Part shown: in pieces, positions 1 through 64,000 of the stretch
Layout of the letters: every line of letters starts with the position of its first letter
Position numbering within the stretch: the stretch's first letter is position 1
From: Oceanobacillus iheyensis HTE831
Lineage (GTDB): Bacteria > Bacillota > Bacilli > Bacillales > Amphibacillaceae
Reading direction: 5' to 3'
Length of the DNA: 64,000 nt
Assembly (NCBI RefSeq): GCF_000011245.1
Contig: NC_004193.1
Location: 1,590,501-1,654,500, forward strand
Program-made: the position numbers and the translations under genes
Notes under the pieces: model-generated
What the model was told of the DNA's origin: nothing
Seen by the model: only the letters and a program-made list of their open reading frames with translations
Database searches by the model: none

Positions 1-326
1 ATGAAATGGTTTATAAGATGGGGAGATATGGTAAATTCCTCGCTTGTTCAAACTTTCCGGAATGTCGCAATACAAAACCGATCTTAAAAGAAATTGGTGT
101 TGATTGCCCGAAATGCGAAGAAGGCAATGTGGTTGAACGAAAATCAAAGAAAAAACGAACATTCTATGGTTGTGATCGCTTCCCTGAATGTGACTTTGTT
201 TCCTGGGACAAACCCATTGCTAGAAAATGTCCAAAATGTGAATCTATGTTAGTAGAGAAAAAGAATAAAAAAGAAACTCAAGTACAGTGTACAAATTGTG
301 AATATAAAGAAGTAGCCCAGACTTAA
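1..326 (+). CDS. topA: DNA topoisomerase I, C-terminal part (5' end outside window)
   Basis: This is the C-terminal zinc-ribbon tail of type IA topoisomerase I, which relaxes negative supercoils. The open frame runs in from the left edge (first full codon at position 3), so the catalytic toprim and tyrosine domains lie outside the window. What is visible is a series of Cys-rich ribbons: the [15 protein letters not shown] stretch, then CPKC...CDRFPEC, then CPKC...CTNC, which is the usual TopA_C_Rpt arrangement. The gene ends in TAA and is followed at once by a terminator. In B. subtilis the next gene is trmFO; here it is not. Identification is firm from the ribbon sequences and from the xerC-hslVU-codY genes that follow. 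Confidence 0.93.
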
Positions 327-334
327 TTTTAAGG

Positions 335-374
335 CTTGTAGAGATGGATTATTCCACTCTATAGGTCTTTTTTA
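335..374 (+). terminator. Rho-independent terminator after topA
   Basis: A stem of about 16 pairs with one bulge and some G-U pairs (left arm around 335-349, right arm around 353-368, loop TTAT) is followed by a run of six T. It sits 9 nt after the topA stop codon. Confidence 0.6.
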
Positions 375-420
375 TGGCCTGAAAAATTATAAAATTATAC
401 AGTAGTGGATAAACACGTCC

Positions 421-574
421 AGCGCAAGCGACCATCACCTGTCCTTCCGGAAACCTCCTTACTTACGCTTATTGTCTTTCCTTTATCTCAAAGAAATAAA
501 GTAGTTCGACTATTCGAACCACCCATTGAAAAACAGGGGCGCAGAAGATGCGGTGATAAATGGGCGCTTGCGCT
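421..574. repeat. Dispersed inverted-repeat element with GCGCAAGCG ends
   Basis: The ends form an inverted repeat: AGCGCAAGCG at 421-430 and CGCTTGCGCT at 565-574. Inside are nested complementary pairs: ATCACC 434-439 with GGTGAT 552-557, and GTTCGA 504-509 with TCGAAC 514-519. From memory this resembles a family of intergenic repeats common in Bacillaceae that begin GTCCAGC and end GGCGCTTGCGCTTTT. I could not search for copies. An open frame of 79 codons crosses the element but lacks a Shine-Dalgarno and looks like repeat sequence, so no gene is called. The element fills the place where trmFO lies in B. subtilis. Confidence 0.6.
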
Positions 575-644
575 TTTGTTCTTCTATTACGTTTTACTTG
601 TATATACGATGGGAATAATGTTGTATATAAGGAGTGTTTTATGA

Positions 645-965
645 ATGAATACTAAACAAACTTATTATGTAACCATTGATACGAAGGAAATTAGACCATT
701 TTCTGTTCCAGATAATGCAGTTGAATTTGAAATTGAAGCTACAAATGAACAAGTGTTAGAAATAGAAGAAATATTTTCTCGTCTTGATAAGGAATCAAAA
801 AACGCAATAAATTATATTGGTTTGAAACCTTTTGATGAATGGGGAGTCGATGATGAACGAGATAGTTATAAGAAGGATATAAATAACCTATTTTCGATGA
901 TTAAAAAATTGGGAACGACAGAAACACAAAGAAAATTATCTGAAATGGGTATAAGTAACCCTTAA
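645..965 (+). CDS. Small conserved hypothetical protein, 106 aa
   Basis: Function unknown. The protein is acidic and soluble, with no signal peptide or membrane segment. The start at 645 has AAGGAG at 629-634, about 10 nt upstream; an ATG at 641 gives only four codons. It has a beta-strand-like N-terminus (YYVTIDTKEI) and an EIEATNEQ segment, and ends in LGTTETQRKLSEMGI. From memory this layout resembles a Bacillaceae family of about 100-130 residues loosely labelled hydrolase/acyltransferase. That is weak and gives no function. It stands alone between the repeat element and the xerC promoters, an addition compared with B. subtilis. Confidence 0.7.
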   Translation: MNTKQTYYVTIDTKEIRPFSVPDNAVEFEIEATNEQVLEIEEIFSRLDKESKNAINYIGLKPFDEWGVDDERDSYKKDINNLFSMIKKLGTTETQRKLSEMGISNP

Positions 966-1042
966 AATGGAAATATAAAGACTATACCGTTCACAGAATA
1001 TTCAACAATATCAACTTTTTATGCGTTTATAAGATTTGATAT

Positions 1043-1071
1043 TTGACTGGGAGCTATTTTATTATTATAAT
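1043..1071 (+). promoter_or_regulatory. Sigma-A promoter, distal, for xerC-hslVU-codY
   Basis: TTGACT at 1043-1048, a 17-nt spacer and TATAAT at 1066-1071: 5 of 6 and 6 of 6 consensus bases. Predicted start about 1078, giving a leader of about 170 nt before xerC. Confidence 0.65.
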
Positions 1072-1191
1072 CACTCTTTGGTAAGGTAAAATACTTTACA
1101 CATGACAATCGGCTATCTTGCAATAAACATCTTTGCAAAATCATTAAGATTGTATATCATTCTGAATTTTGTTACAATTTAGTTAAGTTCA

Positions 1192-1220
1192 TTGCTTTAT
1201 CGGTTAGAGTGTGTTATTAT
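1192..1220 (+). promoter_or_regulatory. Sigma-A promoter, proximal, for xerC-hslVU-codY
   Basis: TTGCTT at 1192-1197, a 17-nt spacer and TATTAT at 1215-1220. The predicted start is about 20 nt upstream of the xerC ATG, just leaving room for GAGGTGAAGG. Confidence 0.6.
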
Positions 1221-1247
1221 TTATTCGCTGTGCAATGAGGTGAAGGT

Positions 1248-2165
1248 ATGAACCAATTAGAATTATATATAGATACATTTGTGGAATATCTGCAAATAGA
1301 AAAAAACGCTTCACCTTATACCGTGAAATATTATCGGAATGATCTGGAAATTTTCGCGGATTTCCTCCGTTCAGAGGGGTTATCACATATTGCGAATGTG
1401 ACATATAAAGATGTACGCATTTTTCTAACTTCTTTATATGAGCAAGAACTTAGTCGTAGGTCCGTTTCAAGAAAGATATCAACCTTAAGAAGTTTTTACC
1501 GTTTTCTAGAACGAGAAGGTTATGTAGAAGGAAACCCTTTTGTACAGTTACATCTACCGAAAACAAGTAAACCGGTTCCTGGTTTCCTATATCAAGAGGA
1601 ATTGGATAAATTGTTTGAAGTTAACGATATAACGACTCCATTAGGGCAAAGAGATCAAGCTTTATTAGAGATGTTATATGGAACTGGAATTCGTGTCAGT
1701 GAATGTCAAAACCTGCGTTTACAAGATATTGACTTTGCAATAGGTACTATCTTCGTTCGAGGGAAGGGACGTAAGGAACGTTACGTGCCGTTTGGAAGTT
1801 TTGCTGAAATAGCGTTAGAGACCTATCTTCAGGAAGGAAGAACTAAGTTACTGGAAAAAAGTAACTCAGACACGGAATTTATTTTCTTAAATTCCCGTGG
1901 AGGACATCTAACCAATCGAGGAATTCGTACCATTTTAAATAAAATCGTCGAAAGAGCCTCTTTGACTGTACATGTACATCCTCATAAGTTGAGACATACA
2001 TTTGCAACGCATCTATTAAATGAGGGTGCTGATCTTAGATCCGTACAGGAGTTGCTCGGCCATGAAAGCCTATCCTCGACACAAATATATACACATGTGA
2101 CAAAAGACCATTTGCGGGAAGCTTATATGAAAAGCCACCCAAGAGCAAATGGCAACAAAAGCTGA
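1248..2165 (+). CDS. xerC: Tyrosine recombinase XerC (CodV)
   Basis: Site-specific recombinase that with XerD resolves chromosome dimers at dif. The 305-aa length is normal. An N-terminal SAM-like core-binding domain (about residues 1-90) is followed by the catalytic domain. The catalytic set is present: R149 in GTGIRVSE, H246 and R249 in HPHKLRH, H272 in LLGHESL, and the nucleophile Y281. The start has GAGGTGAAGG just upstream. The gene overlaps no other; hslV begins 11 nt after its stop. The position next to hslVU-codY is the conserved Bacillus codVWXY order, so this is the chromosomal Xer protein and not a phage integrase. Confidence 0.95.
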
Positions 2166-2175
2166 GGTGAGGGTA

Positions 2176-2721
2176 ATGACAATGGAAATGCATGCAACAA
2201 CTATTTTTGCTGTGCAACACCAAGGTCAAAGTGCCATGTGTGGAGACGGTCAAGTAACATTGGGAAATTCCGTCGTAATGAAGCACAAGGCGAAAAAAGT
2301 TCGAACGCTCTATAATGGAAAAGTTCTTGCAGGGTTTGCTGGTTCGGTAGCGGATGCGTTTACCTTGTTCGAAAAATTTGAAACTAAGTTACAATCATTT
2401 AATGGTAATTTAACAAGAGCTTCGGTAGAACTAGCTCAAGAATGGCGCTCAGATAAAGTACTTCGTAAATTAGAAGCAATGTTAATTGTGATGAATAAAG
2501 AACATATGTATTTGGTATCTGGAACTGGTGAAGTGATTGAACCTGATGATGGTATATTAGCTATTGGGTCAGGTGGGAATTATGCTTTAAGTGCTGGAAG
2601 GGCGCTTGTCAGATATGCTGACAATATGTCAGCTGCGGATATAGCCCGTTCGGCATTAGAAGTTGCAGGAGAAATATGTGTGTTCACTAATGATCAAATA
2701 ACCTTAGAAGTACTTGAATAA
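2176..2721 (+). CDS. hslV: ATP-dependent protease peptidase subunit HslV (ClpQ/CodW)
   Basis: Proteolytic subunit of the HslUV (ClpYQ) protease, a Ntn-hydrolase stacked as two hexamers against HslU. I chose the ATG at 2176 (181 aa) because GAGGTGAGGG lies 6 nt upstream; a longer frame from 2149 would start inside xerC. The body is typical ([46 protein letters not shown]). The N-terminus predicted from this start is MTMEMHATT: after Met removal it would expose Thr, six residues before the TT pair that forms the active N-terminus in E. coli HslV. B. subtilis ClpQ likewise carries a short extension, with Ser exposed. Which residue is the nucleophile here is not settled by sequence. Confidence 0.95.
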
Positions 2722-2738
2722 AAGGAGGCTATCCATTA

Positions 2739-4136
2739 ATGGGAATGGATTATACCCCAAGGCAAATTGTTGAGCAGTTAGACCAGTTTATTGTTGGTCA
2801 AAAGCAAGCAAAAAAATCAGTAGCGGTTGCTCTCCGTAATCGTTACCGGAGAATGAAGTTAGACGAAGGGTTCCGTGATGAAATTGTCCCTAAAAACATT
2901 CTCATGATTGGTCCAACCGGTGTAGGAAAAACAGAAATTGCTAGAAGACTTGCAAAATTGGTGGGAGCACCTTTTATAAAAGTTGAAGCAACAAAATTTA
3001 CTGAGGTTGGGTATGTTGGTAGAGATGTAGAATCCATGGTAAGAGATTTAGTTGAAATGGCAGTACGAATGGTAAAAGAAGAAAAAATGGCTGGAGTAAT
3101 GAATGAAGCTGAGGAAGAAGCTAATAAAAGATTAGTAAAACTATTAGTTCCAGAATCAAAAAAGAAACCAGCAATGAAAAATCCATTCGAAATGTTATTC
3201 CAATCAGATGGCTCCGATGGAGATGACGAAACGACGGAACAAGATTCGCATGATGAAATTCGTTCGAAACGAAAAAGAATTGCACATCAATTAGCTCTCG
3301 GAGAGCTTGAGGATCACATAGTTTCTGTAGAGATTGATGAAGTTCCACCATCCATGTTTGATATGTTGCAAGGATCGGGTATGGAGCAGATGGGAATGAA
3401 TATGCAAGATGCTTTTGGTCAGTTTATGCCAAAGAAAAAGAAAAAAAGAAATTTACCAGTTTCAGAAGCTCGTAAAGTGCTTACGCAACAAGAAGCTCAA
3501 AAGCTGGTAGATATGGATGAAGTAGCACAAGAAGCTACTAGTCGCGCAGAAGGATCGGGTATTATCTTTATTGATGAGATTGATAAAGTAGCTGGAAAGC
3601 AAGAGAATGCTGCAAATGTGTCTAGAGAAGGTGTACAACGAGACATTTTGCCAATTGTTGAAGGTTCTACTGTTGTAACAAAACATGGAACTGTAAAAAC
3701 AGATCATATGTTATTTGTTGCTGCTGGTGCTTTTCATATGTCAAAACCATCCGATCTAATACCTGAACTGCAAGGGAGATTTCCAATTCGAGTAGAACTT
3801 GAGAAATTAACGGTGGAGGATTTCAAACGAATTTTAACCGAACCTTCCAATGCTTTAATTAAGCAATATCAACTTATGCTGCAAACAGAAGGTATAAATG
3901 TTGAGTTTACTGACGAGGCTATAGAAAGGCTAGCAGAAATTGCTTATCAAGTAAATCAAAACACGGATAATATTGGTGCTCGACGATTACATACGATATT
4001 AGAAAAGCTATTAGAAGATTTATCGTATGAGGCACCAGAAATAACAATGGAAAAAGTTGAAATTACAGTTGGTTATGTCGATGATAAACTATCATCTATT
4101 GTTCAAGATAAAGATTTAAGCCAATTCATACTATAA
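2739..4136 (+). CDS. hslU: HslUV protease ATPase subunit HslU (ClpY/CodX)
   Basis: AAA+ unfoldase that feeds proteins into HslV. It has 465 aa, the usual size. Walker A GPTGVGKT is at about residues 57-64 and Walker B IIFIDEID at about 275-282. Between them is the family-specific I domain, rich in charged residues (about 110-240, including a KKKKKR patch). The sensor/arginine part ([10 protein letters not shown] and NIGARRLHT) is present. The C-terminus ends SQFIL, a hydrophobic tail of the kind that docks into HslV. Spacing from hslV is 17 nt, with AAAGGAGG upstream of the ATG. Confidence 0.97.
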
Positions 4137-4163
4137 TTTTAAATATCGAATGGAGGAAATATC

Positions 4164-4943
4164 ATGGATTTATTAAGTAGAGCAAGAAAAATCAATGCAA
4201 TGTTACAAACAGCAACAGGAAAGTCAGTGAATTTTAACGAAATGTCTGCATCGTTACGCGACGTTATTCGTGGTAATGTTTATATTGTAAGTAGACGTGG
4301 GAAATTATTAGGTTTTGCTGTAAATCAAGAGATTGAGAACGAGCGTATGAAATCAATGCTGGAAGAGCGTCAATTCCCAGAAGAATATACAAGAGGATTA
4401 CACGATATTCGTGAAACTACTCCAAACTTGGATATCGAAAGTACTCATACCGTTTTCCCAGTAGAAAATAAAGAATTATTTAAAGATGGACTTACTACAA
4501 TTGTCCCAATTATCGGTGGTGGAGAACGTCTAGGTACGTTAATTCTAGGAAGAGTTAATGAAAGCTTTAGTGATGATGACTTACTATTAGGTGAATATGG
4601 TGCAACAGTGGTAGGAATGGAAATTCTTCATGAGAAAACCGAAGAAATTGAAATGGAAGCACGTAGCAAAGCTGTAGTACAAATGGCGATTAGTTCCCTT
4701 TCTTACAGTGAATTAGAAGCTATCGACCATATCTTCGAAGAACTAAACGGTAAAGAAGGATTGCTTGTTGCTAGTAAAATCGCAGATCGCGTTGGAATTA
4801 CTCGTTCCGTAATTGTTAATGCACTACGTAAGTTAGAGAGTGCTGGAGTAATTGAGTCTCGTTCGCTTGGTATGAAAGGTACGTACATTAAAGTACTAAA
4901 TGATAAATTCTTAGTAGAATTAGAAAAATTACGTTCAAGATAA
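4164..4943 (+). CDS. codY: Global transcription regulator CodY
   Basis: GTP- and branched-chain-amino-acid-sensing DNA-binding protein that represses stationary-phase, amino-acid and, in B. subtilis, motility genes when nutrients are plentiful. It has 259 aa, the family length. The N-terminal GAF domain covers about residues 1-155 and the winged helix-turn-helix is near residues 202-222 ([21 protein letters not shown]). TGGAGGAAATATC precedes the ATG. It is the last gene of the xerC-hslVU-codY unit and is followed by a terminator. A CodY-box-like sequence lies just downstream (5008-5022). Confidence 0.97.
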
Positions 4944-5007
4944 GTACTGCTTTTATAGCGGTGTTCAAAAAACAGTGGTTTATGTTGAAAATTTGTATAT
5001 AATGTAA

Positions 5008-5022
5008 AATTTTCACAAATAT
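5008..5022 (+). promoter_or_regulatory. Possible CodY box downstream of codY
   Basis: The 15-mer AATTTTCACAAATAT matches the CodY consensus AATTTTCWGAAAATT at 12 of 15 positions. A TATAAT hexamer ends 4 nt upstream (4998-5003) and the codY terminator begins 3 nt downstream. Whether it controls codY transcript ending or the flagellar operon about 360 nt downstream cannot be told from sequence. Confidence 0.4.
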
Positions 5023-5025
5023 GTT

Positions 5026-5054
5026 AAAGAGTCGATGAAAATCGGCTCTTTTTT
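5026..5054 (+). terminator. Rho-independent terminator after codY
   Basis: Arms AAGAGTCGAT and ATCGGCTCTT pair (one G-U) around a GAAA loop and run into seven T. Confidence 0.85.
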
Positions 5055-5377
5055 TGTTATACTTAAATTACGATATGTGGGTAATAAATCCCAGTATATT
5101 AGACTAACTATATACATAAATTTTCCAGTTTACCATTAAATCTTTAATAATATTCCATTTAATACCAATTTAGAGTAGCGAAAATTGTCGTGTATCAACT
5201 GATATTACAAAAAAAGGAAATCATGCAGGCTTAAAGACCTAGTTAATTATGGTCATTTTTGTTTCATATGAAAGAAAATGTCGAAAATACATAGACTTTG
5301 TATAACTTATAACTTAAACTATTCGTATCAGCATCGGAATTTTTGGGTGTTAAAATAATGAAGGGGTTGATTAAGAG

Positions 5378-5770
5378 GTGGATTTATTTTCAGGAACTAT
5401 ATCTCAATTACAGCATTCACTAGATTATTCAACAGCAAAGAATAATGCAATTTCTAATAATATTTCAAATGTAGATACACCGGGATACAAATCACAAAAT
5501 GTTGTTTTCAAAAATACATTAGAAAATGCAATGTCTACAATAGATGCGAAAAGAACAAATGATCGTCATCTGACGTTTGATCAAACATCCTCATCACCTT
5601 ATCGACACATTACAAATCAATCTACTACATACAACCATAATGGAAATAACGTTGATGTTGATAAAGAAATGGCGGAACTTGCCAAAAATCAAATTTACTA
5701 TAACGGATTGATAGATCGAATAAATGGTAAGTTTGGCAGTTTGCAAACTGTAATAAGAGGAGGTAACTAG
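5378..5770 (+). CDS. flgB: Flagellar basal-body rod protein FlgB
   Basis: Proximal rod subunit of the flagellar basal body. The protein has 130 aa. It starts with GTG at 5378, with AAGGGG about 11 nt upstream. The N-terminal rod motif NAISNNISNVDTPGYK (about residues 22-37) is diagnostic, and the C-terminal coiled-coil helix of rod proteins follows (about 95-125). It is the first gene of the fla/che run, as in B. subtilis, and ends 1 nt before the flgC ATG. Confidence 0.95.
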   Translation: MDLFSGTISQLQHSLDYSTAKNNAISNNISNVDTPGYKSQNVVFKNTLENAMSTIDAKRTNDRHLTFDQTSSSPYRHITNQSTTYNHNGNNVDVDKEMAELAKNQIYYNGLIDRINGKFGSLQTVIRGGN

Positions 5771-5771
5771 A

Positions 5772-6227
5772 ATGTCCATATTTAATTCTATGAACACAAG
5801 TGCGAGTGGATTAACTGCACAGCGATTAAGGATGGATATTGTATCTTCTAACGTTGCCAATGCACAATCTACTAGAGCAACGATAAATGAGGATGGAGAA
5901 TTTGAACCATATCGAAGAAAGATGGTTACTTTACAATCCGAACAAAATCAGTTTAAAAATGTCTTGAAACATGCAACGTCATCTTCGTCTACATCAACAT
6001 CAGGTGTAAAAGCAACATCTATTACGGAGGATAATACTCCATTTAATTTAGTGTATAATCCGCAACATCCGGATGCGAATGAACAAGGGTATGTAGAGAT
6101 GCCAAATGTGGATCCGTTAAAAGAAATGGTTGACTTAATGAGTGCGACCAGATCCTATGAGGCAAATATAACAGCCTTTAATGCTAGTAAAGGTATGTTG
6201 ATGAAGGCATTAGAAATTGGTAAGTAG
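5772..6227 (+). CDS. flgC: Flagellar basal-body rod protein FlgC
   Basis: Rod subunit that assembles on FlgB. The 151 aa include the N-terminal SGLTAQRLRMDIVSSNVANAQST rod signature region and the C-terminal SATRSYEANITAFNASKGMLMKALEIG region that all rod/hook/HAP proteins share. A Ser/Thr-rich stretch lies around residues 72-82. GGAGGTAACTAGA precedes the ATG and overlaps the flgB stop, suggesting coupled translation. Confidence 0.96.
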   Translation: MSIFNSMNTSASGLTAQRLRMDIVSSNVANAQSTRATINEDGEFEPYRRKMVTLQSEQNQFKNVLKHATSSSSTSTSGVKATSITEDNTPFNLVYNPQHPDANEQGYVEMPNVDPLKEMVDLMSATRSYEANITAFNASKGMLMKALEIGK

Positions 6228-6243
6228 ATAAGGAGAGAATGAA

Positions 6244-6552
6244 ATGACGATATCAATAATGGGGAATAATGTTACTCCGATTCAACCCAATGAATCAGTC
6301 AATCAAGTAAAACGTTCACCTAGTGAAGCGCAAGCGAATTTTGCTTCTACGTTAAAAAATGCGATTGAAGACCTGAATCATATTCAATTAGAGTCGGATA
6401 AAAAAACAGAAGCATTTGCAAGTGGGAAAATTGATGATTTGCATGATGTTATGATTACTGCTCAAAAATCAAGTGTAACACTTGAAACTACTGTTCAGGT
6501 GCAAAAGAAAGTTATTGACGCATATAACGAAATAATGAGGATGCAAGTATAG
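6244..6552 (+). CDS. fliE: Flagellar hook-basal body complex protein FliE
   Basis: Adaptor joining the FliF MS ring to the rod, and an early export substrate. At 102 aa it has the normal size, and the C-terminal half is typical: FASGKIDDLHDVMITAQKSS followed by TTVQVQKKVIDAYNEIMRMQV. AAGGAGAG precedes the ATG. It lies between flgC and fliF as in other Bacillaceae. Confidence 0.95.
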   Translation: MTISIMGNNVTPIQPNESVNQVKRSPSEAQANFASTLKNAIEDLNHIQLESDKKTEAFASGKIDDLHDVMITAQKSSVTLETTVQVQKKVIDAYNEIMRMQV

Positions 6553-6614
6553 CAATAGAATTTATTCATATTCATAATAGTTTAAACGTATGTGCGTTGT
6601 AGTGGGGGAAATAT

Positions 6615-8213
6615 ATGAAGGAAAAATTGTTGAAAGGGAAGGATTCTGTCTCGTCATTTTGGGCTTCTCGTTCCAAGGTTCAAAAGGGAAGTGTCATTGG
6701 TGGGTTTCTTCTAATCATTTTACTAATAGGTGTAATTACCTTTGCATCGACAAACACGAACTATGTACCACTCTATAACAATTTATCAACACAGGAAGCT
6801 GGCCAAATTACAACTGAGTTAGAATCTCGAGGCGTTCCTTTTGAATTAGAAAATGGAAGGTCAACCATTACAGTTCCTGAAGAACAAGTTGATACATTAT
6901 TACTAGATTTAGCGTCCATGGGACTTCCGAATAATGGTAGTATTGATTATTCGTTTTTTAGTGAGAACACCTCTTGGGGAATTACAGATAATGAGTTTAA
7001 TGTAATGAAGTTAGATGCTATGCAGACAGAGCTTGCCAATTTAATTAAAAGTGTTGAAGGAATTCAAGATGCACAAGTCATGATCAATGTACCAGAAGAA
7101 CCTGTATTTGCAACGGATGTTACCGGTGAGGCAAGTGCTTCAATTGTGCTTAACACTCAACCGGGATATCAGTTTGAAGGGAATCAAATAGAAGGACTTC
7201 ATCATTTAGTTGCAAAAGCAGTTCCAAATTTACCGGAAGAAAATATTGTAATTATGAATCAATACTTTGAGTATTTTGATCAAAATACTCAACAAACTGC
7301 AAATCAAGATACATATACACATCAACAAACAGTAAAAAAAGAAGTGGAAAGAGACATACAACGTAGATTGCAACAAATGCTCGGTACGATGGTGGGCAAT
7401 GAAAACATTGTAGTATCCGTTACAGCAGACATAGATTTCACACAAGAAAATCGTAAAGAAGAATTAGTAGAACCAGTGGACATAGAAAATATGGAAGGTT
7501 TACCTGTTAGTTTAGAAACGATTCAAGAATCTTATGTCGGAGAAGGTGCCGCAGAAGCTGGGACAAATGAGGAAGTAGGGACTGGTGAAGGAGATGTGCC
7601 TGGATATAATTCTGGGGATAATGGAGACGGAGAATACGAATTAGATAAAGAAACGATTAATTATGAATTTAATCGGATTCGTCGTGATATTGTAGAAAGT
7701 CCTTACAAGCTTCGAGATCTAGGTATTCAAGTGGCTGTTAATAATACGAGAAGCGTAGACAATGAATTGGAGTATCTCTCGCAACAAGAGCAGACATCAG
7801 TGGAGGAAGGAATTAATTCTATTTTAAATTCGATTATAACTTCGTCTATCGATGGGGAGTACAACCAAGACTTAGTACCTGATGATAAAACCTCGATCGT
7901 ATTTCAAGAATTTACAGAGACAACCACACCAAGCGCAGAAGGAACAACTGGTATTCCAACTTGGTTGTATGTTGTAGCAGGAATATTACTACTTATTATA
8001 ATTGTATTGTTGTTCTTCTTAATAAGAAACCGAAAAACATCGGATGAGGTAGTCGATCAGTATGAAGAAATTAATGAACAAACACCAATACCGGACTTGC
8101 CTGAAAAAGAAGAATCAGAAGCTACAATCAGAAGAAAACAATTAGAGAAAATAGCGAAAGAAAAACCAGAGGACTTTGCAAAATTATTGCGTAGCTGGAT
8201 TGGTGAAGATTAG
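6615..8213 (+). CDS. fliF: Flagellar MS-ring protein FliF
   Basis: Forms the MS ring in the cytoplasmic membrane, the base of the motor and housing of the export gate. The protein has 532 aa. A first membrane helix lies near residues 28-49, the periplasmic-side YscJ/FliF ring-building domains follow, and a second helix lies near 455-475 (LYVVAGILLLIIIVLLFFLI). The C-terminal tail that binds FliG ends in DFAKLLRSWIGED. An acidic Gly-rich linker (about residues 310-340) interrupts the ring domains. AGTGGGGG is the Shine-Dalgarno. The terminal TAG is merged with the GGAGG used by fliG. Confidence 0.97.
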   Translation: MKEKLLKGKDSVSSFWASRSKVQKGSVIGGFLLIILLIGVITFASTNTNYVPLYNNLSTQEAGQITTELESRGVPFELENGRSTITVPEEQVDTLLLDLASMGLPNNGSIDYSFFSENTSWGITDNEFNVMKLDAMQTELANLIKSVEGIQDAQVMINVPEEPVFATDVTGEASASIVLNTQPGYQFEGNQIEGLHHLVAKAVPNLPEENIVIMNQYFEYFDQNTQQTANQDTYTHQQTVKKEVERDIQRRLQQMLGTMVGNENIVVSVTADIDFTQENRKEELVEPVDIENMEGLPVSLETIQESYVGEGAAEAGTNEEVGTGEGDVPGYNSGDNGDGEYELDKETINYEFNRIRRDIVESPYKLRDLGIQVAVNNTRSVDNELEYLSQQEQTSVEEGINSILNSIITSSIDGEYNQDLVPDDKTSIVFQEFTETTTPSAEGTTGIPTWLYVVAGILLLIIIVLLFFLIRNRKTSDEVVDQYEEINEQTPIPDLPEKEESEATIRRKQLEKIAKEKPEDFAKLLRSWIGED

Positions 8214-8224
8214 GAGGATGTGAA

Positions 8225-9238
8225 GTGGTTAGAACAAAAGGTGCGTTAACAGGAAAACAAAAAGCAGCAATTCTTCTAATATCTTTAGGACCAGACGTCT
8301 CTGCACAAGTATATAAATATTTATCCGAAGAAGAAATTGAAAAATTAAGTCTTGAAATCTCTTCTGTTAAAAAGGTTGACTCCCATTTAAAAGAAGAGGT
8401 CTTGGAACAATTCCATCAAATTGCTTTAGCTCAAGATTATATTACTTCTGGAGGTATTGGTTATGCCAAAACGGTATTAGAAAAAGCATTCGGCAAACAG
8501 GAAGCATCTAATATCATTAATCGCTTAACATCATCATTGCAAGTTAGACCATTCGATTTTGCGAGGAAAGCAGACCCTCAACAAGTACTTAATTTTATTC
8601 AGGGAGAGCATCCGCAAACCATAGCACTGATATTATCTTATTTAGATCCTGAGCAGGGAGGACAAATCCTTTCCTCTCTGCCTCAGGAATTGCAAGCTGA
8701 TGTTGCTAGAAGAATTGCTACGATGGATTCAACATCACCAGAAATAATTAATCAAATCGAACAAGTGTTGGAAAAAAACATATCTTCATCTGTAACCGAG
8801 GATTACACTCAGACAGGTGGAATACAAGCAGTAGTAGAAGTATTAAACGGTGTAGACAGAAGTACGGAACGAACTATATTAGATGCGCTTGAAATTCAGG
8901 ATCCTGACTTAGCTGAAGAAATTAAAAAACGTATGTTTGTCTTTGAAGATATTGTTATTCTTGACAATCGTGCTATACAACGTGTTGTACGTGAAGTAGA
9001 TAATGAAGATCTTCGTTTAGCATTGAAGGTAGCTAGTGAAGAAGTAAAAGATATAGTATTCCAAAATATGTCTGAGCGTATGGCGCAAACCTTTAAAGAA
9101 GAGATGGAGTTCATGGGACCAGTTCGATTACGAGATGTCGAAGAAGCTCAAACTCGTATTGTAGGACTAATTCGAAGATTAGAAGATATTGGTGAAATTG
9201 TAATTGCTAGAGGTGGAGGAGACGATATCATTGTCTAA
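8225..9238 (+). CDS. fliG: Flagellar motor switch protein FliG
   Basis: Switch-complex subunit that binds FliF and provides the torque face against MotA. It has 337 aa and starts with GTG at 8225 after TAGGAGGATG. The N-terminal FliF-binding part contains KQKAAILLISLGPDVSAQVYKYL. The middle domain carries an EHPQTIALILSYL motif (an EHPQ-type FliM-binding site). The C-terminal torque helix region includes MFVFEDIVILDNRAIQRVVREVD with its charged residues. The end overlaps the start region of fliH. Confidence 0.97.
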   Translation: MVRTKGALTGKQKAAILLISLGPDVSAQVYKYLSEEEIEKLSLEISSVKKVDSHLKEEVLEQFHQIALAQDYITSGGIGYAKTVLEKAFGKQEASNIINRLTSSLQVRPFDFARKADPQQVLNFIQGEHPQTIALILSYLDPEQGGQILSSLPQELQADVARRIATMDSTSPEIINQIEQVLEKNISSSVTEDYTQTGGIQAVVEVLNGVDRSTERTILDALEIQDPDLAEEIKKRMFVFEDIVILDNRAIQRVVREVDNEDLRLALKVASEEVKDIVFQNMSERMAQTFKEEMEFMGPVRLRDVEEAQTRIVGLIRRLEDIGEIVIARGGGDDIIV

Positions 9239-9968
9239 TCATACAAAACAAATCTCAATCAGATCTATTGAATCTATTGTTCCAAGGCAATTAGAACCAG
9301 AGCAAACGGAAGAAGTCATTTCACGGAATTTGCAACAAAAAATACAAGAAGAGAAAAAATATTTGCAATCCATTCAAGAAAAGCAAAATTCGTTAATTCA
9401 GGAAACAAAAGAAAAGATAGATGCTGCTCAAGTAAAGTGGCAGGAAGAAAAGCAAAAACTAATTGAAGAAACAAAACAAATTGGTTATCAGGATGGATAT
9501 AAACAAGGTGTTCAGGAAGGCTATGATTCCTATAAGGAAAAAATAACCGAAATGAACAATATTGTAGATGCGACGATCAAAGATTATCACAGTGAACTGG
9601 ATAAAAGCACAGAAACTATATTGGGACTATCGGTACTGGTTGCAGAGCGGATTTTAGAAAACCAACTCACTGAGCATCCTGATCAATTTTTAAATATTGT
9701 GAAAGCTGCAGTTCATGATATAAAAGGTCAACCAAAAGTATCCATAATCCTACACCCTACGAATTATGAATTAGTTTCCACACACCAAACTGAATTAAAA
9801 CGCATGCTTGGTAAGGATAGTAAACTAGCTATTTATGTGAATGAAGATTTGAAAGAAACAGATTGTCTGATTGAACATCCGTTTGGGCAAATTGAAGCTA
9901 ATATAGATAGTCAATTGACGAAGATTCGTGAAGCGTTAATGGATTATTTAATGGAGTCGAAAGTATAA
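9231..9968 (+). CDS. fliH: Flagellar export ATPase regulator FliH
   Basis: Peripheral stalk protein that binds FliI and holds it at the export gate. I place the start at TTG 9231 (245 aa), because GGAGGA lies 10 nt upstream. The frame extends to another TTG at 9204 inside fliG, which lacks a Shine-Dalgarno. A long coiled coil rich in Gln, Glu and Lys covers about residues 35-90. A GYQDGYKQGVQEGYDSYK segment carries the Gly-spaced repeats typical of FliH, and the globular C-terminal FliH/YscL domain (about 120-240) follows. It overlaps the fliI ATG by one base. Confidence 0.9.
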   Translation: MSNHTKQISIRSIESIVPRQLEPEQTEEVISRNLQQKIQEEKKYLQSIQEKQNSLIQETKEKIDAAQVKWQEEKQKLIEETKQIGYQDGYKQGVQEGYDSYKEKITEMNNIVDATIKDYHSELDKSTETILGLSVLVAERILENQLTEHPDQFLNIVKAAVHDIKGQPKVSIILHPTNYELVSTHQTELKRMLGKDSKLAIYVNEDLKETDCLIEHPFGQIEANIDSQLTKIREALMDYLMESKV

Positions 9969-11287
9969 TGATAGATCAATATAGAGATGTTATAGCTAAA
10001 GTGGATACGTATAAACGTTATGGGAAAGTAATTAGAGTTGTAGGGTTAATGATAGAATCTGAAGGTCCAACTGCTAATATTGGAGAGGTTTGCAATATTA
10101 AAACTTCTGCAAATACAGATCATGCATTATTAGCGGAGGTTGTCGGATTTCGAAATGAAAAGATTATATTAATGCCTTATACAGAGGTTACTGAAGTTGG
10201 TCCAGGTTGTTTGGTTGAAGCAACAGGAAAGCCTTTAACAGTCAAGGTAGGCAGAGGATTGGTAGGGAAAGTTTTAAATTCATTAGGAAAACCTTTGAAT
10301 GATACTGAAGAATTGCCGAAGGGGTTAGCTAATTTTATGACCGAGCAGACACCTCCAAATCCCCTTGAACGTCCTCCGATTCGTACTCCGTTACAAGTAG
10401 GGGTAAAGGCAATTGATTCATTACTGACTATGGGAGAGGGACAAAGAGTCGGTTTATTTGCCGGGAGTGGTGTCGGTAAAAGTACACTTCTTGGGATGAT
10501 AGCGAGAAATAGTAGCGCTGAAATTAACGTAATTGCCCTAATTGGTGAACGTGGCAGAGAGGTTAGGGAATTTATTGAAAATGATCTAGGCCCAGAAGGA
10601 TTAAAAAAGTCAATTGTAGTAGTCGCAACGTCTGATCAGCCAGCTCTAATGAGAATTAAAGGAGCTTACACTGCTACTGCAATTAGTGAGTACTTTCGCG
10701 ATTTAGGATACAAAGTTAATTTAATGATGGATTCAGTAACTAGAGTTGCAATGGCACAACGAGAAATTGGACTAGCGGTTGGTGAACCGCCAACAACCAA
10801 AGGGTATACACCTTCTGTATTTTCGATATTACCTAAACTTTTAGAACGTACGGGAACGAACGCTAATGGAACAATTACTGGTTTCTATACTGTGTTGGTA
10901 GATGGTGATGATATGAACGAGCCAATTGCAGATGCGGTCAGAGGGATATTGGATGGCCACTTCATTCTCGATAGAAAATTAGCAGAGCGAGGTCAGTTTC
11001 CAGCAATAAATGTACTAAAGTCAATTAGTAGAGTGATGAATGTTATTGCTGATGAGGAACATAAAGAGCAAAGCCAAACATTGCGAAAACTGTTGTCTAC
11101 CTATGAAGAAAACCAAGAATTAATTACGATTGGAGCTTATAAAAAAGGGACCAATCATGAGATTGACCAAGCAATCAGTTTCCAGCCTTACATTCTAGAA
11201 TTTCTAAAACAAGGTATACATGAGAAACGTACGTTTGATGAAACAATACAAATGATGAAGAATCTACTGCATGGAGGAGTGTCCTAA
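9968..11287 (+). CDS. fliI: Flagellum-specific ATP synthase/export ATPase FliI
   Basis: ATPase of the flagellar type III export apparatus, related to F1-beta. It has 439 aa. Walker A GSGVGKST is at about residues 165-172, and the DSVTRVAMAQREIGLAVGEPP segment (Walker B and the family signature) follows. The ERGREVREFIE motif is also present. Its ATG overlaps the fliH TAA, and its own TAA overlaps the fliJ ATG, so the three subunits of the soluble export complex are translationally coupled. Confidence 0.97.
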   Translation: MIDQYRDVIAKVDTYKRYGKVIRVVGLMIESEGPTANIGEVCNIKTSANTDHALLAEVVGFRNEKIILMPYTEVTEVGPGCLVEATGKPLTVKVGRGLVGKVLNSLGKPLNDTEELPKGLANFMTEQTPPNPLERPPIRTPLQVGVKAIDSLLTMGEGQRVGLFAGSGVGKSTLLGMIARNSSAEINVIALIGERGREVREFIENDLGPEGLKKSIVVVATSDQPALMRIKGAYTATAISEYFRDLGYKVNLMMDSVTRVAMAQREIGLAVGEPPTTKGYTPSVFSILPKLLERTGTNANGTITGFYTVLVDGDDMNEPIADAVRGILDGHFILDRKLAERGQFPAINVLKSISRVMNVIADEEHKEQSQTLRKLLSTYEENQELITIGAYKKGTNHEIDQAISFQPYILEFLKQGIHEKRTFDETIQMMKNLLHGGVS

Positions 11288-11733
11288 TGGTAGAAGTAAT
11301 TGGTTTAACTAGAATAAGAGAGATTAGAGAAAACGAAAAAAAGGTTGCACAATCTTCGTACAATCAGTCAAAAGAAACATTCGAAAAAATAGCAACCGAA
11401 CTTTATAACTTGTTAAAAACAAAAGAGAATGCGGAAGCTTCATTTGAATCCTATATTCAAAATACAACTTCTATTGAAAAAATAAAGGAACAATCTTCCT
11501 ACATTGAGAAATTAAATCAGCGAATTCAAAGTGTTCAACTTCTTGTGCAACGGGCGAGAAATGACATGGAAATAAAACAAGAAAAACTTTCAAATGCTTA
11601 TGTAGAAGTGAAGAAATTTGATAAGATAATTGAATTTAAACAAAAGAATGAAATAGAGGAAGCGAAAAGAAAAGAAGCGAATTGGATGGATGAGATGTCC
11701 ATGCAGCAATATCTAGGCCACAAGACAAGGTGA
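11287..11733 (+). CDS. fliJ: Flagellar export chaperone FliJ
   Basis: Coiled-coil stalk protein of the export ATPase, resembling the gamma subunit of F1. The 148 aa are nearly all helical and rich in Lys, Glu and Gln, which is all the family conserves. Identity rests on this composition and on the position directly after fliI, overlapping by one base, with GGAGGAGT as Shine-Dalgarno. Confidence 0.9.
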   Translation: MVEVIGLTRIREIRENEKKVAQSSYNQSKETFEKIATELYNLLKTKENAEASFESYIQNTTSIEKIKEQSSYIEKLNQRIQSVQLLVQRARNDMEIKQEKLSNAYVEVKKFDKIIEFKQKNEIEEAKRKEANWMDEMSMQQYLGHKTR

Positions 11734-11738
11734 ATATT

Positions 11739-12335
11739 ATGAATAATAAAGAAGAAAAGAAAAAAATTAATCCTTTTATCTTGGTGTTTTTTGCAGGTGT
11801 TATACCACTATTCGTTGTTGCTATATTAGCTGTATTTATTTTAGAAATGGCTGGCGTGGAAGTCGTTGATTGGGCGAAAGAAAAGACAAGTAACGTTCCC
11901 ATCGTAGGGGAAATGATTAAAGAAGATCAGCCTGTAACTCAATCTTCACCAGAGCTAGAGACTGCACAAGCAAAATTGCAAGAAAAACAAGATGAAGTTA
12001 TAGAATTAGAAAATTCTATCGGAGATTTAGAATCTACTATAAAGCAATTAGAAGATGAAATCCTTCGTCTTGAGCACCGAGATGATTCAACCAATAATAC
12101 AGAAGAAGATCAGAATCCTGAAGAAGAAGTTGCGAATGAAATGATTCAATCATTTACAGAAATGAAGGGAAAGCAGGCGGCACAAATTCTTGAATCAATT
12201 GAAGATGATCAATTAGTTGTTCGTATCCTGGAAGGAATGGAACCCGCTGATCGTGGAGAAATATTGCAACGTATGACTAAAGACAAAGCAGCTAGATATA
12301 CTGAACTCGTCATGGCAGCAATGGAAAATGAGTAA
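11739..12335 (+). CDS. MotE-like / YlxF flagellar operon protein
   Basis: Corresponds to B. subtilis YlxF, of the MotE family (MgtE N-terminal-like domain). The 198 aa contain one membrane helix near residues 13-35 (FILVFFAGVIPLFVVAILAVF), a coiled coil around 75-115 and a C-terminal MgtE_N-like repeat (MKGKQAAQILESIEDDQLVV, then MEPADRGEILQRM). I chose ATG 11739, because ACAAGG lies 8 nt upstream; a GTG at 11730 is also in frame. MotE proteins in other bacteria are linked to stator assembly, and a similar role here is inference. Confidence 0.82.
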   Translation: MNNKEEKKKINPFILVFFAGVIPLFVVAILAVFILEMAGVEVVDWAKEKTSNVPIVGEMIKEDQPVTQSSPELETAQAKLQEKQDEVIELENSIGDLESTIKQLEDEILRLEHRDDSTNNTEEDQNPEEEVANEMIQSFTEMKGKQAAQILESIEDDQLVVRILEGMEPADRGEILQRMTKDKAARYTELVMAAMENE

Positions 12336-12364
12336 TCAAGCCCTATTTGAAAGGAGGTGAAATA

Positions 12365-13642
12365 GTGAACATCATGATGTTGCAACCATTGCAATCTATC
12401 CCAAATACACCAAAGTCTCATTCATCGTTATCAAATATGAAAGTAGAAAATTTTCAGGATTTACTAGCAAATTCCGAGGCAAAGGGTAATGAATTGTCGA
12501 TGGATAAAGACCTTACGTTGATTTTATCTGAAAAGCTAGTCAATGAGAAAGTTCCTGAAGAGTTATTGCAATTCCTTCAAGAGACTAATTTATATGATTC
12601 GTTATTGGAACAAGTTCAATTGGTACTATCCGATAGTTTTAAAGAGAACAATTCCTTAATACAGATGGAAAAGTCGGTTGCTGAATTAAATGTTGAACAA
12701 TTAGCTTATCAAATTCTTGCTGATCATAATTATTTACATACCTATGTGAATCAGTTGGTGGAAACTACAAATTCCGGTTGGACAGAAGGCCTTCCGCAAG
12801 TATCTGCAAGTATGAAATCGCAACAAATTCAGCAGAGTGCAATGGAATTGTTACAAAATGTTTCGACTAAAGGGGATATTCATAAGGTTGCTCCAAAGAT
12901 TGCATCATTGTTAGAGCACTATTATCAACAAATGAAGTCACAACCAACACAACAAGGACAAAGTTCCCTATCTAATCAGGTGAATTCCTTTAATGAAGCT
13001 GAATTAGATGAGATTTGGTCTAAACTCTTACAGATAAGTAATCAACAGGGAAATACATCGAGAATAGCATCAGCGGATGTCAGCCAGTGGTTAAATAAGA
13101 TAATTGATCTTGATAAACCTTTTACTTATACTTCAATGAATCAATCTGTTCCGATATCTAAATTAGAGCAATTTTATATCCATCTTAGTTCTAATACAGT
13201 AAGCCAGACTCAAGAACAACAGTTGATGGACAAATTTAAACAAGTTATACAATCTAATAAATTGCAAAATTTCTGGAATGGAAGTAGTGGATTATCTATC
13301 AAGTTAAGTCCTGAGCAATTGGGGGATATGACGATTAGAATGGCGAAGGTTAATGGAGAAATGACTGTGAGAATCTTGGTTTCTTCCATGGCTGCAAAAG
13401 AAATGCTTGATTCGAATTTACATCAATTGAGAAATATTTTCTCGCCGCACCAAGTCATTGTTGAAAAACAAGATGTATCAATGACTCTTAATAATAACTT
13501 ACAGGAATCTAAGGATAGTGCAGATGAGCAATTTCAAGAGCAAATGAATGGTTCGAACCAACAAACAGATGATGATGAAAAAGATACAGGATCATATGAT
13601 TTTGAAGAGTTTATGACGGAATTACTCAATGAAAAAATTTAG
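12365..13642 (+). CDS. fliK: Flagellar hook-length control protein FliK
   Basis: Secreted ruler that sets hook length and switches export specificity through FlhB. Start GTG 12365 (425 aa), 7 nt after AAGGAGG; the frame opens earlier at TTG 12347, upstream of the Shine-Dalgarno. The long N-terminal part is Gln/Ser-rich with low conservation, as in this family. The C-terminal domain is recognisable: LSIKLSPEQLGDMTIRMAKV, then VRILVSSMAAKEMLDSNLHQL, which matches the Flg_hook core (LxPxxLGxv). An acidic, Gln-rich tail follows. Confidence 0.88.
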   Translation: MNIMMLQPLQSIPNTPKSHSSLSNMKVENFQDLLANSEAKGNELSMDKDLTLILSEKLVNEKVPEELLQFLQETNLYDSLLEQVQLVLSDSFKENNSLIQMEKSVAELNVEQLAYQILADHNYLHTYVNQLVETTNSGWTEGLPQVSASMKSQQIQQSAMELLQNVSTKGDIHKVAPKIASLLEHYYQQMKSQPTQQGQSSLSNQVNSFNEAELDEIWSKLLQISNQQGNTSRIASADVSQWLNKIIDLDKPFTYTSMNQSVPISKLEQFYIHLSSNTVSQTQEQQLMDKFKQVIQSNKLQNFWNGSSGLSIKLSPEQLGDMTIRMAKVNGEMTVRILVSSMAAKEMLDSNLHQLRNIFSPHQVIVEKQDVSMTLNNNLQESKDSADEQFQEQMNGSNQQTDDDEKDTGSYDFEEFMTELLNEKI

Positions 13643-13654
13643 GTGGGTGAAAAA

Positions 13655-14173
13655 ATGACTTCAATTGATTCATCTTTATATTTAAACAACCAACAGAAAG
13701 CACGTGTACCTAGTCAAGAGTTAGGAAAAGATGAATTTTTGAAACTATTGATGGTGCAGTTACAAAATCAAGATCCAACTAAGCCGATGGATGATTCACA
13801 ATTTATGTCGCAGATGGCAACTTTTTCATCCTTAGAGCAAATGATGAATATGTCCAACTCAATAGAAATGTTAGTGAACAATTCACTCGTTTCTCCTGTT
13901 CTTCAATACAGCCATATGATTGGAGAGGAAGTGTCGTATATGACATTTGATGAAGAAACAGGGAAAGAGACTGGGATAGAAACCAGTATAGTAGTTGGAG
14001 TCACTCAAAACGAAGGCTGGGCAGTTTTTGAATTAGAAAATGGTGAACGAATTTATGCAGATACAGTTATTCAAGTTGGGGAATCAAATGCTGAAGATGG
14101 TGACGATGATAGTGATATAGATGGTGACGAAGATGACTCTGATTCTGGTGATGGAGAGGAAAGTGAAGACTAA
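13655..14173 (+). CDS. flgD: Flagellar hook capping protein FlgD
   Basis: Scaffold cap on which hook subunits polymerise. Start ATG 13655 (172 aa), with AGGTGGG 7 nt upstream. The N-terminal signature is clear: LGKDEFLKLLMVQLQNQDP followed by MDDSQFMSQMATFSSLEQM. The C-terminal part is short, as in Bacillus FlgD, and ends in an unusual run of about 26 residues that are almost all Asp, Glu, Ser or Gly (encoded near 14092-14170). This acidic tail is not part of the conserved fold. The stop overlaps the next gene's ATG. Confidence 0.93.
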   Translation: MTSIDSSLYLNNQQKARVPSQELGKDEFLKLLMVQLQNQDPTKPMDDSQFMSQMATFSSLEQMMNMSNSIEMLVNNSLVSPVLQYSHMIGEEVSYMTFDEETGKETGIETSIVVGVTQNEGWAVFELENGERIYADTVIQVGESNAEDGDDDSDIDGDEDDSDSGDGEESED

Positions 14174-14541
14174 TGGATCACCGTATTTATCAGACACCAC
14201 CATTAATTGTACCACCAACGAAAAAGAGTCAATCACCAAAACAATCAACTGTTTCATTTAAAGACGTACTGCAAGAACAAAATCAATTAAAGATAAGCAA
14301 GCATGCTACTGAAAGAATGCATGAACGCAATATTTCCATTAACGATAAGCAATGGGAACTGATTCAAGACAAAATGCAAGAGGCGAAGGATAAAGGGGTA
14401 ACCGATTCCCTTGTTGTTTTAAATGACGCAACACTAGTTGTTAGTACAAGCAATAATACAGTAATTACCGCGATGGATCGTCATGAGTTTTCAAGTAAGA
14501 TATTTACAAATATAAATGGAACAATCTTAATTCAAGATTAG
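14173..14541 (+). CDS. Flagellar operon protein, TIGR02530-type
   Basis: Small (122 aa) soluble protein found between flgD and the hook gene in many Bacillaceae and other Firmicutes and known only as a flagellar operon protein. The conserved core is SKHATERMHERNISI near residues 40-55, then a helix and the DSLVVLNDATLVVSTSNNTVITAMDR segment. There is no membrane segment. The role is unknown; co-transcription with flgD (ATG overlapping the flgD stop) and flgE suggests hook assembly or control. As I recall, B. subtilis has no obvious copy at this place. Confidence 0.85.
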   Translation: MDHRIYQTPPLIVPPTKKSQSPKQSTVSFKDVLQEQNQLKISKHATERMHERNISINDKQWELIQDKMQEAKDKGVTDSLVVLNDATLVVSTSNNTVITAMDRHEFSSKIFTNINGTILIQD

Positions 14542-14612
14542 GCTGGACCTATGGGGAGCTTAAAAAACTGCAGAATGACAGATGCAGAATAAATAATAAA
14601 GGGGAAATGATT

Positions 14613-15470
14613 ATGCTACGGTCAATGTATTCAGGTATTTCTGGAATGAAAAATTCACAAACGAAATTAGATGTTATTGGTAATAATATCGCTAACGTTA
14701 ATACAGTCGGTTACAAAAAATCAATGGTAAATTTCCAAGATATGATGAGTCAAACAACATCTGGTGCACAAGGCTCGACAGCCAATCGTGGAGGAGTAAA
14801 CGCTTCTCAAGTTGGTTTGGGTTCTACGATTGGTGCAATTTCTAACATTCATACGCAAGGGTTTCAACAAGTTACAAATAATCCATTGGATTTTGCTATA
14901 GAAGGTGATGGAATGTTTGTGTTGGTGGAAGGTGTAGATGCTGATGGAGAAGGAGGGACTAATATTGACTTAGATAATGTCAATACTGCTTATTCACGTG
15001 CTGGAAACTTCTACTTGGATGATAATGGAAACATCGTAAATTCTCAAGGGTTGTATTTAGTAGGATTTGTTGGTGATCCGGCACAGGAATCAACGATAAA
15101 TATTCCAGAGTCCGCACAAAGTTTCAGTGTACAATCCAATGGAACAGTCAACTATATTGATGCAAATGGAGACACACAAGTGGCTGGTCAAGTTGCATTA
15201 GCTTCATTCTCGAATCCATCTGGATTGCAAAAAGCAGGAAATAATTTATATTTAGATTCTCCTAATGCAGGACTAGCAGAACAATTATATACGCCAGAAT
15301 CTGATGACTTAGGTTCTTCTGTTGTAAGTGGTGCATTAGAAATGTCGAATGTGGACTTATCTGAAGAATTTACCGAGATGATTACAGCACAACGTTCTTT
15401 CCAAGCGAACACTCGTATCATTACTACTTCAGATGAAATTTTACAAGAGCTTGTGAACCTAAAACGATAA
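14613..15470 (+). CDS. flgE: Flagellar hook protein FlgE (formerly FlgG in Bacillus)
   Basis: Subunit of the hook. I chose ATG 14613 (285 aa), 8 nt after AAAGGGG; the ATG at 14607 is too close. The N-terminus MLRSMYSGISGMKNSQTKLD and the NNIANVNTVGYKK motif match the B. subtilis hook protein almost residue for residue. The C-terminus has the conserved SNVDLSEEFTEMITAQRSFQ and the ITTSDEILQELVNLKR helix. It is short for a hook protein, as in B. subtilis, hence the older FlgG label. A perfect hairpin follows before swrD. Confidence 0.93.
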   Translation: MLRSMYSGISGMKNSQTKLDVIGNNIANVNTVGYKKSMVNFQDMMSQTTSGAQGSTANRGGVNASQVGLGSTIGAISNIHTQGFQQVTNNPLDFAIEGDGMFVLVEGVDADGEGGTNIDLDNVNTAYSRAGNFYLDDNGNIVNSQGLYLVGFVGDPAQESTINIPESAQSFSVQSNGTVNYIDANGDTQVAGQVALASFSNPSGLQKAGNNLYLDSPNAGLAEQLYTPESDDLGSSVVSGALEMSNVDLSEEFTEMITAQRSFQANTRIITTSDEILQELVNLKR

Positions 15471-15518
15471 AAGGGAGGTAGGGGGTAACGACAAAGTCTC
15501 GTTACCCCCGCCAAACAA
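15471..15518 (+). promoter_or_regulatory. Shine-Dalgarno separated from the swrD start by a perfect 11-bp hairpin
   Basis: AAGGGAGG at 15471-15478 is the only Shine-Dalgarno-like sequence before swrD, yet lies 40 nt from the ATG at 15519. Between them GGGGGTAACGA (15481-15491) and TCGTTACCCCC (15499-15509) form a perfect 11-bp stem with a 7-nt loop. No T-run follows, so it is not a terminator. Nine nt (GCCAAACAA) separate the stem from the ATG. With the stem folded, the effective spacing is about 11 nt. Confidence 0.75.
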
Positions 15519-15737
15519 ATGATTCATTTGACAAGATTAAATAATGAGAAATTTGTTTTAAATGCTATTTATATTGAACAAATACAATCGTTGCCTGATA
15601 CGACAATTTCCTTAATAAACGGGAAAAAAATTGTTGTAAAGGATAATGCAAATGAAGTACTGCACCAAGTTACAAATTATTATCAAACGATTGGACTGCA
15701 ACAATTATCTTCTAAGGTAGGTGAAATAGATGAGTAA
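15519..15737 (+). CDS. swrD: FlbD-family flagellar protein SwrD (YlzI)
   Basis: Small (72 aa) FlbD-family protein, present in most Firmicute fla/che operons right after the hook gene. In B. subtilis SwrD raises motor torque and supports swarming. The family motif is seen at the N-terminus (MIHLTRLNNEKFVLNAIYIE), then LPDTTISLINGKKIVVKDNA and VTNYYQTIG. There is no Shine-Dalgarno within 15 nt of the ATG; the likely one is displaced by a hairpin (see 15471-15518). It overlaps the fliL start. Confidence 0.92.
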   Translation: MIHLTRLNNEKFVLNAIYIEQIQSLPDTTISLINGKKIVVKDNANEVLHQVTNYYQTIGLQQLSSKVGEIDE

Positions 15738-16149
15738 ACTTATGAAAACAATGATTACTTCATTAGTAATTTTACTTGCAGGTGCGATTACAGCATTAGT
15801 AATAGTTATAAATATTAGTACGCCTGAAAAAGTTAGTGGAGAGCAATCGATTGATGACATGGTGGAATATTCATTCGAGTCCCCTGAAGTTACAACGGAT
15901 TTAGAAGATGGTACCTTTGTTCGTGTACAATTCCAAATTATTACAGATAGTAGTGATGCTAAAAAGGAATTAGAAAAACGAGATTTCCAGTTGAAAAATA
16001 TCTTAATAAAGGAATTGGCAAAAAAGAATAAAGAAGATTTTCAAGCTGGATTAGGTGATATAGAAGAAGCTCTAAAAAATGAATTAAATAACTTAATGAC
16101 AGAAGGAAACGTTACTGAAGTATATACGATAAGTAAGATCCTTCAATAG
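15730..16149 (+). CDS. fliL: Flagellar basal body-associated protein FliL
   Basis: Single-pass membrane protein that rings the stator and supports torque. The protein has 139 aa with one N-terminal membrane helix (about residues 6-29, TMITSLVILLAGAITALVIVI). An extracellular SPFH-like domain follows (FVRVQFQIITD, then KNILIKELAKK). AGGTGAAATAG precedes the ATG, inside the swrD coding end. Confidence 0.93.
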   Translation: MSKLMKTMITSLVILLAGAITALVIVINISTPEKVSGEQSIDDMVEYSFESPEVTTDLEDGTFVRVQFQIITDSSDAKKELEKRDFQLKNILIKELAKKNKEDFQAGLGDIEEALKNELNNLMTEGNVTEVYTISKILQ

Positions 16150-16182
16150 AAGCTAGCTCCTGCTAGGAGGTGAACGTAATAC

Positions 16183-17175
16183 ATGGATGAAGTTTTATCG
16201 CAGAATGAAATTGACGCTTTATTATCTGCTATCTCTTCTGGAGAGATGGATGCTGATGAGTTAAAAAAAGAAGAAGAAGAGAAAAAGATACGAGTTTATG
16301 ATTTTAAACGTGCGCTTCGTTTTTCAAAAGATCAAATACGAAGTATCTCTCGAATACACGAGAATTATGCTAGAATGCTTACAACTTTCTTTGCTACTCA
16401 ACTACGCAGCTATGTTAATATCTCAGTTACATCCGTTGATCAAGTACCATATGAAGAATTTATTCGCTCCATTCCAAAGAAAACAATACTTAATCTATAT
16501 GGTATGGAACCGTTAGATGGTAATTTGATTATGGAAATCAATCCTAACATTGCTTATGCGTTACTTGACCGTTTACTTGGCGGAAAGGGAAGTACCATTA
16601 CAAAAGATGGTAATCTAACAGAGATTGAGAAAACATTATTTATGCAGATGTTTGAAAAAGCAGAAGATGCATTAAGAGATGCCTGGAGTTCAGTGGTTGA
16701 AATTGAGCCAGTATTAGAAGAATTTGAAGAAAATCCGCAATTTATGCAAAAGATTGCACCTAATGAAACCGTGGTCGTCGTATCTCTTACTACGGTTATC
16801 GGAGAAACAACGGGAATGATTAATATTTGTATTCCTCATGTAATTTTAGAACCGATTATTCCAAAGCTGTCAGTACATTACTGGATGCAATCTAATTCAA
16901 ATAAAGATGAACAAGCTTATGGCAAGATGCAGCAGAATTTGAAGAAGACAGAGGTTGAATTAAAGGCTATTCTTGGGGCGACAACAATATCAATTCATGA
17001 TTTTCTCAACTTTCAACAAGGAGACATCATTTCGCTTGATCAACCAATTGATGCACCATTGCTGTTATCGATATATGATCAACCGAAGTTCTTTGCACAA
17101 CCAGGAAAATTCAAAAATAAGATGTCTGTTCAAATTTTAGAAGAAATTAAAGGGGTGAATGAAGATGATGAATGA
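16183..17175 (+). CDS. fliM: Flagellar motor switch protein FliM
   Basis: Switch protein that binds phospho-CheY. The protein has 330 aa. The N-terminal CheY-binding peptide MDEVLSQNEIDALLSAI is intact, the CheC-like middle domain covers about residues 40-230, and the C-terminal SpoA/FliN-like domain (LGATTISIHDFLNFQQGDII) covers about 245-320. GCTAGGAGGTGAACGTAATAC precedes the ATG. Its end overlaps fliY. Confidence 0.97.
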   Translation: MDEVLSQNEIDALLSAISSGEMDADELKKEEEEKKIRVYDFKRALRFSKDQIRSISRIHENYARMLTTFFATQLRSYVNISVTSVDQVPYEEFIRSIPKKTILNLYGMEPLDGNLIMEINPNIAYALLDRLLGGKGSTITKDGNLTEIEKTLFMQMFEKAEDALRDAWSSVVEIEPVLEEFEENPQFMQKIAPNETVVVVSLTTVIGETTGMINICIPHVILEPIIPKLSVHYWMQSNSNKDEQAYGKMQQNLKKTEVELKAILGATTISIHDFLNFQQGDIISLDQPIDAPLLLSIYDQPKFFAQPGKFKNKMSVQILEEIKGVNEDDE

Positions 17176-18337
17176 TGGAATGCTTTCTCAGGATGAAATT
17201 GATGCATTACTTAAGGTATCTGAGGATGATTCTGAAGAAATATCAAATGAAGACACATCACAAGCCTATTTATCTAGTATTGAGATTGATGCATTAGGAG
17301 AGATTGGAAATATCTCATTTGGTAGTTCTGCTACAACATTATCCACATTATTAAATCAAAAAGTAGAAATAACAACACCTAGTGTAGAGGTAATTGAAAA
17401 AGCTGATATTGATAACGAGGTTACGTTTGAACCTGTCAGCGTACAAGTTAATTACATAGATGGATTTTCTGGTAAGAATGTATTTGTGATAAAAGCGCGT
17501 GATGCAGCAATCATTGCAGATATTATGTTAGGAGGAGATGGTACAACTCCAGATGAAACATTAAATGATATTCACTTAAGTGCTGTCCAAGAAACGATGA
17601 ATCAAATGATGGGGGCAGCTGCCACTAGTATGTCTACTGTTTTTGATATGAAGGTTGATATATCACCTCCCGAAATTATAAATGGTATTGAAGATAATGC
17701 TAATACGGTTGTATTTGATGAAGATGTTTACGTGAAAGTGTTTTTTAGATTAACAGTAGGAAATTTGATAGATTCCAATATGATGCAATTGATTCCGTTA
17801 AGTTTTGCAAGACAACTTGTGGATCAATTATTACACGCTCCAACAGAAGAAGCTGCTGTTGTAGAGCTAGAAAAAACAGCTTCAGAGCTTGCACAATCGA
17901 TACCGAATAAAGAGAATGTAAGCGAAGATATTAACCCAACTTACCAAGAACAGCCAAAAGAAGAATGGAGAAGGGAAACAAATTATTTAGGAAATGCATC
18001 TGTATCTAGTAGTCCGACTGTACAAGAAGCGGCGTTTTCTAATTTTGAAAGCCCTACATTGTCAAAACAAGAACATAGAAATTTAGATATGCTTTTAGAT
18101 GTTCCGTTAAAAGTCACTGTAGAATTGGGTAGAACGAAACAATCAATAAGTGACATTCTTGATTTATCAGCCGGCTCGATTATTGAGTTAGACAAGTTAG
18201 CTGGTGAACCAGTCGATATACTAGTCAATGAGAAACTAGTTGCTGAAGGGGAAGTAGTTGTTATCGAAGAAAATTTTGGTGTAAGAGTAACGGATATTAT
18301 TAGTCAAACGGATCGAATTAAGAACTTAAAAAAATAA
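17165..18337 (+). CDS. fliY: Flagellar motor switch phosphatase FliY
   Basis: FliN-equivalent of Bacillus that also dephosphorylates CheY-P at the switch. It has 390 aa from ATG 17165, with AAAGGGG about 9 nt upstream; ATGs at 17159 and 17168 are alternatives. A CheY-binding MLSQDEIDALL peptide begins the protein. Two CheC-type phosphatase signatures are seen: EIGNISFGSSATTLS and VQETMNQMMGAAATSMS. A variable linker (about residues 230-300) precedes the C-terminal FliN/SpoA domain (LDVPLKVTVELGRTKQSISD). The start lies inside fliM. Confidence 0.96.
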   Translation: MMNDGMLSQDEIDALLKVSEDDSEEISNEDTSQAYLSSIEIDALGEIGNISFGSSATTLSTLLNQKVEITTPSVEVIEKADIDNEVTFEPVSVQVNYIDGFSGKNVFVIKARDAAIIADIMLGGDGTTPDETLNDIHLSAVQETMNQMMGAAATSMSTVFDMKVDISPPEIINGIEDNANTVVFDEDVYVKVFFRLTVGNLIDSNMMQLIPLSFARQLVDQLLHAPTEEAAVVELEKTASELAQSIPNKENVSEDINPTYQEQPKEEWRRETNYLGNASVSSSPTVQEAAFSNFESPTLSKQEHRNLDMLLDVPLKVTVELGRTKQSISDILDLSAGSIIELDKLAGEPVDILVNEKLVAEGEVVVIEENFGVRVTDIISQTDRIKNLKK

Positions 18338-18359
18338 TTGTTTGAAAGGGAGTTTAAGA

Positions 18360-18722
18360 ATGGGACAACGAATTTTAATAGTGGATGATGCAGCTTTTAT
18401 GCGAATGATGATTAAAGATATTTTGACAAAAAATGATTTTGAAGTAGTGGATGAAGCACAGGATGGAAACGAAGCGATAGAGAAATTTAAAGAACATAAA
18501 CCAGATTTAGTAACAATGGATATTACAATGCCAGAAAAAGATGGTATCAGTGCTTTAAAAGAAATTAAGCAATTTGATTCGGAAGCAAAGATTATTATGT
18601 GTTCTGCTATGGGGCAACAAGCAATGGTGATTGATGCAATTCAGGCAGGAGCGAAAGATTTTATTGTAAAGCCATTCCAAGCAGATCGTGTAATTGAAGC
18701 TATCCAAAAAGCGTTATCTTAA
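18360..18722 (+). CDS. cheY: Chemotaxis response regulator CheY
   Basis: Single-domain receiver that carries the chemotaxis signal to FliM/FliY; in B. subtilis CheY-P favours counter-clockwise rotation. It has 120 aa from ATG 18360 after GAAAGGGAG; the frame also opens at TTG 18342, upstream of the Shine-Dalgarno. The acidic pair is in LIVDDAAF, the phosphorylation site is D54 in LVTMDITMP, Thr/Ser is in IIMCSAMG and Lys is in FIVKPFQ. Its kinase gene cheA is absent from this cluster. Confidence 0.95.
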   Translation: MGQRILIVDDAAFMRMMIKDILTKNDFEVVDEAQDGNEAIEKFKEHKPDLVTMDITMPEKDGISALKEIKQFDSEAKIIMCSAMGQQAMVIDAIQAGAKDFIVKPFQADRVIEAIQKALS

Positions 18723-18738
18723 AAGTGAGTTGAATAAA

Positions 18739-19398
18739 GTGATCGTCAATAGAATTTTACTAGCATGGGGAGCAGGAATAATTTTTATTTTATGCATACT
18801 CCCCCTTCCTGTGGGGGCTTCTCCAAATGTATCTGATTGCATTGAAAATAATAAAGAATGTACAAGTGAAGAAATAAATTCGGAAGAAGAGACCGAAGTG
18901 TTAAATGAGGATAATAATGACTTGGTGGTAAACGGTGATAATTCCAGTCCATCATTAGTGTTTGAGATTATTCAGTTGTTTTTTGCATTATTACTTGTAA
19001 TAGGACTGATTTATGTAGTATTAAAACTGCTAGGAAAACGAAATAAGCTAGGCAGTAATATGAAGTCCTTAGAAAATGTCGGTGGAATATCCGTTGGGCA
19101 AAACAAATCGATACAAATTGTACGAATAGGAAATCAAATATACATGGTAGGTGTAGGAGACAATGTGCAATTACTTCAAGAAATCACAGATGAAGAGACG
19201 ATACAACACATTTTAAATGTTGAGCAACAATCAGAGGATTTCCTTGGTACCAACTTTACGTCTTTGTTGAAAAAGAAAAATAGCAGTGAAAATAATTCAG
19301 ACCAATCGTTCGAAAAACTTTTTGAACAGGAACTGAATAGCCTTAAATCCAATCGAAATAAAATGATACAAAAGTATAAGGAAGATTCTCATGAATGA
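18739..19398 (+). CDS. fliO: Flagellar export gate assembly protein FliO (FliZ)
   Basis: Membrane protein helping FliP ring assembly; called FliZ in older Bacillus annotation. I prefer GTG 18739 (219 aa) with GTGAG 9 nt upstream; TTG 18730 is possible, and the frame is open into cheY. The predicted N-terminus is a signal peptide (ILLAWGAGIIFILCILPLPVGAS). An acidic extracellular stretch then precedes a membrane helix (about residues 70-95) and the basic FliO domain (VGGISVGQNKSIQIVRIGNQIYMVGV). It overlaps the fliP start. Confidence 0.88.
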   Translation: MIVNRILLAWGAGIIFILCILPLPVGASPNVSDCIENNKECTSEEINSEEETEVLNEDNNDLVVNGDNSSPSLVFEIIQLFFALLLVIGLIYVVLKLLGKRNKLGSNMKSLENVGGISVGQNKSIQIVRIGNQIYMVGVGDNVQLLQEITDEETIQHILNVEQQSEDFLGTNFTSLLKKKNSSENNSDQSFEKLFEQELNSLKSNRNKMIQKYKEDSHE

Positions 19399-20056
19399 AT
19401 TTATTGACATTTTTTCTAGCTCTGATCCAACCAATATTTCTACTTCCGTAAAATTATTATTACTATTAACGATTTTTTCATTAGCACCAGGAATCCTAAT
19501 TTTAATGACAAGTTTTACTAGAATAATTATTGTTCTTTCATTTGTAAGGACATCCTTAGCAACACAACAAATGCCTCCTAACCAAGTTTTAATAGGGATT
19601 GCATTGTTTATGAGCTTTTTTATTATGGCTCCAACTTTCACAGAAGTATATGAAGAGGGACTTGGCCCACTATTTAATGAAGAAATAACCTTGGATGAAG
19701 CATATGAGAATGCAAGTATTCCGTTAAAAGAATTTATGGCTCAACACACAAGGCAAAAAGATTTGGAGTTATTTTTAAATTACACTCAAGCCGATCCTCC
19801 TGAGACTATTGAAGATATACCACTCACTACACTTGTCCCGGCATTTGCAATAAGTGAGCTGAAAACAGCTTTTCAAATGGGATTTTTGATATTTATTCCC
19901 TTTTTAATTATTGATATGGCTGTAGCGAGTATTTTAATGTCTATGGGTATGATGATGCTTCCACCTGTAATGATTTCACTGCCATTCAAGATATTATTAT
20001 TTGTACTTGTGGATGGATGGTATCTTATCACTCAATCTTTATTAGGTGGTTTTTAG
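19391..20056 (+). CDS. fliP: Flagellar export gate protein FliP
   Basis: Core of the FliPQR export gate. The protein has 221 aa with four membrane segments. The family signatures are intact: LTIFSLAPGILILMTSFTRI near the N-terminus, LRTSLATQQMPPNQ-type segment (here VRTSLATQQMPPNQVLIG) and VPAFAISELKTAFQMGFLIF, then SMGMMMLPPVMISLPFKILLF near the C-terminus. It is very close to B. subtilis FliP along its length. The ATG lies inside the end of fliO. Confidence 0.97.
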   Translation: MNEFIDIFSSSDPTNISTSVKLLLLLTIFSLAPGILILMTSFTRIIIVLSFVRTSLATQQMPPNQVLIGIALFMSFFIMAPTFTEVYEEGLGPLFNEEITLDEAYENASIPLKEFMAQHTRQKDLELFLNYTQADPPETIEDIPLTTLVPAFAISELKTAFQMGFLIFIPFLIIDMAVASILMSMGMMMLPPVMISLPFKILLFVLVDGWYLITQSLLGGF

Positions 20057-20071
20057 AAAGGAGCATATGTC

Positions 20072-20341
20072 ATGAGTAGTGAATTAGTTTTAACGTTAGC
20101 TGAACAGGGCGTCGTTACTATCTTATTAATTACCGTTCCTTTATTGTTACTAGCATTAGGAGTTGGTTTACTCGTAAGCATATTCCAAGCAACGACACAG
20201 ATTCAGGAGCAAACATTGGCATTTATTCCAAAAATAATAGCCGTATTAGTTGGATTAGTATTTTTTGGACCTTGGATGTTAACAACAATTGTAGAATTCA
20301 CATCAAATTTATATCAAAATTTAAATCAAATTGTAGGTTAG
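20072..20341 (+). CDS. fliQ: Flagellar export gate protein FliQ
   Basis: Small gate subunit of 89 aa made of two long membrane helices (about residues 14-38 and 54-75). The sequence has the FliQ pattern LLLALGVGLLVSIFQATTQIQEQTL. AAAGGAG lies 8 nt before the ATG at 20072. It is three nt from fliR. Confidence 0.95.
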   Translation: MSSELVLTLAEQGVVTILLITVPLLLLALGVGLLVSIFQATTQIQEQTLAFIPKIIAVLVGLVFFGPWMLTTIVEFTSNLYQNLNQIVG

Positions 20342-20344
20342 AGT

Positions 20345-21124
20345 ATGTTAGAGTATATAGATTTAAATACGTTGCCTGCATTTTTATTAATATTTGTCCG
20401 AGTCTTAGCATTTTTTGTTATTATGCCTTTATTTTCTTATCGGTCAGTTCCCGTGCAATTTAAAATAGGAATTAGTTTTTTTCTAGCAATTATTATGATA
20501 TCTACTGTTGATACTGCAGGAATAGCGGTCAATAACCTATATATATTCCTTATTGTAAAAGAAATTCTCGTCGGAATATGCATTGGCCTGATTGCTTATA
20601 TTATTGTATCTGCTATACAAGTTGCTGGAGGATTTATCGATTTTCAGATGGGATTTGCCATTGCTAACGTGGTTGATCCACAAACTGGTGCACAGAGCCC
20701 ATTAACAGGTCAGTATCTTTATATTATTTCATTATTATTTTTATTATCCGTTAATGGACATCACATTATCATAGATGGAATTTTTAATAGTTATTCATAC
20801 ATACCTTTAAATCAATTTCTACCATTTGGAGAAGAATCGATTGTTCAGTTTGTGCTAACAACCTTTAACACGATGTTCTTAGTTGCATTTCAAATTGCGA
20901 TCCCTATCGTAGGGTGTTTATTTTTAGTAGATGTTGCTCTTGGGATAATAGCTAGAACGGTTCCGCAAATGAATGTATTTGTTGTTGGACTACCATTAAA
21001 AATTCTTGTTAGTTTCGCAGCTATATTAGTATTTCTCGCACTATATATAAATCTAGCACAACGCCTTTTTGAGACAATGTATCGAGTAATGAGCGGTTTA
21101 ATGTCGTTGTTTGGAGGTGTATAA
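20345..21124 (+). CDS. fliR: Flagellar export gate protein FliR
   Basis: Membrane subunit of the FliPQR gate, 259 aa, with about six membrane helices. The recognisable segments are FLLIFVRVLAFFVIMPLFSYRSVP, AGGFIDFQMGFAIANVVDP and PQMNVFVVGLPLKILV, all typical of FliR. The Shine-Dalgarno is weak, so translation is probably coupled to fliQ, whose stop is 3 nt upstream. Confidence 0.96.
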   Translation: MLEYIDLNTLPAFLLIFVRVLAFFVIMPLFSYRSVPVQFKIGISFFLAIIMISTVDTAGIAVNNLYIFLIVKEILVGICIGLIAYIIVSAIQVAGGFIDFQMGFAIANVVDPQTGAQSPLTGQYLYIISLLFLLSVNGHHIIIDGIFNSYSYIPLNQFLPFGEESIVQFVLTTFNTMFLVAFQIAIPIVGCLFLVDVALGIIARTVPQMNVFVVGLPLKILVSFAAILVFLALYINLAQRLFETMYRVMSGLMSLFGGV

Positions 21125-21125
21125 C

Positions 21126-22205
21126 TTGCTTTTAAAATTAGATATACAATTTTTTGCAGGTGAAAAGACAGAGAAAGCAACTCCAAAAAAGAGGTTAGAT
21201 GAACGAAAAAAAGGTCGAGTAGCTAAAAGCCAGGATGTTAATACGGCGCTTTTGCTATTAGGGTGTTTTATAGCTTTGTTTGTATTCGGAAGTTATATGC
21301 TGCAATATATGACCGGTTTTTTCGAAAAATCATTTACAGAGTACATTCATTGGGATCTCACAGAAAAAAACGTTCAATTAATGTTTAATAGTGCTTCACT
21401 AGATGCAGGGATGATGTTGGCTCCAATAATGATAATTGCTATTATCACTGGAATGGCAGCAAACTTAGTGCAAGTTAGGTTTTTATTTAGTACGGAGCCA
21501 TTAAAATTTGATTTAAAAAAAATTGATCCGATTCAAGGTGCAAAACGTATTTTTTCCATACGTGCATTAGTCGAATTTCTGAAATCTATGTTAAAAATTG
21601 TGTTTGTCGGCATCGTTACATTTTATGTGATTTGGATTTTTAAAGACGATATGTTAATGACGGCATTTTTAGATGCCAAAGGCGCATTAGGGTTCTTTGC
21701 CACTGTTACAGCAATTATGGGATTTGCTGCAATTATTTTACTTGTTTTCCTTGCATTATTTGATTATTGGTACCAAAAATTTGATTTTGAAAAAAACATC
21801 CGAATGTCAAAGCAAGACATAAAAGATGAATATAAAAATGTTGAAGGCGATCCGTTAATTAAATCAAAAATAAAAGAAAAGCAGCGCCAAATGGCAACAA
21901 GAAGAATGATGAGTGAAGTGCCAAATGCTGATGTAATAATAACCAACCCTACCCATTATGCAGTAGCGATAAAATACGATGAATCAAAAGCAAACGCACC
22001 GTACATACTCGCAAAAGGAACCGATCAAATCGCTCAAAAAATTAAAGAGATCGCTAAAAATCACGATGTAATAATGGTAGAAAATCGCCCCTTAGCAAGG
22101 GGGCTACATGATGCTGTAGAAATTGGAGAAATAATACCTGAAGCATACTTTCAAGCAGTAGCAGAAGTATTAGCTTATGTGTACCGAATGGAGAAAAAAG
22201 CATAA
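21126..22205 (+). CDS. flhB: Flagellar export switch protein FlhB
   Basis: Membrane protein that changes export specificity from rod/hook to filament after autocleavage. Start TTG 21126 (359 aa), 7 nt after GGAGGT; an upstream TTG at 21111 lies within fliR. DIQFFAGEKTEKATPKKR is the FlhB N-terminal signature. Four membrane helices follow. The autocleavage motif NPTH is present (ITNPTHYAVAIKYD, near residue 275), so cleavage should occur between Asn and Pro. Confidence 0.96.
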   Translation: MLLKLDIQFFAGEKTEKATPKKRLDERKKGRVAKSQDVNTALLLLGCFIALFVFGSYMLQYMTGFFEKSFTEYIHWDLTEKNVQLMFNSASLDAGMMLAPIMIIAIITGMAANLVQVRFLFSTEPLKFDLKKIDPIQGAKRIFSIRALVEFLKSMLKIVFVGIVTFYVIWIFKDDMLMTAFLDAKGALGFFATVTAIMGFAAIILLVFLALFDYWYQKFDFEKNIRMSKQDIKDEYKNVEGDPLIKSKIKEKQRQMATRRMMSEVPNADVIITNPTHYAVAIKYDESKANAPYILAKGTDQIAQKIKEIAKNHDVIMVENRPLARGLHDAVEIGEIIPEAYFQAVAEVLAYVYRMEKKA

Positions 22206-22224
22206 CAAGTTAGGAGAGAGTTGT

Positions 22225-24258
22225 ATGAAAGCGCGAGATATATCCGTCCTTCTGGGAGTTATATTAGTAATTATCATGTTAGTGATTCCGCTGCCAGGAG
22301 CACTTCTTAGCTTTTTTATATTAATTAATATTATCTTAGCGCTAATCGTTATTTTAGTTGCAATGAATACGACCGAGCCATTGCAATTTGGAGTATTTCC
22401 AACATTAATCTTACTGTTAACTTTATTTCGACTTGCGTTAAATGTATCTACAACTAGATCGATACTCTCTGAAGCAGAAGCTGGTGGAGTCGTTGATACA
22501 TTTGGAACGTTTGTTATTGGAGATAATCCTTTTGTTGGTTTTGTTGTATTTATCATATTAGTAATTATTAATTTCTTAGTTATTACAAAAGGTTCTGAGC
22601 GAGTTTCTGAAGTGGCTGCAAGATTTTCTCTTGATGCGATGCCAGGAAAGCAAATGAGTGTTGATGCTGATTTAAATGCTGGCCTGATTTCCGAAGCGCA
22701 AGCAAAAGAACGTCGTGAAAAAATTGAAAGAGAAGCAGATTTCCATGGCTCTATGGATGGAGCTAGTAAATTTGTGAAAGGGGACGCCATTGCTGGAATT
22801 ATAATCGTCATCATCAATATATTATTTGGCTTAATTATTGGGATGGTGCAAATGGGAATGTCCATGGATGAGGCAGTAAACACTTTTATGAGATTAACGG
22901 TAGGTGATGGTTTAGTAAGTCAGATTCCCGCACTTTTAATTTCTACTGCCACAGGTATTGTAGTTACACGTTCTGCAGGTAGCAATAACTTAAGTGCTGA
23001 TGTTATGGATCAATTATTACAGTTCCCTAAGTTACTTTATATCGCAGGAGGTACTATCTTCCTCTTAGGACTAACCCCGATTAATTTCTTCTTAACCACA
23101 AGCTTGGCAGCGATTTTAATATTAGGTGGATATTGGATGCAAAACCGAGCGACGAAGGAGGAAGAGCCAACTGTTGAAGAGGAAGAAGAAACGGAATCTA
23201 CCGCTTTAAAACAACCAGAAAATGTCGTTAGTTTATTGAATATGGACCCTATCGAGTTTGAATTTGGTTATGGGTTGATTCCACTTGCTGACACAGCTCA
23301 AGGTGGGGATTTACTTGATCGTGTAATTATGATTCGTCGTCAACTAGCCATTGAGTTAGGTTTAGTTATCCCGGTAGTACGAATTAGAGATAATATTCAA
23401 TTAAACCCTAATGAATACCGATTAAAAATCAAGGGTAATGAAGTTGCTAATGGAGAATTAATGTTAGATCACTATCTAGCAATGACTCCAGACTTTGGCG
23501 AAGAAGAAATAGACGGAATTGACACGAAGGAACCGGCTTTTGGATTACCTGCAAAGTGGATTAATGAGGATGTAAAGGATGAGGCGGAATTATCTGGCTT
23601 CACAGTGGTTGATCCACCTTCTGTAGTGTCTACACATATTACAGAAGTAATTAAACGTCATGCACATCAATTATTAGGTAGAGAAGAAACAAAACAATTA
23701 ATTGACCACTTGAAAGAAAGTAATCCAATTTTAGTAGAAGAAGTTACACCAGAACCATTATCTACAGGTGATATACAAAAAGTACTTGCAAAACTTCTAC
23801 GTGAAAGTGTCTCGATTCGTAATTTACCGATCATTTTTGAGACATTAGCTGATTTTTCTAAAATGACGAATGATACAGAATTACTTGGGGAATACGTGAG
23901 GCAATCACTATCTGCTCAGATTACGAAAAACTACGCTCAAGAAAATAATCAAATGAAAGTGATAACTGTATCAGGAAAGGTAGAAAAAACCATCGCTGAT
24001 AACATTCAGCAAACGGAACATGGGAATTTTTTGTCTTTAGATCCAGAAACACAGCAACAAATTATAAAGACCATTCATGCGGAAGCAGAAAAATTATCAT
24101 TACAAGAAGAAACAACCATTCTTATATGCTCGCCCGCTATAAGAATGTACTTAAAACAGTTACTAGACCGATTTTTACCTCAAGTCGTTGTGCTATCGTA
24201 CAATGAACTCGAACCAACTGTTGAAGTTCAAAGTGTAGGGGTGGTGAATATAGCATGA
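22225..24258 (+). CDS. flhA: Flagellar biosynthesis protein FlhA
   Basis: Largest gate component, forming the nonameric cytoplasmic ring that docks export chaperones. I chose ATG 22225 (677 aa) after TAGGAGAGAG; the open frame extends back to 22177 inside flhB. Eight membrane helices span roughly residues 1-310. The FHIPEP-family loop is present between them (PGKQMSVDADLNAGLI, then ADFHGSMDGASKFVKGDA). The soluble C-terminal domain covers about 340-677. An acidic linker (EEEPTVEEEEETE) joins the two halves. The stop overlaps flhF. Confidence 0.97.
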   Translation: MKARDISVLLGVILVIIMLVIPLPGALLSFFILINIILALIVILVAMNTTEPLQFGVFPTLILLLTLFRLALNVSTTRSILSEAEAGGVVDTFGTFVIGDNPFVGFVVFIILVIINFLVITKGSERVSEVAARFSLDAMPGKQMSVDADLNAGLISEAQAKERREKIEREADFHGSMDGASKFVKGDAIAGIIIVIINILFGLIIGMVQMGMSMDEAVNTFMRLTVGDGLVSQIPALLISTATGIVVTRSAGSNNLSADVMDQLLQFPKLLYIAGGTIFLLGLTPINFFLTTSLAAILILGGYWMQNRATKEEEPTVEEEEETESTALKQPENVVSLLNMDPIEFEFGYGLIPLADTAQGGDLLDRVIMIRRQLAIELGLVIPVVRIRDNIQLNPNEYRLKIKGNEVANGELMLDHYLAMTPDFGEEEIDGIDTKEPAFGLPAKWINEDVKDEAELSGFTVVDPPSVVSTHITEVIKRHAHQLLGREETKQLIDHLKESNPILVEEVTPEPLSTGDIQKVLAKLLRESVSIRNLPIIFETLADFSKMTNDTELLGEYVRQSLSAQITKNYAQENNQMKVITVSGKVEKTIADNIQQTEHGNFLSLDPETQQQIIKTIHAEAEKLSLQEETTILICSPAIRMYLKQLLDRFLPQVVVLSYNELEPTVEVQSVGVVNIA

Positions 24259-25373
24259 AAATAAAAAAATATACAGCACCAACAATGCCAGAAGTGATGA
24301 AAGAAGTAAGGAAAGATTTTGGAACGGACGCAGTAATTTTACAATCAAAAGAAGTTAAAAAGGGCGGTTTACTTGGGATGTTTAAAAAGACATTCATTGA
24401 AGTTGTAGCTGGAGTTGATCCAGAACCAGTAAATAGTAAATCAATTCCTAGAGAGAAACAGATTACAGAATATAATCAAGATAATCATAATAGAAAAACA
24501 AAAGATGAAAATCCACTTCGGGAAGAGATACTAAATATACAGCGATTGATTGAAGCACAAGGAAGACAAAGTAATCATGAATTTACACCCATTTATCAAT
24601 TAGCTTATGAGCATCTCATAGCACAAGAAATATCACCAACCATTGCGGAACAATTAATTAAAGAGGTAAGAGATGATGAAACGAATCAAGATGAGTATCA
24701 TAACTTAGAGTCGATTTTAATTAACGTAAAACAATTAATTGTTAACAGACTAGAACAAGTGGATATCGGATTTACTTATGATCATCGAATTATTCAATTT
24801 GTAGGACCGACCGGAGTTGGAAAAACGACAACTATCGCAAAAATTGCAGCGAAACTTTATTTAGAAGAAAAAAAGAAAGTTGCATTTATTACGCTAGATA
24901 CTTATCGTATCGCCGCAGTAGATCAGTTAAAGACATATGCGAAGATATTACACATCCCAGTAGAGGTCGCTTATAGTAAGGAAGATTACCGAAAAGCAGT
25001 AGAGAAGTTTTCTTCTTTTGACGTAATTTTAGTAGATACTGCAGGCAGGAATTATCGAGATAATCAGTATTTGAACGAAATTCAAGAATGGCCGAGTTCT
25101 CTTAAAGTGACTAATTATTTAGTGCTGTCGATGACCTCAAAGCCTAAAGATATGTTAGATATCTTTCAGCGGTTTCAATTACTCGGTATTCATGGTGTAG
25201 TCTTTACAAAATTAGATGAGACGGAACAATACGGGAACCTATTAAACATTAGTTGGAACAATAAAATAAGAATTGGTTATATGACAAATGGACAAGATGT
25301 TCCCGAAGATGTTATACAACCATCTGCCGAAGAAATTTCACATTTAATTTTGAGTGATAATGATGAAAGTTGA
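24255..25373 (+). CDS. flhF: SRP-type GTPase FlhF
   Basis: Signal-recognition-particle family GTPase that controls where and how many flagella are made. The 372 aa comprise a basic, poorly conserved B domain (about 1-110) and the NG domain. The G1 motif GPTGVGKTT is near residues 183-191, DTYRIAAVDQLKTYA follows, G3 is DTAGRN and G4 is TKLDE. It overlaps flhA by four nt and its end overlaps flhG. Confidence 0.96.
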   Translation: MKIKKYTAPTMPEVMKEVRKDFGTDAVILQSKEVKKGGLLGMFKKTFIEVVAGVDPEPVNSKSIPREKQITEYNQDNHNRKTKDENPLREEILNIQRLIEAQGRQSNHEFTPIYQLAYEHLIAQEISPTIAEQLIKEVRDDETNQDEYHNLESILINVKQLIVNRLEQVDIGFTYDHRIIQFVGPTGVGKTTTIAKIAAKLYLEEKKKVAFITLDTYRIAAVDQLKTYAKILHIPVEVAYSKEDYRKAVEKFSSFDVILVDTAGRNYRDNQYLNEIQEWPSSLKVTNYLVLSMTSKPKDMLDIFQRFQLLGIHGVVFTKLDETEQYGNLLNISWNNKIRIGYMTNGQDVPEDVIQPSAEEISHLILSDNDES

Positions 25374-26217
25374 TCAAGCACAAGGGCTGCGTCAAAAACT
25401 AAATCATTCCGTTCGTCAAGCAAAAACGATAGCTGTAGTCAGTGGTAAGGGAGGCGTAGGGAAATCAAATTTTGTGGTTAATTTTTCTCTACAACTAACA
25501 AAGCGAAATAAAAAAGTATTAATCTTAGATTTAGATATTGGAATGGGTAACATTGATATTTTAATAGGGAATCGTTCTACTTACTCTATTGTTGATTTAC
25601 TCAAAAACGATATATCGCTTAATCGTTTAATAGAAGAGGATTCAAATGGGTTACATTATATTGCAGGTGGTTCGAGTTTAAACCATTTATTTAAATTAAC
25701 GGACCTCCAAAGAAACAGGTTTTATGAAGCTTTTGAGACGCTTGTACATCAGTATGATTATATATTTTTTGACATGGGAGCAGGAGCTACCGAAGAGTCT
25801 TTATTTTTCACGCTGTCTGCTGATGAATGTATTGTTATCACAACACCAGAGCCGACATCCATTACAGATGCATATGGAATGGTAAAGCATATTGTATCCA
25901 GAAATGATCAACTTCCTATTTATGCAATATTAAATAGATGGAATAAAAAGAGCGATGGCATAGCCTTATTAAAAAAATTCCAAAATGTAATCCAACAATT
26001 TTTATCAGTGGAAGTAAAAACTCTTGGAGTTATTCCAGATGATGCATTCGTCGTAAAGGGAGTTACAGCGCAGCAGCCTTATTCTGAGCTTTACCCAAAG
26101 GCAAAAGCCTCAAAAGCCATAACACAACTAGCAGAGGTTTACTTAAAAGAAAGAAATATGATTGATTCCGTAAATACAAGCTTTCTAGGTAGGTTAAAGA
26201 ACTGGATGGAAGGGTGA
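25363..26217 (+). CDS. flhG: MinD-like ATPase FlhG (YlxH)
   Basis: ParA/MinD-family ATPase that stimulates FlhF GTPase and sets the flagellar pattern. It has 284 aa from ATG 25363; ATG 25360 and GTG 25354 are in frame and no Shine-Dalgarno decides among them, as expected for coupling to flhF. The N-terminal DQAQGLRQKL helix is the FlhF-activating motif. The deviant Walker A SGKGGVGKSN is at about residues 27-36, with DLDIGMGNIDILIG after it. A C-terminal amphipathic helix (SFLGRLKNWMEG) probably binds the membrane. Confidence 0.94.
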   Translation: MKVDQAQGLRQKLNHSVRQAKTIAVVSGKGGVGKSNFVVNFSLQLTKRNKKVLILDLDIGMGNIDILIGNRSTYSIVDLLKNDISLNRLIEEDSNGLHYIAGGSSLNHLFKLTDLQRNRFYEAFETLVHQYDYIFFDMGAGATEESLFFTLSADECIVITTPEPTSITDAYGMVKHIVSRNDQLPIYAILNRWNKKSDGIALLKKFQNVIQQFLSVEVKTLGVIPDDAFVVKGVTAQQPYSELYPKAKASKAITQLAEVYLKERNMIDSVNTSFLGRLKNWMEG

Positions 26218-26221
26218 CCTT

Positions 26222-27280
26222 ATGAGAAAAGTTCGGGCAATAGTAATTGATGACTCCGCATTTATGAGGAAAATAATTTCCGATATTTTAGATAACGACC
26301 CAAGAATTGAAGTGGTAGCTGTTGCCCGAAACGGTGAAGATGGACTAAATAAAGTCATACAGCTATCACCGGATGTGGTAACCCTTGATGTGCATATGCC
26401 AAAAATGGATGGCATGCAAGCATTACAACGAATTATGAATGAACACCCCGTTCCTGTAGTAATGTTATCCAGTGTTACGAAAGCAGGAGCAGAAAAAACA
26501 ATTCAAGCCATTTCAAATGGCGCTGTAGACTTTATCATGAAGCCCTCAGGTTCGATTTCATTAGATATTCGAAATGTAGAGGACGAAATTCGAAAAAAGG
26601 TTATATTGGCTTCTACGGTTAGGGTGAAATCTACCCAAGAAGCGTCCGAGGAAGATTTTCAATCGACAAGGACCGTTCCTACTATAAATAGAGAAAAAAA
26701 GTATCGAAGAAGTATAGTTTCTATCGGTACTTCTACGGGCGGACCGAAAGCATTACAAAAGGTTTTAACAGAATTGCCTAAAGATATACAAGCTCCAATC
26801 GTTATTGTACAGCATATGCCACCTGGCTTTACAAAATCATTAGCTGATCGATTAAATTCCATTTGTGCCATTTCAGTTAAAGAAGCGGTTCACGGAGAAA
26901 TATTGCAATCTGGTACTGCTTATATTGCACCAGGAGGTTTTCATATGCAGGTGGAGAATGTAGGTATGTCCTTAGCAATAGCGTTAGATAAATCTCCTCC
27001 ATTAAAAGGGCATCGGCCATCTGTAAATAAACTTTTTAGTTCTCTTCAACATATTAAAAATTACAATAAGATTACGTGCATTTTAACGGGAATGGGAAAC
27101 GATGGAACGGATGGTCTACAGCAATTAAGGTTAAATGAGGGGTCTACGATATCTTTGGCAGAATCAGCAGATACTGCCATTGTATATGGAATGCCAAAAG
27201 CTGCAGTAAATGCAGGGTTAATCGATTATGAAATGTCTTTACATGAAATACCTAGTTTGATAGTAAAACAATTAACATAA
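26222..27280 (+). CDS. cheB: Chemotaxis protein-glutamate methylesterase CheB
   Basis: Removes methyl groups from, and deamidates, chemoreceptors. The 352 aa comprise a receiver domain (about 1-120, phosphorylation site near D57 in VVTLDVHMP) and the methylesterase domain. The catalytic triad motifs are present: SIGTSTGGPKAL (Ser), VVQHMPPGFT (His) and GMGNDGTDGL (Asp). The receiver is normally phosphorylated by CheA, whose gene should follow here but does not. Only 21 nt separate cheB from cheW. Confidence 0.95.
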   Translation: MRKVRAIVIDDSAFMRKIISDILDNDPRIEVVAVARNGEDGLNKVIQLSPDVVTLDVHMPKMDGMQALQRIMNEHPVPVVMLSSVTKAGAEKTIQAISNGAVDFIMKPSGSISLDIRNVEDEIRKKVILASTVRVKSTQEASEEDFQSTRTVPTINREKKYRRSIVSIGTSTGGPKALQKVLTELPKDIQAPIVIVQHMPPGFTKSLADRLNSICAISVKEAVHGEILQSGTAYIAPGGFHMQVENVGMSLAIALDKSPPLKGHRPSVNKLFSSLQHIKNYNKITCILTGMGNDGTDGLQQLRLNEGSTISLAESADTAIVYGMPKAAVNAGLIDYEMSLHEIPSLIVKQLT

Positions 27281-27301
27281 AAATTTTAGGAGGTACTGGT
27301 C

Positions 27302-27778
27302 ATGGTACAAGAAATGATAAAGAGCCAAAAAATGATTGTTTTTGATTTAGAAGGTGGGGAATATGCACTTCCAGTTGAGTGGATTGGTTCTATAGAAAGT
27401 ATGATGCCGATTACTCGAATACCGCACAAAGAAGATTATGTAAAAGGAGTTATCAATCTTCGAGGAGTCGTTATCCCAGTTATTGATTTACGTTTAAGGT
27501 TAGAAAGAACGAAAACAGATATTAACGAAGACAAGCGAATTATCATTTCAAGAGTTGGTGACCAAGAAGTAGGATTAATTGTTGATGAGGCAAATGATGT
27601 AATTGATATTCCAGAAAACATTATCGAAGATGCTCCAGAAGTTATTGATTCGGTGAAACCGGAATATATAAGCGGAGTAGCGAAAGTAGATGAACGATTA
27701 TTAATTTTACTAGATATGCATCACATCTTATCACTAAACTCAGAAGATTCAACCTGGATGGAAGAAGAGGATGAATAG
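27302..27778 (+). CDS. cheW: Chemotaxis coupling protein CheW
   Basis: Adaptor between chemoreceptors and the kinase CheA. It is 158 aa and covers one CheW/SH3-like fold. Motifs: VFDLEGGEYALPVEWIGSI, the ITRIPHKEDYVKGVINLRGVVIPVIDLRLRL core, and the C-terminal GVAKVDERLLILLDMHHIL. TTAGGAGGTACTGGTC precedes the ATG. It follows cheB directly. Confidence 0.95.
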   Translation: MVQEMIKSQKMIVFDLEGGEYALPVEWIGSIESMMPITRIPHKEDYVKGVINLRGVVIPVIDLRLRLERTKTDINEDKRIIISRVGDQEVGLIVDEANDVIDIPENIIEDAPEVIDSVKPEYISGVAKVDERLLILLDMHHILSLNSEDSTWMEEEDE

Positions 27779-28409
27779 AAAAAAATTAAATGAAGACCAG
27801 CGTGACTTGTTAAGAGAAATTGGCAATATTGGTGCGGGTAATGCTGCCACTGCTTTATCTCAGTTGCTGAATCAAAAGGTTGATATGAAAGTACCAAAGG
27901 TAAATGTAGTAGGTTTTGATGAAGTGATGGATTTGATTGGTGGTCCAGAAAAGACAATAGTTGGGTTAATGTTTCGTATTAATGGCGACATTCCTGGGAC
28001 AGTATATGTAATTTTACAAATTGAAGAAGCAGAATATCTAGTACGTAAATTGACAAATAATCCTGATTATTCCTTGTTTGATAATAATGAAAATCAAGAA
28101 ATCGCCATATCTGCATTAAGTGAGATTGGCAATATATTGACAGGGAATTATTTATCAGCTCTTTCTGATTTTACTACCATGAATATTCAACCTTCTGTCC
28201 CTTACTTAGGTATCGATATGGCTGGGGCTATTTTGACAGTAGGTTTGATTGAAATCTCACACACAAATGATTATGTAATTATTATTGATACAGAAATGCA
28301 TCAAGATGATAAAAAGTTTGAAAAAATCAGTGGGAATTTTCTATTTATACCGGATCCAGAATCATTCCGTAAATTATTTACAAAGTTAGGGATTGACTAT
28401 AATGACTAG
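27771..28409 (+). CDS. cheC: CheY-P phosphatase CheC
   Basis: Dephosphorylates CheY-P and is activated by CheD. The 212 aa contain both phosphatase signatures with their Glu and Asn: LLREIGNIGAGNAATALS near the N-terminus and ALSEIGNILTGNYLSALS in the second half. The ATG overlaps the cheW end and GAAGAGG precedes it. CheC with CheD and FliY forms the B. subtilis-type adaptation system. Confidence 0.95.
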   Translation: MNRKKLNEDQRDLLREIGNIGAGNAATALSQLLNQKVDMKVPKVNVVGFDEVMDLIGGPEKTIVGLMFRINGDIPGTVYVILQIEEAEYLVRKLTNNPDYSLFDNNENQEIAISALSEIGNILTGNYLSALSDFTTMNIQPSVPYLGIDMAGAILTVGLIEISHTNDYVIIIDTEMHQDDKKFEKISGNFLFIPDPESFRKLFTKLGIDYND

Positions 28410-28902
28410 TATTGAAACAACTGTTGTAAAAGTAGGTATTGCTGATTTGAAAATCATTCAATTTCCCCAATTGATTCGTACTTCAGGATTGGGATCTTGT
28501 GTGGGCACAGTTATATATGATGATAAAAAAGAGATTGCTGGACTATCGCATGTATTACTACCTTATTCACAACAAGGGAAACAAGCAAATACAAATCCTT
28601 ATAAATATGCAGATACAGCTATTTCTTATCTATACAATGAACTTTTAAAACGAGGAGCAAATCAATCTTCATTAAAGGCTAAATTAGCCGGGGGAGCTCA
28701 AATGTTTCAACTACGTACGGGTTCTGATTTGATGAGAATTGGACCGAGAAATGTAGAATCCGTAGAACTTGCATTAGCTGAATTTGGTATACCGATTGTA
28801 AGCAAGGATGTTGGGGGTAACCTAGGGAGAACAATTGAATTTGATCCTAGATCAAAATTACTTGCTGTTCGTAAAATAAATCAAGAAGTAATAATGATTT
28901 AA
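28402..28902 (+). CDS. cheD: Chemoreceptor glutamine deamidase CheD
   Basis: Deamidates glutamines of chemoreceptors and activates CheC. The 166 aa run from ATG 28402; a TTG at 28393 is in frame. The catalytic Cys33 (LGSCVGT) and His50 (GLSHVLLP) are intact, and the LAGGAQMF segment carrying the third active-site region is present. The start lies in the end of cheC, so the two are probably coupled. Confidence 0.95.
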   Translation: MTSIETTVVKVGIADLKIIQFPQLIRTSGLGSCVGTVIYDDKKEIAGLSHVLLPYSQQGKQANTNPYKYADTAISYLYNELLKRGANQSSLKAKLAGGAQMFQLRTGSDLMRIGPRNVESVELALAEFGIPIVSKDVGGNLGRTIEFDPRSKLLAVRKINQEVIMI

Positions 28903-28936
28903 ATTCAGAATTAAGAATAGAAAGGGGAGCTCCAAA

Positions 28937-29713
28937 GTGAATATGACAAATTCTCCTCTGGAACAAAAGTTATGGGACAAATGGAAAAATCATCAAGATG
29001 GGGAAGCGGCCAATCAATTGATTAATAATTATATGTATCTTGTTAACTATCATACTGAGAGAATAGCAAGTCACCTTCCGAATAATGTAGTGAAAGATGA
29101 TATTAGAAGTTTTGGAATTCTCGGTCTATATGATGCTCTTAAGAAATTTGATCCTTCCAGAGATTTGAAATTTGATACGTATGCTTCTTTTCGAATAAAA
29201 GGTTCTATTATGGATGGTTTAAGAAAAGAAGATTGGTTACCTCGATCTATACGAGAAAAAACAAAAAAAGTTGAACAAGCAATGGAAGAATATGAACAAA
29301 GCTATCAAAGGGAAGCAAATTCATCAGAGATTGCTAATCTAACAGGAATGACAACTGAAGAAGTAGAAACTACGATGAAAGATGCGTTATTTAGTAATAT
29401 TTTATCTATTGAAGAAAAACCAAAAGGTAACTCCGATCAATTAAAGGAAGGCATTGGGTATTCGATATCAGATGAAAGAGCTATATTACCAGAAAACCAT
29501 ATTGTTAATGAAGAATTAAAAGAAGAGCTTATCCAAGGTATCAAACTATTGAATGAAAAAGAGCAATTGGTGGTCAGTCTGTTTTATAATGAAGAACTTA
29601 CATTTACTGAAATTGGCCAGGTGGTTGGCTTAACCACGTCGAGAATCTCTCAAATTCACAAACGATCTATCTTTAAATTGAAAAAAACGTTAGAAAAAGT
29701 CCAAGCCATGTAG
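28937..29713 (+). CDS. sigD: RNA polymerase sigma factor SigD (FliA type)
   Basis: Directs late flagellar, chemotaxis and autolysin genes. It has 258 aa and starts with GTG 28937, 7 nt after AAGGGGAG; ATG 28943 is less well spaced. Region 2 is seen in DIRSFGILGLYDALKKFDPSRDLKF with the core-binding and minus-10 helices, then GSIMDGLRKEDWLPRSIRE. Region 4 is the C-terminal helix-turn-helix (LTFTEIGQVVGLTTSRISQIH). It sits near the 3' end of the fla/che run as in B. subtilis, where distance from the promoter limits its level. Confidence 0.97.
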   Translation: MNMTNSPLEQKLWDKWKNHQDGEAANQLINNYMYLVNYHTERIASHLPNNVVKDDIRSFGILGLYDALKKFDPSRDLKFDTYASFRIKGSIMDGLRKEDWLPRSIREKTKKVEQAMEEYEQSYQREANSSEIANLTGMTTEEVETTMKDALFSNILSIEEKPKGNSDQLKEGIGYSISDERAILPENHIVNEELKEELIQGIKLLNEKEQLVVSLFYNEELTFTEIGQVVGLTTSRISQIHKRSIFKLKKTLEKVQAM

Positions 29714-29747
29714 TTGCTTGTACATAAGCGATAAAGGGGTAAGAGGG

Positions 29748-31112
29748 ATGAAAGTAGATAATCCGTGGAGAATTTATACGAGTAAAGACAAAATGGCAGC
29801 CTATATAGAAATAGAGAAAGAGGCATTTCTAGAAGAAGATGCAGTGTTAATTCACGAATCAATTGAAAAACAACTTCATGATCAAGGAATAGTACATGGT
29901 ATCAAGGACAGTAAACTGACTAGCATCGATTTATCCGTTAATGAACCTATTCTAATTGCAGAAGGTAAAAAACCAATAAATGGTGAGGATGGGAGATTGG
30001 AAATTCTTGCTAATCTAGACACTTCTATTAATAGAAGGGACCATTGGGATTATCGAGAAGTTATGCGAATACCTAATGTGACAAAAGGTCAACTGCTTGC
30101 CAAATTAATCCTACCTAAACAAGGCATAGATGGACTAGATGTTACCGGAAGAGTTCTAAAAGCAAAAGATGGAAAACCCAAAAAGGTACGAGCTGGTAAA
30201 AATGTGGTTTGGAAAGAAGATGTCCATTCTTTTTTTGCCGCTAGTGATGGGCAAATTAGTATAAATAATCAGCAAATTCAAGTATTACCTGTATTTAAGG
30301 TAAATGAATCTATATCCATGAAGACGGGGAATTTGGATTTTGTCGGTAATATTGAAATACATGGAGATGTACCTTCTGGCTTTGAGATGAAGGCTGAAGG
30401 AGATATACGTATACATGGCGTGGTTGAAGGTGCAAAAATAATAGCTGGTGGATCTGTCTTTATTATGGAAGGAATAGCCGGAAAAAATATTGGGAGTATC
30501 CAGGCTGGCAATGATATTATCCTTGGTTATTGTAATCATTCCTTTATTCAGGCGGGGAATGATCTATATGTAGAAAAGTCCATTCTTCATAGTGATTGTA
30601 CAGTAATTGGACATGTGTATTGTAAATTAGGGAATATAATAGGTGGATCGGTATCTGCAGGGAAAACAATGGAAGCGAAAGACATCGGAAATCGATTAGG
30701 AATAAAAACGGAAATTGCATTTGGAATTAACAAGAATGAATACGAAAAGGAAAAACAATTAATTTATCAAAAGAACAAGTTAGAAGAAGATGCTAAGAAA
30801 ATAAAGAGTCTTGGGCAGCGATTACGTAATGGAAGTGCAGAAAATAATCAGAAGTTGCGTTTATCATTGTTACGCCAACGCAATTTATTAAAACAAACAG
30901 AGGAAGAGATCCATTTAATTGATCAATCTTTACTCGTAATTCAATCGACGATTGGTTCTGAACATGAAGCGTCTTTAATCGTCCGTAACTTTATTCATCC
31001 TAATGTCATTATTTCTTTTGGAAAGTATAAGAGAATTATTAAAAGTGCGCATCACTTTGTTAAAATAAAAGTATCAAAGAATGAAATTGATATTATTCCT
31101 TTATTTGAATAG
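29748..31112 (+). CDS. FapA-family (DUF342) protein
   Basis: Protein of 454 aa of the DUF342/FapA (flagellar assembly protein A) family. I chose ATG 29748, just after AAGAGGG; the frame opens at 29718. Layout: an N-terminal domain, then the repeated-strand core typical of the family (GNLDFVGNIEIHGDVPSG, KAEGDIRIHGVVEGAKI, GSVFIMEGIAG), which probably forms a beta-helix/solenoid at about residues 190-310. A C-terminal coiled coil (about 335-400) follows. DUF342 proteins occur in motile bacteria, and one has been linked to polar flagellation in Vibrio. The role here is inferred from its place after sigD. As I recall, B. subtilis has no copy at this place. Confidence 0.82.
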   Translation: MKVDNPWRIYTSKDKMAAYIEIEKEAFLEEDAVLIHESIEKQLHDQGIVHGIKDSKLTSIDLSVNEPILIAEGKKPINGEDGRLEILANLDTSINRRDHWDYREVMRIPNVTKGQLLAKLILPKQGIDGLDVTGRVLKAKDGKPKKVRAGKNVVWKEDVHSFFAASDGQISINNQQIQVLPVFKVNESISMKTGNLDFVGNIEIHGDVPSGFEMKAEGDIRIHGVVEGAKIIAGGSVFIMEGIAGKNIGSIQAGNDIILGYCNHSFIQAGNDLYVEKSILHSDCTVIGHVYCKLGNIIGGSVSAGKTMEAKDIGNRLGIKTEIAFGINKNEYEKEKQLIYQKNKLEEDAKKIKSLGQRLRNGSAENNQKLRLSLLRQRNLLKQTEEEIHLIDQSLLVIQSTIGSEHEASLIVRNFIHPNVIISFGKYKRIIKSAHHFVKIKVSKNEIDIIPLFE

Positions 31113-31128
31113 CTAGGGAGATGCTTGT

Positions 31129-31413
31129 ATGAGTTGGAAATCAATTGAAATGCAGGTAGCGTTACCGCGAGTCCAAGATGCAGGGAAATTACAAAATCAA
31201 ATCGATAAACAAGGACAATATTTTCAAGAAGCCCAAGCGCATTTACAGGAGAAAAAACAAGTACGGAAAAGTAAAAAAGTAAATGAATTGGATCATGCAT
31301 ACAAAGTAGATCCAGACAAAAAAGGTAACCAACAGAATAAAGATGAAAACAAGGAAGAAGATCAAGAGTCAGAGCATCCTTATTTAGGGAGCAATATAGA
31401 TTATAATGGATAG
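31129..31413 (+). CDS. Small charged protein of unknown function
   Basis: A 94-aa protein with no membrane segment. The N-terminus (SIEMQVALPRVQDAGKLQNQ) is of a type I recall in many Bacillales between the sigD region and rpsB, with no function known. The rest is Lys-, Gln- and Glu-rich and likely disordered, ending in PYLGSNIDYNG. GCTAGGGAG precedes the ATG. It lies 16 nt after the FapA-family gene and 14 nt before the swrB-like gene, in the same operon. Confidence 0.75.
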   Translation: MSWKSIEMQVALPRVQDAGKLQNQIDKQGQYFQEAQAHLQEKKQVRKSKKVNELDHAYKVDPDKKGNQQNKDENKEEDQESEHPYLGSNIDYNG

Positions 31414-31427
31414 TTAAGGGGTGAATT

Positions 31428-31889
31428 ATGTCTTCACTATTATGGATTGTCAGTTTTCTTTTACATATGATTGCCTTACTAGCAATTTACAAATTATTAC
31501 AACAAGTTCAACATTTAAAGCAACAATCTATCTCTGAATCGAATATGGATTCAAAATTAAAACAATACATAGAAGAAATCAAGCAAGAGAATAGAAGTCT
31601 AGAAGCTTATATGTATAAAGGACGCACTAATCAAAAGCAACAAGATGATTATATTCACGAAGAAAGTGAAGAAACAAAGATAGTCGATCCACAGACGGTA
31701 CAACAGGATGACCAATCAAAAGAGGACTACTGGAGTGAAGATGCAGAAGATACAGTAGAAGCATCATTAGATGCAAGGGTATTACAACTGTATAATCAAG
31801 GTAAATCAATTGACGAAATTGCAAGTGAATTGAAATGCGGTAAAACAGAAGCGGAGATTATTATAAAGCTCCACCAAAAAAATATGTAA
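31428..31889 (+). CDS. swrB: SwrB-like (YlxL) motility protein
   Basis: Likely homologue of B. subtilis SwrB, which helps switch on the flagellar type III export apparatus and thereby SigD activity. The 153 aa have an N-terminal membrane helix (about 4-21), a coiled coil (about 22-65), an acidic linker and a C-terminal helix-turn-helix-like end (VLQLYNQGKSIDEIASELKCGKTEAEIII). Overall conservation of this family is low; the call rests on layout and on being last in the fla/che run before rpsB. AAGGGGTG precedes the ATG. Confidence 0.78.
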   Translation: MSSLLWIVSFLLHMIALLAIYKLLQQVQHLKQQSISESNMDSKLKQYIEEIKQENRSLEAYMYKGRTNQKQQDDYIHEESEETKIVDPQTVQQDDQSKEDYWSEDAEDTVEASLDARVLQLYNQGKSIDEIASELKCGKTEAEIIIKLHQKNM

Positions 31890-31895
31890 AATAAC

Positions 31896-31924
31896 TTGCT
31901 TCACTATTCATGTTGTGATATAGT
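31896..31924 (+). promoter_or_regulatory. Sigma-A promoter for rpsB
   Basis: TTGCTT at 31896-31901, 17-nt spacer, TATAGT at 31919-31924, with a TG two nt before the minus-10. The predicted start leaves a leader of about 140 nt. Confidence 0.65.
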
Positions 31925-31975
31925 AACTTTTGGTGTAAATAGTCTAGTCATGAACGATTAGAACAAAAAAACACA

Positions 31976-32040
31976 CGTATGGTGATTTGTAGAATTGGTG
32001 CTGATGCAGAATCAGTGTTTCTATAAAGAAGATCCATACG
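31976..32040 (+). ncRNA. Structured 5' leader of rpsB
   Basis: CGTATGG (31976-31982) pairs with CCATACG (32034-32040), closing a domain that holds a smaller hairpin CTGAT/ATCAG around 32001-32015. It ends just before GGAGGAAAAAAACC. Ribosomal-protein leaders of this kind often bind their own product, here S2; that role is inference. Confidence 0.45.
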
Positions 32041-32070
32041 GAGGAAAAAAACCATTAGGAGGAATGTAAC

Positions 32071-32835
32071 ATGGCAGCAATTTCAATGAAACAATTGCTA
32101 GAAGCTGGTGTACATTTTGGACACCAAACTCGTCGTTGGAACCCGAAAATGAAGAAATATATCTTCACGGAGCGTAACGGCATTTACATCATCGACTTAC
32201 AAAAAACAGTTAAAAAAGTGGATGAAGCATATAACTACGTAAAGGAAATCGCATCAAACGGCGGTACAATTCTTTTCGTTGGTACAAAAAAACAAGCACA
32301 AGATTCTGTGCGTGATGAAGCAATCCGTTCAGGTATGTATTTTGTGAATCAACGTTGGTTAGGTGGAACATTAACAAACTTCCAAACTATCCGCAAACGT
32401 ATTAATCGATTGAAATCCATTGAAAAAATGGAAGAAGACGGTACATTCGAAGTACTACCTAAAAAAGAAGTTGTAAACTTATTAAAAGAAAAAGAACGTT
32501 TAGTGAAATTCCTTGGTGGAATTAAAGAAATGAACAAGCTTCCTGATGCATTATTTGTAATCGACCCTCGTAAAGAGCGTATTGCAATTGCTGAAGCTCA
32601 TAAACTAAACATTCCAATCATCGGTATTGTAGATACAAACTGTGATCCAGATGAAATTGACTACGTAATTCCAGCTAATGACGACGCTATCCGCGCCGTG
32701 AAGCTTTTGACTTCCAAAATGGCAGATGCTATCTTAGAAGTGAAACAAGGGGAAGAAACAGAAGTAGTTGAAGAAGAAGCAAATGAAGCTGTTGCTGAAG
32801 AAGAAGCAGCTGAAGAAGTTTCAACTCAAGAGTAA
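32071..32835 (+). CDS. rpsB: 30S ribosomal protein S2
   Basis: Small-subunit protein, 254 aa, needed for S1/initiation on the 30S. The sequence is unmistakable ([22 protein letters not shown], then the [14 protein letters not shown] and [15 protein letters not shown] segments). It ends in an acidic Glu/Ala-rich tail. TTAGGAGGAATGTAAC precedes the ATG. A strong intercistronic terminator lies between it and tsf. Confidence 0.98.
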
Positions 32836-32849
32836 TCATTGAAAAGGTG

Positions 32850-32890
32850 AGGGTGATAAGAGGATTGAAGCCTTTTATCACCCTTTTTTA
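32850..32890 (+). terminator. Terminator/attenuator between rpsB and tsf
   Basis: GGGTGATAAGAGG (32851-32863) and CCTTTTATCACCC (32871-32883) form a 13-bp stem (with G-U pairing) followed by six T. It lies in the rpsB-tsf gap, so tsf expression depends on read-through or on a promoter I did not find. Confidence 0.85.
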
Positions 32891-32926
32891 AAAGAAACTA
32901 ATTATTGAATCTAAGGAGGATCATAC

Positions 32927-33811
32927 ATGGCTATTACTGCACAAATGGTTAAAGAATTACGTGAAAAAACTGGTGCTGGAATGATGGATTGTAAAAAAGC
33001 ACTACAAGAAACGAATGGTGATATTGAACAGGCAATTGATTTTCTTCGTGAAAAAGGAATGGCGAAAGCTGCGAAAAAAGCAGATCGTGTAGCAGCAGAA
33101 GGATTAACTCATATTGAGGTTGAAGGTAATAAAGCTGCAATAATTGAAGTTAATTGTGAAACTGACTTTGTTACAAAAAACGATCAGTTCAAACAATTGT
33201 TAAGTGAGCTTGGTAAGCATATTGTTGCAAATGAACCAGCGACAGTTGAAGAAGCTCTTCAACAAAAACTTCATGGAGATGGAGAAACAGTTGAATCTGT
33301 AATCACAAACGCAGTTGCAAAAATTGGTGAGAAAATTTCCTTACGTCGTTTTGAAGTACTAGAAAAAACTGATAACGATGCATTTGGTGCTTACTTGCAC
33401 ATGGGTGGTACTATTGGTGTACTATCATTGTTAGAAGGTACTACAGATGAACAAGTTGGAAAAGATATCGCTATGCACGTTGCAGCAGTAAATCCTCGTT
33501 ATGTAACTCGTGATGAAGTTGCTGAAGAAGAAGTGAATCGTGAACGTGAAGTGTTGAAAACACAAGCATTAAATGAAGGTAAACCAGAGAATATTGTTGA
33601 GAAAATGGTTGAAGGTCGTCTTGGTAAATTCTTTGAAGACATCGTATTATTAGAACAAAGCTTCGTTAAAGATCCAGACCAAAAAGTGAAAAAATATGTA
33701 GCTGATAAAGGTGCGGCTGTAAAAACATTTGTTCGTTATGAAGTAGGCGAAGGAATGGAAAAACGCGAAGAAAACTTCGCTGAAGAAGTAATGAGTCAAA
33801 TTAAAAAATAG
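32927..33811 (+). CDS. tsf: Translation elongation factor Ts
   Basis: Nucleotide-exchange factor for EF-Tu. It has 294 aa, the normal length. The UBA-like N-terminus ([19 protein letters not shown]) is followed by the EF-Tu-binding motif with TDFV ([14 protein letters not shown]) and the two dimerisation-type subdomains. TAAGGAGGATC precedes the ATG. Confidence 0.98.
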
Positions 33812-33822
33812 TTGCAACAAAT

Positions 33823-33852
33823 TAGGGGACATTAATTTGTTCCCTATTTTGG
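33823..33852 (+). terminator. Rho-independent terminator after tsf
   Basis: TAGGGGACA (33823-33831) and TGTTCCCTA (33839-33847) pair with one G-U, followed by four T and GG. Moderate strength. Confidence 0.6.
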
Positions 33853-33981
33853 CAAGTAAAGGATATATTTTTTCTTGCTATATGATTATTACCGAATACT
33901 TTTATCGTTTGGTTGGTTGATAAACCGATTTTAAAAAGTTGAAATCATATATATAGTAAAAACTTTTCTCTGGAGGTTATT

Positions 33982-34704
33982 ATGACGACAGCACGTTACA
34001 ATAGAGTTGTGTTAAAATTAAGTGGAGAAGCTTTAAGTGGTGATCAAGGATATGGAATCGACCCAAAAGTAATCCAATCCATTTCAAAGCAAGTAAAAGA
34101 GGTTGCTGACCTTGGTGTTGAAGTAGCCATTGTTGTAGGTGGAGGTAATATTTGGAGAGGTAAAGTCGGTAGTGAGATGGGAATGGATCGTGCATCTGCT
34201 GATTATATGGGGATGCTTGCTACGATTATGAACTCTCTTGCATTACAAGATGGCTTAGAAACAATTGATGTTGAGACAAGAGTACAGACGTCCATTGAGA
34301 TGAGACAAGTAGCAGAACCTTACATAAGAAGAAAAGCTATTCGCCATCTAGAGAAGAAACGTGTTGTCATTTTTGCAGCAGGAACGGGTAATCCATATTT
34401 CTCTACAGACACTACTGCCGCATTAAGAGCAGCTGAAATTGAAGCTGAAGTAATTTTAATGGCAAAGAATAATGTTGATGGAGTATACACTGATGACCCT
34501 AAGTTAAACAAGTCAGCTAAGAAATACGAATCGTTAACATATCTTGAGATGTTAAATGAAGGATTAGGTGTAATGGATTCAACAGCATCTTCATTATGTA
34601 TGGATAATAACATTCCATTAATTGTATTCTCAATTATGGAAGAAGGAAACATTAAACGGGTCGTTCAAGGTGAGACGATCGGAACTACAATAAGGGGGAA
34701 ATAA
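33982..34704 (+). CDS. pyrH: UMP kinase
   Basis: Phosphorylates UMP to UDP; amino-acid-kinase fold, hexameric. The 240 aa carry the KLSGEAL phosphate-binding start, [30 protein letters not shown] and [10 protein letters not shown] motifs. TCTGGAGGTTATT precedes the ATG. Order rpsB-tsf-pyrH-frr is conserved across bacteria. Confidence 0.98.
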
Positions 34705-34706
34705 AA

Positions 34707-35264
34707 ATGTCAGCTTCTGAATTAAAAGAAATGGAACAAAAGATGGAACAAGCGGTACAAGCTCTTTCTAAGAATTTAGCTTCCGTAAGAGCAGGACGTG
34801 CTAACCCAAGTATTTTAGATAGTGTATTTGTAGATTATTATGGTGCTTCTACACCTTTAAACCAATTAGCATCAGTTGGAGCTCCTGAAGCAAGACTTCT
34901 AACGATTACACCATATGATAAGTCTGCAATCGGTGATATCGAAAAAGCAATTCAAAAAGCAGACCTCGGCCTATCTCCTTCCAGTGATGGTAATATTATT
35001 CGAATTAACATTCCAGCTCTTACGCAAGAACGACGTAAAGACCTTGTTAAAGTGGTTGGAAAGTACTCAGAAGAAGCAAAAGTTCAAATTCGTAATATCC
35101 GTCGAGATACAAACGACCAGTTGAAAAAAATGGAGAAAAATGGTGACTTAACAGAAGATGATCTTCGAGGATTCCAAGATGATGTTCAAACTTCTACGAA
35201 TGACTATATTAATAAAATTGATCAATTAGCTAAAAATAAAGAAAATGAAATTATGGAAGTTTAA
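34707..35264 (+). CDS. frr: Ribosome recycling factor
   Basis: Splits post-termination ribosomes with EF-G. It has 185 aa, exact family size. Motifs: [22 protein letters not shown] and [21 protein letters not shown] in the two arms of the L-shaped protein. It starts 2 nt after pyrH, with AAGGGGG upstream. Confidence 0.98.
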
Positions 35265-35406
35265 TTACATTCTCTAATCAGTTCTTTAATGGTTTATCGT
35301 TGCTGATTACAGAGGATTTCCATTAAATGTACTGCATTTTGTAAATTATTATTTAAAAATCGATTTTCTAGATGACAGTTTTCTTCTTACGTAGTAAGAT
35401 GCCATT

Positions 35407-35434
35407 AAGCCCTCTTATTAAAGGGGGCTTTTGT
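35407..35434 (+). terminator. Rho-independent terminator after frr
   Basis: AAGCCC(T)CT and AG(G)GGGCTT form the stem around TATTA, followed by TTTTG. The T-run merges with the minus-35 of the next promoter. Confidence 0.75.
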
Positions 35435-35459
35435 ATTCTGCAAGAAATATCGTTATAAT
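35431..35459 (+). promoter_or_regulatory. Sigma-A promoter for uppS
   Basis: TTGTAT at 35431-35436, 17-nt spacer and consensus TATAAT at 35454-35459. Predicted start about 35466. Confidence 0.7.
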
Positions 35460-35464
35460 TAGGT

Positions 35465-35543
35465 AAATGAAAAAGTCATTTACAATATTTAATTGGCATG
35501 GTCATGCCTTTCATACCTTTTTCTTCAAGTTAGAAAGAAAGGT
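35465..35543 (+). ncRNA. Structured leader before uppS with three hairpins
   Basis: Three successive inverted repeats: AAATGA/TCATTT (35465-35481), GGCATG/CATGCC (35495-35508) and ACCTTTTTCT/AGAAAGAAAGGT (35515-35543). They lie between the predicted start of transcription and the Shine-Dalgarno GGGGGA. No T-run follows the last one. Confidence 0.4.
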
Positions 35544-35575
35544 TTGTGAATTAACAACCATTCGGGGGACGGATT

Positions 35576-36334
35576 ATGTCTATCAAAATTCCTTTTTTAT
35601 CAAAACAAGTAAAAGAAACGGAACTAGAAGATTGGGATAACATACCCAGTCATATTGCTATCATAATGGATGGAAACGGTCGTTGGGCACAAAAACGAGG
35701 GTTACCTAGGATTGCTGGACACAGAGAAGGCGTCTCTACTGTTAATCGAATCGTCAAAACCGCTGTCAATGCAAATGTAAAAGTATTAACACTTTACACA
35801 TTTTCAACAGAGAACTGGAAACGGCCAAAATCTGAAGTGGATTTTATTTTAAAATTACCAAAAGAGTTCCTGCATGTATATTTACCAGGTTTAATAGAAA
35901 ATAATGTTCGTGTACAAACAATTGGTGATTTTAATGCAGTACCTAAGCATACACAGGATGCGATAGAATATGCAATGGAGAAAACAAAGGACAACGATGG
36001 TTTAGTACTTAATTTTGCGCTAAACTATGGAAGTAGGTATGAAATCATACATGCAGTAAAACAAATAGTGCAAAAAACAAAAGCATCTGAACTAGACGTA
36101 GAACAATTGGATGAAAGCTATTTTGAAAAACATCTATTTACGAATGGTTTATCTGATCCAGATTTATTAATTCGTACTGGAGGAGAGTACCGTTTAAGTA
36201 ACTTTATGCTTTGGCAGCTTGCTTATACGGAATTTTGGTTTACGGAAAAGCTCTGGCCGGAATTTGATGAAGATACATTTCATCAAGCGTTGATGGAATA
36301 TCAACAACGAAAAAGGAGATACGGAGGTATATAA
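35576..36334 (+). CDS. uppS: Undecaprenyl diphosphate synthase (isoprenyl transferase)
   Basis: Condenses isopentenyl diphosphate units on farnesyl diphosphate to make the C55 carrier lipid for cell wall synthesis. The 252 aa have the catalytic D32 in IIMDGNGRW, the HREG loop, FSTENWKRP and the C-terminal DLLIRTGGEYRLSNFMLWQ and EFWFTEKLWP motifs. TCGGGGGACGG precedes the ATG. It starts a uppS-cdsA pair; dxr, which usually follows cdsA, is missing. Confidence 0.98.
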   Translation: MSIKIPFLSKQVKETELEDWDNIPSHIAIIMDGNGRWAQKRGLPRIAGHREGVSTVNRIVKTAVNANVKVLTLYTFSTENWKRPKSEVDFILKLPKEFLHVYLPGLIENNVRVQTIGDFNAVPKHTQDAIEYAMEKTKDNDGLVLNFALNYGSRYEIIHAVKQIVQKTKASELDVEQLDESYFEKHLFTNGLSDPDLLIRTGGEYRLSNFMLWQLAYTEFWFTEKLWPEFDEDTFHQALMEYQQRKRRYGGI

Positions 36335-36349
36335 GGTGATGATTTCTTA

Positions 36350-37138
36350 ATGAAACAAAGAACAATTACAGCATTACTTGCACTATTAATCTTTGTCCCA
36401 TTCATCCTTATCGGTGGACTTCCATTTATGGTATTGATCTATCTGCTTGCTACAATTGGTTTGTTGGAGCTTTTACGGATGAGGCATATAGGAAACTACC
36501 TATTCCCTTATATTTTATCGGTTTGTTTAGTTTGGCTAATACTATTACCGACTTATTATGGTGCAGTATTTAATTGGTTTTCAAGATATGAGCTGATTGC
36601 CTTATTAATCCTGATATTTTTAGCTTATACCGTGTTAGTGAAGAATCGATTTACATTTGATCATGTCGGTTTTGTGATTTTAGCAGCATTCTATGTAGGT
36701 CTTGGATTTTATTATTTATTGGAAACTCGAAATGGAGATAATGCATTAAATAATATTTTATTTGCTTTCTTCATTGTTTGGGCAACAGATACAGGAGCTT
36801 ACCTGTTTGGCAGAAAATGGGGAAAACGGAAGCTCTGGCCAACCATTAGTCCTAAAAAAACAATTGAAGGGGCATTAGGTGGAATACTAATAGCTTGTAT
36901 CGTAGCTACTGTATTTCATTTGATTTCACCATTTGATCACACATGGTTAATTGTAATTATTGTTACCATTCTGGCATCGATTTTTGGCCAAATTGGTGAT
37001 TTGGTTGAGTCTGCATTTAAACGTAATTATGATGTAAAGGATTCAGGGAAAATCCTACCTGGTCATGGTGGCATTTTAGACCGGTTTGATAGTATGTTAT
37101 TTGTATTTCCGTTATTACATTTTATACATTTTTTCTAA
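36350..37138 (+). CDS. cdsA: Phosphatidate cytidylyltransferase
   Basis: Makes CDP-diacylglycerol for phospholipid synthesis. The protein has 262 aa and about eight membrane helices. The CDS signature is intact near the C-terminus (ESAFKRNYDVKDSGKILPGHGG), and DTGAYLFGRKWGKRKLWPTISPKK precedes it. AAGGTG is 11 nt upstream of the ATG. In B. subtilis dxr comes next; here the next gene is rseP, 116 nt away. Confidence 0.97.
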   Translation: MKQRTITALLALLIFVPFILIGGLPFMVLIYLLATIGLLELLRMRHIGNYLFPYILSVCLVWLILLPTYYGAVFNWFSRYELIALLILIFLAYTVLVKNRFTFDHVGFVILAAFYVGLGFYYLLETRNGDNALNNILFAFFIVWATDTGAYLFGRKWGKRKLWPTISPKKTIEGALGGILIACIVATVFHLISPFDHTWLIVIIVTILASIFGQIGDLVESAFKRNYDVKDSGKILPGHGGILDRFDSMLFVFPLLHFIHFF

Positions 37139-37254
37139 ATTAATTTAGACGATTTCCGTCGAAAAGGTTAATCTTAACCTATTGGTGAATATAATTAACG
37201 GAGAGCTTGTATACTTAATTCAAATGCCTGCTCCACTAAAAGGAAGGTGTTATT

Positions 37255-38529
37255 ATGACAACGGTTGTTGCATTTATACTTATGTTTGGAGTCTTAGTCT
37301 CCATTCATGAATGGGGACATTTAATTTTTGCAAAACGAGCAGGTATGCTCGTACGAGAATTTGCGATCGGTTTTGGCCCCAAAATTTTTTCCTTCACCAA
37401 GAACGAAACTCTGTATACGATTCGTTTAATACCTGCTGGTGGATACGTTCGTGTAGCTGGTGAAGATCCTGAAATTATCGAATTAAAACCTGGACATCAT
37501 ATCGGTCTTGAATTCAATCAAGCTGGTGAAGTTTCTAAAATCATTGTAAATAACAAATCAAAGCATCCTTATGCTAGAGTGATTGAAGTAGAGAATGTAG
37601 ACCTTGATCATAAATTAATTATTGAAGGTTACGAATTAGATGATGATGAAAATCGATTATCTTTCAATGTTAATGAAAAAGCGATGTTTGTTATGGACGA
37701 GCGAGAAACACAAATTGCTCCATATAATCGACAATTTGCTTCGAAGTCTACAGGGAAACGTGCCATGCAATTATTTGCTGGACCAATGATGAACTTTGTA
37801 TTAGCGATAGCAATTTTCCTTATTTTAGGAATAATTCAAGGTGTGCCAGTGGAGGAAGCCAAACTTGGTGAAATTCAGCCCGATACACCAGCTGAACAAG
37901 CTGGTTTCCAACAAGATGATGTAATTACGCAAATAGGAGATCAGTCTATATCTACATGGGAAGAATTTACTTCTATTGTACGAGAAAATCCTGGACAGGA
38001 ATTAGATATGGTTATTCAACGAAATGGTGAATCACAGGATATTTCTGTTGTTCCTGGTGAAGCAGAGGCCGTTAATGAAGTTGGAGATCCTATTACGATT
38101 GGACAAATTGGTGTTTACCAGGGGTTTGAAAAAGATGTATTAGGAACATTTGTATATGGTATAGAAAGAACGTATGATACAACCACCATGATTATACAAA
38201 ACTTATTTATGTTAGTAACTGGGCAAGTTTCTATTGAACTTCTATCGGGACCGGTTGGCATTTATGATGCCACAGACCAAGTGGTACAGACTGGTTTCTC
38301 AAACTTCCTATTATGGACAGCGATGTTAAGCATTAATTTAGGAATAATTAATCTCGTTCCATTACCAGCGTTGGATGGTGGACGTCTGCTCTTTGTTGGA
38401 CTTGAAGCTGTTCGTGGAAAACCAATTGCTCCTGAAAAGGAAGGCATATTCCATTTTGTAGGATTTGCTTTACTTATGTTATTAATGATTGTAGTTACGT
38501 GGAATGACATACAACGATTATTCTTGTAA
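37255..38529 (+). CDS. rseP: Site-2 intramembrane zinc metalloprotease RseP (RasP)
   Basis: Intramembrane protease that cleaves anti-sigma factors and remnant peptides after site-1 cleavage. It has 424 aa. The HEWGH zinc motif occupies residues 18-22 in the first helix, and the second active-site motif NLVPLPALDGGRLLF lies near residue 365. A PDZ domain (about 185-265) lies between. It also shows the RMP segment GPMMNFVLAIAIFL. AAGGAAGGTG precedes the ATG. The GGTTAATCTTAACC palindrome at 37166-37179 lies upstream with a TATAAT at 37190-37195 but no good minus-35. Confidence 0.96.
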   Translation: MTTVVAFILMFGVLVSIHEWGHLIFAKRAGMLVREFAIGFGPKIFSFTKNETLYTIRLIPAGGYVRVAGEDPEIIELKPGHHIGLEFNQAGEVSKIIVNNKSKHPYARVIEVENVDLDHKLIIEGYELDDDENRLSFNVNEKAMFVMDERETQIAPYNRQFASKSTGKRAMQLFAGPMMNFVLAIAIFLILGIIQGVPVEEAKLGEIQPDTPAEQAGFQQDDVITQIGDQSISTWEEFTSIVRENPGQELDMVIQRNGESQDISVVPGEAEAVNEVGDPITIGQIGVYQGFEKDVLGTFVYGIERTYDTTTMIIQNLFMLVTGQVSIELLSGPVGIYDATDQVVQTGFSNFLLWTAMLSINLGIINLVPLPALDGGRLLFVGLEAVRGKPIAPEKEGIFHFVGFALLMLLMIVVTWNDIQRLFL

Positions 38530-38547
38530 AATATATAAAGAGAACTT

Positions 38548-38768
38548 AGAGGTTGGGACTCAATAAAAAGTATGGTTCAAAAGACGATTGGTTATTTTGA
38601 AGTAGTGCCAGAAGTATACATTGACGCTTGTTTAAGTAGCACAAGAAGCCTTGAGGAAAATAAGGTTCGATTGCTGCACATGGATAAGCGGAATATATTT
38701 CTGAAGCGATTTTAAAATACAGATCAATGGAATTTATCTTTTGATTAAATACTTCTGTCTCAACCTCT
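38548..38768. repeat. MITE-like element with imperfect terminal inverted repeats
   Basis: AGAGGTTGGGACT (38548-38560) is matched by TGTCTCAACCTCT (38756-38768), an inverted pair agreeing at 11 of 13 positions, bounding about 221 nt without an open gene. AAGTAT occurs just inside both ends in inverted sense. The GAGGTTGGGAC end resembles dispersed repeats I recall from Firmicute genomes. It occupies the rseP-polC gap, where proS lies in B. subtilis. Confidence 0.5.
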
Positions 38769-38814
38769 TCCTTTTTGATTCATCTTTTGTTTTGCATATA
38801 GAGGAGGGCAAGAA

Positions 38815-41800
38815 GTGGACATTTCAAAGAAGGAAAAGCTGAAATTATTACTCGAGCAAATTCGAATGCCAGACAATGAAATAGAAGCACATTTTTCTAA
38901 TTCATATTTAGACAAAGTAGAAGTACATAAAGCAGATAAGAAATGGCATTTTTATATAAATATAGATCATGTACTTCCTTTCCAAACCTATCAATTATTT
39001 CATCATTCACTTAAAGAATCCTTTGCATCCATAGCAGAGGTAAGTTTAACGTTGTCTGCTGAAAATAGACATTGTCCTGAAGGAGATATACAAATATATT
39101 GGAAGCATTTTATTGCACAAACTTCTTTGTCTCCTGCTTATCGTGATCTAGTATTAGATCAAGCGCCTGAAGTATCCAATAATAAGATTATGTTAACTGC
39201 TAGAAATGAAGCAGAAGCATCAGCACTAAAGAAAAGGCTTGAAGCTAAATTTCATGACTTCTGTTTATCAATTGGAAGTTTGCCATACACGCTTGAAGTT
39301 GAAGTGAAAACTAACACAGAAGCTATGCAAGAATTTAGAGATAAAAAAGCATTGGAAGACCAGCAGTTAGTTATGAAAACTGTACAAGAAAAAGAAAAGA
39401 GAGATAAGGATAAGTCTGTTCCAGATCAACAACCGTTAGCAATTGGTTATAAGATTCAAGATGAACCAATAACCATGGATCAAATCATAGATGAAGAGCG
39501 ACGCATAACGGTACAGGGATATGTATTTGATGCAGAAGTGCGAGAATTGCGCTCTGGAAGAAGCCTTTTAATAATTAAAGCAACGGATTATACAGATTCC
39601 ATACAAATAAAAATGTTCTCCAAAGGTGATGAAGATGCAGCTAAATTTGCATCTGTAAAAAAAGGTATGTGGGTAAAAGCAAGGGGAAGTATTCAAACCG
39701 ACATGTATACGAATGAACTAGCTATGATGGCAAAAGATATTCATGAAATTCACGTATCACAACGAATGGACGATGCTTCGGAAGATAAAAAGCGAGTTGA
39801 ACTTCACACACATACGACGATGAGTCAAATGGATGCAGTAGTTTCTCCAGAGGCTTTAGTGGAGCAGGCTGCGAAATGGGGACATAAAGCTATTGCTATA
39901 ACTGACCATGCCGGTGTACAAGGGTTTCCTGATGCACATAACGCAGGTAAGAAACATGGTGTCAAAGTACTTTATGGTGTAGAAGCAAACTTAGTCGATG
40001 ACGGTGTACCTATTGCTTATAATGAAGCCGATCGAAACTTATATGAAGATACTTTTGTTGTATTTGACGTAGAGACAACGGGACTTTCTGCCGTATATGA
40101 TACCATTATTGAATTGGCAGCAGTAAAAATTAAAGGCGGAGAAATTGTTGATCGATTTGAGTCATTTGCTAATCCGCATCATGCATTGTCTCAGACAACT
40201 ATCGATTTAACTGGTATTACTGATGACATGGTAAACGATGCTCCAGAAGTGGCGGATGTACTTAAGGATTTCCACACATGGATGGGTAACGATATATTAG
40301 TAGCGCATAATGCTAGTTTTGATATGGGATTTCTAAATCAAGGATTCCAAAGAATTGATTATGAAAAAGCTTCTAACCCGGTCGTTGATACATTAGAATT
40401 AGCACGATTTTTATTACCTGAACTACGAAATCACCGCTTAAATACACTTTGTAAGCATCTAGACATCGAATTAACACAGCACCACCGTGCCATTTATGAT
40501 GCTGAAGCCACTGGATATCTCCTTTGGAAATTAGTTCAGCGTCTCGTAGAAAAAGAAATTAGCAATCATTTAGAACTGAATAATCATATGGGTGAAAACA
40601 ATGCATATCAACGTTCAAGGCCATATCATTGCACATTAATCGCACAGACAGAAGAAGGCCTAAAGAATTTATATAAATTAGTATCTAGAGCCCATATTGA
40701 TTTCTTCTACAGAGTACCAAGATTACCTCGCTCTGTATTACAAAAGCATCGCGAAGGAATTTTAGTAGGAACGGCTTGTGATAAAGGAGAAGTATTTGAG
40801 ACGATGATGCAGAAATCAGAGGAAGAAGCTGAGCAAGTTGCTGATTTCTATGATTATATTGAAGTACAACCTCCTGAGAACTATACCCATCTTATTGAAA
40901 AAGATCTGGTTCAAAATGAATCACAAATATTAGATATTTTACGGAAGCTTGTGAACCTTGGAGATAAAATGAAAAAAACCGTAGTTGCTACTGGTAATGT
41001 ACATTATCTACATGAACATGATAAGCAGTATCGTCAAATTCTAATTGGTTCGCAGGCAGGAAATCCATTGAGCCGTCATAAGTTACCAGATACGCCATTC
41101 CGTACGACGACTGAAATGATTAACTGTTTTCACTTCTTAGGCGAGAAAAAAGCAAATGAAATTGTTGTTGATAATACCCAAAAACTAACAGATTCGATTG
41201 AGGAAATATCACCGGTAAAAGATGGATTGTTTACGCCAAATATTGAAGGTGCTGAACAAGAAATGCGTGATTTATGTTATAACAAAGCGAAAGAGGTATA
41301 TGGAGAACCTGTCCCGCAAATTGTTGTCGATCGTTTAGAGAAAGAACTTGAAAGTATTATTGGTAATGGATTTGCGGTTATTTATCTTATCTCGCAAAAA
41401 CTTGTAAAAAAATCTTTAGATGACGGCTATCTTGTGGGGTCTCGAGGGTCTGTTGGTTCGTCTTTTGTAGCAACCATGACGGAAATTACAGAAGTAAATC
41501 CATTGGTACCGCATTATGTTTGTAAACATTGTCATCACCATGAATTTTTTACAGACGGTTCCGTTGCTAGTGGATTTGATTTACCTGATAAAGATTGTCC
41601 AGGATGTGGGAAAGGCTTAACGAAAGATGGACAAGATATTCCATTTGAGACATTTTTAGGATTTAAAGGTGACAAAGTTCCGGATATTGATTTGAACTTC
41701 TCTGGTGATTATCAACCTCGGGCGCATAATTACACGAAAGAGTTGTTTGGTATTGATAATGTATATCGTGCAGGAACGATAGGAACGGTTGCTGAAAAAA

Positions 41801-43101
41801 CAGCCTATGGCTATGTGAAGGGATACGCTTCAGATAACCAATTTGTGTATAAAAATGCAGAAGTGGATCGGCTTGTGCAAGGATGTACAGGAGTAAAACG
41901 AACAACAGGACAACACCCTGGTGGAATTATTGTTGTTCCATCTGATAAAGAGATTTATGATTTTACTCCAATTCAATTTCCTGCTGATGATCGTAATAGT
42001 GAATGGAGAACAACGCATTTTGATTTCCATTCCATTCATGATAATTTGTTGAAACTTGATATACTTGGACACGATGATCCTACGGTAATACGCATGTTGC
42101 AAGATTTAAGTGGAATGGATCCAAAAAATATTCCCACGGATGATGAAGAAGTAATGAAAATCTTTTCAGGTACAGAATCTTTAGGGGTAACTCCGGAACA
42201 AATAAATTGTAAAACCGGCACGTTAGGTGTTCCAGAATTTGGTACTAAATTTGTTCGACAAATGTTGGAAGATACAAAGCCAAAGACCTTCGCAGAGTTA
42301 CTAATTATTTCTGGATTGTCGCATGGGACGGATGTGTGGCTTGGAAATGCCCAGGAGTTAATAAATGATGGTATTTGCCAATTACCAGACGTAATTGGGT
42401 GCCGTGATGATATTATGGTTTATTTGATGCATAAAGGTTTAGACCCATCGATGGCCTTTACCATTATGGAATTTGTTCGTAAAGGAAAAGGGCTTAAAGA
42501 TGAATGGATCGACGAGATGAAAAAACACGCTGTACCAGATTGGTATATCGAATCTTGTAAAAAGATCAAGTACATGTTCCCGAAAGCACACGCAGCTGCA
42601 TACGTGTTAATGGCTGTTCGAATCGCTTATTTCAAAGTTCATCACCCAATCCTTTTTTATGCTGCATACTTTACAGTACGTGCAGATGACTTTGAACTTG
42701 ATACGATGATCAAGGGCTCTGATGCAATTCGTAAGCGAATAGAAGAAATCACTGTTAAAGGTAATGACGCCTCACCAAAAGAAAAGAATTTACTTACAGT
42801 GCTAGAAATTTCATTAGAAATGTGTGAACGAGGATTTTCTTTTAAAAAAGTTGATTTATATCAATCGAGTGCGACCGACTTTATAGTTGAAGGAGACAGT
42901 TTATTACCCCCATTTAATGCTGTGGATGGATTAGGCACAAACGCAGCGTTAAATATAGTGAAAGCAAGAGAAGAAGGGGAATTCTTGTCTAAGGAAGATT
43001 TAAGGGAACGTAGTAAAATTTCGAAGACAGTATTGGAATACTTAGATAACCATGGGTGCTTAGAAGGAATGGAAGATAAAAACCAGCTATCCTTATTCTA
43101 A
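38815..43101 (+). CDS. polC: DNA polymerase III PolC-type alpha subunit
   Basis: Main replicative polymerase of low-GC Gram-positives, with built-in proofreading. It has 1428 aa. Start GTG 38815 after GAGGAGGG. Order of domains: N-terminal region, OB fold (about 230-310), split PHP domain ([15 protein letters not shown] near 328), 3'-5' exonuclease inserted in PHP ([12 protein letters not shown] near 413), zinc motif ([10 protein letters not shown]...CPGCG near 905-930), polymerase core ([13 protein letters not shown] near 955), and C-terminal helix-hairpin region ending NQLSLF, a clamp-binding motif (QLSLF). Confidence 0.98.
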
Positions 43102-43200
43102 TACGTGTCAAATAGCATAGTTTTTATATAAACAGGACATCCTATAAACAGATGTTGACTAGATTAACAAATTGTTCTATTACACAAGTACTAGAGCAGT

Positions 43201-43229
43201 TTGCATTGGTAAGATAACTATGCTATACT
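43201..43229 (+). promoter_or_regulatory. Sigma-A promoter for rimP-nusA-infB operon
   Basis: TTGCAT at 43201-43206, 17-nt spacer, TATACT at 43224-43229. The predicted start is near 43236, about 30 nt before the first hairpin. Confidence 0.7.
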
Positions 43230-43263
43230 ATTTTTTGGAAAGAACGTTCGATACGTACGGATT

Positions 43264-43293
43264 AAAAGAGTGGGTGATTCGCCCACTCTTTAT
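43264..43293 (+). terminator. First leader hairpin before rimP (attenuator or polC terminator)
   Basis: AAAGAGTGGG and CCCACTCTTT form a 10-bp stem around TGATTCG, followed by a T-rich tract TATTCTT that is interrupted, so it is a weak intrinsic terminator. It lies downstream of the operon promoter. Confidence 0.75.
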
Positions 43294-43323
43294 TCTTACC
43301 CATTTCCATGAAGAGTTTAGCTT

Positions 43324-43356
43324 CCCCCTAGCCGATACATCTGGCAGGGGTTTTAT
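43324..43356 (+). terminator. Second leader hairpin before rimP
   Basis: CCCCT-A-GCC (43325-43333) pairs with GGC-AGGGG (43343-43350) with one bulge, followed by TTTTAT. A second terminator-like structure in tandem with 43264-43293. Confidence 0.6.
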
Positions 43357-43401
43357 ATTGAATGAATTTAATTTAAGCCGGAAGATAAGGAGGATGAAAA
43401 T

Positions 43402-43872
43402 ATGAGTTCTCACGTAGTTTCTTTAACAGAAGAGTTGGTTACACCAATTTTAGAAGAAAAGAATCTAGAGTTAGTAGATATTGAATATGTAAAAGAAGGC
43501 AAGAATTGGTTTCTACGTGTCTATATAGATAAAGAGGGCGGTATTGATATCATGGAGTGCGGAGAAGTTTCAGAACTTTTAAGCGAAAAGCTTGATGAAT
43601 CAGATCCAATTACGGAAGCATATTTTTTAGAAGTGTCATCTCCAGGAGTTGAACGTCCGTTAAAGAAAAAAGAAGATTTTGATGCCAGTATTGGGAAAAA
43701 TATCTTTGTGAAATTATATGAACCTATTGATGGAAGTAAAGAGTATGAAGGTACATTACAATCCTTTGATGGTGAAACTGTAACAATGGAATATAAAGTG
43801 AAAACGCGTAAGAAGCAAGTAGAGATACCTTATAGTAAAATTGCCAAAGCAAGAATTGCTGTTACGTTTTAA
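43402..43872 (+). CDS. rimP: Ribosome maturation factor RimP (YlxS)
   Basis: Assists 30S subunit assembly. The 156 aa include the N-terminal RimP domain ([25 protein letters not shown]), the [16 protein letters not shown] motif and the C-terminal SH3-like domain ([15 protein letters not shown]). AAGGAGGATG precedes the ATG. It is the first gene of the rimP-nusA-infB unit as in most bacteria. Confidence 0.97.
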
Positions 43873-43893
43873 TACAAAGGGGGAAAAGAAAAA

Positions 43894-44988
43894 GTGAGCA
43901 TGCAGTTATTTGATGCGATTGAGAATTTAGCAAAAGAAAAGGGAATTGATAAGGATATCTTAATGGAGGCCTTAGAAGCAGCTTTAATCTCAGCGTATAA
44001 GAAAAATTTCAAATCTGCTTCCAATGTAAGAGTAGAGTTGAATGAAGAAACAGGAAAAATGGCAGTTTATGCACGTAAAACAGTGGTAGATGAAATAGAA
44101 GATGTACAGCAAGAAATTCCATTAGATGAAGCAAAGAAAATTGATCCAAACTATGAAGTTGATGATGTGATCGAAGTAGAAGTAACACCGAAAGATTTTG
44201 GACGTATTGCTGCACAAGCTGCAAAACAAGTTGTGACTCAACGAGTTCGAGAAGCGGAGAGAGGCGTGATTTTCTCAGAATATGTTGATCGAGAAGAAGA
44301 TGTCATGACTGGTATAATACAACGAAAAGATCCACGCTTTGTTTACGTTAATTTAGGTAAAATTGAAGCAAAATTAGCTGAGTCTGAGCAGATGCCTACG
44401 GAAGATTATCATGTGCATGATCGACTAAAAGTGTTTGTTACGAAAGTAGAAAATACAAGTAAGGGTCCACAAATTTTTATTTCTAGATCACACCCTGGTT
44501 TGTTGAAAAGACTATTTGAAATGGAAGTACCTGAAATTTATGATGGAACTGTAGAAATTAAGTCAGTAGCTCGTGAAGCAGGAGATCGCTCAAAAATTTC
44601 TGTGTATGCCCCAGATCCTGAAATAGATCCAGTTGGTTCTTGTGTTGGACAACGTGGACAACGAGTGCAGGCAATAGTAACAGAACTCAAAGGTGAGAAA
44701 ATAGACATTGTTCAATGGTCAGAAGATCCAGTGGTATATGTATCTAATGCGTTGAGTCCATCTAAAGTGGTTAAGGTTTCGGTAAACGAGGAAGAGAAAT
44801 CAACGACAGTAGTCGTTCCAGATTACCAATTATCCCTAGCTATTGGTAAGAGAGGCCAAAATGCCAGATTAGCTGCTAAACTAACAGGATGGAAGATAGA
44901 TATTAAAAGTGAATCCGAAGCAAGAGAAGAAGGATTGCTAGACGATGGTGAATCTTATTCTGACAATGAAAACGACTTGTTTGAATAA
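43894..44988 (+). CDS. nusA: Transcription termination/antitermination protein NusA
   Basis: RNA-polymerase-binding factor that stabilises pauses and helps intrinsic termination. It has 364 aa, the short Gram-positive form without the C-terminal acidic repeats of E. coli. Start GTG 43894 about 10 nt after AAAGGGGG. N-terminal domain (about 1-125), S1 domain (about 135-200), then two KH domains ([17 protein letters not shown] and [18 protein letters not shown], each with its GxxG loop). It may act on the hairpins in its own operon leader. Confidence 0.97.
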
Positions 44989-44996
44989 GGAGGTAA

Positions 44997-45284
44997 ATGT
45001 CATTGGTTAAGAAGAAAAAAATACCAGAGCGTAAATGTATAGTCACCAATGAAATGAGACCGAAGAAAGAATTAATTCGTGTCGTGCGAAATAAGGAAGG
45101 GGAAGTGTTCGTCGATCCATCTGGTAAGAAGAATGGTAGAGGAGCGTATCTTTCCAAAGATAAAGAAGTAATTGAACAAGCAAAACAAACAAAAATTTTG
45201 AATCGAACTTTTCAAACAGAGGTTGATGAATCTCTTTACGAAGATTTGTTGCAAGTAGTAGAAGGCACGTATCATGAATCCTAA
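44997..45284 (+). CDS. rnpM: YlxR-family RNA-binding protein (RnpM)
   Basis: Small YlxR-fold protein, 95 aa, recently described in B. subtilis as a modulator of RNase P; the symbol follows that work from memory. Signature: PERKCIVTNEMRPKKELIRVVR followed by GRGAYLSKD. GGAGG lies only 3 nt before ATG 44997 and 9 nt before an in-frame TTG at 45003, so translation may begin at 45003. Its end overlaps the next gene. Confidence 0.92.
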   Translation: MSLVKKKKIPERKCIVTNEMRPKKELIRVVRNKEGEVFVDPSGKKNGRGAYLSKDKEVIEQAKQTKILNRTFQTEVDESLYEDLLQVVEGTYHES

Positions 45285-45576
45285 TTACCTAAACGTTCTT
45301 GGGCTTGCAGTACGCGCGCGGAAATGTGCATTTGGTGAAGAGATAATCTTAAAAGAAGTTCGTTCTAACCGTGCACAATTGGTCTTATTAGCAAGTGATA
45401 TCGGACCTCAAACGAAAAAAAAGATAACGGACAAATGTAATTATTATCAAGTTCCGTTTCGATTTGTTGATGATCGTGATACTATATCACATTCAATCGG
45501 AAAGACCCATAGAGTAGCTGTCGCTATTTTAGATGCAGGCTTTGCCAAGAAGCTCATATCTCTCATTGGGGAATAA
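45274..45576 (+). CDS. rplGA: L7Ae-family kink-turn RNA-binding protein YlxQ
   Basis: Protein of 100 aa of the L7Ae/L30e superfamily, which binds kink-turn RNAs. The core is [25 protein letters not shown] then [16 protein letters not shown] and the [19 protein letters not shown] end. The ATG lies inside the preceding rnpM gene. A conserved companion of rnpM between nusA and infB; precise role not established. Confidence 0.92.
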
Positions 45577-45592
45577 ATTCGGGGGTGAACGT

Positions 45593-47671
45593 ATGAGTAA
45601 AATACGTATATATGAATATGCAAAACAAAATAATTTAGCAAGTAAAGATGTAATTAACTTCTTAAAAACGGAAAATGTAGAAGTATCAAATCATATGTCT
45701 GCAATTTCTGATGAAGTTGTTAAAAAACTAGATAATAAATTTAAGGCAAAACCAGAGAATGCTAAAAAAGGGCAAAATCAAAAGCAATCTAACAACCAAC
45801 AACAGAATAGACAGAAACAAAATCAAAAAAATCAGTCTAAACCGAATAAAAACAAGAAACAAAAAGGTCCCAAGAAAAATCAACAACAAGAGAGACCTGC
45901 CGCTAAACCAGCAGAAACTCCTGGAAAAATAACGTACCATGGTACGTTAACTGTGCAAGATTTAGCTGGAAAGCTTAATAAGGAGCCTGCTGAACTTATT
46001 AAAAAGCTAATGTTCCTTGGAGTAATGGCTACGAAAAACCAAGATATAGATGATGATGCGATAGAGTTAATTTGCGGTGAGTATGATGTAGAGGTTGAAA
46101 AAGAAATCATACTAGAAGATACAGACTTAGATAAATATATTGAAGAAGATGCAGAAGAAAATCTACAAGAACGTCCAGCTGTTGTAACGATTATGGGACA
46201 TGTTGACCACGGTAAAACAACTTTGTTAGATTCTATTCGTCATACGAAAGTTACAGCAGGTGAAGCAGGTGGTATAACACAGCATATCGGTGCGTATCAA
46301 GTAGAAAACGACGGTAAAAAGATTACTTTCTTAGATACACCTGGACACGCTGCATTTACTAGTATGCGATCTCGTGGTGCACAGGTTACGGATATAGCTA
46401 TATTAGTTGTTGCTGCTGATGATGGTGTAATGCCACAAACAGTAGAAGCGATTAACCACGCTAAAGCAGCAGAGGTTCCAATTATTGTTGCGGTTAATAA
46501 AATGGATAAAGAAGGAGCAAACCCTGATCGTGTCATGCAAGAACTGACTGAGCATCAATTAATTCCTGAAGATTGGGGCGGCAACACGATTTTTGTTAAT
46601 CTTTCTGCGATTAAAAATGAAGGTATCGATGATTTATTGGAAATGATTCTTCTTGTTTCTGAAGTGGAAGAATTAAAGGCGAATCCGAATGCAAAAGCGT
46701 TTGGTAGTGTTATTGATGCTCAATTAGATAAAGGAAGAGGTTCTGTTGCAACATTACTCGTTCAAAATGGTACACTTCATGTTGGAGATCCATTAGTTGT
46801 AGGAAGTACTTTTGGTAAAGTTCGTGCTATGGTAAATGACTTGGGTAATCGTGTAACTGAAGTTGGTCCGTCTACTCCAGTAGAAATCACTGGTTTACAT
46901 GGTGTTCCTCAAGCAGGGGACCAGTTCCTTGTCTTTAAAGATGAGAAAAAAGCTCGTCAAATCGGAGAGGCACGTGAGCAAAAACAAATTGATGAGAATC
47001 GTGGAACTCAATCTACCGTAAGCTTAGACGATCTATTTGAGCAAATTAAGCAAGGTGAAATGAAAGAATTAAATATTATTGTCAAAGCAGATGTACAAGG
47101 TTCTGTGGAAGCACTAGCTGCATCTTTACAAAAAATTGAAGTAGAAGGCGTTAACGTTAAAATCATTCACACAGGAGTAGGTGCTATCACAGAATCAGAT
47201 ATTATACTTGCTTCTGCGTCTAAAGCGATTGTTATTGGATTTAATGTTCGTCCAGACGTGAATGCGAAAAACGCTGCAGAGTCAGAAAAAGTAGATCTGC
47301 GCCTTCATCGTGTTATCTACAACGCGATTGAAGAAATCGAATCTGCAATGAAAGGGTTACTCGATCCTGAATATCAAGAGAAAGTAATCGGTCAAGCAGA
47401 AGTACGCGAAATCTTTAAAGTTTCTCGAATTGGTACCATTGCAGGAAGTTATGTAACGGATGGGAAAATTACAAGAGATGCTGGCGTTCGTTTAATTCGT
47501 GACGGAGTTGTATTATATGAGGGTGAGCTTCAGGCTCTTAAACGATTTAAAGACGATGTGAAAGAGGTTCAAACGAACTACGAGTGTGGTATTACCATCT
47601 CCAATTTTAATGATATTAAAGAAGGGGATACAATCGAAGCATTCGTTATGGAAGAAATTGAACGTAAATGA
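45593..47671 (+). CDS. infB: Translation initiation factor IF-2
   Basis: GTPase that places initiator tRNA on the 30S subunit. I chose ATG 45593 (692 aa) after GGGGGTG; the open frame extends back into rplGA. The N-terminal IF2_N domain ([20 protein letters not shown]) is followed by a Lys/Gln/Asn-rich low-complexity linker (about 60-110), a second IF2_N motif, and the GTPase domain with GHVDHGKTT at about 202-210, DTPGHAAF and NKMDK. The beta-barrel and C2 domains follow. The stop overlaps ylxP. Confidence 0.98.
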
Positions 47672-47946
47672 TTGTCTACGCAGAAGTAGAATGTATGCTA
47701 TATGATGGTCATTCCTTAAAGGATAAGCGTTCGATTATTAAGAAGGTAATATCTAAACTTCGCCAGACATCCAATGTATCTGTTACTGAATTAGATTTTC
47801 ATGATTTATGGCAGCGTACTAAGTTTGGGATCGTAGCAATCTCTACGGATTATGTGCATGCGGAGAAAATAATTCAGCATGCCATTGGTCAAATTGACTC
47901 TTTTTCAGAGTTAGAGAGAACAATTACAAATGTGGAAAGATTATAA
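47668..47946 (+). CDS. ylxP: DUF503 family protein YlxP
   Basis: Small protein of 92 aa found between infB and rbfA in Bacilli. The DUF503 core is visible: [25 protein letters not shown] then [13 protein letters not shown]. Function is not established; the context suggests ribosome assembly or RNA work. The ATGA overlap with the infB stop implies coupled translation. Confidence 0.92.
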
Positions 47947-47970
47947 AGCACATGTACTGAGGTGATAGAT

Positions 47971-48312
47971 ATGGCAGAATTAAGAGCTCATCGAATTGCA
48001 GAGCAAATGAAAAAAGAGCTTGGTGAAATTCTCTCTAGAAAGATAAAAGATCCGCGTGTTGGATTTGTAACTGTAACTGATGTAGAGGTTACTGGTGACC
48101 TTCAACAGGCAAAAGTGTATATATCTGTCCTTGGAGATGAGAAGAAAAAACAAGATACACTATTGGGTCTTTCAAAAGCAAAAGGATTTATCCGTTCTGA
48201 AATTGGTAATCGAATTCGCTTAAGAAAAACACCAGAAATTACGTTTGAATTCGATGAAGCATTAGAACAGGGAAATCGTATAGAAACAATCCTTAGAGAC
48301 TTAAATAAGTAA
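47971..48312 (+). CDS. rbfA: Ribosome-binding factor A
   Basis: KH-fold factor for maturation of the 30S 16S rRNA end. It has 113 aa from ATG 47971; GAGGTG lies 6 nt upstream, and a GTG at 47962 overlaps the Shine-Dalgarno. Signature: [36 protein letters not shown] and the C-terminal [23 protein letters not shown]. It is last in the operon, before a strong terminator. Confidence 0.97.
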
Positions 48313-48316
48313 TTGA

Positions 48317-48358
48317 AGAATCTGATCCAGCCCTAAGCGTTGGGTCAGATTCTTTTAT
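48317..48358 (+). terminator. Rho-independent terminator after rbfA
   Basis: GAATCTGATCC (48318-48328) and GGGTCAGATTC (48342-48352) pair almost fully and run into TTTTATAA. It closes the rimP-rbfA operon. Confidence 0.88.
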
Positions 48359-48486
48359 AAGTGCTCAACTTTTAGTGTTTTTAAGGTTACATAATCGTTC
48401 GTGTACATTGAAATCAAATAGGAAAACATCAAATTTTTTACATAATATCTGAACTTGATTCAAGTAAAGTAGAAGGGAGCTTTACA

Positions 48487-49398
48487 ATGCATGGTATTCT
48501 TCCGTTATGGAAACCAAAAGGATTAACTTCACATGACTGTGTGATGCGTTGTCGTCGATATTTTAAGACGAAAAAGGTTGGGCATACTGGAACTTTGGAT
48601 CCAGAAGTTGAGGGTGTGTTACCTATATGTATTGGACAAGCAACAAAAATTGTTCCGTTCTTGACAGATACAAAAAAAGTATATGAAGCTACGGTTCAAC
48701 TAGGATATTCAACCGAGACAGAGGATGCAACGGGAAAAATAGTAGAAACAAAGGAAGTTTCTGATTTTCCAACGAACAAGAATTTGGAAGAAGTACTTCA
48801 GACTTTTATAGGAAGAACAAAGCAAATTCCACCAATGTACTCTGCTGTAAAGGTAAACGGAAAAAAGTTATATGAATATGCTAGAGCAAATGAATCAGTG
48901 GAAAGACCTGTACGTGAAATTGAGATATTTGAATTAACGCTTACCAGTGTCGATGAGAAAAATCATTCCTTTGACATTCGCATCGTTTGTTCAAAAGGCA
49001 CTTATATACGTACTCTTTGTGTTGATATAGGAAAAGCACTGGGATATCCAGCACATATGTCTTTACTTACTCGTACAAAGACAGGGGCATTTTCTGAGAA
49101 AAATACGGTAACTTTTGATATGATAGAAGAAGCCGTTTCCAATCAATCAGAAGAACGGTTACTTGAACCAATTATAAACGGTTTACAGCATTTGGAACAA
49201 ATAGAAGTAAATGAAGATATGGAAAAAAGAATTTTAAATGGTCAGAAACTTTCATTACAAAGAAATCAACCCAAGCAAACAGATCCGTTTGTATTTGTCA
49301 GGGAAGGAAATGTACTGGCTATCTATCAATCTCACCCAACTAATGAAGATCAGATAAAACCAGTACGTGTATTTGCAATTGAAGATAAAAAAGTGTAG
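48487..49398 (+). CDS. truB: tRNA pseudouridine-55 synthase
   Basis: Forms pseudouridine 55 in the T-loop of tRNAs. It has 303 aa. The catalytic D38 lies in HTGTLDPEVEGVLPICIG, with LWKPKGLTSHDCV before it and the QIPPMYSAVKVNGKKLYEYAR segment after it. A PUA-like C-terminal part follows. AGAAGGGAGC precedes the ATG. Confidence 0.97.
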   Translation: MHGILPLWKPKGLTSHDCVMRCRRYFKTKKVGHTGTLDPEVEGVLPICIGQATKIVPFLTDTKKVYEATVQLGYSTETEDATGKIVETKEVSDFPTNKNLEEVLQTFIGRTKQIPPMYSAVKVNGKKLYEYARANESVERPVREIEIFELTLTSVDEKNHSFDIRIVCSKGTYIRTLCVDIGKALGYPAHMSLLTRTKTGAFSEKNTVTFDMIEEAVSNQSEERLLEPIINGLQHLEQIEVNEDMEKRILNGQKLSLQRNQPKQTDPFVFVREGNVLAIYQSHPTNEDQIKPVRVFAIEDKKV

Positions 49399-49407
49399 GT
49401 GAAGAAG

Positions 49408-50349
49408 TTGAGGACAATAGAGTTAACATATCCACATAGCTTGCATATGGAAGAATTACCAAAAACCGTAAGTGCGATTGGATTCTTTGATGGTATCCAT
49501 CAAGGTCATCAAAAAGTCATCACAACTGCAGTAAGGGAAGCTGAGGAAAAAGAAATGGATAGTGCAGTGATTACGTTTCACCCACATCCATCTGTAGTAT
49601 TGAAGAAAGATACGCAACAGATTCAATATATAACTACATTAAAAGAAAAACAGGATGTTTTACAAGAGCTTGGTGTGGATCGTCTATACATCATTACTTT
49701 TAACGAACAATTATCTAAGCTAAGTCCACAAGAATTTATTAATCATTTTATCGTTGGGTTACATATAAAACATCTAGTTGCGGGTTTTGACTATTCATTT
49801 GGATACAAAGGGAAAGGGAATATGAATAATATTTCAGACTATTCCAATGGAAAATTCACTTGGCAAAAGGTGGAGCAAGTTTCTTTAGATGAAGAGAAAA
49901 TAAGTTCAACAAGGATTCGTAAAGAATTAAAAGCGGGTAATGTAGATAAGGTATATCAATTGCTAAACAGACCATATCAATCAGCAGGGATGGTAATTAA
50001 AGGAGCACAGCGCGGAAGGGAACTTGGTTATCCTACAGCAAATATTGATGTCCCCAATGATTCCCTCTTACCACGCCAAGGTATATACGCAGTCTATGTG
50101 TGGGTGAAAAATCAACGTTATGAAGGAATGGCGAATATAGGTACTAACCCCACTTTTACTGAAGACAGACAAGATGTATCTGTCGAGGTATATATTTTTG
50201 ATTACTCCAATGATTTATATGGAGAAGAATTAATCATTGAATGGCTGAATTATGTTCGTCCAGAAGAAAGATTTGATACCGTTGAAGCTTTAATTAATGG
50301 AATGAAAGAGGATGAACAGGAAATTCGATCTTACTTAACAAGAGAATAA
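49408..50349 (+). CDS. ribF: Bifunctional riboflavin kinase/FAD synthetase RibF (RibC)
   Basis: Makes FMN from riboflavin and then FAD. I chose TTG 49408 (313 aa), 6 nt after AGGTG and aligned with the known B. subtilis start; the open frame begins with GTG 49399 directly after the truB stop. The N-terminal nucleotidyltransferase has SAIGFFDGIHQGHQKVI and ITFHPHPS and the ISSTRIRKEL motif. The C-terminal flavokinase has GRELGYPTANIDV and MANIGTNPTF. Confidence 0.96.
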   Translation: MRTIELTYPHSLHMEELPKTVSAIGFFDGIHQGHQKVITTAVREAEEKEMDSAVITFHPHPSVVLKKDTQQIQYITTLKEKQDVLQELGVDRLYIITFNEQLSKLSPQEFINHFIVGLHIKHLVAGFDYSFGYKGKGNMNNISDYSNGKFTWQKVEQVSLDEEKISSTRIRKELKAGNVDKVYQLLNRPYQSAGMVIKGAQRGRELGYPTANIDVPNDSLLPRQGIYAVYVWVKNQRYEGMANIGTNPTFTEDRQDVSVEVYIFDYSNDLYGEELIIEWLNYVRPEERFDTVEALINGMKEDEQEIRSYLTRE

Positions 50350-50358
50350 TTATCATAC

Positions 50359-50387
50359 TTGATTTTTTTCGTCAGAAGCTGTATGCT
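50359..50387 (+). promoter_or_regulatory. Probable sigma-A promoter for rpsO
   Basis: TTGATT at 50359-50364, 17-nt spacer, TATGCT at 50382-50387. The minus-10 matches only 4 of 6; TATATT at 50388-50393 is an alternative without a good minus-35. Confidence 0.4.
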
Positions 50388-50394
50388 TATATTC

Positions 50395-50466
50395 GTACAA
50401 CCGTCGCTTGGCATCACGTAACTCCGACGTATGCTAGGGGACTGGGGATCAAGAATTTTAGGAGGT
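50395..50466 (+). ncRNA. Putative S15 leader upstream of rpsO
   Basis: About 75 nt of relatively GC-rich sequence precedes rpsO, including CGTCG (50403 region) and CGACG complementary arms and an AGGGGACTGGGGATC stretch near the Shine-Dalgarno. rpsO messages are autoregulated by S15 through leader structures in several bacteria, including Bacillaceae. I could not fold it, so this is a location-based call. Confidence 0.4.
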
Positions 50467-50473
50467 GTGCCAT

Positions 50474-50743
50474 ATGGCAATCACACAGGAACGTAAGAAT
50501 GAAATTATTAGCGAGTACAAGGTTCACGAAACGGATACTGGTTCTCCAGAAGTACAAATCGCTGTACTAACGGAAGAAATCACTTCTTTAAATGAGCATT
50601 TACGTGTTCATAAAAAAGACCACCATTCTCGTCGCGGTCTATTAAAGATGGTTGGTAAACGTCGTAACCTATTAACGTACCTACGTAACAAAGATGTTAC
50701 TCGTTACCGTGAATTAATTAAAAAACTCGGCTTACGTCGATAA
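50474..50743 (+). CDS. rpsO: 30S ribosomal protein S15
   Basis: Primary 16S rRNA binding protein of the 30S platform. It has 89 aa from ATG 50474, after GGAGGTG; a GTG at 50465 is part of that Shine-Dalgarno. Signature: [42 protein letters not shown] and the [21 protein letters not shown] end. Its order before pnp is nearly universal. Confidence 0.98.
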
Positions 50744-50747
50744 TGTT

Positions 50748-50774
50748 AAAAGCAGGAGAGATCCTGCTTTTTCT
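50748..50774 (+). terminator. Rho-independent terminator after rpsO
   Basis: AAAAGCAGGA (50748-50757) and TCCTGCTTTT (50762-50771) form a perfect 10-bp stem with a GAGA loop and a T-run. Confidence 0.9.
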
Positions 50775-50935
50775 ATTACCCAAAATTGTTGTTACATATG
50801 ATTCTGAGATTGATTCCTATTTATGGATAGTTTATGCTATAAAAAGAGAATGTTTTTAGATGTAACACCGAATTACATTTGAATATAGAACTGCTACAGA
50901 TATATTATCGTAGCATGAAAGGAGAACTAGAAATA

Positions 50936-53053
50936 ATGGCAGAAGAAAAACAACTATTCTCCACAGAAATTTCTGGTAAGAAATTTACTGTAGAAGTTGG
51001 AGAATTAGCAAAACAAGCAAATGGTGCTTGTATGATTCATTATGGCGATACATCTGTCCTATCCGTAGCAACTGCTTCCAGTGAACCAAAGGACCTTCCT
51101 TTCTTTCCACTAACAGTAAACTACGAAGAACGACTATATGCAGTCGGTAAGATACCAGGAGGATTTATAAAGCGAGAAGGGCGTCCGAGTGAAAAAGCGA
51201 TCCTTTCATCTCGTCTAATAGACCGACCTATCCGTCCATTGTTCCCGGATGGTTTTCGAAATGAAGTGCAAGTAATTAGTACGGTAATGAGCGTAGATCA
51301 AGACTGCCCTTCAGAGATTGCCGCTATGATTGGCTCTTCAATTGCACTTAGTGTGTCTGATATTCCATTTGAGCAACCAATCGCTGGTGTGAATGTTGGA
51401 AGAGTAGACGGGGAATTTATTATAAATCCAACAATTGAACAAGAAGCAAAAAGTGACATTGAATTAACAGTCGCTGGTACAAAAGATGCGATTAACATGG
51501 TAGAAGCAGGAGCAAATGAAGTTCCAGAAGATATTATGTTAGAAGCAATTATGTTTGGCCATGAAGAAATTAAGCGCTTAGTAGCTTTTCAAGAAGAACT
51601 TGTGAAGGCATGTGGACAAGATAAATTTGATGTTGTATTAGCTGAATCTGAAGAAGAGCTAGTTGAAAATGTTCATTCAGAAGCGAAAGACAAGATTGTA
51701 AATGCAATACAGGTACAGGAAAAGCATGCACGTGATGAAGCGATAAAACAAGCGAAAAATGAAATTGTTGCTCATTATGAAGAACAAGAAGTCGAAGAAG
51801 ATGTAATCAAACAAGTAAAATCAATTTTAGATAGCATGGTGAAGGAAGAAGTTCGTCGACTAATCACGAAAGAAAAAATTAGACCTGATGGACGAAAAGT
51901 GGATGAAATTCGACCACTGTCTTCTAGAATACATGTATTGCCACGTACGCATGGCTCTGGATTATTTACACGTGGACAAACACAGGCACTTAGTGTGTGT
52001 ACTCTTGGTGCACTTGGGGATGTACAAATCTTAGACGGTTTAGACTTAGAAGAATCAAAAAGATTTATGCATCATTATAACTTCCCTCAGTATAGTGTCG
52101 GGGAAACAGGTCCAATTCGTGGACCAGGTCGTCGTGAGATAGGCCACGGGGCATTAGGTGAACGTGCTTTAGAAAAAGTAATTCCGGATGACAAAGAATT
52201 TCCGTATACGATTCGACTTGTATCAGAAGTTTTAGAATCAAATGGTTCTACATCACAGGCAAGTATTTGTGCTAGTACATTAGCAATGATGGATGCCGGT
52301 GTACCAATTAAAGCACCAGTTGCAGGTATTGCAATGGGGCTTGTTAAATCAGGTGATGATTATACGATTCTGACGGATATTCAAGGTATGGAAGATGCGT
52401 TAGGAGATATGGACTTTAAAGTTGCTGGAACCGCTAATGGGGTTACTGCATTGCAAATGGATATTAAGATTGATGGATTATCTCGTGATATCTTAGAAGA
52501 AGCACTTTCTCAAGCGAAGAAAGGTCGCATGCAGATTCTAGATTCTATGTTAGCAACAATTAAAGAACCGAAAGAAGAACTATCTGAGTTTGCACCAAAA
52601 ATCCTAACAATGGCAATAGAACCAGATAAGATCCGTGATGTTATTGGACCAAGCGGAAAACAAATCAATCAAATTATTGATGAAACTGGTGTGAAAATTG
52701 ATATTGAACAAGATGGAAGTATCTTTATTTCCTCAACAGACAATGAAATGAACAAAAAAGCAAAACAAATCATTGAAGATCTTGTCCGTGAAGTAGAAGT
52801 AGGACAGATTTATCTTGGTAAAGTAAAACGTATCGAGAAATTTGGAGCTTTCGTTGAATTGTTTAAAGGAAAAGATGGTCTCGTTCACATTTCAGAGCTT
52901 GCAGAAGAACGCACGAATAAAGTGGAAGACGTTGTTTCTATAGACGATCAGATTATGGTTAAAGTAAAAGAAATTGATCGTCAAGGACGTGTGAATTTAT
53001 CTAGAAAAGCCGTTATTCAAGACGAGAAGAAAGCAAAAGAACAAGCAAAATAA
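50936..53053 (+). CDS. pnp: Polyribonucleotide nucleotidyltransferase (PNPase)
   Basis: 3'-5' phosphorolytic exoribonuclease, main exonuclease in mRNA turnover. I chose ATG 50936 (705 aa) after AAAGGAG; the open frame starts earlier at 50879. Two RNase PH domains (KRMHHY-type [28 protein letters not shown] and [19 protein letters not shown]) flank an all-helical domain. KH ([15 protein letters not shown]) and S1 ([28 protein letters not shown]) domains end the protein. An extended minus-10 TGCTATAAA lies near 50835-50843. Confidence 0.98.
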
Positions 53054-53069
53054 ATGTATAAAGGCGATA

Positions 53070-53110
53070 AAAAGAAGCTGAACCATTCTAATTTCAGTTT
53101 CTTTTTTGCA
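53070..53110 (+). terminator. Rho-independent terminator after pnp
   Basis: AAGAAGCTGAA (53072-53082) and TTCAGTTTCTT (53093-53103) pair around a 10-nt loop with a T-run at the 3' side. Confidence 0.82.
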
Positions 53111-53200
53111 TGCGTCTTTACTTATGAAAGAAGAAATACATATCATAGGTTGTACATACTCGTCCTCCTTTTGCATAGACATGTAAGGGGAGGGGTTTGT

Positions 53201-54151
53201 ATGAGACGCTATCAAAAATTTGTAAATGTATTTGTTTTTATTATTTTAGTTTTTACTGTAATCGATCTTAATTATAATCCATTTCAGTTAAATCCATTAG
53301 AGGTATCGATGGAAGCACCTACTTCTTCCACGGATGAACTTTATATGGAGATAGAACAAAAAAGTAAGGAATATAAGGAAGAACCACAGAATGCCTATAT
53401 AGATAATGTGTGGAAGAAAACACCAGGTAGAAATGGTAGACAGGTGGATGTAAATGCATCCTATAAGAAAATGAAAGATGAAGAAAATCGTTTCAATGAT
53501 GATTTATTTGTTTTTGACGAAATTTCGCCTGAGGTTTCATTGGATGAACTACCCGCTTCTCCTATTTACCGAGGTCATCCGGAAAAGCAAATGACTGCTT
53601 TTTTAATTAATGTTTCTTGGGGAGAAGAGTATATTCCTGAAATTCTACAAGTGTTAAAGAAACATGAAGTAAAGGCGACTTTTTTTATTGAAGGTAAGTG
53701 GGCGAAGGAAAATTCAGAAATTGTACAAATGATTGATGAGCAAGGACATTTAATTGGTAATCATGCATACAATCATCCCGATATGGCAACACTTTCCAAA
53801 GAGGAAGCCTATGATCAAATTAATCAAACGAATCAAATTTTAAATGCAGTAATTGGTGAAACACCAAAATGGTTTGCTCCACCAAGTGGTAGTTTTAATG
53901 ATAATGTTGTACAGACCGCTGCAGATTTAAATATGGAAACCATTCTTTGGACAGTAGATACTATTGACTGGAAAAATCCCTCTGTATCTGTAATGGTCAA
54001 TAGAATAAGAGAAAAAATTCATCCTGGGGCAACCGTATTGATGCATCCAACAGCTTCGAGTACACGAGGATTAGAAGAGATGATAACGATTATTAAAGAA
54101 AAAGGATATAAAATTGGTACAATTGAAGCACTATTAAGTGAAGATAGATAA
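53201..54151 (+). CDS. ylxY: Polysaccharide deacetylase family protein YlxY
   Basis: Envelope protein of 316 aa of the NodB-fold deacetylase family, matching B. subtilis YlxY by place (pnp-ylxY-mlpA). I chose ATG 53201 after AGGGGAGGGG; the longer open frame starts in the pnp stop region. An N-terminal membrane anchor (about 9-28) precedes the domain. The metal-binding HxxxH is present (GNHAYNHPDM), but the TFDDGP motif is replaced by LINVSWGEEY and the RPPYG motif by APPSGSF. The usual catalytic Asp is therefore absent, so deacetylase activity is doubtful. Confidence 0.85.
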   Translation: MRRYQKFVNVFVFIILVFTVIDLNYNPFQLNPLEVSMEAPTSSTDELYMEIEQKSKEYKEEPQNAYIDNVWKKTPGRNGRQVDVNASYKKMKDEENRFNDDLFVFDEISPEVSLDELPASPIYRGHPEKQMTAFLINVSWGEEYIPEILQVLKKHEVKATFFIEGKWAKENSEIVQMIDEQGHLIGNHAYNHPDMATLSKEEAYDQINQTNQILNAVIGETPKWFAPPSGSFNDNVVQTAADLNMETILWTVDTIDWKNPSVSVMVNRIREKIHPGATVLMHPTASSTRGLEEMITIIKEKGYKIGTIEALLSEDR

Positions 54152-54173
54152 CCGGATTTTAGGAGGAAATTTT

Positions 54174-55394
54174 GTGATAGAAAGACATACATGTAATAAC
54201 GGTCTACGAATTGTACATGAACAAATTCCAGCAGTACGTTCAGTAACCATTGGTATATGGGTATTAACAGGATCTAGAAATGAATCCCAACAAAACAATG
54301 GAATCTCTCATTTCTTAGAGCATATGTTTTTTAAGGGGACTGATAAAAGATCCGCACAAGATATTGCAGAAGAGTTTGATTCTATTGGAGGTCAAATTAA
54401 TGCATTTACTTCCAAAGAATATACGTGCTTTTACGCGAAAGTATTAGACACACATAAAGAATATGCCTTGGAAATATTAGCTGATATGTTTTTTAACTCT
54501 ACTTTTGATCCAGAAGAGATGGAAAGGGAGAAAAAGGTAGTATTAGAAGAGATAAAAATGTATGAAGATACGCCAGATGACATAGTCCATGATTTATTAG
54601 CAAAAGCATCATATGGAACACATCCTTTAGGTTATTCTATATTAGGTACAGAAGAGCAATTACTTTCTTTTGATTCAGCTCAATTGAATGATTATATTGA
54701 ACATGCATATTCTCCAGATCGTGTAGTTATTTCTGTAGCTGGAAATGTAGATTCTTCATTTATGAAGACAATTGAATCTTCATTTGGAAGCTATAAGGGT
54801 AAATCCAATTCAGTTGAAATAATCAAACCTACATTTTTAGCTGAGTCAATTGATCGGCATAAAGATACAGAACAGGCACATCTATGTCTTGGTTATCAAG
54901 GATTAGAGCAAGGTCATCCATTATTGTATAGTTTAACAATTATGAATAATGTATTAGGTGGGAGTATGAGTTCTAGATTATTTCAAGATGTGCGTGAAAA
55001 GCAAGGTCTTGCATATGCGGTGTTTTCTTATCATTCCACATTTATTGATAGTGGGTTACTCACGATATATGGTGGAACAGGAAAAGAACAATTATCGGTT
55101 CTTGAAGATACGATTCAATTGACGGTAGATACGCTGATTCAAAATGGTTTAACAGATAAAGAACTTAGGAATAGTAAAGAGCAATTAAAAGGCGGTTTAA
55201 TGCTAAGTCTAGAAAGTACCAATAGCCGTATGTCACGTAATGGTAGAAATGAACTGCTATTAAAAAGACATCGTACACTAGATGAAATGATACAAGAAAT
55301 TGATGCGGTAAGTCATGAGACTATTCAACAAGTCATTAATGAAGTATTCAAAGAAAAAGCAGCTCGTGCATTAATTGCACCAAAGGCGATCTAA
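54174..55394 (+). CDS. mlpA: M16-family zinc peptidase MlpA (YmxG)
   Basis: Processing-peptidase-like metalloprotease of 406 aa. Start GTG 54174, 7 nt after AGGAGG; the open frame begins within ylxY. The inverted zinc motif HFLEH lies at residues 46-50 with the downstream Glu in EREKKVVLEEIKMYEDTP. A second M16 domain follows (SSRLFQDVREKQGLAYAVFSYHS). In B. subtilis mlpA was linked to control of extracellular protease genes; the substrate here is unknown. Confidence 0.93.
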   Translation: MIERHTCNNGLRIVHEQIPAVRSVTIGIWVLTGSRNESQQNNGISHFLEHMFFKGTDKRSAQDIAEEFDSIGGQINAFTSKEYTCFYAKVLDTHKEYALEILADMFFNSTFDPEEMEREKKVVLEEIKMYEDTPDDIVHDLLAKASYGTHPLGYSILGTEEQLLSFDSAQLNDYIEHAYSPDRVVISVAGNVDSSFMKTIESSFGSYKGKSNSVEIIKPTFLAESIDRHKDTEQAHLCLGYQGLEQGHPLLYSLTIMNNVLGGSMSSRLFQDVREKQGLAYAVFSYHSTFIDSGLLTIYGGTGKEQLSVLEDTIQLTVDTLIQNGLTDKELRNSKEQLKGGLMLSLESTNSRMSRNGRNELLLKRHRTLDEMIQEIDAVSHETIQQVINEVFKEKAARALIAPKAI

Positions 55395-55415
55395 ATAAAA
55401 TTATTGATATAAAGT

Positions 55416-55452
55416 GAATCCGTTCCGTTATTGAGGAACGGATTTCTTTTGC
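55416..55452 (+). terminator. Rho-independent terminator after mlpA
   Basis: AATCCGTTCC (55418-55427) and GGAACGGATT (55435-55444) form a perfect 10-bp stem with TTCTTTT after it. Confidence 0.88.
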
Positions 55453-55562
55453 ATAAAGGAGTTTACCTTAAAAAGAAAGATTTTATTTTAGATTCCATTA
55501 TCATGATTATTACTTGTAGAGCATAATATTGATTAAATAGGAAGTAATAAGGGAGTGATATT

Positions 55563-55811
55563 TTGGTACGATTTCGGGATATGAGTGATAAGGAGATCAT
55601 CAATGTAAGTGAAGGGAAGCGACTGGGTGTTTTAGGACAAACAGATTTAGAGATAAATGAAAAAAATGGCCAGATTGAGGCATTTATTATACCAAGTTAT
55701 AAATGGTTTGGACTTGTTAAAGAAGGAGAAGAGACAAAAATTAACTGGAAATCGATTCGGAAAATTGGTGAAGATATGATCATGATCGATACAGAATTGA
55801 TGGATTCTTAA
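55563..55811 (+). CDS. ymxH: PRC-barrel protein, YlmC/YmxH family
   Basis: Small (82 aa) PRC-barrel protein of the sporulation-associated YlmC/YmxH family, found in nearly all endospore formers. Start TTG 55563 with GGGAGTG upstream; ATG 55581 is an alternative. The core is SDKEIINVSEGKRLGVLGQTDLEI then IEAFIIPSYKWFG. Precise role unknown. It sits between mlpA and dpaA as in B. subtilis, with its own terminator. Confidence 0.88.
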   Translation: MVRFRDMSDKEIINVSEGKRLGVLGQTDLEINEKNGQIEAFIIPSYKWFGLVKEGEETKINWKSIRKIGEDMIMIDTELMDS

Positions 55812-55814
55812 ACT

Positions 55815-55854
55815 AAGGCTATTGTCACAATTGAAGTGACAATAGCCTTTTTCT
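55815..55854 (+). terminator. Rho-independent terminator after ymxH
   Basis: AAGGCTATTGTCAC (55815-55828) and GTGACAATAGCCTT (55836-55849) are a perfect 14-bp inverted repeat with a 7-nt loop, running into TTTCTTT. Confidence 0.93.
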
Positions 55855-55878
55855 TTGCATTAATCGTAGGAAATATTC

Positions 55879-55905
55879 ACTCCCTGCCGCTAAACACATA
55901 AGCTA
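55879..55905 (+). promoter_or_regulatory. Sigma-K promoter for dpaAB (spoVF)
   Basis: AC (55879-55880), 16 nt, then CATAAGCTA (55897-55905). This fits the sigma-K consensus AC-N16-CATANNNTA exactly. It lies about 50 nt upstream of dpaA, in keeping with mother-cell transcription of the spoVF operon by sigma-K in B. subtilis. Confidence 0.7.
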
Positions 55906-55954
55906 TAAAGAAAAATGAATAAAGGAAATGGGAGTTTGGAGGTTTATAACCCTT

Positions 55955-56839
55955 ATGAATCGATTAATAGCAGTAATTGGTGGAGATGCAAGATATTTAG
56001 AGCTTATTAAGCAATTAAAAAATGTGCCAAATAATAAGCTTCTTTTATGTGGATTTGATAAATTAGAACAAGGATTTACGGGTTTAAATGAATTAGAATT
56101 AGATGAACTAGATCCTTCGACTTTAGACGTGGTTATATTGCCGATTACAGGTACAGATCAACACGGGAAAGTCGAAACGGTGTTTACGGATAAAGAAATT
56201 TCCTTAGGACCTGATTGGTTCCAACAATTGAAAAAATCATGTGTGGTGTTCACCGGAATAACGAATGATTATTTAACAGAACAAACGAAAAATGCAGGAG
56301 TAACATTAATTTCATTGTTAGAGCGTGATGATGTAGCTATTTATAACTCTATTCCAACTGCAGAAGGTGCCATCATGATGGCGTTTGAACAAACGGATCA
56401 AACGATACATTCATCACGGGTGATGGTGGTTGGCTTTGGAAGAGTAGGAAACACAGTAGCAAATAAATTTTCGGCATTAGGTGCAAAAGTGTCTGTATGT
56501 GCAAGAAGCATAAGAGATTTAGCGCGTATTACAGAAATGGGCTTACATGCAATTCCATTGAATAAAATGTCAGAGTATACGGCTGAGTGTGATATCTTGA
56601 TTAATACAATTCCTGCACTCGTTGTTACGAAGGAGTCTATTCAACACTTACCAACGAATGCAGTGATTATTGACCTAGCATCTAAGCCAGGAGGTACAGA
56701 CTTTACGTATGCAAAGAGAAGAGGTATTAATGCTATACTAGCGAGAAGCCTACCTGGGATAGTTGCCCCAAGAACGGCTGGGAAAATCTTAGCAGACGTA
56801 GTTAATCAAATATTGGATGAGGAGAGGAGCGAGTCATGA
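55955..56839 (+). CDS. dpaA: Dipicolinate synthase subunit A (SpoVFA)
   Basis: With DpaB makes dipicolinic acid from dihydrodipicolinate in the mother cell; the spore core fills with its calcium salt. I chose ATG 55955 (294 aa), 11 nt after GGAGGT; the frame also opens at 55928. The N-terminal part has AVIGGDARYLELIKQL, and the second Rossmann domain has VMVVGFGRVGNTVANKFSALGA and the LASKPGGTDF and PGIVAPRTAGKI segments. Its stop overlaps dpaB. Confidence 0.96.
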   Translation: MNRLIAVIGGDARYLELIKQLKNVPNNKLLLCGFDKLEQGFTGLNELELDELDPSTLDVVILPITGTDQHGKVETVFTDKEISLGPDWFQQLKKSCVVFTGITNDYLTEQTKNAGVTLISLLERDDVAIYNSIPTAEGAIMMAFEQTDQTIHSSRVMVVGFGRVGNTVANKFSALGAKVSVCARSIRDLARITEMGLHAIPLNKMSEYTAECDILINTIPALVVTKESIQHLPTNAVIIDLASKPGGTDFTYAKRRGINAILARSLPGIVAPRTAGKILADVVNQILDEERSES

Positions 56840-57426
56840 CACTTAATGGTAAGCGAATAGGATTTGGGTTAACTGGTTCTCATCATACATTTGAACACAT
56901 ATTTCCTAAAATTGAGGAGCTTATTTCACTGGGTGCTGAAGTAGTTGCTTTTGCTACAGAGACAGTACAATTTACAGATACGAAGCATGGAAAAGCAGCT
57001 GATCATATCGAGCGCTTAGAGGAAATTACAGGCCACCCAGTTATTCGTACCATTCCGGAAGCAGAACCTTTTGGTCCCAATCGTCCGTTGGATGTGATGA
57101 TTGTTGCTCCACTTACAGGTAATTCAATGAGTAAATTTGCACACGCCCATACAGATAATAGTGTATTAATGGCAGCGAAATCTACACTACGTAATAATCA
57201 GCCTGTCGTATTAGGTATGACAACAAATGATGCGTTAGGATTAAATGCTGCAAATTTAGCTACATTATTAAATAGCAAAAATATTTATTTCATTCCATTT
57301 GGGCAAGATAATCCTTTTAAAAAACCAAATTCACTATCTGCAAAATTAGATTTTCTAATCCCAGCAGTAGAAGAAGCATTACAAGGGAAACAACTTCAGC
57401 CGATAATTGTACCTTATCAAGAGTAA
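56836..57426 (+). CDS. dpaB: Dipicolinate synthase subunit B (SpoVFB)
   Basis: Flavoprotein-like partner of DpaA. It has 196 aa. It shows the UbiX/Dfp-type start GKRIGFGLTGSHHTFEHIFP, the VDVMIVAPLTGNSMSKFAHA segment (here LDVMIVAPLTGNSMSKFAHA) and a LGLNAANLATLLNSKNIYFIPFGQD end. AGGAGCGAGTC precedes the ATG, which overlaps the dpaA stop. The substrate comes from the lysine pathway, encoded in part by asd and dapG next door. Confidence 0.96.
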   Translation: MTLNGKRIGFGLTGSHHTFEHIFPKIEELISLGAEVVAFATETVQFTDTKHGKAADHIERLEEITGHPVIRTIPEAEPFGPNRPLDVMIVAPLTGNSMSKFAHAHTDNSVLMAAKSTLRNNQPVVLGMTTNDALGLNAANLATLLNSKNIYFIPFGQDNPFKKPNSLSAKLDFLIPAVEEALQGKQLQPIIVPYQE

Positions 57427-57484
57427 AGTATGTTAGAATAGTTTACTAGAGAACAGAATTAGAATGTGGAAGGGAGTCATTTTA

Positions 57485-58537
57485 ATGACACAGGAAACAA
57501 AGTATAACGTGGCAGTAGTTGGCGCGACAGGCGCTGTAGGACAAAAAATCATCGAACTATTACAAGGCAAATCATTCCCAATTAACAATTTAAAATTACT
57601 CTCGTCAAAACGTTCAGCTGGTTCTGCTGTTACAGTGAATGGCAAAGAAATTATTGTAGAAGAAGCTACACCCGAATCTTTTGAAGGAGTAGATATTGCT
57701 CTATTTTCTGCTGGTGGATCTGTCTCGAAGCAACTTGCTCCTGAAGCAGTAAAAAGGGGTGCGGTAGTTGTAGATAATACAAGTGCTTACCGTATGGATC
57801 CAGATGTACCTTTAGTTGTTCCGGAAGTAAATCCGGAAGATTTAAAAAATCATCAAGGAATTATCGCAAATCCTAACTGCTCTACGATTCAAATGGTAGC
57901 TGCATTACAACCTATCAAAGAAAAGTATGGCTTAAATAAAGTTATTGTTTCTACCTATCAGGCAGTGTCTGGTGCAGGAAATGAAGCAATTGATGAATTA
58001 AAGACACAATCACAGCAACAACTTAATGGCGAAGCATTAGAAGCAAATTTACTCCCTGTTAAAGGTGATGAAAAACATTATCCGATTGCTTTTAATGCTT
58101 TACCACAAATTGATGTTTTCCAAGAAAATGGGTATACATTTGAAGAAATGAAAATGATTAATGAAACGAAGAAAATCTTACATGATGATGCATTACATGT
58201 AGCAGCAACGTGTGTACGTCTTCCATTTGTTACTTCACATGCAGAGAGTGTGTATGTAGAATTAGAAGAAGCTGGTGTACAAGTAAAAGATATTTGGAAT
58301 TTACTAGAATCCGCAGATGGAATTATCTTAGAAGATGATCCAACCAATCAGACATACCCTACTCCGCTATCAGCTGAAGGGAAAGAAGAGGTCTTTGTTG
58401 GTCGTGTGCGTAAAGATTTAGATGAGGATAAAGGATTCCATCTCTGGGTAGTATCTGATAACCTATTAAAAGGGGCAGCTTGGAATACAGTCCAAATTGC
58501 ACAAACTTTAATTGAGAAAGATTGGTTAAAAAAATAA
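57485..58537 (+). CDS. asd: Aspartate-semialdehyde dehydrogenase
   Basis: Reduces aspartyl phosphate to aspartate semialdehyde, the branch point to lysine, threonine, methionine and dipicolinate. The 350 aa run from ATG 57485 after GAAGGGAG. The NADP-binding start is VAVVGATGAVGQKII, the catalytic C132 is in NPNCSTIQMV, and the substrate-binding segment is RLPFVTSHAESVYVE. It lies 58 nt after dpaB as in the B. subtilis spoVF-asd-dapG order. Confidence 0.97.
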   Translation: MTQETKYNVAVVGATGAVGQKIIELLQGKSFPINNLKLLSSKRSAGSAVTVNGKEIIVEEATPESFEGVDIALFSAGGSVSKQLAPEAVKRGAVVVDNTSAYRMDPDVPLVVPEVNPEDLKNHQGIIANPNCSTIQMVAALQPIKEKYGLNKVIVSTYQAVSGAGNEAIDELKTQSQQQLNGEALEANLLPVKGDEKHYPIAFNALPQIDVFQENGYTFEEMKMINETKKILHDDALHVAATCVRLPFVTSHAESVYVELEEAGVQVKDIWNLLESADGIILEDDPTNQTYPTPLSAEGKEEVFVGRVRKDLDEDKGFHLWVVSDNLLKGAAWNTVQIAQTLIEKDWLKK

Positions 58538-58599
58538 CCCAATACAAAAATACAATCATCCAATAGTCAAACTTGGATAGCTTATAGAGGTGTTTTAAA

Positions 58600-59835
58600 G
58601 TGCAAGTGATGGTCCAAAAATTTGGAGGAACTTCGGTGCAATCCTCAGAAAATAGAGAGCATGTCATTCGTCATATTCGTGAGGCATTAGTTCAAGAATA
58701 TAAACTAGTTGTTGTAGTATCTGCTTTAGGTAGAAAACCAGATCCTTATGCGACGGATAGCTTACTTGGACTTGTAGACTTCCCAACGAATACGAATTCA
58801 TCACGTGAACTTGACTTGCTTATGTCTTGTGGAGAGGTGATTTCTTCTGTCGTTTTATCGAATGAACTTCAAAAAAATCATATTTCTGCGGTTGCTTTAA
58901 CTGGAGCACAGGCAGGCTTTGTTACGAATGAAGATTTCAATCGAGCAAAAATAAAAGAAGTGAATCCTACTAGAATCTTAAAAGAATTGGAAACACATGA
59001 TGTTGTAGTCGTAGCCGGGTTCCAAGGGCAAAGTGAGTCTGGTGAAATAACAACGATAGGACGCGGAGGTAGTGACACATCTGCTGCAGCTCTGGGTGTT
59101 GCTTTATCTGCAGAAAGAATTGAAATTTTTACAGATGTGGAAGGTATTATGACAGCTGATCCGCGTGTTGTAAAAAATGCTAGACCACTCGATGTTGTAA
59201 CGTATACAGAGATATGTAACTTGGCCTATCAAGGAGCAAAAGTAATTCATCCACGAGCGGTAGAGATTGCGATGCAAGGTAAAATACCGATGCGTATTCG
59301 GTCAACTTATTCCGAACAGTTAGGTACATTAGTTACTTCATCTCGAGTACATGAACTTGGAATGGATATACCTGATCGAATGATAACTGGTATTGCACAT
59401 ATCTCTCCAGTAACGCAAATTAAAGTTCAGACAAAAGAATCAGCTTATCGTGTTCAATCAGAAGTATTTAAAGCGATGGCTGAAGCAGGTATATCGGTAG
59501 ATTTTATTAATATATCTCCGACCGGTGTTGTCTATACAGTTCCAGATACTTTAACAACTAAAGCAATAGAGATATTAGAAATGTTAGGATTTCATCCTGA
59601 GGTAACCAAAGGATGTGCCAAAGTATCTGCAGTAGGAGCTGGAATGAGTGGTGTTCCAGGTGTTGCATCTAAAATCGTGCAGGCATTAACCGATTCTGGT
59701 GTGCAAATTCTGCAGTCTGCAGATAGTCATACCACGATTTGGGTATTAGTGCATAATGATGATTTAATTACTGCAGTGAATGCATTGCATGATGTTTTTG
59801 GACTTAGTATTACCGAGGAACTACTGGAAAGTTAA
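58600..59835 (+). CDS. dapG: Aspartokinase I (diaminopimelate-sensitive type)
   Basis: Phosphorylates aspartate. It has 411 aa. Start GTG 58600, 7 nt after GAGGTG. The kinase core is VQKFGGTSVQSSENR, then VAGFQGQSESGEITTIGRGGSDTSAAALGVAL and FTDVEGIMTADPRVV. Two ACT domains (about 260-400) follow and bind regulatory amino acids; in B. subtilis DapG responds to meso-diaminopimelate. dapA, which follows in B. subtilis, is not here. Confidence 0.96.
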   Translation: MQVMVQKFGGTSVQSSENREHVIRHIREALVQEYKLVVVVSALGRKPDPYATDSLLGLVDFPTNTNSSRELDLLMSCGEVISSVVLSNELQKNHISAVALTGAQAGFVTNEDFNRAKIKEVNPTRILKELETHDVVVVAGFQGQSESGEITTIGRGGSDTSAAALGVALSAERIEIFTDVEGIMTADPRVVKNARPLDVVTYTEICNLAYQGAKVIHPRAVEIAMQGKIPMRIRSTYSEQLGTLVTSSRVHELGMDIPDRMITGIAHISPVTQIKVQTKESAYRVQSEVFKAMAEAGISVDFINISPTGVVYTVPDTLTTKAIEILEMLGFHPEVTKGCAKVSAVGAGMSGVPGVASKIVQALTDSGVQILQSADSHTTIWVLVHNDDLITAVNALHDVFGLSITEELLES

Positions 59836-59854
59836 GTGAATAAAACGAAGCAAA

Positions 59855-59904
59855 TAACAGCTGGGCGATAGTCAGAAAATATCTGGATCGTTCAGCTGTT
59901 TTTA
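59855..59904 (+). terminator. Rho-independent terminator after dapG
   Basis: AACAGCTG-GG-CGAT (59856-59869) pairs with ATCG-TT-CAGCTGTT (59887-59900), with a small internal loop and a T-run. Confidence 0.78.
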
Positions 59905-59970
59905 AATATTGACGATTTAATACCGTTCGGAATATAGTAACAACTGACATCTGGCTTTGATTGAAATGAA

Positions 59971-60071
59971 AGACGGCGACTCCTGCAGGAAAAGCACGAG
60001 CTGAAGATCCACTTGAAAAGCGTTCTTCTTTTCAAGTTAGCTGAAGCTCTGCCTGCGGAAAGCGGCCGTCT
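59971..60071. repeat. Dispersed palindromic repeat with CTCCTGCAGG core
   Basis: AGACGGC (59971-59977) is inverted at 60065-60071 as GCCGTCT. CCTGCAGG near 59982 is matched by CCTGCGG near 60052. ACTTGAAAAG (60011-60020) and CTTTTCAAGT (60028-60037) form a perfect 10-bp central stem. The element is GC-richer than its surroundings. From memory, GCGACTCCTGCGGGAAAAGC...CGGAAAGCG sequences are frequent intergenic repeats in Bacillaceae. No copy search was possible. Confidence 0.6.
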
Positions 60072-60129
60072 GTAATGTAAATCAAAATAGCTGACATTCG
60101 ATTTATACACGAAATGCCTCACTTATAAA

Positions 60130-60309
60130 ATGGATCAAATAAACGCAAGTAGAAGAGATCTTACTCATGATTGGGAAATTCCAAAGCCAATCGGTGAAGT
60201 GATCTTTTCGAATGAAAAATACAAACGAAGCTTTCATTTATATAAAAATGGGGAAGTATCAGTGGAAACATATTTTATATACACCGAATTTGAGTTCGAA
60301 AAGGATTAA
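60130..60309 (+). CDS. Tiny open frame, 59 aa, uncertain
   Basis: An ATG-to-TAA frame of 59 codons in the dapG-tepA gap. The protein has plausible amino-acid use (ends ETYFIYTEFEFEKD; DWEIPKPIGEVIFSNEKYK inside), but there is no Shine-Dalgarno and the frame is blocked upstream at 60088. It may be a remnant of a larger gene or a chance frame. No relation to dapA or rnjB was recognised. Confidence 0.25.
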   Translation: MDQINASRRDLTHDWEIPKPIGEVIFSNEKYKRSFHLYKNGEVSVETYFIYTEFEFEKD

Positions 60310-60436
60310 AACATGTTAAACTTTATTCGAATCAAATGAAATTTCGTCTTTATATTCATAAGTAAAATTACATGAAGTATGTTTTACATGTTTGTGCTCA
60401 TACTAAGAATAAGTAGTAGGAAAGGGGATTTTTAGT

Positions 60437-61171
60437 ATGAGTTTTCAAATGAACGATGATGATAACAAACCAGAAAAGGAACAAGGTAATAATTCTTCTT
60501 CGTTGGTAGAAAAAATCCAACAATTAGGACAATCAAATGTTCCACAAGCTCCGGATTCGAATATTCATGTTTTATCTATTATTGGTCAAGTAGAAGGACA
60601 TGTGCAGCTCCCACCTCAAAATAAAACAACAAAATATGAACATCTATTACCACAATTAATTGCAATTGAGCAAAACCCTAAAATAGAAGGGCTAGTTATA
60701 TTGCTAAATACAGTTGGCGGTGATGTTGAGGCTGGCTTGGCACTTGCTGAAATGATATCTTCCTTATCTAAACCTACAGTGTCTATTGTACTTGGTGGTG
60801 GCCATTCTATCGGTGTTCCTATAGCGGTTGCTACTGATCATTCGTTTATCGTTCCAACAGCAACGATGACCATTCACCCTATACGTTTAACGGGTCTAGT
60901 GATTGGAGTACCACAGACATTTGAATACTTAGATAAAATGCAAGAAAGAGTGATTGACTTCGTCGTGCATCATTCTAATATAAAAGAAGAAAAATTTAAG
61001 GAACTAATGTTTGCGCAGGGTAATTTGACACGTGACATTGGTACTAATGTAGTTGGTGCGGATGCAGTAGAATTCGGTTTAATCAATGATGTCGGTGGCG
61101 TTAAGGAAGCAATGATTAAGTTAAATGAGTTCATTGGTCCGAAACAAAAACCCGGAGATGATAAATCATGA
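60437..61171 (+). CDS. tepA: ClpP-like protease TepA (YmfB)
   Basis: ClpP/crotonase-fold serine peptidase of 244 aa. In B. subtilis it has been called translocation-enhancing protein and linked to spore protein breakdown and secretion. The nucleophile region is GGGHSIGVP with S124. [21 protein letters not shown] and [14 protein letters not shown] follow the ClpP pattern. The charged N-terminus (about 1-45) lacks a signal peptide. GAAAGGGGA precedes the ATG. The stop overlaps ylzJ. Confidence 0.93.
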
Positions 61172-61374
61172 TCTTGTACACTCCATTAAGTTATCATGAT
61201 GTATTTCCAGCAGATCCAAGTTCCTATCAAAATGTAGACGCTATACTATATCAAGGAAAGACTGTTTATGCTACGCGTCAAGAAAACGGTAAGTATCAAA
61301 TAGACCAATTATTATCGTCAGACCCAAATGATTACCTAAATGATGATTTTTTACCTGGAAGAATTATTAGCTGA
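61168..61374 (+). CDS. ylzJ: YlzJ-like protein
   Basis: Protein of 68 aa of unknown function, conserved between tepA and spoIIIE in Bacilli. Visible parts: [15 protein letters not shown], then [21 protein letters not shown] and [10 protein letters not shown]. There is no membrane segment. Its ATG overlaps the tepA stop, so it is probably translated with TepA. Confidence 0.85.
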
Positions 61375-61395
61375 TACCGATTTTTCCCAAATCTA

Positions 61396-61404
61396 TGCTA
61401 TAAT
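61396..61404 (+). promoter_or_regulatory. Extended minus-10 promoter before spoIIIE/ftsK
   Basis: TGCTATAAT at 61396-61404 is a perfect extended minus-10 (TGnTATAAT); no convincing minus-35 (ACCGAT at 61376-61381). Start expected near 61411. Confidence 0.5.
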
Positions 61405-61414
61405 GGAAGTAGAA

Positions 61415-61446
61415 AAACCCTTGCCGCTTTTGTGGGGCAAGGGTTT
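61415..61446 (+). promoter_or_regulatory. Leader hairpin before spoIIIE/ftsK
   Basis: AAACCCTTGCC (61415-61425) and GGCAAGGGTTT (61436-61446) form an 11-bp perfect stem with a 10-nt loop. Only three T lie at its 3' side and they are within the stem, so it is a poor terminator. It begins within a few nt of the predicted transcription start. Confidence 0.6.
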
Positions 61447-61482
61447 GCTATTCGCAAAAGTAATGGATGTTGGGGTGAGAAA

Positions 61483-63831
61483 ATGGCCGCGAAAAAGAGA
61501 AAGAAAAAAAGAAAAAATTCAAAGCAAGTAAAACGATTAAAAATAGAGTTAGTTGGCCTACTTCTTATATTTCTTGCTATATTTGGTAGCGGAGCAGCAG
61601 CGCTAAGTGATGGTGCTATACCAGGATGGTTGGAGAATTTATTTCAATTCTTCTTCGGTATATGGTATTTTATTGCATCTGTATTTCTGCTTGTAACTGG
61701 ATTTTACTTATTAGTAAAACGAAAATTACCAGATTTTCTACACCGAAGAATGATTGGATTTTACATTCTATTAGCGGGTGTACTGATGTTGACGCATATA
61801 CAAGTATTGGAGAGTTTACTAGTAACAACAGAAAATACGTCCATTATCGGGATGAGCTGGACGCTATTTTTTGATTATGTAAATGGAACTGGTACTTTAG
61901 TACAAACTGGTGGAGGAATGATTGGGGCAATCCTTTTTACTTTTTCACACTATATGTTCTCCATTACAGGATCTAAAATTGTTGTTGTATTTTGTTTATT
62001 AATTGGTGCTATTTTCCTTACTAATTTATCTATTGGAGAAGTCGCTTCTAAGCTATTTGCGAGGGTAAAAGCTGTTAGCAATATAGCTATAGAAAAATGG
62101 ACCCAATATCAAACCGAAAGAAGAGAAAGAAAACAACAAGCATATATGGATGATGAAAGCAGACAAGCTGTAAATGAATCAGAAGATAATATGGTGACAG
62201 AGATTGAAGTGTCAGAAAGAGAAGAGCCATTTATCAATGATTTTACAGATGTGGCTTATCAAAATAATGCAACACAAGCAACAGAGAATAAATCACCAGC
62301 TAAACAAGCGCAAAGTATAAAAAGTGATCAAGAAGGGCAATCTGATCACTCAGCTGAGGATAGTAAAGATGAAGCAATGCCAATGACAGCAAGGGAGAAT
62401 CATGATTATGAACTTCCTATGCCAGATTTATTAGCAGATCCATCTTATAACTCACAACAGCAAGAAAAATCGCAAATCCAAGCTACAGTACGTAAATTGG
62501 AAAAAACATTTACAAGTTTTGGTGTAAAGGCAAAAATAACGAAGGTGCATGTTGGCCCAGCTGTTACGAAATATGAGGTATATCCTGAAGCAGGGGTGAA
62601 AGTTAGTAAGATTGTTAATCTTCATGATGATATAGCACTTGCCTTAGCTGCAAAAGATATACGTATTGAAGCACCAATTCCAGGGAAATCTGCAGTTGGA
62701 ATAGAAGTTCCAAATAAAGAAATCGCGATGGTTTCTTTACGTGAAGTGTTAGATAAAACATGGTCTAATAAAACTTCTAAACTCCTTTATGCACTTGGTA
62801 GAGACATATCTGGTGAAGCTGTTGTTGGTGAATTGAATAAAATGCCACACCTCTTAATTGCTGGTGCAACAGGAAGCGGGAAAAGTGTGTGTGTAAATGG
62901 GATAATTACAAGTATTTTAATGCGTGCAAAACCTCATGAAGTTAAAATGATGATGATTGATCCTAAAAAAGTAGAACTAAATGTTTATAATGGTATTCCA
63001 CACTTGTTAGCACCAGTTGTAACTGATCCTAAGAAAGCATCAAGAGCATTAAAAAAAGTTGTTGCTGAAATGGAAAGACGATACGACTTATTCTCTGAAA
63101 CGGGAACAAGAAATATTGAAGGATATAATGAATATATTCGAAAGCAAAATCTAGCATCTGAAGATCAGCAGCCACACTTACCTTATATTGTTGTTCTTGT
63201 GGATGAGTTGGCAGATTTAATGATGGTAGCGTCAAATGATGTGGAAGATTCTATTACGAGATTGGCGCAAATGGCTCGTGCAGCAGGAATTCACTTAATT
63301 ATTGCTACACAACGTCCATCGGTAGATGTTATCACTGGTGTCATTAAAGCAAACATACCGTCACGCATTGCATTTAGTGTATCCTCTGCGACAGATTCAC
63401 GCACGATCCTTGATTCTGGAGGAGCTGAAAAATTATTAGGTAGAGGCGATATGTTATTTATGCCCGTAGGCTCTTCGAAACCAACACGTGTTCAAGGTGC
63501 GTTTTTATCTGATGAAGAGGTAGAACGTATTGTAGACCATTGTGTAGAACAACAAAAAGCAACTTATCAAGAAGAAATGATTCCCGAAGAAACAAATGAA
63601 GTGGTAGAAGATGTAGATGATGATCTTTTTGAGGATGCGGTTCAACTTATTTCAGAAATGCAAAGTGCAAGTGTCTCGATGTTACAGCGTCGATTCCGGA
63701 TTGGATATACTAGAGCTGCGAGACTGATTGATGCAATGGAAGATCGAGGAATAGTAGGTCCATATGAAGGGAGTAAACCAAGGTCCGTCTTGGTGCCAAA
63801 ACCTACAGAAGAACAAACAACCTCTTCGTAA
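61483..63831 (+). CDS. spoIIIE: DNA translocase SpoIIIE/FtsK
   Basis: Septal ATPase that pumps the chromosome into the forespore; the place after ylzJ is that of B. subtilis spoIIIE. I chose ATG 61483 (782 aa), with GGGGTGAG upstream; the frame opens earlier at 61432. A basic N-terminus precedes four membrane helices (about 20-185). An acidic, variable linker (about 215-325) follows. The motor comprises an alpha domain ([20 protein letters not shown]), a beta domain with Walker [10 protein letters not shown] near 461-469 and [12 protein letters not shown], and the C-terminal gamma winged helix ([24 protein letters not shown]) that reads polar sequences. Confidence 0.96.
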
Positions 63832-63839
63832 AAGCTTTA

Positions 63840-63886
63840 ATATAATCCTTATTCTAGTAATCTCATGAATAAGGATTATATTTTTG
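63840..63886 (+). terminator. Rho-independent terminator after spoIIIE
   Basis: TATAATCCTTATTC (63841-63854) and GAATAAGGATTATA (63867-63880) form a perfect 14-bp stem with a 12-nt loop and a T-run. Confidence 0.88.
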
Positions 63887-63944
63887 ATTGCGAAAATAAC
63901 TGACAATGAATTTGCTTTGTCGAGGAAAAAGTGATCAAGAAATA

Positions 63945-63973
63945 TTGCGTATTTTGGTCAATTATCATATAAA
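63945..63973 (+). promoter_or_regulatory. Sigma-A-like promoter for the next gene
   Basis: TTGCGT at 63945-63950, 17-nt spacer, TATAAA at 63968-63973. The gene it serves lies beyond the window. Confidence 0.45.
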
Positions 63974-64000
63974 GTAGAATGAACAAACCCATTGGATGAA

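What the first reader, a model, noticed from the sequence alone, without database searches (positions are those of the whole stretch)
15471..15521. swrD Shine-Dalgarno appears to be brought to its start codon by a perfect hairpin
The only Shine-Dalgarno-like sequence (AAGGGAGG, 15471-15478) before swrD is 40 nt from its ATG. An exact 11-bp GC-rich hairpin (15481-15509) fills the gap, leaving 2 nt before and 9 nt after it, so folding gives an effective spacing of about 11 nt. No T-run follows, so it is not a terminator. Folded-out intervening hairpins that enable initiation are known in principle (T4 gene 38 is the textbook case). In a Firmicute flagellar operon this would be a structure-dependent start that could respond to temperature, ribosome traffic from flgE or a protein, and would set the level of the torque/swarming factor SwrD. 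The arrangement is seen directly; the mechanism is inference.
Basis: partly seen in the sequence, partly recalled or inferred. Interest (0 to 1): 0.72.

Follow-up and report, generated by a model that had tools for sequence, protein, structure and literature searches.

The report
Hairpin-bridged ribosome binding site, swrD
Before the flagellar motor gene swrD the ribosome's landing sequence lies too far from the start codon, and a conserved RNA hairpin between them appears to draw the two together, a trick known from phage T4 and seen here in many relatives of Bacillus.

Summary
In detail: AAGGGAGGT directly after the flgE stop, then an exact 11-bp hairpin, then the swrD ATG, with no nearer Shine-Dalgarno (SD).

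Of 253 distinct flgE-swrD junctions, 188 have a strong distal SD and no proximal SD, including 112 of 112 from the window's family; in 187 of these 188 the gap folds into a single helix. The linear SD-ATG gap runs from 23 to 362 nt, but the folded gap is 6-13 nt in 179 of 188. Stems differ in sequence yet pair: only 792 of 23562 half-stem chimeras fold as well as the native. In five junctions the hairpin carries roughly 100-330 extra nt and the folded gap stays 8-13 nt. Among 521 ORFs in 464 kb of this genome, swrD is the only one with this layout.

In 54 other junctions swrD has an ordinary SD, often with a hairpin upstream, so the hairpin probably predates its spacer role.

It works like phage T4 genes 25 and 38. 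That initiation needs the stem is inferred, not tested. My searches found no paper on it; the primary SwrD paper was not readable here.

The parts
15468..15470 (+). flgE stop codon TAA
15471..15479 (+). distal Shine-Dalgarno AAGGGAGGT, the only strong SD before swrD
   Evidence: anti-SD energy -11.9 kcal/mol, none proximal
15477..15479 (+). last three SD bases GGT, predicted to pair with GCC 15510-15512 in a lower stem
   Evidence: predicted fold; seen in part of the relatives
15481..15491 (+). 5' arm of the bridging hairpin
   Evidence: arms co-vary in relatives
15492..15498 (+). hairpin loop CAAAGTC
   Evidence: loop sequence and size vary freely in relatives
15499..15509 (+). 3' arm of the bridging hairpin
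15510..15518 (+). 9-nt spacer between hairpin and start codon
   Evidence: 3' flank 8.5 +/- 2.1 nt in 154 loci against 5.5 +/- 5.5 in shuffles
15519..15737 (+). swrD (FlbD/SwrD, PF06289), 72 aa
   Evidence: PF06289 E 6e-25 from residue 1

Best explanation
The flgE-swrD junction is a split ribosome binding site. The 30S subunit pairs with the SD just after the flgE stop codon while the hairpin stays folded and is looped out of the path, so that the SD and the swrD AUG lie about 10 nt apart instead of about 40. The stem enables initiation rather than blocking it. Shown by comparison: layout, pairing, constant folded distance, tolerance of long inserts. Inferred: that the ribosome uses this SD with the stem folded, and that SwrD dosage depends on it.
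For: 188 of 253 distinct junctions have a strong distal SD and no proximal one, with a single helix in the gap in 187 of the 188. Linear gap 23-362 nt (sd 35) against folded gap median 9, IQR 8-10, 179 of 188 in 6-13. Real folded gaps lie in 6-13 in 95% of 154 loci, shuffled ones in 45%; gap length follows hairpin span (r 0.93) and not the folded gap (r 0.12). Chimeric half-stems: mean -7.7 against native -16.4 kcal/mol, 792 of 23562 as stable. Genus alignment: 76.8% of cells paired against at most 54.1% when slid; covariation score 0.330 against 0.237 +/- 0.018, 0 of 500 shuffles as high. Five junctions with long inserts keep folded gaps of 8-13 nt. Keeping the hairpin saves a median 16.8 kcal/mol when SD, spacer and AUG are freed (180 loci). 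swrD is the only such ORF of 521 in 464 kb. The same arrangement was confirmed by experiment for T4 gene 25 (review passage PMC3014915).
Against: No experiment. The SD is not fully free: mean unpaired probability of SD bases 0.48 and of the AUG 0.55 over 154 loci, and in 100 of 154 at least two SD bases are expected to pair with the flank after the hairpin. Freeing the window's site costs 10.8 kcal/mol even with the hairpin kept, close to the -11.9 gained from SD pairing. A hairpin is also common where a normal SD follows it (33 of 46), so it may have another role as well. In the genus alignment two of the five measures do not stand out (pairs changed on both sides 8 against 7.7; further pair types 28 against 25.1), and RNAalifold found no consensus structure.
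Confidence: 0.85

Rival explanations
1. The hairpin is an mRNA-stability or processing element at the 3' side of flgE, and swrD is translated by coupling to flgE without real use of the distal SD. The constant folded distance is a by-product.
For: A hairpin also lies upstream of ordinary SDs (33 of 46 proximal-SD junctions with z below -2), so an older role is likely.
Against: It predicts neither a strong SD kept beyond the hairpin, nor loss of the proximal SD, nor a folded gap held near 9 nt through linear gaps of 23-362 nt. The 48-nt stop-to-start distance in the window is long for coupling, whose efficiency falls with distance (PMC12548453, passages).
Confidence: 0.08
2. The structure is a repressive switch: the lower stem hides the end of the SD and opens with temperature, a protein or flgE ribosomes.
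For: SD bases are partly paired with the flank after the hairpin; GCC or ACC directly follows the folded hairpin in 50 of 154 loci.
Against: The main stem does not include the SD core, and melting it would restore a gap of about 40 nt. The lower-stem pairs never change on both sides in the genus alignment, and the SD itself constrains one side.
Confidence: 0.05
3. The hairpin is a transcription terminator or attenuator within the operon.
For: A GC-rich hairpin between two operon genes.
Against: No terminator-like site in 15300-15800; in 180 loci none has 6 or more T in the 8 nt after the stem and 8 have 5.
Confidence: 0.01

Closest known systems
Phage T4 genes 25 and 38: split (accommodated) ribosome binding site
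   Same: SD too far from the AUG, brought to a working distance by a structure between them; gene 25 also lies at an intercistronic junction (26-25). Spacing 27 to 11 nt (gene 25) and 22 to 5 nt (gene 38), from passages of PMC3014915; here 39 to about 10 nt.
   Different: Phage genes, with the gene 25 form confined to close T-even phages per that review. Here a chromosomal flagellar gene across several bacterial families, with hairpins of widely varying size and long loop inserts.
E. coli thrS split ribosome binding site
   Same: A hairpin is accommodated by the ribosome without unfolding (PMC3936740, passages).
   Different: As I recall, the thrS hairpin lies upstream of the SD, between it and a single-stranded standby region, not between SD and AUG.
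Translational coupling of neighbouring genes
   Different: In the RNA-unfolding model the structure inhibits until ribosomes open it (PMC12548453, passages); here it appears to help.
RNA thermometers and SD-sequestering leaders (recalled)
   Same: Hairpin at the start of a gene, partial pairing of the SD end.
   Different: The main stem excludes the SD core and the start codon.

Membership tests
T4-type split (accommodated) ribosome binding site | Strong SD too far from the AUG for normal use, and no proximal SD | tested here: met
   -11.9 kcal/mol at 39 nt, none proximal
T4-type split (accommodated) ribosome binding site | Stable structure fills the gap | tested here: met
   -20.2 kcal/mol, single helix
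T4-type split (accommodated) ribosome binding site | Folding gives a working SD-AUG distance, conserved in relatives | tested here: met
   10 unpaired nt in the window; 179 of 188 loci in 6-13
T4-type split (accommodated) ribosome binding site | Breaking the stem lowers initiation; structure shown by probing | not testable with these tools
   needs reporters, toeprints, DMS or SHAPE
RNA thermometer or SD-sequestering switch | SD core buried in a structure that must melt for expression | tested here: inconclusive
   only the end of the SD is predicted paired in the window; mean SD unpaired probability 0.48 over 154 loci
Intrinsic terminator | T-run after the stem | tested here: not met

The most novel reading that the evidence does not exclude
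A hairpin-bridged hand-over: 30S subunits released at the flgE stop codon remain on the adjacent SD and reach the swrD AUG across the folded hairpin without scanning, so that the motor-power protein SwrD, and perhaps FliL whose gene overlaps swrD, is made in step with FlgE. In Bacillales relatives the working SD moved across an older intercistronic hairpin, which left its loop free to grow, even by dispersed repeats.
Probability: 0.3. Interest if true: 0.85.

Novelty: new member of a known kind. Interest (0 to 1): 0.72.

Why it matters
Gene finders and translation models use linear SD spacing and would call swrD SD-less. A widely conserved chromosomal case, probably including Bacillus subtilis (my inference from an unnamed 4.2-Mb single-contig genome, L250), gives a tractable system for how the 30S subunit tolerates structure between SD and AUG. 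Evolution supplies a ready series of stem lengths and inserts. It also bears on how SwrD, said to enhance motor power under swarming conditions (PMC9195833, passage), is dosed.

Tried and rejected
Terminator: rejected. Known Rfam element: no match at the curated thresholds (two sub-threshold hits) and none up to E 0.5 in the five long-loop loci. Mis-called start: rejected. Chance: rejected. A second split site in this genome: none among 521 predicted ORFs of at least 55 codons in 464 kb, of which 100 lacked a proximal SD; one search is the same scan of the window alone (77 ORFs).

RNAalifold on the gapped MAFFT alignment returned no structure. A tree of 111 FlgE C-termini was poorly resolved: split needs 7 changes on it and at least 2 by starred branches, so the number of origins is open. 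(first pass) called 165 of 231 split; it sometimes took a hairpin arm as the SD, so prefers the 5'-most strong SD. In one search I set L159 to split by hand (its weak proximal hit lies in the hairpin's 3' arm) and moved the start of L168 by hand (reason seen). In one search I set 16 starts from the search coordinates, because short gene stretches gave no or weak tblastn hits; for L171 only the first base of the start codon was held. The split class is defined by SD energies alone: L059 shows no helix with the SD chosen, though by eye it has one with an earlier SD. The folded gap lies outside 6-13 nt in 9 of 188.

Literature: searches showed no description of this structure at swrD in their listings. 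The primary SwrD paper (Hall et al. 2018) is not held, so it may mention it. Papers: passages only of PMC3014915, PMC3936740, PMC12548453 and PMC9195833; all others were listings.

Full report
OBSERVATION. The coordinates are exact: flgE stop 15468-15470, AAGGGAGGT 15471-15479, hairpin 15481-15509, ATG 15519. The gene is FlbD/SwrD (PF06289), between flgE and fliL-fliM (NCBIfam's best name for the FlgE protein is FlgG). The fold of the surrounding 121 nt is far more stable than shuffles (z -5.2, 0 of 200). The genome is one contig of 3,630,528 bp; from memory that is the size of Oceanobacillus iheyensis HTE831.

SAMPLING. Loci came from the genus (27 of 28 genomes with a match, all 27 used), a named collection (34 loci), the family (133 of 146 genomes; by my tally 102 of the 133 examined through), the class (110 of 151; by my tally 92 of the 110 examined, with two already held), the genus of G171 (44 of 44, 30 examined) and the phylum (95 of 149, 30 examined). 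The first 242 loci gave 231 distinct upstream sequences; with the genus of G171 there are 253. The phylum loci were scored apart.

TWO ARCHITECTURES. Of 253 junctions, 188 have a strong distal SD and nothing SD-like near the ATG, 54 have the SD in the ordinary place, and 11 have neither; 5 of the 11 are f21, where flgE and swrD overlap. The split form: f1 (the window's family) 112 of 112, f2 25 of 25, f3 2 of 2, f4 2 of 2, f5, f6 and f7 1 of 1 each, f9 7 of 8, f15 2 of 2, f24 3 of 3, f36 2 of 2, and 30 of 30 named loci (Allobacillus, Aquibacillus, Evansella, Salipaludibacillus, Bacillus pinisoli, Anoxybacillus, Fictibacillus, Pontibacillus, Pseudalkalibacillus, Halobacillus and Calidifontibacillus; the four named Oceanobacillus loci repeat sequences counted in f1). 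The proximal form: every junction of f8, f10, f12-f14, f17, f19, f23, f25, f27-f30, f33 and f38, 2 of 3 of f32 and 2 of 4 of f39. Of the 30 phylum loci, 27 have a proximal SD of -5.5 kcal/mol or better and none is above -4.

FOLDED DISTANCE. In the 188, the linear gap spans 23-362 nt (median 36, sd 35). Counting only bases outside the helix, it is median 9, IQR 8-10, with 179 of 188 in 6-13. 187 of 188 fold to a single helix, and 183 are below -8 kcal/mol. Dinucleotide-shuffled spacers scatter: 45% fall in 6-13, against 95% of 154 real loci. Hairpin span absorbs the variation in gap length (r 0.93); the folded gap does not follow it (r 0.12).

PAIRING. Five or six of the six standard pair types occur at each of the first eight stem positions (180 loci; pairs taken from folds). 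Half-stems of different loci do not fit each other: mean -7.7 against -16.4 kcal/mol, and 792 of 23562 chimeras are as stable as the native. In the genus alignment (27 rows) paired cells fall from 76.8% to at most 54.1% when slid, and the covariation score exceeds all 500 shuffles; but the number of pairs changed on both sides (8 against 7.7) and of further pair types (28 against 25.1) hardly do, and RNAalifold gave nothing on that gapped alignment. The last 42 nt of flgE in the same loci show no structure (2 of 164 with z below -2).

NATURAL INSERTIONS. In L035, L036, L128, L168 and L176 the hairpin is roughly 100-330 nt longer, with largely self-complementary inserts (L168 start corrected). 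The SD, the 3' arm and the 3' flank remain, and linear gaps of 168, 252, 264, 140 and 362 nt fold to 12, 13, 10, 10 and 8. The L176 insert has 57 matches in its own genome, and a 50-nt piece of the L128 stretch recurs among 26 matches in its genome, so at least these two carry dispersed repeats. Such inserts would strand a linear SD but not a folded one.

ENERGETICS AND CAVEAT. Freeing SD, spacer and AUG costs a median 7.9 kcal/mol with the hairpin kept and 25.0 with it melted (180 loci); for the window 10.8 and 31.0. Part of the first cost is a lower stem in which the last SD bases pair with the flank after the hairpin: 100 of 154 loci have at least two SD bases so paired on expectation, and the mean unpaired probability is 0.48 for the SD and 0.55 for the AUG. 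This may hold expression down, or be relieved by flgE ribosomes, since the SD starts a median 2 nt after the stop.

HISTORY. A hairpin lies upstream of ordinary SDs too: 33 of 46 testable proximal-SD junctions have z below -2 (5 of 51 too short), and hairpins are visible in many of the 30 phylum loci (by eye). The likely course is an old intercistronic hairpin, then loss of the proximal SD and use of one at the flgE stop. The number of origins is unresolved.

COMPARISON. T4 genes 38 and 25 work this way, and gene 25 was confirmed by reporters and DMS probing (PMC3014915, passages). Each feature testable here is met, so I file swrD as a member of that kind, with the functional test missing. Among 521 ORFs in 464 kb of this genome no second case met my criteria, so it is not a general feature of this genome.

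Noticed in passing
15730-15737: The fliL start (ATG 15730) overlaps the end of swrD (stop 15735-15737), so FliL translation may be coupled to swrD and hence to the hairpin site.
   Followed up: no
L176, L128 (also L035, L036, L168): Long self-complementary inserts sit in the hairpin loop; the L176 insert matches 57 places in its genome, and part of the L128 stretch recurs in its genome.
   Followed up: partly
L104, L110-L112, L116, L197, L238, L242: In proximal-SD relatives the upstream hairpin is G-rich then C-rich; in some (L110-L112, L116, L197, L238, L242) it has arms like GGAGGA and TCCTCC, so its 3' arm resembles an anti-SD close to the real SD and could form an alternative, repressive pairing.
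   Followed up: no
L039, L040, L042: Salipaludibacillus junctions carry a second, larger hairpin between the flgE stop and the distal SD.
   Followed up: no
L214, L224, L228, L234, L241: In family f21 flgE and swrD overlap by 1-4 nt, with no hairpin and no SD of note in the intergenic position.
   Followed up: no
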